Source of the DNA: a virus
IMG/VR virus record: IMGVR_UViG_3300030104_005006
Location: 1-22,182 of that record
Length of the DNA stretch: 22,182 bases
Strand: one strand, 5' to 3'
The translations under genes were made by a program, and so were the position numbers. The notes beneath the pieces are model-generated. The model was not told the origin of the DNA and ran no database searches. It saw nothing but the letters and a program-made list of their open reading frames with translations. This document shows, one piece after another, positions 1 through 22,182 of the stretch (positions are counted from its first letter, which is position 1; each line of letters begins with the position of its first letter).

Positions 1-1053
1 GAAATCCCCAAGGCCATTGCATCAGCAATCACCGCCCGCGTCGGTCGCTACCCTTCCGCGTCTGAAACCGAGTGCACCTACCGAGGCCTATGGATGTGCA
101 CCAACCCACCTGACAGCGATCACTGGATACACGAAACATTCGTCAAGGAGAAACCAAGCAGCGGAAAATATGCCTGGAAATTCTTCCGGCAACCGGGCGG
201 CATGATCGAGGGTGAGCCAAGCGACCCGCAAGCGATCCTCGCCGCCGGGCGGCATTGGGTGCCCAACCCCCGCGCCGAGAACATAAACAACCTGATCCCT
301 GGCTATTATGACCAGCAACTCGGCGGTAAGGGGCTCGATTGGATAAAGTGCTACGTCGGCGGCGAGTTTGTCTATGTTCAGGAGGGCCGTAGCGTCTGGG
401 AAGAGTACGTCGATACAACAATGTCGGCCGAGCATATCGACATTGACATGAAACTACCGATCATCGTCGGGCTCGATTTCGGACTGACGCCCGCCGCGAC
501 GTTTGGCCAGCGCCTACCCAGCGGCCGCTGGAATGTGCTGTTCGAGATCGTAAGCAAGGACATGGGCCTCGAGCGTTTCGGGCAACACTTGCTCTATGAG
601 CTCAACACCAGGTTCAAGGATCTCGAGCCGCAGATCTACGGAGATCCGGCCGGTAGCAAACGCGACGAGATTTTCGAGGTTACGAGCTTCGATTACCTAA
701 GAACACTTGGCCTCAACGCACAACCAACTGCGTCGAATGATTTTGGTGTGCGTCGCGAGGCCGGAGCCGCGCCCATGCTCCGCTTCATCGAGGGCAAGCC
801 TGGGCTCCAGGTCAGCGCGCAATGCCCGCAACTCCGCAAGGCACTGTCGGGCGGCTATCACTTTAAGCGCGTCGCAATCGGTGGCGGCAATGACCGCTTT
901 ACGGACAAGCCCGTCAAGAATGATTCAAGTCACATTGGCGACGCATTTGGATATATGTGCATGAGCTCCGAGCATCGGCGCCTGACACGCGGAAACCGCC
1001 CCGGAATCCGGTTCGCGCCGACCACCGCAAAGACCGATTTTAGCGTTTTTTAA
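1..1053 (+). CDS. terL: Terminase large subunit, partial (N-terminus outside the window)
   Basis: The frame is open from the first base, so the true start and the Walker A/B ATPase motifs lie to the left of the window. The visible part begins near the end of the ATPase domain, with the GLWMCTNPPDSDHW segment that resembles the coupling motif. The RNase H-like nuclease domain follows. Its expected acidic residues are visible: Asp in VGLDFGLTP (codon 475-477), Asp in YGDPAG (643-645) and Asp in HIGDAFGY (940-942). In tailed phages this protein drives DNA into the prohead through the portal and cuts the concatemer at the end of packaging. It ends with TAA just before a hairpin. The first internal ATG (94) is not the start, because conserved coding sequence continues upstream of it. 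Family assignment is firm; the packaging mode (cos, pac or direct terminal repeats) cannot be told from this part. Confidence 0.95.
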   Translation, partial: EIPKAIASAITARVGRYPSASETECTYRGLWMCTNPPDSDHWIHETFVKEKPSSGKYAWKFFRQPGGMIEGEPSDPQAILAAGRHWVPNPRAENINNLIPGYYDQQLGGKGLDWIKCYVGGEFVYVQEGRSVWEEYVDTTMSAEHIDIDMKLPIIVGLDFGLTPAATFGQRLPSGRWNVLFEIVSKDMGLERFGQHLLYELNTRFKDLEPQIYGDPAGSKRDEIFEVTSFDYLRTLGLNAQPTASNDFGVRREAGAAPMLRFIEGKPGLQVSAQCPQLRKALSGGYHFKRVAIGGGNDRFTDKPVKNDSSHIGDAFGYMCMSSEHRRLTRGNRPGIRFAPTTAKTDFSVF

Positions 1054-1060
1054 CGCGACG

Positions 1061-1098
1061 TAAAAAATGCCCCCGCACGAGGCGAGGGCAAGTTTCCC
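1061..1098. terminator. Hairpin terminator, possibly bidirectional, stronger for - strand
   Basis: Arms 1068-1076 and 1082-1090 pair over 9 positions with one mismatch around a 5-base loop. A run of six A's lies directly left of the stem (1062-1067), so read on the - strand this is a GC-rich stem followed by six U's, the classic intrinsic terminator shape. On the + strand the stem is followed only by AGTTTCCC, which is a weak U-tract. It lies in the 72-base gap between terL and the next gene. It may partly end or attenuate terL transcription, or block antisense transcription. Confidence 0.5.
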
Positions 1099-1120
1099 AC
1101 AAGGAGATAGGGAGGGTTAG

Positions 1121-1129
1121 ATGTCGTGA
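1121..1129 (+). promoter_or_regulatory. Two-codon leader ORF overlapping the next gene's GTG start
   Basis: ATG-TCG-TGA lies directly after the GGAGGG at 1111-1116, and its stop overlaps the GTG start at 1126 (GTGA). The GGAGGG is 4 bases from this ATG and 9 bases from the GTG, so the site suits the GTG better. The arrangement could be a minimal upstream ORF that couples or dampens translation of the downstream gene, or it could be chance. Confidence 0.2.
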
Positions 1130-1647
1130 CAGAGTATAATCACCAATCGGATCTATTGCACTTATTAAATTCAAAAAACCTCGGCGGCCGCTACGTCTCA
1201 TTTAGTCTCGCCCATGTCTATTTACTTGATCTCGATCCTTGGCAAAAAGCCAATATGGAGGCGCACCCCGACTATATGAGCATGTTGAAAAGCTATTCCG
1301 CCGCCGGGCCCGCGATCACCGTTCTGCATGAAGGAAAACCAGTACTTTCGTTCGGTGTTGTGCCTTTTTATCCCGGCGTCGCCGAGGCGTGGATGCTACG
1401 CGGCGAGCTCGTAACGCGGCACGGTCGGGCTGTAGCTGTCGGCGCGCGTATATTTTTTGATGAGATTGGTCACACGATGGGACTTTGGCGGTGTCAGATT
1501 GGTGTGCAATCATCAAATATTCGCGCGACAAAGTTTGCAAAGTTCCTTAAATTTGAGCATGAGGGGATCCTGCGCCGCTTTGGGCCGGAGGGTTCCGATT
1601 TTCAAATGATGGCGAGGTTATACGACGATGGGCGGACTCTTCAGTAA
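1126..1647 (+). CDS. T7 gp13-like internal/assembly protein, GNAT-like fold (DUF2833-type)
   Basis: A 173-aa protein with a GTG start, well supported by GGAGGG 9 bases upstream and AAGGAG at 1101-1106. The pattern resembles T7 gp13 and related DUF2833 proteins. It has an early segment with a 'D-PW-KANMEAHPDY' helix, a central strand pair ('ITVLHEGKPVLSFGVVPFYPGVAEAW'-like, residues about 64-90), and a final segment with SSNIRATKFAKFLKFEHEG followed by a phenylalanine-rich strand ending MMARLY. This layout is that of a degenerate N-acetyltransferase (GNAT) fold. In T7, gp13 is needed to make infectious particles although little of it stays in the virion. Here the gene sits between terL and portal, not between the tail-nozzle and gp14-like genes as in T7. 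A real acetyltransferase activity is possible but unsupported. The assignment is by pattern recognition only. Confidence 0.6.
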   Translation: MTEYNHQSDLLHLLNSKNLGGRYVSFSLAHVYLLDLDPWQKANMEAHPDYMSMLKSYSAAGPAITVLHEGKPVLSFGVVPFYPGVAEAWMLRGELVTRHGRAVAVGARIFFDEIGHTMGLWRCQIGVQSSNIRATKFAKFLKFEHEGILRRFGPEGSDFQMMARLYDDGRTLQ

Positions 1648-1891
1648 ACCAGCGGCACCACCAGCACCGGACCCAAGCATAGCGGCAAGCCAGGCCAAAC
1701 AAGAGGCGCGAATCGACAAACAAGAGAAACGTACCGAGCAACGTGAGACAGCGGAAAATCGGCGTCTATCTTCGCAGCGTCGCGCCCGGCGCACGGGTGG
1801 CTTGAATCTATTGCTTGCTGATCGACCAAACGCGCAAACCGGCATCGAAGATGATGAGCTTCAAACAACACTTGGCAATTCGCTGACGTAA
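1628..1891 (+). CDS. Small coiled, Ala/Gln/Arg-rich protein upstream of portal
   Basis: An 87-aa protein that I do not recognise by function. It starts at ATG 1628, inside the end of the preceding gene (20-base overlap), with GAGG 10 bases upstream. Its TAA overlaps the portal ATG (TAATG). The N-terminus is MGGLFSKP followed by a short Pro/Ala linker. Residues about 20-55 form a highly charged predicted helix (repeated Lys/Arg/Glu/Gln), then a Gly-rich turn (RRTGGLN) and an acidic C-terminus. Small proteins starting MGG-(L/I)-F and lying next to the portal are common in podovirus genomes. A structural or head-completion accessory role is plausible from position only. Confidence 0.65.
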   Translation: MGGLFSKPAAPPAPDPSIAASQAKQEARIDKQEKRTEQRETAENRRLSSQRRARRTGGLNLLLADRPNAQTGIEDDELQTTLGNSLT

Positions 1892-3432
1892 TGAAGCTCA
1901 CACCAAAAGAGGTTTTGAAGCGTCACGAAATCGCGAACCGTCAAAAAGATAACTGGCGCGGCTTGCTCGAGGACGCCTACAAGTACGCCCTACCCCAACG
2001 CAATCTGATGGGCGGCGAATGGGATAGTGGGGTTAAGGGCGCGGACAAGATGGTCGATGTTTTTGATTCGACCGCGATCCACAGCACCCAACGCTTTGCA
2101 AACCGCATCCAAAGCACCTTATTTCCGCCTTACAGGAATTGGGCGCGCCTAACGGCGGGCAACGATATAGATCCAGAGCAACGCGAAGGCGTCCAGGCCG
2201 CGCTGGATGTGTACACGGAAAAGATGTTCGCGGTGCTGCGTCAAAGTAACTTCGACCTGGCAATGAGCGAGATGCTGCTCGATCTTTGCGTAGGCACCGG
2301 CATTATGCGGATCGCGCCCGGCGACGCGAAAATGCCAATCCGTTTCGAGGCCGTGCCCCAATACCTCGTTAGCTTTGAGCAAGGAGCGCATGGGAAGGTC
2401 GATAGCGTCTATCGGCGCCTTAAGATCAAGGGCGAAAGCATCCTTCAAACCTGGGCGGACGCAAAGATCCCCGAGCAACTGCAAGATATCATCGATGAAA
2501 AGCCGACCGAGGATGTCGAGTTTCTTGAGGCCACGATCTACAAGCCGGACGAGGACTATTATTGCTATCATGTGATTTGGCCCAAGGCCGAGGCCGAGCT
2601 TGTGTTTCGTGAGCAAGATTCAAGTCAATGGGTTATCGCTCGCTATATGGTCGCCAGTAATGAGTCCATAGGGCGCGGGCCGCTTCTCTCCGCGCTCCCC
2701 GATATCAAATCGATCAACGTCACCAAGAAACTGATCCTACAGAACGCGAGCCTTGCAATTTCTGGGATTTACACCGCAGCCGATGACGGCGTTTTGAATC
2801 CCGAAACCGTGAGTGTGCAGCCTGGTAGTATAATTCCCGTTGCTCGAAACGGGGGGCCGCAAGGCGAAAGCCTTAAGCCCTTACCGAGAGGGGGTGATTT
2901 CAACACCGGGCAAATGGTGCTCGAGGATCTCAAAATCTCGATCAAGCAAATCTTGCTCGATGACACAATCCCCTCCGACAACATGAGCGCCCGCACCGCG
3001 ACCGAGATGTCGCATCGGATATCGACGCTTGCGACGCAGATGGGCGCATCGTTTGGGCGGCTTATCACCGAGGCCTTACTCCCAATTGTACAACGTGTTT
3101 TGTACATTATGGATCAGCAAAACCTAATCGACCTCCCGCTCAAGATCGATGGGCAAGAGGTCAAGATCGTGCCCGTTTCGCCGCTCGCTCGAGCCCAGAA
3201 CGAGGACGAGCTCGGCGCTTTGATGCAGTTTATGCAGGTCGCGCAAAGCCTCGGCCCGGTCGGACAGATGGCTTTAAACCAAGACCGCGCCCTTGCTTAC
3301 ATTGCCGACCGTCTTGGCGTGCCAATGGAGGTAATGAACACCGACGAGGAACGTCAGGAAATGATGATGCAGATGCAGGAAATGATGCAGCAACAGGCCG
3401 TGCAACCGCAAGCCGAGGCGCCAATTGAGTGA
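1891..3432 (+). CDS. Portal protein (head-tail connector, T7 gp8 family)
   Basis: A 513-aa protein close to the length of T7 gp8 (536 aa). The N-terminus has the hallmark of podovirus connector proteins: a helix, then YALPQRN, then a Val-Asp-Val-Phe-Asp-Ser-Thr-Ala segment, and FANRIQSTLFPPYRNWARL at residues about 69-87. Later it carries DIKSINVTKK and a C-terminal Met/Gln-rich helix (MMMQMQEMMQQQ) that probably lines the barrel end. Twelve copies normally form the ring at the single capsid vertex through which DNA enters and leaves, which docks TerL during packaging and the tail afterwards. Its start overlaps the preceding stop, and its stop overlaps the next start, which fits a translationally coupled head operon. 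Assignment is firm. Confidence 0.93.
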   Translation: MKLTPKEVLKRHEIANRQKDNWRGLLEDAYKYALPQRNLMGGEWDSGVKGADKMVDVFDSTAIHSTQRFANRIQSTLFPPYRNWARLTAGNDIDPEQREGVQAALDVYTEKMFAVLRQSNFDLAMSEMLLDLCVGTGIMRIAPGDAKMPIRFEAVPQYLVSFEQGAHGKVDSVYRRLKIKGESILQTWADAKIPEQLQDIIDEKPTEDVEFLEATIYKPDEDYYCYHVIWPKAEAELVFREQDSSQWVIARYMVASNESIGRGPLLSALPDIKSINVTKKLILQNASLAISGIYTAADDGVLNPETVSVQPGSIIPVARNGGPQGESLKPLPRGGDFNTGQMVLEDLKISIKQILLDDTIPSDNMSARTATEMSHRISTLATQMGASFGRLITEALLPIVQRVLYIMDQQNLIDLPLKIDGQEVKIVPVSPLARAQNEDELGALMQFMQVAQSLGPVGQMALNQDRALAYIADRLGVPMEVMNTDEERQEMMMQMQEMMQQQAVQPQAEAPIE

Positions 3433-3637
3433 TATCGATAATCTTGACGAATTATATGCCCGCACCTTTTCCACCGAAGCCGGTCAGAAAGTGCTGTCGC
3501 ACCTTCGCGAAACGACTATTGAGCGCCCTTGCTTCACGCCAGGCGAGGATCCGTCTCACGGCTTTATGCGCGAGGGTGAAAACGAAATCGTGCGCAGTAT
3601 TGAACGCCGAATCAAAAGACACCGGAGCCGTAAATGA
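3425..3637 (+). CDS. Bbp19-like small structural protein
   Basis: A 70-aa protein that resembles the small family typified by Bordetella phage BPP-1 Bbp19. It has a Phe-x-(S/T)-x-x-G-x-x-V-L-x-x-L-R start segment, a central ERPCFTPGEDPSHGFMREG segment and a basic C-terminal helix (IVRSIERRIKRHRSRK). The best start is TTG at 3425, inside the last codons of the portal gene, with GAGG about 7-10 bases upstream. Its TGA overlaps the scaffold ATG (ATGA). A competing frame starting with GTG at 3429 covers almost the same bases but gives a protein without the recognisable pattern. Members of this family lie next to portal and scaffold genes and are regarded as virion structural or assembly components; the precise role here is unknown. 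Confidence 0.7.
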   Translation: MSDIDNLDELYARTFSTEAGQKVLSHLRETTIERPCFTPGEDPSHGFMREGENEIVRSIERRIKRHRSRK

Positions 3638-4452
3638 GTGAAGCACAAGCAGCCGTTATTGAAGATACACCAGAGGCGCCCGTCGAAGACGCGCCCGAAA
3701 GTCTCTTAAACCTAACACCGCCGGAGGAAACGACCGAGCCGGTCGCCGAAGCGGAAACGCCGCACCTGGTACAAGAGGCGGAGCCCGAGGCCGCCGAGCC
3801 CGCCGAGCGGCCGGAGCACATTCCGGAACAATTTTGGGATCCGGAGAAAGGTCAAACCGATGTTGATAAAATGGCTAATGCGTACCGCGAGCTGCGCAAG
3901 AAAATGGACTCTGGAAAGCATAAAGTCCCTGAGAAATATGATTTCAGCGAAGTGGAAGCGTTGCAGAGCATTGATGCGGAAGATCCGGTCCTCGTGGACT
4001 TCTTAGCTCTCGCAAAAGATCAAGGCCTCGATCAAGGCCAATTTGAGTCGATGACAAAATTTTATCTCGAGGCTCAAGGTGAAATTACCGACAAGATCGA
4101 GACAAGCCGCGTCGAAGAAATGTCGAAGCTCGGCCGCAACGCCGACGGCATCATCAAATCGATGGACGCATGGCTGATGAAATTCCACTCAAGCAAAGTG
4201 CTTAATGATAATGAACTCCAAGCAATTGCTGGGGCGTCATCCAACGCGGCGTTTATTAGCGCCATGAACAAGATCCGCAAAAGCTACAATGAGCCTGATA
4301 TTCCGAGCGCCGCCGCCCAAGCCGAGGTCGCACCAGCGTCGATGGCGGATGTTGAGGAAATGATGCGTGATCCGAAATACGGGTCCGATCCGGCCTTTAC
4401 GCAGAAGGTCGAGCGCATTGTCTATGAGATGCACGGCGAGAAATATCCTTGA
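3634..4452 (+). CDS. Scaffolding (capsid assembly) protein
   Basis: A 272-aa protein directly before the major capsid gene, the usual scaffold position. Residues 1-70 are acidic and rich in Pro, Ala and Glu, and likely disordered. A 'HIPEQFWDPEKG' segment follows, then a YRELRKKMDSGKHKVPEKYDF-like segment, which is common in T7-type scaffolds. The rest is helical. The C-terminal motif (MMRDPKYGSDPAFTQKVERI...YP, residues about 247-272) resembles the capsid-binding end of scaffolds. Scaffolds set prohead size and leave before or during packaging. It overlaps the preceding stop by ATGA. A possible promoter overlaps its stop codon. Confidence 0.85.
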   Translation: MSEAQAAVIEDTPEAPVEDAPESLLNLTPPEETTEPVAEAETPHLVQEAEPEAAEPAERPEHIPEQFWDPEKGQTDVDKMANAYRELRKKMDSGKHKVPEKYDFSEVEALQSIDAEDPVLVDFLALAKDQGLDQGQFESMTKFYLEAQGEITDKIETSRVEEMSKLGRNADGIIKSMDAWLMKFHSSKVLNDNELQAIAGASSNAAFISAMNKIRKSYNEPDIPSAAAQAEVAPASMADVEEMMRDPKYGSDPAFTQKVERIVYEMHGEKYP

Positions 4453-4478
4453 CGCGCAAAACATACTATTGGTATTTG
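4449..4478 (+). promoter_or_regulatory. Weak candidate sigma-70-type promoter before the capsid gene
   Basis: TTGACG (4449-4454), overlapping the scaffold stop, is followed after 18 bases by TATTTG (4473-4478) preceded by TGG, an extended -10 pattern. It sits at the left edge of the largest noncoding gap (4453-4580, 128 bases), where a separate capsid transcript would make sense. The -10 match is poor and no start site is known, so this is only a candidate. Confidence 0.25.
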
Positions 4479-4560
4479 TACATAGGCGTCCGATAACCCA
4501 TAGGCCGGATATGCGCCAACCGGCGGCCCGTTTTGGATAACCGCGAAACTTAGTGAAAAC

Positions 4561-4580
4561 TTTTTTCGAGGTTCAAAAAA
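4561..4580 (+). promoter_or_regulatory. Capsid gene ribosome-binding site framed by T6/A6 runs
   Basis: GAGG at 4568-4571 lies 9 bases before the capsid ATG at 4581 and is the only Shine-Dalgarno-like match. It sits between a run of six T's (4561-4566) and a run of A's (from 4575) that could pair weakly and expose the GAGG in an 8-base loop. A-rich sequence directly before the start also favours efficient initiation, which suits the most highly expressed virion gene. Confidence 0.4.
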
Positions 4581-5438
4581 ATGGCGACGATCTCTCCGAG
4601 CTTCGTCACAATTTTCGACAGCGAAGTGAAGCACGCTTACCAGGCTGCCAGACAGCTTGCGGGCCTCATTCGCGAGAAGAGTGTGACGGGCGACACAGTA
4701 AAATTTAACAAACTCACCAAGGGCGTTGCATCGGTTCGCACACCGCAAACTGAAGTAACTCCGATGAACTTAACTTATTCGCTTGTGACCGCGACTATGA
4801 CCGATTTCATAGCATCGGAATACAGCGATATTTTCAATCAGAGCCACGTTTCTTTTTCGGACCGCTCTGAATTGTCCAGCGCCGTCGGAAACGCGATTGG
4901 CCGTCGCATGGATCAAGTCGCAATTGATGCACTTGATGCAGCAACGTCCGTTGCCGTTGCAAACACCGTTGCCGAGGACGGCACAGCCGGATCCGCTAGT
5001 GACATGAACACCGGCAAGATCCGCGCAGCAAAAGCGGCTTTGGACGCGAACAACGTCCCGGCCGACAACCGCGTGTTGCTCATGCACGCTAATTCACTCG
5101 AGGCGTTGCTGGCTCAAACCAGTGCAACTTCAGCCGACTTCAACTCTGTTCGCGCATTAGTTGATGGCAGCCTCAACCAGTGGTTGGGATTCTCAATAGT
5201 GATGATGGGCGACCGAGACGAAGGCGGCCTAACAAAAGACGGTTCAAGCGACCGCCTAGCCTATGCGTTTCATAAAGACGCTTTGGGTATGGGCGTCTCG
5301 ATGAACCAGAAAACAGAGGTCAACTATATAGCCGATAAAACGTCTTGGCTTGTTTCCTCGATGTTTGGCGCTGGGGCGGTTGCCATCGATGATGGGGCCT
5401 CTGGTGGCATTGTCAAAATCACCAGTAGGGAGTCTTAA
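4581..5438 (+). CDS. Major capsid protein
   Basis: A 285-aa protein after the scaffold gene. Recognisable features are an N-terminal VTIFDSEVKHAYQ segment, a 'VTGDTVKFNKLTKG' segment typical of the extended loop region, a central helix (SAVGNAIGRRMDQVAIDALDAA, residues about 97-118) like the capsid spine helix, a 'NNVPADNRVLLMHANSLEALL' segment, and a C-terminal stretch ending ...SWLVSSMFGAGAVAIDD. The latter matches the usual end of small phage capsid proteins. It resembles the Gp13-like major capsid family and is expected to adopt the HK97 fold; the fold is inference. The gene has its own leader and is followed, after one small gene, by a terminator. Together these suggest separate high-level expression, as with T7 gene 10. 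Confidence 0.88.
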   Translation: MATISPSFVTIFDSEVKHAYQAARQLAGLIREKSVTGDTVKFNKLTKGVASVRTPQTEVTPMNLTYSLVTATMTDFIASEYSDIFNQSHVSFSDRSELSSAVGNAIGRRMDQVAIDALDAATSVAVANTVAEDGTAGSASDMNTGKIRAAKAALDANNVPADNRVLLMHANSLEALLAQTSATSADFNSVRALVDGSLNQWLGFSIVMMGDRDEGGLTKDGSSDRLAYAFHKDALGMGVSMNQKTEVNYIADKTSWLVSSMFGAGAVAIDDGASGGIVKITSRES

Positions 5439-5441
5439 ATC

Positions 5442-5726
5442 ATGGCTTTCGCAAGAAGTGGCTTTGGTGCGCTGGGTGGTCAGTCTTTGGCTGGATCCTT
5501 GCCCGCACTGTACGTTTACACAACGACCGATGCTCAGACTGCTGTCCGAGTGGCCGGTTACTTTAACAGCTTGTCGGACACGTTATCCGTCGGCGATATG
5601 ATTATCGTCCACGGTGCGACAGGCGGCACCCGCACTGTGACGATGCACATAGTTGTCTCGAACACTGGCGGCGTTGTCGATGTTGGCGATGCGACCACAA
5701 TTGGCGCTGTAACTGACACCGACTAG
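5442..5726 (+). CDS. Small head decoration / head-fibre-like protein
   Basis: A 94-aa protein starting three bases after the capsid stop, with GGGAG upstream. It is rich in Gly, Thr, Val and small residues and looks like a compact beta protein. It contains a motif of the type 'V-R-V-A-G-Y-F-N-S-L-S-D-T-L-S-V-G-D-M-I-I-V', residues about 35-56, followed by short alternating strands (TRTVTMHIVV, GGVVDV). Proteins with the 'AGYFN...L.VGD.I.V' pattern directly after a capsid gene are commonly annotated as head fibre or decoration/cement proteins. It probably binds the outside of the capsid. Position and pattern support this; biochemical role is inferred. Confidence 0.6.
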   Translation: MAFARSGFGALGGQSLAGSLPALYVYTTTDAQTAVRVAGYFNSLSDTLSVGDMIIVHGATGGTRTVTMHIVVSNTGGVVDVGDATTIGAVTDTD

Positions 5727-5734
5727 AAGATATC

Positions 5735-5763
5735 GCGGGGAGCTTCCGGGCTCCCCGCACCTT
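5735..5763 (+). terminator. Strong intrinsic terminator after the capsid genes
   Basis: A perfect 9-bp stem (5735-5743 with 5750-5758, GCGGGGAGC and its complement) around a 6-base TTCCGG loop is followed by ACCTTTT. It begins 9 bases after the decoration gene stop and ends before the tail-tube gene start at 5780. It matches the position of T-phi in T7, which reduces transcription past capsid gene 10 into the tail genes. Confidence 0.85.
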
Positions 5764-5779
5764 TTCAACGGGGGCGTGA

Positions 5780-6403
5780 ATGGCAACCGGCGATACGAAA
5801 CTTTCTATATGTTCTGATACTTTAATCATGTTGGGGGCGTCGCCCCTTTCTTCGTTTTCAGAAGGCACGGACGCGGCGCAGATTTGCGACCGTCTTTATG
5901 ATGACATGCTCGAGCAACTCATTTGCAAATATCCTTGGTCATTTTCGCTAAAGAAAGTGCAACTGGCACGCCTGGTCGATTCACCGGCAAGTGAATGGAC
6001 GCACGCCTACGCATTGCCAAGTGATTTAATCGGATCCGGCGCCCGCGCATTATTCACAACCGCAAGTGCTGGGGCGTCTCCGCAAACCACCGGCTGGGAA
6101 GTCTATGGCGGTCAAATCTTTACCGACTTTGAAGAAGTACATATCGATTACCAGCACAAGCCAGACGAGAGCGTCATGCCTGGCTATTTTGTGCAATTGA
6201 TAAAATATTATTTGGCTTATCACATCGCCGAGCCGGTAACAGATCAGATTTCTAAAGCTCAATTTTGGCAATCCGTCGCTGTCGGATCACCGGCTGAAAA
6301 TGGTCGCGGCGGCGCGTTTCGTGCGTCGGTGAACATCGACGGAACAAGCTCACCGAATAACAACATTCTGGACTTCGCATTGATCGAGGCCCGAAACTCT
6401 TGA
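5780..6403 (+). CDS. Tail tubular protein A (T7 gp11-like, head-tail adaptor)
   Basis: A 207-aa protein close to the length of T7 gp11 (196 aa). The start has the family pattern: ICSDTLIMLGASPLSSF, then an ICDRLYDDMLEQLICKYPWSF segment (residues about 37-57) that is diagnostic for this adaptor family, then 'YALPSDLI'. The C-terminal half includes 'VHIDYQHKPDESVMPGYFVQLIKYYLAYHIAEPVT', with the usual YYLA..IA.P.T pattern. It forms a dodecameric ring beneath the portal to which the nozzle and fibres attach. It starts 22 bases after the terminator stem and ends with a TGA overlapping the next TTG start. Confidence 0.9.
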   Translation: MATGDTKLSICSDTLIMLGASPLSSFSEGTDAAQICDRLYDDMLEQLICKYPWSFSLKKVQLARLVDSPASEWTHAYALPSDLIGSGARALFTTASAGASPQTTGWEVYGGQIFTDFEEVHIDYQHKPDESVMPGYFVQLIKYYLAYHIAEPVTDQISKAQFWQSVAVGSPAENGRGGAFRASVNIDGTSSPNNNILDFALIEARNS

Positions 6404-8382
6404 GCCGGGTAATAAAAATCCAAACCAACTTCGCGAGCGGCGCGCTCGATCCTCTGGTGCGTGCGCGAATAGACCTCGAGCAATACTACAATGGTTTGGA
6501 AACTGCGCGGAACGTCTTCTGTTTGCCGCAAGGCGGAATCAAGCGCCGCGACGGTCTTAAGTTTATTGCGCAACTTCCCGCAGCCGCTAATCCGCAACTT
6601 GGCGTGCGCGCGATTCCTTTTGAATTTTCCAGCAATGATTCATACATGCTCGTGCTCACGCAAGGGCGGATCCATATTTTTCGGAACAACGCGCTCGTAA
6701 CAAACATCAATAGTACGGGTAATGATTTTCTTGCGGCCACGGCAATCACGGGCGCAATGCTTCCGCGCATTCGTTTCGCGCAAGCCGCCGACACAATGAT
6801 CCTCGTGCAAGAGGATTTAACACCATTAAAATTGGTGCGCGGCGCCGACCATAATCTATGGACGCTTTCCACGGTTACGTTCACCAACGCGCCGCGAAAT
6901 GCTTTTTCGACCTCAACCTCAAATCCGAGCGCCGATCTCACGCCAAGTGCGAGTATCGACAGCATCACCGTCACTGCGTCGGCGGGTGTTTTTTCTTCCG
7001 GGAACGTTGGTCAATTTATAAATGTCACAAGTTCGTTCGGCCGATTGCGCATTGTTGAATTTGTAAGCTCGACAGTTGTTAAGGCATTTGCCGAGGTTGC
7101 CCTATTTGACACAAGCGTTATTAGCGCAGGCGGCTGGGAGCTTGAGACGGGACATGAAGACGCCTGGAGTGTAAGCCGGGGGTTTCCAAAAAGTATCACT
7201 TTCCATGAGGGGCGCCTCTTTTTTGCTGGATCGAAAGCTCTCCCAACAACTTTTTGGGGATCGACAGTAAATAACTTTTTTGATTTTGAGCTTGGCGAGG
7301 CTTTGGATGACCAGGCCATAATTGGCACGATCACAACTGAATCGCTTAACGAAATCACAGATATTCATAGCGGCCGCGATCTTCAAATTTTCACAATAGC
7401 TGCCGAGTTTTTCTTGCCACAGTTACCGCAAGAACCGCTGACACCAACAACGACAACAGTAAAGGTCGGCACCCAGAACGGAAGCAAGCCCGGCGTGCCG
7501 GTGGCCGGACTCGATTCCGGCACTCTGTACATTCAACGCCTTGGCAAAATGTTGAACGAGCTCGTATTCACGGATGCCGAGTTAAGCTACACCACCAGTG
7601 CGCTGTCATTGCTAAGCGGACACTTGCTTGATGATCCGACTGACATGGCAATAAGAAGGGCAACCAGCACCGAGGAAGCTGATCGCTTGTTCATCGTAAA
7701 TTCTGGCGATGGTACAATCGCTTGTTATTCCGTCTTGCGTTCTCAGCAAGTCATAGCACCGAGTCAGCTAGTGACAGACGGCACATTCGAGGCCGTCGCT
7801 GTTGATGTTGATACCGTTTATTGCGTAGTTAAGCGAAACGTGAGCTCGACCGACGTTTACTATGTCGAGGTTTTTGACAATACCCTGCACACCGATTCCG
7901 GAAAATTTTCCGCCGCCGCGTCCTCCACTGCGAGCGCGGCGCATCTGGTTGGAAAGACGGTAGACGTTGTAGTCGATGGCGCGGTGCAATCGCAGCAAAC
8001 GGTCGCGGGCGGAGGCACCGTTACATTTGAGCGGGCCAGCTTAACAAGCTGGGAGGTTGGGCTTCCGTTTACAATGGAAGTGAAAACAATGCCCTGCGAA
8101 CCCAGATTACAAAGCGGAAACATTCGTAGCTTTAAGAAACGTATCCTCGAGGTTAATGCCGAGGTTTTTCAATCTCAAGCTATGACCATAAACAACCAAC
8201 TTGTTCCATTCAGGTCTTTTGGCGCCAGCATTCTCGACGCGGCCGTCCCGCCTTTCACCGGAATCAAAAAGGTCGGCCCATTGCTCGGCTTTAATGATGA
8301 AGGTGCGATAACGGTAACACAATCCGCGCCACTGGATCTCACGGTGCTTGCTTTGGATTACAAACTCAGTGTTGGGAATTAA
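6400..8382 (+). CDS. Tail tubular protein B (T7 gp12-like, tail nozzle)
   Basis: A 660-aa protein. The N-terminus has the strong nozzle signature: QTNFASGALDPLVRARIDLEQYYNG, then a LPQGGIKRRDGLKFIA segment (residues about 43-58). Repeated beta-rich segments follow, including 'SRGFPKSITFHEGRLFFAGS' with the typical FHEGRL(F/W)FAG motif (residues about 262-280) and 'YIQRLGKMLNEL'. It starts at TTG 6400, where TTGA overlaps the preceding stop; no ATG fits the conserved start of the protein. It forms the hexameric nozzle below the adaptor ring. At 660 aa it is shorter than T7 gp12 (794 aa), mostly in inter-strand regions as far as can be judged. Confidence 0.92.
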   Translation: MSRVIKIQTNFASGALDPLVRARIDLEQYYNGLETARNVFCLPQGGIKRRDGLKFIAQLPAAANPQLGVRAIPFEFSSNDSYMLVLTQGRIHIFRNNALVTNINSTGNDFLAATAITGAMLPRIRFAQAADTMILVQEDLTPLKLVRGADHNLWTLSTVTFTNAPRNAFSTSTSNPSADLTPSASIDSITVTASAGVFSSGNVGQFINVTSSFGRLRIVEFVSSTVVKAFAEVALFDTSVISAGGWELETGHEDAWSVSRGFPKSITFHEGRLFFAGSKALPTTFWGSTVNNFFDFELGEALDDQAIIGTITTESLNEITDIHSGRDLQIFTIAAEFFLPQLPQEPLTPTTTTVKVGTQNGSKPGVPVAGLDSGTLYIQRLGKMLNELVFTDAELSYTTSALSLLSGHLLDDPTDMAIRRATSTEEADRLFIVNSGDGTIACYSVLRSQQVIAPSQLVTDGTFEAVAVDVDTVYCVVKRNVSSTDVYYVEVFDNTLHTDSGKFSAAASSTASAAHLVGKTVDVVVDGAVQSQQTVAGGGTVTFERASLTSWEVGLPFTMEVKTMPCEPRLQSGNIRSFKKRILEVNAEVFQSQAMTINNQLVPFRSFGASILDAAVPPFTGIKKVGPLLGFNDEGAITVTQSAPLDLTVLALDYKLSVGN

Positions 8383-9054
8383 ATGGCCGAAGTCGCAATC
8401 GCCGCATCACTCATCCAGGCATTTGGAACTATTCAGCAAGGCCGGGCGACTGATGCGATGTATAAGGCGCAAGCGCAGCAAACGCTTGTTCAGTCTCGTA
8501 GTCAGGTATTGAACTCTCGACAGCTTGAGCTCCAGCACCGAGAAAATGGCGTTAAGGTGCTTGAGCAAATGGTTAAAGACCAGGCGACAATAAACGCGCG
8601 AGGTGCGGCTGGCGCGTTAGATCCATTCAGCGGATCGCTCGGCAATTTGATGACGGTAAACCTCGATCAGGGTTATCAGGATTTCACCGTCCAGAAGGAT
8701 AACGCATTTATAGAATCTCAAAACCAGACCATCATTCAGAAATCGGCTGAGCATCAGGCAGCAATATATAGAGCCGCCGGGAAGCAAGCTAAAAAGTCAG
8801 CAATGTTTTCAGCCGTTACAAGCGTTGGGATGTCATTTGCTAATTATGGCATGATGGGCGGGCCTGGAGGCAAGTATTCGCTGTTTGGTTCCCCTGGCCC
8901 GGCGCCAACAATTCCAGGGGCCGGAGGAAGCATGAGCTATAGCGGCTTTGGCTCGCTTAGCCAGCCAGCGGCCGCACGGTCATTTTCTTCAAGCTTCGGT
9001 AGCCTTAATCCATCCGGATCAATGGGTAGTTATGGTCGGAGAGGGTTTTACTAA
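8383..9054 (+). CDS. Internal virion protein B-like (T7 gp14-like)
   Basis: A 223-aa protein that starts directly after the nozzle stop. The pattern is that of gp14-like ejection proteins: a helical start (IAASLIQAFGTIQQGRATDAMYKAQAQQTL), then a long polar helix, the conserved INARGAAGALDPFSGSL(G) segment (residues about 71-87), and more helix. The C-terminal third is low complexity, rich in Ser, Gly, Phe and Tyr, with FGS(L/P) repeated (about residues 167-212). In T7, gp14 is ejected first and forms the outer-membrane part of the DNA channel. Its TAA overlaps the next ATG (TAATG). Position between the nozzle gene and the larger ejection genes supports the assignment. Confidence 0.75.
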   Translation: MAEVAIAASLIQAFGTIQQGRATDAMYKAQAQQTLVQSRSQVLNSRQLELQHRENGVKVLEQMVKDQATINARGAAGALDPFSGSLGNLMTVNLDQGYQDFTVQKDNAFIESQNQTIIQKSAEHQAAIYRAAGKQAKKSAMFSAVTSVGMSFANYGMMGGPGGKYSLFGSPGPAPTIPGAGGSMSYSGFGSLSQPAAARSFSSSFGSLNPSGSMGSYGRRGFY

Positions 9055-11258
9055 TGGCACCAAAATTCCCCATTTATCAGCGCCAAGGCCAACTTAACGC
9101 CCGCATTATGACGCCGCCGGACATCGATCAAGCGGCTTTAAGGGAAACGCGCAAAGGCTTTGCCGAGCTAAGCCAACGCGCCGAGCAAGTTCAAAATTTC
9201 GCTTTTAAGCGTGCGGGCGAAACGGCAAAAGCAGAGGGGCAAGCGGCTGGCTCGCAAAACCCCGAGGCTGTCCTTGCGCAATATCAAGGCAAAGCGCCGA
9301 CCGACATTTACGGAAAGGCCGCGTTCAATGCCGCAAATGCAATAGGCAGCGTCAAGATTGAATCGGCCGCCCGCGAGGCCATTGGCAACGCCTACATCGA
9401 AGCAAAGAAAACTAAGCAAGACCCTAACGATTTCCAGGCAAGTTTGGGTGCGATTATCAACGGCTATACCGCGCCGCTCGATGACATGGACCCGCTGACC
9501 GCTGCAAAGACGCGGGCTAAACTTGAGTCTTATGCAAGGTCGGCTTTCCTAGATCGCTCGGGCGATGCACTTAAAGAGCAACAGAAAGAGCTCGACGGCC
9601 AGGCGCTTTCGCTTCTCGAGACGAGCCTCGAGGAAATTGATCTAATGGCGCAAGCGGGTCTGCGCGGTGGCGATCGAGCACTCGCGGATAAACTAAAGTT
9701 ATATGAAGATAGTCAAAGAGCTCTTGGCCGAAGCGCCAAGCAAATAGCCGCTGACAAAGCGAAGATGCGCGACCGTTATCATATCTCGCGTGCGCGCCGA
9801 GAATTTCGCGACGCAAAAGATAAGACTGCCTGGTTAAAAAAGTTTGGGGAAGATCGAAAAACGGGCACCGGCACGGCGCGCGGTCTTGATGATAACCGCA
9901 TCGAAAGTTTAACCAATTCTTTTGAGTATGAAGTAAAGCAAGGCGACCGGCTGCGCAGTGCTTCAATTGCTGGAATTAAATCAGAGATCAAAGACAGTTT
10001 TAAAGTTTTAAGTAAAAATGGCTTTGTATCAAATGAGCGCATAAATCAACTGCGCGCAAAAGCCGAAGATCTCGGCGATAAAAATTTAATTCAGAGCGTT
10101 GCTTTGCTCGAGAAAGAACAACAAGAGCTTGGCGACATTATGATCGGCGGTAGCGTTGCAATCCAAGAAGCGGCCGACCGCGCCAATGCGCAGATCGAAG
10201 CACTCCGCAAGGCGGGGAAAGACACGCCCGTCAATTTGCTCGATAAACAAAAACGGTTGCAGTCGCTTGCCGAATCAAGGCGACGCGCCGAAAAAGAAGA
10301 TCCGCTCGCCGCTCTTTCGCGAAGTCACGGCGCCGGCACTCCGCCAGAGCTTAGCATTTCGGACATGACAATCCCCGACAAGATGCGCGACGCGATCCAG
10401 GCAAATGTAAATGCGAGCCGTCTTTACGGCGTTCCGCCCGTTTACCTAACACAAGATACAATTGCGAAGCTCAAGGAAACGCTTTCAAAAACCAGCACCG
10501 ATTTCGATCTTCAAGCGGCAATTGTTTCGAGCATCCAAAAAGCGGCGGGCGACAAAGCACCCGCAGTCTTTGCGCAAATTGCCAGCCAGACCGAGGCAAC
10601 AGATCTCGCGCACATCGGCAGCATAATGAAACCAGAATTAATGATGGAATATTTTAAGGGCCGCCAAGCACTCGCGTCTGGGTCAGAGGTAAATGAAGTA
10701 TTAGCGGGCGAGATGAGTGCGGGCCTTAATAAGTTTATTGGCGGCGCGCTTCGGCGAAAGCCTGGGCTTATAGGCGACCTCGAGGCCACCTCTAAGGCAG
10801 TCTATATAGCGCGATACGGCAACTTAGAATGGAATAAAGAAAAATATAACAATATTTTGCATGAACTTGTCGGGGGCAGCCGTGCCGGAGACGGCGCAAC
10901 AGGTGGCTTAATTGAGTTTGATAAAGAGACTATTATTTTACCCCGCGATTTTCCGCGTGATGAGGGTGAATTTAAAACGGCCTTACAAGGCATAACCGAT
11001 AGCGGATTGCGCAGTGTGCTTGAAGAACAAGGCGCGCCAGTTTTCATAAACCCGCGCACCAACGAGCCACAACAAATTAACGCGCAAATGTTAAAAGGCC
11101 TTAAGCTAATGCCTTACGGCGCTGGTCTTTATGTCTTGGCAGATAGTAGCGGAAATCTCGCGGCCTCCGGAGATCTTCGCACCCTTCCGGACGGCTCAAC
11201 TTTTTATGAAATGCGCCAAAGCCCTTACGTTCTTGACTTTTCGCGAGTCACAAAATGA
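9054..11258 (+). CDS. Internal virion protein C-like (T7 gp15-like)
   Basis: A 734-aa protein, similar in length to T7 gp15 (747 aa) and in the same position. It is almost wholly alpha-helical and highly charged, with many Lys/Glu/Gln/Ala runs. The start has the 'PIYQRQGQLNARIMTPP(D)IDQAALRE' pattern seen in gp15-like proteins. No signal peptide, zinc site or enzymatic motif is visible, and I see no lytic transglycosylase motif. In T7, gp15 forms the periplasmic tube of the ejectosome together with gp16. The start at 9054 overlaps the preceding stop, and its stop overlaps the next ATG (ATGA, 11255). Confidence 0.72.
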   Translation: MAPKFPIYQRQGQLNARIMTPPDIDQAALRETRKGFAELSQRAEQVQNFAFKRAGETAKAEGQAAGSQNPEAVLAQYQGKAPTDIYGKAAFNAANAIGSVKIESAAREAIGNAYIEAKKTKQDPNDFQASLGAIINGYTAPLDDMDPLTAAKTRAKLESYARSAFLDRSGDALKEQQKELDGQALSLLETSLEEIDLMAQAGLRGGDRALADKLKLYEDSQRALGRSAKQIAADKAKMRDRYHISRARREFRDAKDKTAWLKKFGEDRKTGTGTARGLDDNRIESLTNSFEYEVKQGDRLRSASIAGIKSEIKDSFKVLSKNGFVSNERINQLRAKAEDLGDKNLIQSVALLEKEQQELGDIMIGGSVAIQEAADRANAQIEALRKAGKDTPVNLLDKQKRLQSLAESRRRAEKEDPLAALSRSHGAGTPPELSISDMTIPDKMRDAIQANVNASRLYGVPPVYLTQDTIAKLKETLSKTSTDFDLQAAIVSSIQKAAGDKAPAVFAQIASQTEATDLAHIGSIMKPELMMEYFKGRQALASGSEVNEVLAGEMSAGLNKFIGGALRRKPGLIGDLEATSKAVYIARYGNLEWNKEKYNNILHELVGGSRAGDGATGGLIEFDKETIILPRDFPRDEGEFKTALQGITDSGLRSVLEEQGAPVFINPRTNEPQQINAQMLKGLKLMPYGAGLYVLADSSGNLAASGDLRTLPDGSTFYEMRQSPYVLDFSRVTK

Positions 11259-13834
11259 CCTCGCTATTCGAGACAAGCCGCTCGGATTTTTTAGGTAGCG
11301 CCTGGCAGCCGATGACAGAGGGGCCGGACGCCTCGCTCGCCGACTACTACAACGCAGCCGAGCAAAGATATGGCCGGGCTTATCGCGCAACTAGCTTTGA
11401 GTATGGATTGAAACTTGAGCTCGAGCCAATTCTCAAGCGCGCTAAAGAAGCGGGATATAAAGCTGGCGCGTCACTTCCGTTAATTGGCGGCGACGGCAAC
11501 CCAGCCGATTGGTTGCTCGGCGGATCCGATACAAAGGATCACGGGCAAAAGATGTTTGAGCATCACCTCGAGCGCCTCAATAATTTTATGGTCGAAAATA
11601 ATCTTGGGGAAGCTGTTACGCTTGACGCTTTAAAAAGCGCCGTAGATAGCAAAGCCGTTGAAGCTGAAACGACGTATGAGGATATATCAAGCGATTGGAT
11701 GACAACGATCATTGCCGAGGCTGGAGCTGCGATACCGCATTTCTTTGCTGACTTGTTTGCTTCCGGCCCCGGCGGTCCAGCTACAGCGGTCATGGGCGCT
11801 AAGTGGAAGGCGCTCGGAAATGCGTCGCAAAAGTTTTTAAGCACCGGCACCGCGTTGAGCGTTGCGCGCGTCGCGGCAATTGATGCCCTGATCGGCGGGG
11901 GGCAAGAACTGTATTTGCAGGCAGGCATAAAAGAGTGGCGTAATAAGGTTGGTATTAAGCACGATTATGGCGACATGGCGGCGGCCGTTGGGTTAGCCGG
12001 TGTTGCATCCGGCGTGCTGCGCGGAGGCGGAACGTCGGGAGTGGTTGCTGGAAAAGCCGGGCGTGATGCGCTTTTCCCGGAGCGCGCTCTCGGCCGTGAG
12101 ATGCTCGAGCAAGTCGGATCGTCACCAATGGCGGTTCGTCTTGAAGGCGTGCGCGATAACTTGCGTAAAAAGCTTCATACTATGACGCATCAAGAATTGC
12201 GCGATGGCTTTGCGGCGCTCGAGCAAGCTGGTGTACAGATTCCAAAAGTTGCCAGGGGTGCACTAAACACTCTGGAGCGCGAAGCCAACGCCGCCGAAAT
12301 GTCGCCGTTCAAAGTAGATGACCCGGCGGCATTGTCCGAAAGCAACGAGAGAATTAACGCAGAGGTTATTAACATTCTCGCGCAGGGCGAAAAACGCATC
12401 GAAATGCAACCGACCACACGCGAAGTCGATGAGCTCGATGTGCACCATTACGACAACCTCGATCAAGAAATCTACAGATTTAACCCGGAAGAGATCGAGG
12501 TCGATGCGAAGACCTTCCAATTTAAATCCGGCATCGATGAGCGCGGCATAGTTTCGGGGCACCGGCTCGAAAAGGAGACGCGTTGGGATCCGGCGCTCTC
12601 GGGCACGATCACCGTGTATGAATACGCGAATGGACAAAGGTTTATCGCGGATGGACACCAGCGGCTCGGGCTCGCGCAGCGTATCCAAGCGAATGATCCG
12701 AGCCAGGAAATCAAGATCTATGGCCGCCTGATTAAAGAGACAGACGGCCATACCCCAGAGGACGCGATGATCGACGCGTCGCTGGTCAATATCGCTAACA
12801 CGCCACTCGGCGACGAACAGATGATTATCGACGCGGCGAAGGTAATGCGGATTCGACCGGAAGCGTTGAAGGCGAAGCTCCCGCCGCGCTCGCAGTTCGT
12901 GCGGCGGATCTATGATCTGGTGGAACTATCAAATGAGTCGTTCCAGCTTGTCATAAACGGCATTGTCCCGACCGACCACGCGGCAATCGTCGGGCGCCTG
13001 GTAAAAGATCCAAGCAAACAGGAGGCAATCCTCCGCGTCCTCAAAGACACCGAACCGAGCAACCTGACGCAAGCCGAGGCAATCGTGCGTCAAGCGATGG
13101 ACACAGAATTTACTGTGACCGCTCAAAGCACGTTATTCGGGGAGGAAATGCTGGTCGAGTCCCTCTTTAAAGAGCGGGCCCGCATTCTCGATGAGACGAT
13201 CAAAATGCTGCGCAAAGATCGCGCCGTGTTCAATTCCCTAGTTGAAAACCAGCAACGCATCGAGGCTAGTGGCAATAAACTTGAAACAACCCAAAACGCA
13301 GCAAAGGCGCAAACAGATGGCGAAGCGATCCAAATCCTCCAAATACAAGCGAACCGGAAAGGCCCCCTCTCCGACGCGCTCACCGAAGCGGCAAAAGCCT
13401 TCAAAGAAAGCGGACGCGCAGCGCCTTCCGCCCGCGCCTTCGCCGATGATGTCCGAGGAGCAATTGAACGCGGCGATCTCGACGGCATTCCAGAACGCGG
13501 AGAGATCATCGATGTTGATGCTCCACCGCAAATTGATCGCATCGCGGCAAGCCATGTTGAACGGTTAGACGATTTTGCTGAGCCTGGCGGTAAGGGATAC
13601 GAAAATCAAGCGGACTTGCTCGAGCGCGAAGCTGTTGAGATAGCGGAACTAGATGGCGCCGATGATCTGCTCGACATGATGGTCCCTACAGGTGAAAACC
13701 TAAAAGACCCAAACGGAAATAATCTCAAGTCGCCAGACGGCAAAGACATTCCGGAAATGCGCAGCGTCGAAGATATATTTCGCGAGATTGAGCAAGATAA
13801 GTCGATGCTCGATAGACTAAAGGATTGCGTGTAA
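11255..13834 (+). CDS. DNA-ejection protein with a ParB-like (DdrB-ParB, polyvalent-type) module
   Basis: An 859-aa protein in the T7 gp16 position. Residues about 1-280 look like an ejection-protein N-terminus: helical, then Ala/Gly-rich segments around 150-270 that could meet membrane. From about residue 400 a ParB-superfamily module appears. It has an EIEVDAKTFQFKSG approach, then ITVYEYANGQRFIADGHQRLGLAQR with the ParB-type GxxR motif as G467-H-Q-R470, and 'SLVNIANTPLGDEQMI', which matches the ParB E/N-rich segment. A helical part follows with PPRSQFVRRIYDL and GIVPTDHAAIVGRLVKDPSKQ. The next parts (TLFGEE...ERARILDE, then RKGPLSDAL at about 701-709) recall the segments that trail ParB domains in phage polyvalent proteins such as P1 DarB. 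No lytic transglycosylase is seen. It probably enters the host with the DNA; DNA or CTP binding is inferred. The TAA overlaps the next ATG. Confidence 0.75.
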   Translation: MTSLFETSRSDFLGSAWQPMTEGPDASLADYYNAAEQRYGRAYRATSFEYGLKLELEPILKRAKEAGYKAGASLPLIGGDGNPADWLLGGSDTKDHGQKMFEHHLERLNNFMVENNLGEAVTLDALKSAVDSKAVEAETTYEDISSDWMTTIIAEAGAAIPHFFADLFASGPGGPATAVMGAKWKALGNASQKFLSTGTALSVARVAAIDALIGGGQELYLQAGIKEWRNKVGIKHDYGDMAAAVGLAGVASGVLRGGGTSGVVAGKAGRDALFPERALGREMLEQVGSSPMAVRLEGVRDNLRKKLHTMTHQELRDGFAALEQAGVQIPKVARGALNTLEREANAAEMSPFKVDDPAALSESNERINAEVINILAQGEKRIEMQPTTREVDELDVHHYDNLDQEIYRFNPEEIEVDAKTFQFKSGIDERGIVSGHRLEKETRWDPALSGTITVYEYANGQRFIADGHQRLGLAQRIQANDPSQEIKIYGRLIKETDGHTPEDAMIDASLVNIANTPLGDEQMIIDAAKVMRIRPEALKAKLPPRSQFVRRIYDLVELSNESFQLVINGIVPTDHAAIVGRLVKDPSKQEAILRVLKDTEPSNLTQAEAIVRQAMDTEFTVTAQSTLFGEEMLVESLFKERARILDETIKMLRKDRAVFNSLVENQQRIEASGNKLETTQNAAKAQTDGEAIQILQIQANRKGPLSDALTEAAKAFKESGRAAPSARAFADDVRGAIERGDLDGIPERGEIIDVDAPPQIDRIAASHVERLDDFAEPGGKGYENQADLLEREAVEIAELDGADDLLDMMVPTGENLKDPNGNNLKSPDGKDIPEMRSVEDIFREIEQDKSMLDRLKDCV

Positions 13835-16305
13835 TGGCTTTTGATGAATGCGTCATTAATGGGAATGCTGAAGGGGCTATTACTAACGAACAGGCGCGCT
13901 ATGCCCGCGACTTGTTTGAACAGAACCGCGCCGACATGATCGAGGAGCTTGGCGAAGAAGGTGCGGCCGCAGCAGCCGCCCGCGAAACATTCGATCAATT
14001 AAAATACGAGGCTGCGCGCAAAAGACAAAATTCATTGCTAGCGATTAAACGATTCAAAATCCTCAATGAACGCTTGAAAAACACAACCGGCCTTGTGACG
14101 GGCAGCGCCCAGCGGCCAGGCCTAGCGATGCAATCAATGGTCGCAATTGATGAGTCGATGAAGCGTTTCGATTCCAATTTGCATTCGACCTACGAGGCAA
14201 CCAGGCGCACGGCATTATCGCGGTTCAGTGACGGGCTTCGTGAAAACCGTCAAACAATAACCGGGCAACAAGGCCGCGCTGAGCAAAACGATCTATTGAA
14301 AGAAATCTTTGGCGAAGACACGGGGCTCGCGTCGGCGAAGCTAATCGCGGAGCAATGGAAAGAAACGGCCGAATATTTACGCCTTCGCGCCAACGCGGCG
14401 GGCATGGCAATCCCGAGCCGTAAGGACTGGCACTTGCCACAAACACATAACAGCACCTTGGTTCGCGAGGCGGGTGCACAGGATTGGGTTCGATTTCTCG
14501 ATGATAAGCTCGACCTTGAAAAGATGGTCAACGAGAAAACCGGCCGCGCATTTACAAAAGAAGAACTTGAGCTCGCGCTGCGTGAAGTACATGAAACAAT
14601 TGCTACAGACGGCCTAAACAAAATCAAGCCAGGGCAAACCGGGCAACCGGCCTCGCTTGCAAACCGGCGCATAGATCATCGATTCTTGGTATTCAAGGAC
14701 GCCGATACCTGGATGCAGTATCAAGAGCGTTTTGGGGATCCGGACGTTTTTAACACGATGATGTCGCACATAGACTCTATGTCGAAGGATATCGCGCTGC
14801 TGGAAACCTTTGGCCCAAACCCCAATCACACAATCGACGCACTCAGGATCGAGGCGCAGCGCATTGCGAATGCCGACGGCCGCAAGGCGCAAGCGGCATT
14901 AACCGCTGATGAGTTTCAATTCAAAACAATGCTCGAGCTGTTCACTGGCGAGGGAAATATTCCGGCGCGCGCTTGGTTGGCAAATACCGGCGGAACAATC
15001 CGAAATACTTTGCAAGCGTCTTTGCTTGGTGGTGTCCCGGTTATCGCAATACCGGGCGATTTAAATACGAGTCGGATCGCCGCACAATTGGCCGGTATTC
15101 CTGTTAATAGAATTATACGCCGAGCGTTCTCGCAATTTATCGCGCCGCTTAGCGCCCAAGAAAAGGCACAGTTCGCCGTCAAGTTAGGGCTCGGCGCTGA
15201 CAACTGGATGAGCCTCGCACAAGGTCAGGCTCGATTTTTTGGCGAAGTCAGCGGCCCGGAGATCACGCAACAAATCAGCGATAAGGTTTTGCGCGGTGTT
15301 GGCTTAAGTCACTGGACGCAAGCGGCCCGTCAAACCTTTGGCATTGAGTTCCTCGGATGGCTTGGCGACCAGGCCGGACGCAAGTTCAACGACCTACCCG
15401 ATGCGACGCGCAACACGCTCGAGAAATACGGCATAGGATCCGACCGCTGGGACATAATCCGAGCCAGCAAGCTCGAGGATTACAAAGGTAACAAGTTCGT
15501 GCGTCCCACCAACATTGAAGACCGCACGGATCTCAAGCCAGGGCTCGGGCGCGAGATCGCGACGCAGATACTAACGATGATCGAGCAAGAGACAACGCAA
15601 GCGGTGCCCCAGGCTACATTAAGGTCGCGGGCGTTTCTGCGCGGTGGCTCAAAAAAGGGCACAATAGGGGGCGAGATCATTGAGGGCTTTGCCCAGTTTA
15701 AAAGTTTCCCGACCACCATTATTCAAAACAACATGCTCAGATATATGACCCTCGAGGGCTGGGGAAATAAGGTTCAATATGGCCTGGATTTCATGGTGAC
15801 GATGGCCGTTGCGGGGGCACTCGGATTGCAAGGCCGGGAAATGCTGAAAGGTCGCGACCCGCTGGATATGCTTGATCCTAAATTTTGGGGTAAAGCAATG
15901 CTCACTGGCGGCGGCCTTGGAATTATTGGTGATTTCTTATTCGCTGAGCGTAATGAATACGGCCGAGGCCTCGGCGGAACAATTGCCGGGCCTCAGGTTG
16001 GAATGATTAATGATTTTTTAAACCTTACAATCGGCAACGCTTATCAACTTAGCGCGGGTGAAGATACAAATTTCGGTCGAGAGGCTGCGACCTTTGCTCA
16101 ACGGTATATGCCGGGATCAAGCGCCTGGTTTGCCCGGCTCGCACTCGAACGATTGCTCTGGGACAATTTGCAAAAGATGGTGGATCCCGAAGCAGATCGG
16201 CGCTTTAGGAGATACGAACGCAAGCGATACAAAGAGTTTAATCAACGACACTGGTGGGCACCGGGCGACAGTGCACCGGAGCGGGCGCCCGAGTATTCTG
16301 GATGA
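13834..16305 (+). CDS. Large internal virion protein (gp16-like, second part)
   Basis: An 823-aa protein following the ParB-bearing protein. The start chosen is ATG 13834, where TAATG overlaps the preceding stop and AAAGGA lies 9 bases upstream. A TTG nine bases earlier would add only three residues and sits on top of the ribosome-binding site. The N-terminal 400 residues are helical and charged. Residues about 650-720 contain hydrophobic, glycine-rich segments (DFMVTMAVAGALGLQG; AMLTGGGLGIIGDFLF) suited to membrane insertion, and the C-terminus is basic (RRFRRYERKRYKEFNQRHWW). This fits the inner-membrane end of a T7-type ejectosome, where gp16 acts. T7 gp16 is one 1318-aa chain; here the role may be split between this protein and the 859-aa one. 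No catalytic motif was recognised. Confidence 0.68.
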   Translation: MAFDECVINGNAEGAITNEQARYARDLFEQNRADMIEELGEEGAAAAAARETFDQLKYEAARKRQNSLLAIKRFKILNERLKNTTGLVTGSAQRPGLAMQSMVAIDESMKRFDSNLHSTYEATRRTALSRFSDGLRENRQTITGQQGRAEQNDLLKEIFGEDTGLASAKLIAEQWKETAEYLRLRANAAGMAIPSRKDWHLPQTHNSTLVREAGAQDWVRFLDDKLDLEKMVNEKTGRAFTKEELELALREVHETIATDGLNKIKPGQTGQPASLANRRIDHRFLVFKDADTWMQYQERFGDPDVFNTMMSHIDSMSKDIALLETFGPNPNHTIDALRIEAQRIANADGRKAQAALTADEFQFKTMLELFTGEGNIPARAWLANTGGTIRNTLQASLLGGVPVIAIPGDLNTSRIAAQLAGIPVNRIIRRAFSQFIAPLSAQEKAQFAVKLGLGADNWMSLAQGQARFFGEVSGPEITQQISDKVLRGVGLSHWTQAARQTFGIEFLGWLGDQAGRKFNDLPDATRNTLEKYGIGSDRWDIIRASKLEDYKGNKFVRPTNIEDRTDLKPGLGREIATQILTMIEQETTQAVPQATLRSRAFLRGGSKKGTIGGEIIEGFAQFKSFPTTIIQNNMLRYMTLEGWGNKVQYGLDFMVTMAVAGALGLQGREMLKGRDPLDMLDPKFWGKAMLTGGGLGIIGDFLFAERNEYGRGLGGTIAGPQVGMINDFLNLTIGNAYQLSAGEDTNFGREAATFAQRYMPGSSAWFARLALERLLWDNLQKMVDPEADRRFRRYERKRYKEFNQRHWWAPGDSAPERAPEYSG

Positions 16306-16336
16306 TTTTTTTGTGCCAATGGTGTACAACACGCAT

Positions 16337-16342
16337 AGGAGG
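16337..16342 (+). promoter_or_regulatory. Consensus Shine-Dalgarno of the tail-fibre gene
   Basis: AGGAGG lies 10 bases before the ATG at 16353. It is the best ribosome-binding match among the late genes, most of which rely on overlapping stop/start codons. It sits in a 47-base gap after the ejection genes, so the fibre gene is not translationally coupled to its neighbour. Confidence 0.75.
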
Positions 16343-16352
16343 CGTTTGGTAA

Positions 16353-18575
16353 ATGGCAGATTATTCGATAACAGCGGTTGATCGGCGTGTTGTCTTTTCC
16401 GGTTCGGCTGGAACTGGCCCGTATGCGTTCACGTTTCCAATTCTTGCGCAGACCGATATCGCGGTTTTCAAGGATAGTACCAAGCTTACATTGACCGCCG
16501 ACTACACGGTCACGATCAATGCGGCAAACGGAACGGGCAGCGTCACGTTAGCCAGTGCGGCCTCGGGCAGCAACACGATCACAATCACGGGTGCCAGATC
16601 AATAGAGCGCACCACGGACTTTGTGACAGCGGGCGATCTCCTTGCGTCTAGCCTCAATACCGAGCTCGATAGTCAGACCATTTTCGTACAGCAAGTTTCC
16701 GAAGACGCGAGCCGCGCGATAAAGGCGCCGGTTACAGATCCAACCAGCATCAATATGACCTTGCCACCGAAAGCGGATCGCTTGAGCAAGGTTCTTGATT
16801 TCAATGCAACAACTGGCGACCCGCAAGCGGTCAATGAAATTGGAACAAACAGAGGCTCATGGTCCGCCGGCATTCAGTACAAAACGAGGGACTTGGTTAA
16901 AGACACAACCACAAACAATATATTCCAAGCTAATGCGGATCACACGAGCTCTGGATCGCTCCCGATCACCAGTAATAGTGACAGTGGAAAATGGATTTTG
17001 CTGGTCAATGCAGAGGCCAGCACCAGCTCGCAAACCGCAGCCGCTGCCAGCGCTGCGGCGGCCCTCGTTTCGCAAAATGCTGCTGCCACCTCGGCAACAA
17101 GCAGCGCGACAAGCGCCTCAACCAGCACCACACAGGCTGGAATCAGCACGACTAAAGCAAGTGAAGCGGCTGCCTCCGCTGCTTCAGCCGCCGCAAGCTT
17201 CGATAGTTTTGATGATCGGTTTCTTGGAGCAAAGTCCTCGGACCCCACGGTCGACAATGACGGGGCGACGCTCCTAGATGGCGCTTTATATTTTGATACC
17301 ACAAACAATGTGATGAAGGTCCGTGACCAAGGGAACACGACTTGGTTGCGAACTACACCGACAAGCTCAGATCAGACGGCGATTAACACCGTCAACGCAA
17401 ACGCGAGCAATATTAATACGGTGGCTGGAGTTGCCGCCAATGTGACCACGGTGGCCGGGGTCGCGTCTAACGTAACTACCGTTGCCGGGATCTCATCGAA
17501 TGTGACCGCCGTGGCTGGCGATGCGACCGATATAGGAACAGTAGCGGCCGATATCGGTGGCTCTAATAATATTGGAACCGTTTCGAGTAATATATCGAAT
17601 GTTAATACGGTCGCTGCAAACAACGCAAACATATCGACAGTGGCCGGGATTGGCGCCAACGTCACTTCAGTAGCCAATATTGCTTCTGATGTAACAAGCG
17701 TTGCTGGTGTAGCAACTCAAGTGTCGGCAGTCGGCGCTCAGTTTTGCGGCTATACATTTAATACGGGAACGAATACGGCTGTTTCACCGGGCAGCGGGAA
17801 ACTTAGTTTCAACAATGCGACCCTCGCAAATGTCACGCAGATATCGATCTCGGACGTTGACATAGACGGAAACAACCTCGAGGGTTTTCTTACCTACTTC
17901 GATGACTCGACCAACACCACAAGCAAGGCAACCGTCAGCATACGGACGGGCGATCGTGATGTGATCTGGTTGAACGTCACCTCGATTAGCGATGAAACTG
18001 GCTTTGTGAAATTCAATGTCCAGCACATCTCCAGCGCGGGTACATTTAATAGTAATGAGCGTGTGTTTGTAGGCCTCAGTAGAACAGGCGACGTTGGACA
18101 GAACGGAACCGGAAGCGGAACGGTCGTGGGCCCCTCATCGAGTACAAATAACGCTCTGGTTCGCTGGGATACGACCACAGGCGAATTAGTTCAAGACAGC
18201 ACAGCCACGCTGTCCGACAGCGGTGCGTTAAGCACTGCGTCGGTAACAATTACAGGCTCGACGCAGCACGGCGTGCTGTTGGGCTCCGGGTCTGGAAGTG
18301 CTGTTGCCTCGACGGCTCTTGGTAGCGCAAACCAGGTACTCACATCGAATGGCGCGGGTAACGCTCCGACATTTCAGGACATTCAAGGCGGGCCGGGGCT
18401 TGATGGCGGGGGTACTGGTGAAGAGTCCGTAATCCGCACAAACAAAAATCAAATTTCCGGTAACGTGTCTCTGTCTGTGGCGGCTGGCTCGAATGGTCTG
18501 TCTATAGGGCCGTTGACTGTGACTGACGGGTCATCTGTGACGATTGCCGACACTGCAACTTGGACAATTTTTTAA
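16353..18575 (+). CDS. Tail fibre protein with T7-type N-terminal attachment domain
   Basis: A 740-aa protein. Residues about 1-120 match the T7 tail-fibre N-terminal domain that binds the tail, with RRVVFSGSAGTGPYAFTFPIL, then DYTVTINAANGTGSVTL, then ERTTDFVTAGDLLASSLNTELD. An Ala/Ser/Thr-rich stretch (about 225-285) follows, then a widely shared fibre module, DDRFLGAKSSDPTVDNDG and ALYFDTTNNVMKVRD (about 288-330). The shaft has eleven decapeptide-like repeats (344-456). Further segments common to fibres follow (NNALVRWDTTTGELVQDS, about 590-610), and the end is a small domain finishing VTIADTATWTIF. The protein likely forms trimers that make first contact with the host envelope. It is followed by a second fibre-like gene. 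Confidence 0.88.
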   Translation: MADYSITAVDRRVVFSGSAGTGPYAFTFPILAQTDIAVFKDSTKLTLTADYTVTINAANGTGSVTLASAASGSNTITITGARSIERTTDFVTAGDLLASSLNTELDSQTIFVQQVSEDASRAIKAPVTDPTSINMTLPPKADRLSKVLDFNATTGDPQAVNEIGTNRGSWSAGIQYKTRDLVKDTTTNNIFQANADHTSSGSLPITSNSDSGKWILLVNAEASTSSQTAAAASAAAALVSQNAAATSATSSATSASTSTTQAGISTTKASEAAASAASAAASFDSFDDRFLGAKSSDPTVDNDGATLLDGALYFDTTNNVMKVRDQGNTTWLRTTPTSSDQTAINTVNANASNINTVAGVAANVTTVAGVASNVTTVAGISSNVTAVAGDATDIGTVAADIGGSNNIGTVSSNISNVNTVAANNANISTVAGIGANVTSVANIASDVTSVAGVATQVSAVGAQFCGYTFNTGTNTAVSPGSGKLSFNNATLANVTQISISDVDIDGNNLEGFLTYFDDSTNTTSKATVSIRTGDRDVIWLNVTSISDETGFVKFNVQHISSAGTFNSNERVFVGLSRTGDVGQNGTGSGTVVGPSSSTNNALVRWDTTTGELVQDSTATLSDSGALSTASVTITGSTQHGVLLGSGSGSAVASTALGSANQVLTSNGAGNAPTFQDIQGGPGLDGGGTGEESVIRTNKNQISGNVSLSVAAGSNGLSIGPLTVTDGSSVTIADTATWTIF
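17382..17720 (+). repeat. Eleven degenerate decapeptide repeats in the fibre shaft
   Basis: Residues 344-456 of the fibre are eleven tandem units with consensus (I/V)-x-(T/S/A)-V-x-x-x-x-x-(N/D). Ten are 10 residues long and one (IGTVAADIGGSNN) is 13. Examples are INTVAGVAAN, VTTVAGVASN and ISTVAGIGAN. Codon choice differs from unit to unit, so the repeat is held at protein level, not as exact DNA copies. Such repeats form triple-stranded shafts in phage fibres. Confidence 0.85.
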
Positions 18576-18593
18576 CTAGAAGGAACCTTAGTA

Positions 18594-19397
18594 ATGCCGA
18601 TAACAATTACCGGCAGCGACGCCGCCGCTACACGAACATCATTAGGATTAGGAGACGCCTCGACAAAAACAGTTGGCGTTTCCAACGGTAATGTAATAGC
18701 AGCAGATTCAACTGGAATACCGGCTATCAATGGCAGTCAAATCACCGCACTTAACGCGACCAACCTTGGGTCTGGCACCGTACCTACTGCGCGGATGGGC
18801 TCGGGAACGGCTTCCGGCTCGACTGTGTTGCACGGTAATGGAACGTGGGCGGCGGTTGCTGCGGGCGGAACTCACGAATTAATCGCTTCGGTTTCAGCAA
18901 GTTCTTCTTCAATCTTAGAAGTGACCGGCTTGGATACTAGCTTTGATTCTTGGCGACTTATTGCCACTGAGTTGACCGTATCTGTCACAGATTCAGACAC
19001 TTCAATCGTAGTCCAGTATGGAACATCAGCGGGTTATATTAATGACTCTCAATACGATGGAACAGAATCGATCTGGGAAGCTGGAACCTTGAGCGATAGC
19101 GCGTCAAGCGGCCAAGGATTTATGGTATCAAACGCGAATATTCGTGGAGGAGTCGATAACGGATTTTTCACTTTCGATTATCTGCTTCAAAGATCGATTA
19201 ACAAATGGGGTCCAAACCTCGTCGGCAATTTTGTTTGTCGAAAGTCAAACAATACGACTATGGGCGGAGTACTGATGCAATCGCATCGAAACGTGAACGA
19301 CAACGCTGGCAACACGATGACCAAAATAAAATGCTTCCCAACCCAAGGGAATTTTACAACCGGAAGGTTTTCCGTATACGGAGTCAAGCATTCATGA
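18594..19397 (+). CDS. Second tail-fibre / receptor-binding tip-like protein
   Basis: A 267-aa protein with AAGGAA upstream. The N-terminal 95 residues consist of fibre-type segments: 'GSDAAATRTSLGLGDASTKTVG', 'ALNATNLGSGTVPTARMGSG' and 'GNGTWAA', all seen inside many phage fibres. The remaining 170 residues (from about ISASVSA...) look like a beta-sandwich of the kind found at fibre tips, starting with the 'FDSWRLIATEL...' pattern, and probably bind the receptor. It lacks the tail-attachment domain, so it may bind to the first fibre or be a displaced distal part of it. The next start overlaps its stop (ATGA). Confidence 0.68.
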   Translation: MPITITGSDAAATRTSLGLGDASTKTVGVSNGNVIAADSTGIPAINGSQITALNATNLGSGTVPTARMGSGTASGSTVLHGNGTWAAVAAGGTHELIASVSASSSSILEVTGLDTSFDSWRLIATELTVSVTDSDTSIVVQYGTSAGYINDSQYDGTESIWEAGTLSDSASSGQGFMVSNANIRGGVDNGFFTFDYLLQRSINKWGPNLVGNFVCRKSNNTTMGGVLMQSHRNVNDNAGNTMTKIKCFPTQGNFTTGRFSVYGVKHS

Positions 19398-19681
19398 CTG
19401 ATTTAACTAAAATTTCCAACGGCAAAGAAGTAACGCTCAATGCTGACGAGATCAAAGAGCTTGAGGATTTCCAAAAATCTTGGGCAGACGGTCAAGCTGA
19501 ACGCGACATGAGCGCACTTCGTTTAGAGCGAAATCGATTGCTTGCCGCAACAGATCACCTCGCTCTTAGCGATCAAACTTTGAGCGATGAAATGCGCAGC
19601 TATCGTCAGTCCCTCCGGGACATGCCGTCGACGGCGGCGTCTGATCCGGGTAATCCGACATGGCCGACTAAGCCCTCATGA
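19394..19681 (+). CDS. Phage tail assembly chaperone-like small protein
   Basis: A 95-aa protein. The start chosen is ATG 19394, which overlaps the stop of the fibre gene; an in-frame ATG at 19205 lies deep inside the fibre gene and is not credible. The C-terminal half has the pattern 'R-x-x-R-N-x-L-L-A-A-T-D', then 'MRSYRQSLRDMPS' and a final 'PGNPTWPTKPS'. This matches the small tail-assembly-chaperone-like family (Phage_tail_APC type) usually found right after fibre genes. The first 35 residues are a charged helix. It may help the fibres fold or trimerise; this is inferred from position and family. Confidence 0.68.
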   Translation: MTDLTKISNGKEVTLNADEIKELEDFQKSWADGQAERDMSALRLERNRLLAATDHLALSDQTLSDEMRSYRQSLRDMPSTAASDPGNPTWPTKPS

Positions 19682-19842
19682 CCGAGCCGCTCAAGATTGC
19701 CGGAGACGTTGGCGCAATATCAATCGTTCTAGCAACGATCACCGAATACTTGCCCGCCGCCTCTGCGATCTTGAGCCTGATTTATATCGCGATCCGAATT
19801 TATGAAACACGGACCATTCGGAAATGGCTCGGGCGCTTATAG
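19678..19842 (+). CDS. Small holin-like membrane protein (54 aa)
   Basis: A micro-ORF of 54 codons plus stop, ATG 19678 (overlapping the preceding stop as ATGA) to TAG 19842. After a short polar N-terminus (residues 1-10) comes a hydrophobic region, residues 11-39, interrupted by Glu23 and Pro26. A basic C-terminus follows (R45, R48, K49, R53). The 'YLPAASAILSLIYIAIRIYE' core resembles small holins of marine podoviruses. Its place at the head of the lysis cassette supports a holin, or a pinholin-like or antiholin role beside the 3TM holin at 20844. It has no strong Shine-Dalgarno and probably depends on coupling. It is below the size that most gene callers report. Confidence 0.65.
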   Translation: MTEPLKIAGDVGAISIVLATITEYLPAASAILSLIYIAIRIYETRTIRKWLGRL

Positions 19843-20126
19843 TCTTTTGCCTAATGCTCATAGGTTTTGCGGCTCACGCAAATGACGAGCCGACACCGAA
19901 AAGTTTTGTCTCTGTGCAAGGCCCCTGCTACGAACCGCCCGACTTGCAAAAGATGCTCGAGCTCGGTGAGTTCGATCTGCGCAGCCTTGGGCGGTCGGTC
20001 AACGGCCGAGGCATCGAGGCCGTGGTGCTTTTTTATGTGTCGGGCGACAAGTTTTTAATCGTCATGCGATCCGAAACATCGGCGTGCGTTATTGTAGCGG
20101 GCGACCAAATCGACATGGGGGTGTAG
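19824..20126 (+). CDS. Secreted or periplasmic small protein, unknown function
   Basis: A 100-aa protein not recognised by family. The start at ATG 19824 lies inside the last 19 bases of the holin-like gene. The N-terminus is a good Sec signal peptide: basic MAR, hydrophobic ALIVFCLMLIGFAA and a likely AHA cleavage site at about residue 19. The mature part (about 81 aa) has two Cys residues (PCYEPP and SACVIV) that could form a disulphide in the periplasm, plus a compact alpha/beta pattern (EAVVLFYVSGDKFLIVMRSE). It lies between the holin-like gene and the endolysin, so a role in lysis timing, peptidoglycan sensing or superinfection exclusion is possible, but nothing in the sequence decides this. 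Confidence 0.75.
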   Translation: MARALIVFCLMLIGFAAHANDEPTPKSFVSVQGPCYEPPDLQKMLELGEFDLRSLGRSVNGRGIEAVVLFYVSGDKFLIVMRSETSACVIVAGDQIDMGV

Positions 20127-20456
20127 ATGGAAGTCGCTGATATGAGGCTACTGCTCACGCTCGGCGGTATGGTTGTTTCGATTGCGTCGGCGGCCGCAAT
20201 CGTGAAGCAAAAACTATCAACGGTTATCGAACAATTAACCGACATCGAGAAGCGTCTCCGCGTGCTCGATCAGCGTGTCGATAAGTCGGAGCTCACCAGT
20301 CAGCGCGTCGATGTTCTCGCGTCTATCTTATCACCGGAGCGGCGCCAGGTCCTCTTTGAAAGGATCGCAAAACAGGAGGAGCGGCTGCGCGCGGCCGAGA
20401 GCGAGATCGACCACCTGAGAGACATGCACAATTCCAAACATCCGAGGATCGAATGA
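20127..20456 (+). CDS. Membrane-anchored coiled-coil protein, possible inner-membrane spanin
   Basis: A 109-aa protein starting directly after the preceding stop, with GGGGGTG upstream. Residues about 7-26 (RLLLTLGGMVVSIASAAAIV) are one transmembrane helix near the N-terminus. The rest is a long charged coiled coil (about 28-101, heptad-like Leu/Ile with Glu, Arg and Gln). This N-in topology with a periplasmic coiled coil is that of an inner-membrane spanin such as lambda Rz. Similar small proteins in phages are also annotated as holins or left hypothetical. The adjacent endolysin, and a small lipoprotein three genes on, make a two-component spanin plausible. Its stop overlaps the endolysin start (ATGA). 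Confidence 0.65.
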   Translation: MEVADMRLLLTLGGMVVSIASAAAIVKQKLSTVIEQLTDIEKRLRVLDQRVDKSELTSQRVDVLASILSPERRQVLFERIAKQEERLRAAESEIDHLRDMHNSKHPRIE

Positions 20457-20842
20457 CAGCTTGGCAATTTAAGAATTTCACTCGAGCCGAGTTTGCGTGT
20501 TCGTGTTGCGATAAGTCGGAGATCGATGTTGATTTCGTCGCAACGCTTCAGCGGATCCGCGACAAGTTCGGAAAGGCGATGCCGATAACATCCGGATATC
20601 GGTGCCCGGTGCACAATGCAAGCGTGAGCTCGACCGGATTACGCGGCCCGCATGTGACCGGGAAAGCGGCCGATATCGCGGTGATGGGCGAGGACGCGCT
20701 CAAGGTGCTACGGATCGCGCTCGAGGATCCGGCTATTACGGGGGTTGGAATTGCGCAGCGCGGGGCGCCAGCTACCAGATTCCTGCATTTAGACGCCCTC
20801 GATCCTGGCAACTATCCACGCCCTACCGTTTGGAGTTATTGA
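20453..20842 (+). CDS. Endolysin, M15A-type peptidoglycan endopeptidase
   Basis: A 129-aa protein that is a compact peptidase M15A domain without a cell-wall-binding domain, as usual for Gram-negative phages. The start FKNFTRAEFACSCC is typical of the family. The zinc-binding pattern is clear: SGYRCPVHN at 47-55, then H67-V-T-G-K-A-A-D74 (HxxGxAxD), then FLHLD with H112. H67, D74 and H112 are the expected metal ligands. Members hydrolyse peptide bonds in the peptidoglycan stem (for example L-Ala-D-Glu or D-Ala links); the exact bond is not decidable here. There is no signal peptide, so release depends on a holin. GAGG is 5 bases from the start. Confidence 0.9.
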   Translation: MTAWQFKNFTRAEFACSCCDKSEIDVDFVATLQRIRDKFGKAMPITSGYRCPVHNASVSSTGLRGPHVTGKAADIAVMGEDALKVLRIALEDPAITGVGIAQRGAPATRFLHLDALDPGNYPRPTVWSY

Positions 20843-20843
20843 T

Positions 20844-21263
20844 ATGATTGGAATACTCGGGCCCGTCTTAGGCAAGTTGGGCGGTGAACTTATAGACAAC
20901 CTGTTCGAGACGGAAGAGGAAAAGGCAAACGCGAAAGCGAAGCTCGTAAACCTAGACCTTAAACGGTACGAGATTCAAATGTCTGCCATCGTTGCCGAGG
21001 CTCAAAGCAAGGACGGATGGACGAGCCGCGCCAGGCCATCGTTTCTCTATGTTATGTATCTGGTTATTATTATGTGTTTCGTTGGTGGCATAATTGGCAT
21101 TTGGTTTCCAGATGATGTGGCAATGGCCGCCGCAAATATCGCTGATTTATTAGCCGCAATTCCAGATGCATTATGGACATTGTTCGGGGCTGGATATCTA
21201 GGCTATAGCGGCGCTCGTTCATGGGACAAGCATCAAACCCGCAAGAATCAAAAAGACCAGTGA
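20844..21263 (+). CDS. Holin of 3TM type (gene-transfer-agent holin family)
   Basis: A 139-aa protein directly after the endolysin. An amphipathic N-terminal part (1-54) with an acidic helix (FETEEEKANAKAKL) precedes the family-defining segment SKDGWTSRARPSFLYVMY (55-72). Hydrophobic helices follow at about 67-88 (ending GGIIGIWF) and 96-123 (NIADLLAAIPDALWTLFGAGYLG), and the tail is basic (129-139). This pattern matches the GTA_holin_3TM family first named for release of Rhodobacter gene transfer agents and common in alphaproteobacterial phages. It would permeabilise the inner membrane and release the M15 enzyme. The next start overlaps its stop (GTGA). Confidence 0.85.
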   Translation: MIGILGPVLGKLGGELIDNLFETEEEKANAKAKLVNLDLKRYEIQMSAIVAEAQSKDGWTSRARPSFLYVMYLVIIMCFVGGIIGIWFPDDVAMAAANIADLLAAIPDALWTLFGAGYLGYSGARSWDKHQTRKNQKDQ

Positions 21264-21409
21264 TCCGCGTCGCATTTATCATATTAGCGTGTGCGCTGAT
21301 CTCGGGATGCGTTCATATGGCTGCCGTCGGTGCGATTACAAACGCTACACAATCATGGAAAATTAGCGAGCTCAATGAGAAGGTCGAGCGTCTCGAGAGC
21401 GATAAGTGA
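21260..21409 (+). CDS. Small lipoprotein, possible outer-membrane spanin
   Basis: A 49-aa protein. The start chosen is GTG 21260, which overlaps the holin stop (GTGA) and gives a clean lipoprotein signal: basic MIR, hydrophobic VAFIILACA and lipobox L-I-S-G-C with Cys17. An upstream in-frame ATG (21221) would add 13 polar residues from inside the holin gene and spoil the signal. The mature 33 residues contain a short helix (ISELNEKVERLES) with coiled-coil spacing. Small lipoproteins in lysis cassettes are often outer-membrane spanins (like lambda Rz1), and the coiled-coil protein at 20127 could be the partner. It lacks the Pro-rich stretch of Rz1, so this stays tentative. Confidence 0.65.
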   Translation: MIRVAFIILACALISGCVHMAAVGAITNATQSWKISELNEKVERLESDK

Positions 21410-21762
21410 CAGCGCCAAACGCGAGATCGACCGGCAACATAAATCAACAGCGCCGGGTCGGCGCGATCTGTGAGACAATCGCCACCGAGTATTTCTTTCA
21501 ACGCGGCTATTTTGTTTTTCATCCCTGGTTTGGCATTGGCCCGGTGGACTTAATTTGCATCAAGGCTAACCCGCCAGAAATACTTTTACTCGATATCAAA
21601 GCGGATAACAGACGCCTCATTAAGGGACGCAATGTACCAACCAGGATCACGCGCATCTTAACCAAACATCAAAAGCGGCTCGGCGTAAAAATCTGTTACG
21701 TCAATCCACAGACGCGAGAGGTGCACATGGCACGGCATGATCGGGCAAAGCAATTCCCTTAG
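21406..21762 (+). CDS. PD-(D/E)XK-fold nuclease, Holliday-junction-resolvase-like
   Basis: A 118-aa protein. The start is GTG 21406, overlapping the lipoprotein stop (GTGA). The motif layout fits the PD-(D/E)XK superfamily: helix with Glu23 (GAICETIATEYFFQRGY), then GPVDLI with Asp48, then LLDIKAD with D63-I-K65, and a later helix containing Gln89 (TKHQKRLGVKICYV). The 'E ... VD ... DxK ... Q' pattern and size resemble small endonucleases of the Hjc/resolvase type. Lying at the end of the late operon, it may trim branched DNA before packaging, as T7 endonuclease I does, or degrade host DNA. Its 3' end overlaps the convergent gene by 62 bases. Confidence 0.78.
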   Translation: MTAPNARSTGNINQQRRVGAICETIATEYFFQRGYFVFHPWFGIGPVDLICIKANPPEILLLDIKADNRRLIKGRNVPTRITRILTKHQKRLGVKICYVNPQTREVHMARHDRAKQFP

Positions 21763-21940
21763 TTCCCTTGCGGTCGGTCAGTATTCCCTCGGCGCGCATG
21801 TTGCGCACCGTCTCATAGACCGTATTCCGGTGCACGCCTAGCTCGCGAGCAAGGTCTGTTTGCGTCGGGTTATACCCATTCGCTTCAACAAACACGGCGA
21901 TAGCATCCAAATACTCGCGTTGTCGCTTTGAGATTTTCAT
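21701..21940 (-). CDS. LexA-like winged-helix DNA-binding protein
   Basis: A 79-aa protein on the - strand. Residues 1-65 match the N-terminal DNA-binding domain of LexA-type repressors: KRQREYLDAIAVFVEANGYNPTQTDLARELGV, a recognition helix HRNTVYETVRNM, and a wing ending GTKGIAL. There is no autocleavage (Ser/Lys peptidase) domain, so it would not respond to RecA as LexA does. Its ATG overlaps the stop of the upstream exonuclease gene (ATGA). Its last ~20 codons lie opposite the end of the nuclease gene. It may regulate early or late phage transcription or a host LexA-type operator; the target is unknown. Confidence 0.8.
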   Translation of the reverse strand: MKISKRQREYLDAIAVFVEANGYNPTQTDLARELGVHRNTVYETVRNMRAEGILTDRKGTKGIALPDHAVPCAPLASVD

Positions 21941-22182
21941 TCTTCAAGCTCCACAACCTTCAGTGTTTTTGACCGGCTTGGCTCAACTGTATAGGCGGCC
22001 TTCGCCTTGTAGTTCCGGGCGCCAGTCATGCCCCATTTTACCGTCGCAATTGCGCGACCGTCTTCGTATGCGACCGCATTCTCATGGTTGCCCATCGTAT
22101 CCATAATCTCGCCTTGCAGCTTTGAGATCAGTTCGGTGACAGCTTTGCGTGCGCGCTGCGCGTCAATCAGTTCAAGCACGCG
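21937..22182 (-). CDS. Probable YqaJ-like exonuclease, C-terminal part (5' end outside the window)
   Basis: The frame is open to the right edge. A GTG at 22179 exists, but the codon before it is also open, so this is most likely the C-terminal end of a longer protein. It shows a helix (IDAQRARKAVTELISKLQGEIMDTMGNHENAVAYEDGR-like, with the KLQGEIMDTMGN segment), then strands with 'AIATVKW', and a closing part 'PSRSKTLKVVEL'. This order (helix with G-(D/N)-x-E, 'DGR.(I/V)A..KW', then R-x-L-(R/K)-V) is typical of the end of phage YqaJ-type recombination exonucleases. The catalytic core is not visible, so the assignment is from the tail only. It is the first of two overlapping - strand genes. Confidence 0.55.
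   Translation of the reverse strand, partial: RVLELIDAQRARKAVTELISKLQGEIMDTMGNHENAVAYEDGRAIATVKWGMTGARNYKAKAAYTVEPSRSKTLKVVELEE

Follow-up and report, generated by a model that had tools for sequence, protein, structure and literature searches.

A ParB/Noc-type unit in a predicted ejection protein of a marine podophage

Gene order and the ejection cassette

The DNA analyzed here, which we refer to as the window, is the 22,182 bases at positions 1-22,182 of virus record IMGVR_UViG_3300030104_005006, and its source is a marine virus of bacteria. The window encodes, in order, a terminase, a portal (phrog_332), a T7-type scaffold (PF05396 match, 3.9e-21), a capsid, and tail tubular proteins A and B. 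These are followed by a small internal virion protein, by proteins of 734, 859 and 826 amino acids (aa), and by tail-fibre genes. The small internal virion protein (8383..9054, + strand, as are all features of the cassette described below) occupies a gp14-like position and matches the internal virion protein family phrog_418 (2.9e-5). The 734-aa protein (9054..11258) is assigned by synteny as an ejection protein in a gp15-like position. Downstream of it, and upstream of the gene for its cassette partner, an 826-aa virion structural protein (13825..16305; phrog_684, 5e-180), lies an open frame with a stop that encodes the 859-aa protein (11255..13834), the carrier of the ParB-like module described here. 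The order from tail tubular A and B through the internal virion protein and the 734-like protein to the ParB-carrying and 826-like proteins is kept in about 100 loci, as far as each contig reaches.

A place after tail tubular A and B, beside other internal proteins, is that of the ejection proteins of podophages, and the 859-aa protein is very probably a virion or ejection protein. The best explanation of the locus, which as a whole we consider about evenly balanced, is that the phage is short-tailed and has three large ejection proteins, the middle one of which is this protein. A sequence-only reading of this DNA had put the protein in the T7 gp16 position. The cassette order is indeed T7-like, and T7 gp16, a proposed cytoplasmic DNA clamp, is like the 859-aa protein in its place in the cassette (PMC8954989), but no similarity to T7 gp16 itself was found. 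The N-terminus of the gene product and its downstream neighbour match proteins of the phiVC8/phiV10 type. Homology to T7 gp16 by fold was rejected: the full-length model, in which the N-terminal part is of lower confidence, gave no match to it above noise.

Several other genes in and around these cassettes could be read. In two loci the 734-like ejection protein (L002:40-2985 and L007:4040-6985) has a C-terminal extension that by eye resembles a lytic transglycosylase; Pfam found no match in these extensions, among them that of L002, where the upstream protein is 982 aa long. Toward the end of the window are an M15 peptidase, likely an endolysin (20453-20842, 1.6e-14), directly after it a GTA-type holin with three transmembrane segments (20844-21263, 8.6e-19), and, at the window end, a short LexA/Crp-type helix-turn-helix protein on the - strand (21701-21940).

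The ParB-like module of the 859-aa protein

The 859-aa protein begins with an ejection-protein region (residues 1-400, 11255..12454) that is all-helical in the model and has a profile match to phiVC8_p18. It is followed by a ParB-type N domain (residues 405-515, 12467..12799), delimited by the AlphaFold model, Foldseek, the ParB profile alignment and conservation, with the motifs FQFK at 421-424, GHQR at 467-470 and VNIAN at 511-515. In the profile alignment GHQR (12653..12664) is the counterpart of ParB GERR (P-motif 2). The segment SLVNIANTPLGDEQ (residues 509-522, 12779..12820) is the counterpart of ParB ENxQR (P-motif 3), of which only N512 is kept. The open frame, GHQR and SLVNIANTPLGDEQ had been named in the sequence-only reading, correctly in each case. 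A ParB-type M domain with a shortened helix-turn-helix (HTH) comes next (residues 516-622, 12800..13120), as judged from helix order, alignment and Foldseek. In the AlphaFold model it has seven helices in the same order as in ParB, and in the profile alignment it is collinear with the ParB stretch 'LRLL..LP..v...l..G.ls.GHARaLl'; the first helix of the HTH is short.

Where ParB has its C-terminal dimerisation domain, the HTH domain is followed by a family-specific region that is helical in the model (residues 623-740, 13121..13474) and has no similarity to the ParB profile used. It opens with an LFG hairpin, in which LFG is strongly conserved and G629 invariant, and it is part of the same family unit as the ParB-like domains; we regard it as a candidate dimerisation or partner-binding part. 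The sequence-only reading had seen trailing segments of polyvalent proteins here. Such segments do occur in relatives, but Pfam found no domain in the 859-aa protein, and thus no named polyvalent segment, and residues 623-740 belong to the module's own family. The aligned proteins end in a C-terminal tail (13514..13831), in the window ...MLDRLKDCV, with the pattern ..MLDRLxxC-x. Its cysteine, C858 (13826-13828), is present in at least 90% of the 45 aligned proteins. A cysteine near the C-terminus is also found in the module-free proteins that occupy this slot in phiVC8, phiV10 and YA3, and it may be a packaging or partner signal.

ParB proteins are DNA clamps that bacteria use for chromosome sorting. 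Residues 405-622 almost certainly form a unit of this type, with the two domains of ParB and Noc, a nucleotide-pocket domain and an HTH domain. An AlphaFold model of residues 382-753, built with 62 non-redundant family members, has a pLDDT of 90.1 and a pTM of 0.80, and its best 29 PDB matches in Foldseek are all ParB, Noc or Spo0J, including parS-bound (6t1f, TM 0.55), CDP-bound and CTPgammaS-bound structures. The top TM-scores (0.5-0.55) are to Noc, parS-bound ParB and Spo0J, the probability is 1.00 to Noc and ParB, and the alignments of the best matches cover about 220 columns and span both domains. The full-length model of the 859-aa protein, made from a different alignment and with lower confidence in its N-terminal part, again matched ParB and Noc. 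The clear fold matches to ParB, Noc and Spo0J, together with profile and synteny, bear out the earlier proposal that an ejection-cassette protein carries a ParB-superfamily module, and place the module closer to ParB than had been claimed.

Sequence searches gave less. No Pfam model recognised ParB in the 859-aa protein or its relatives, and phmmer and a profile search against PDB sequences gave nothing meaningful, so that fold comparison and profile-profile alignment were needed to make the link. Against a profile of 30 bacterial ParB sequences, the module scored 30.5 over 149 collinear columns. The controls were lower: the maximum was 24.8 in 60 column shuffles of the ParB profile and 20.5 among 12 unrelated phage families, and reversed profiles scored 16-17. 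The alignment is in register from GHQR/GERR through KN/EN and the HTH to the ParB 'LP..v...l..G.ls.GHARaLl' stretch. The formal hhalign probability between module and ParB is low (13-23%), and the sequence link therefore rests jointly on the in-register alignment, the controls, the PHROG matches and the fold. Both the family member L116 (1.7e-5) and a bacterial ParB (6.9e-29) match phrog_1033, 'ParB-like partition protein'. Residues 412-731 of the window's protein match phrog_10691 (6.5e-48) and the C-terminus of phrog_21 (1.1e-17). The phrog_10691 proteins (3,900-aa phage proteins, e.g., of Ruegeria phage 45A6) and the C-terminus of the phrog_21 portal belong to the same module family, although these carriers differ from the 859-aa protein and the PHROGs give the module part no function. 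The bare motif GHxR is not diagnostic, as it occurs three times in window ORFs of at least 90 aa versus about one expected. The module itself is far beyond chance, given its recurrence with the same boundaries in relatives, the phrog_10691 match and the ParB fold.

The ParB-type fold is the one point in favour of a plasmid-like partition system that would serve a lysogenic or plasmid state. The gene, however, lies within a late structural block. There is no parS-like site within the 22,182-base window, and a ParA-type ATPase (PF13614), present in all control genomes, is missing from the 12 related phage records. These absences contradict a partition system, to which we give almost no credence.

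DdrB-ParB, the family proposed in the sequence-only reading, was rejected as well. PF18763, the family of phage P1 DdrB, shares with the module the ParB/Srx superfamily and a place among late phage genes, and its products are thought to be injected (PMC5512222), but its motif is ESGNGR versus DGHQR in the module. Neither the window module nor the 62 members matched PF18763 at E<=1 among the families listed. The PHROG matches of the module and of DdrB-ParB are disjoint, with the DdrB-ParB domain hitting only other families, and the module, like canonical ParB, includes an HTH domain. A profile comparison also detected no similarity between the two, but with a DdrB set of just 4 sequences this is a weak test, and the distinction is thus carried by the disjoint PHROG and Pfam results. 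The survey of polyvalent proteins that describes DdrB-ParB also refers to peptidase fusions of 'a distinct ParB domain' (PMC5512222), and this domain and the module could be one family.

Residues of the nucleotide pocket

The module keeps part of the ParB pocket. The phosphate contacts tested in C. crescentus ParB include Q58, R60, E102, R103, R104, E135, N136 and R139; CTP binding is lost or weakened in R60A, R103A, R104A, N136A and R139A, and Q58A, E135A and E102A bind without hydrolysis (PMC8367383). In the module, the counterpart of Q58 is Q422 (62 of 62 members) and that of R60 is K424 (60 of 62), both paired by motif order as the profile alignment starts downstream of them. H468, Q469 and R470 correspond to E102, R103 and R104, with R470 present in all 62. 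E135 is replaced by V511 in the window's protein and by K in 49 of the 62 members, N136 is retained as N512 in every member, and R139 is replaced by N515 in the window's protein and by E in 48 of 62.

GERR of P-motif 2 is thus found as GHQR or GHNR, or as GRHR in distant members, with G and the last R retained, and of ENxQR in P-motif 3 only the asparagine survives. Because GH[QN]R served as a seed in collecting the relatives, its conservation throughout that set is in part built in. Homologues found without the motif read GHQR (SI2, 45A6), GHNR (S31C1, P-SCSP1g) or GRHR (L161, L162); G467, R470 and, in P-motif 3, N512 are kept in all of them and H468 is not. The proposal of a ParB-like module withstood the check that the sequence-only reading had set for it, as both a ParB fold and, apart from H468, the conserved residues of GHQR were found. 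The sequence-only reading was right to see a ParB-like segment in SLVNIANTPLGDEQ, but the segment is a local variant in which only N512 is invariant; most relatives read KNIAEG(S/T)G there.

Compared with the ParB, Noc and Spo0J clamps (ParB_N, PF02195, followed by an HTH), the module is alike in having an N domain and then an HTH-containing M domain, and in keeping Q of QPR, G and the last R of GERR, and N of ENxQR. It differs in that the counterparts of E102, R103, E135 and R139 are replaced, the C-motif is not identifiable, the HTH is shortened, and the unit is embedded in an ejection protein and comes without ParA or parS. Nucleotide or phosphate binding by the retained Q/R/N pocket is plausible from these residues. 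The use of CTP had also been suggested, but both acidic residues for hydrolysis are gone, which leaves a CTPase cycle unsupported, and CTP hydrolysis appears unlikely from the residue comparison with C. crescentus ParB (PMC8367383).

The likeness to chromosomal ParB and Noc in both domains raises the possibility of host takeover by mimicry, in which the injected unit would compete with host ParB or Noc, ParA or SMC and disturb the nucleoid. However, its pocket motifs differ from those of host ParB, its HTH is shortened and a ParA-contacting motif was not identified in it, and we consider such mimicry very improbable.

Relatives, module-free phages and possible roles in genome entry

Scans of viral contigs found at least 524 relatives of the module and those of bacterial contigs 39, and the relatives read out share a unit of about 330 residues with the same boundaries. 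Extra domains occur in the longer relatives: a Zeta toxin is present in 9 of 45, a PBECR1 RNase in 2 and an M15 peptidase in 1, and giant relatives have ART-PolyVal, helicase and LPD38 domains beside the module. Fusions with Zeta toxin, PBECR1, ART-PolyVal, LPD38 and helicase are companions typical of polyvalent proteins (PMC5512222), and the kinship with polyvalent phage proteins that the sequence-only reading had proposed is supported by the relatives that carry them. The effector fusions that mark a polyvalent protein are absent from the window's copy, in which Pfam found no second effector domain.

The carriers of the module are varied. Zeta-toxin fusions into ejection-slot proteins occur in many marine podophages, with the kinase domain after the ParB-like module (e.g., L021:9030-10304, L022:9009-10274 and L124:8254-14613). 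A Mu-type portal (L120:6357-8918; Portal_Mu, 2.9e-96) has the module at its C-terminus, at residues 517-846, and this type of fusion probably explains the 'portal' label of phrog_21. In L107:8732-17167 the module protein, an ADP-ribosyltransferase domain and the 826-like ejection protein form one protein of 2,812 aa. A cyanobacterial contig encodes a stand-alone module of 363 aa (L118:9908-10996) adjoining an FtsK/SpoIIIE-like protein.

The slot is older than the module in it. Phage records with a homologue of the 826-aa neighbour number 112 and include phiV10, SPN1S, VP5 and phiVC8, and the gene upstream of the 826-like gene encodes 390 aa in phiVC8, 600 aa in phiV10 and 640 aa in YA3, with no ParB module in any of these three proteins. 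In a profile made from 95 N-termini, phiVC8_p18 matches the N-terminal part at 2.5e-22. Thus phiVC8 p18 and phiV10 p19 (epsilon15 gp16-type) share with the module proteins the place upstream of the phrog_684 protein and a near-terminal cysteine, and p18 is homologous to their N-terminal part, but they are shorter (390-640 aa) and lack the ParB-like module. In MEP301 (56% portal identity) and EXVC031P the module was not detected and the slot protein matched the N-terminal part in neither phage. The occurrence of the same slot without the module in related phages indicates that the module is an accessory insert in an older ejection-protein slot, dispensable for ejection as such.

Parts of these proteins may also have been exchanged. 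Mean identities over 39 complete cassettes were higher for the module (60%) and the 826-aa protein (51%) than for the N-terminal part of the module protein (30%) and the 734-aa protein (29%). These loci were picked by module similarity, so selection explains part of the high value for the module. The window and L007 share 90% identity in the ParB part and 36% in the N-terminal part, a contrast that suggests such an exchange.

The main rival to a DNA clamp is a polyvalent-type early effector: the injected unit would sense or degrade a nucleotide or nick DNA, and so blunt defence or arrest the host. Iyer et al. proposed an early-effector role for DdrB-ParB, and ParB-like domains with NTPase or nuclease activity have been cited (PMC5512222), which lends weight to this idea, as do the Zeta toxin, PBECR1, M15 peptidase, ART-PolyVal, helicase and LPD38 domains beside the module and the ability of the slot protein to work without it in related phages. 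However, the unit brings an HTH domain, which effector ParBs need not have, the acidic catalytic residues of a ParB NTPase are lost, and the window's protein carries no second effector. We consider an early effector rather unlikely.

Alternatively, the unit could have a structural role in the virion, binding the end of the packaged DNA at the portal vertex or scaffolding the internal core, which would need no action in the cell. Its carriers are portal-vertex proteins (ejection proteins, Mu-type portals with a C-terminal module, L120). Yet assembly proceeds without the module in related phages that have the same 826-aa neighbour, and the polyvalent effector fusions point to delivery, making a structural role distinctly unlikely.

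Starting from what was computed (the fold, the family, the cassette position and the absence of the module from the same slot in related phages), the explanation that we favour, at about an even chance, is that the module is a DNA-binding clamp, delivered by the virion, that acts on the incoming genome. The ParB/Noc-type unit would sit as an insert between an N-terminal tunnel or membrane part and the C-terminal tail, with the family-specific helical region following it. We infer that the 859-aa protein is packaged on the portal and passes into the cell before the DNA or along with it, and that its ParB-like unit would end up on the cytoplasmic side, where it could bind or enclose the incoming DNA. 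There it might act as a retention clamp or ratchet, comparable to the C-terminal part of T7 gp16 on the first ~850 bp. The clamp may close when a ligand binds in the retained Q/R/N pocket; a CTPase cycle is unlikely. That clamping DNA is the main task of the module seems to us slightly short of an even chance. Several findings count against a clamp: the N and M domains together are acidic overall (27 K/R versus 34 D/E), the HTH is shortened, the ParB residues that bind CTP (R103, R139) and those that hydrolyse it (E102, E135) are replaced, and the module also occurs on Mu-type portals and giant polyvalent proteins, where an ejection-clamp role is less obvious. Still more tentatively, and on balance doubtfully, we speculate that the family is an unnamed, widespread branch of ParB-type clamps in phage ejection machinery, delivered with the genome and closing on incoming DNA without a CTP hydrolysis cycle, as a ratchet or as a handle for fused effectors.

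If the module acts as proposed, incoming viral DNA may meet its own clamp. This bears on the way in which the leading end of phage DNA is secured and drawn into the host. The C-terminal part of T7 gp16 is DNA-binding, lies in the cytoplasm and, as inferred from mutants, clamps the genome near ~850 bp; the review of ejection proteins that describes it does not mention a ParB fold (PMC8954989). T7 gp16 is a proposed clamp of the leading end, and a ParB-type unit would supply a clamp of this kind with a fold that is already known. The two-domain unit in an ejection protein of many marine podophages is a concrete candidate, for which ParB assays already exist, and it would extend ParB-like switches to virion proteins beyond the DdrB family. 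In the open-access literature we found nothing that joins ParB with an internal virion protein, an ejectosome, or ejection and CTP, and the sole relevant work was the polyvalent-protein survey (PMC5512222).

The module also occurs in cultured phages. The cryo-EM structure of the Prochlorococcus phage P-SCSP1u covers the capsid and portal-tail, and the text of that paper contains nothing on internal core proteins (PMC10575957). The size and position of the genes led the authors who described the P-SCSP1 group to suspect internal virion proteins, but they could give the genes no annotation (PMC9860041). We found the module in 17 Prochlorococcus MED4 phages of this group, including P-SCSP1u, which gives a first domain reading for a gene that the authors left without annotation. 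In P-SCSP1u the protein with the module is probably gp27, judged from the gene offset. In P-SCSP1g the module lies in a 2,563-aa protein encoded behind the tail tubular genes.
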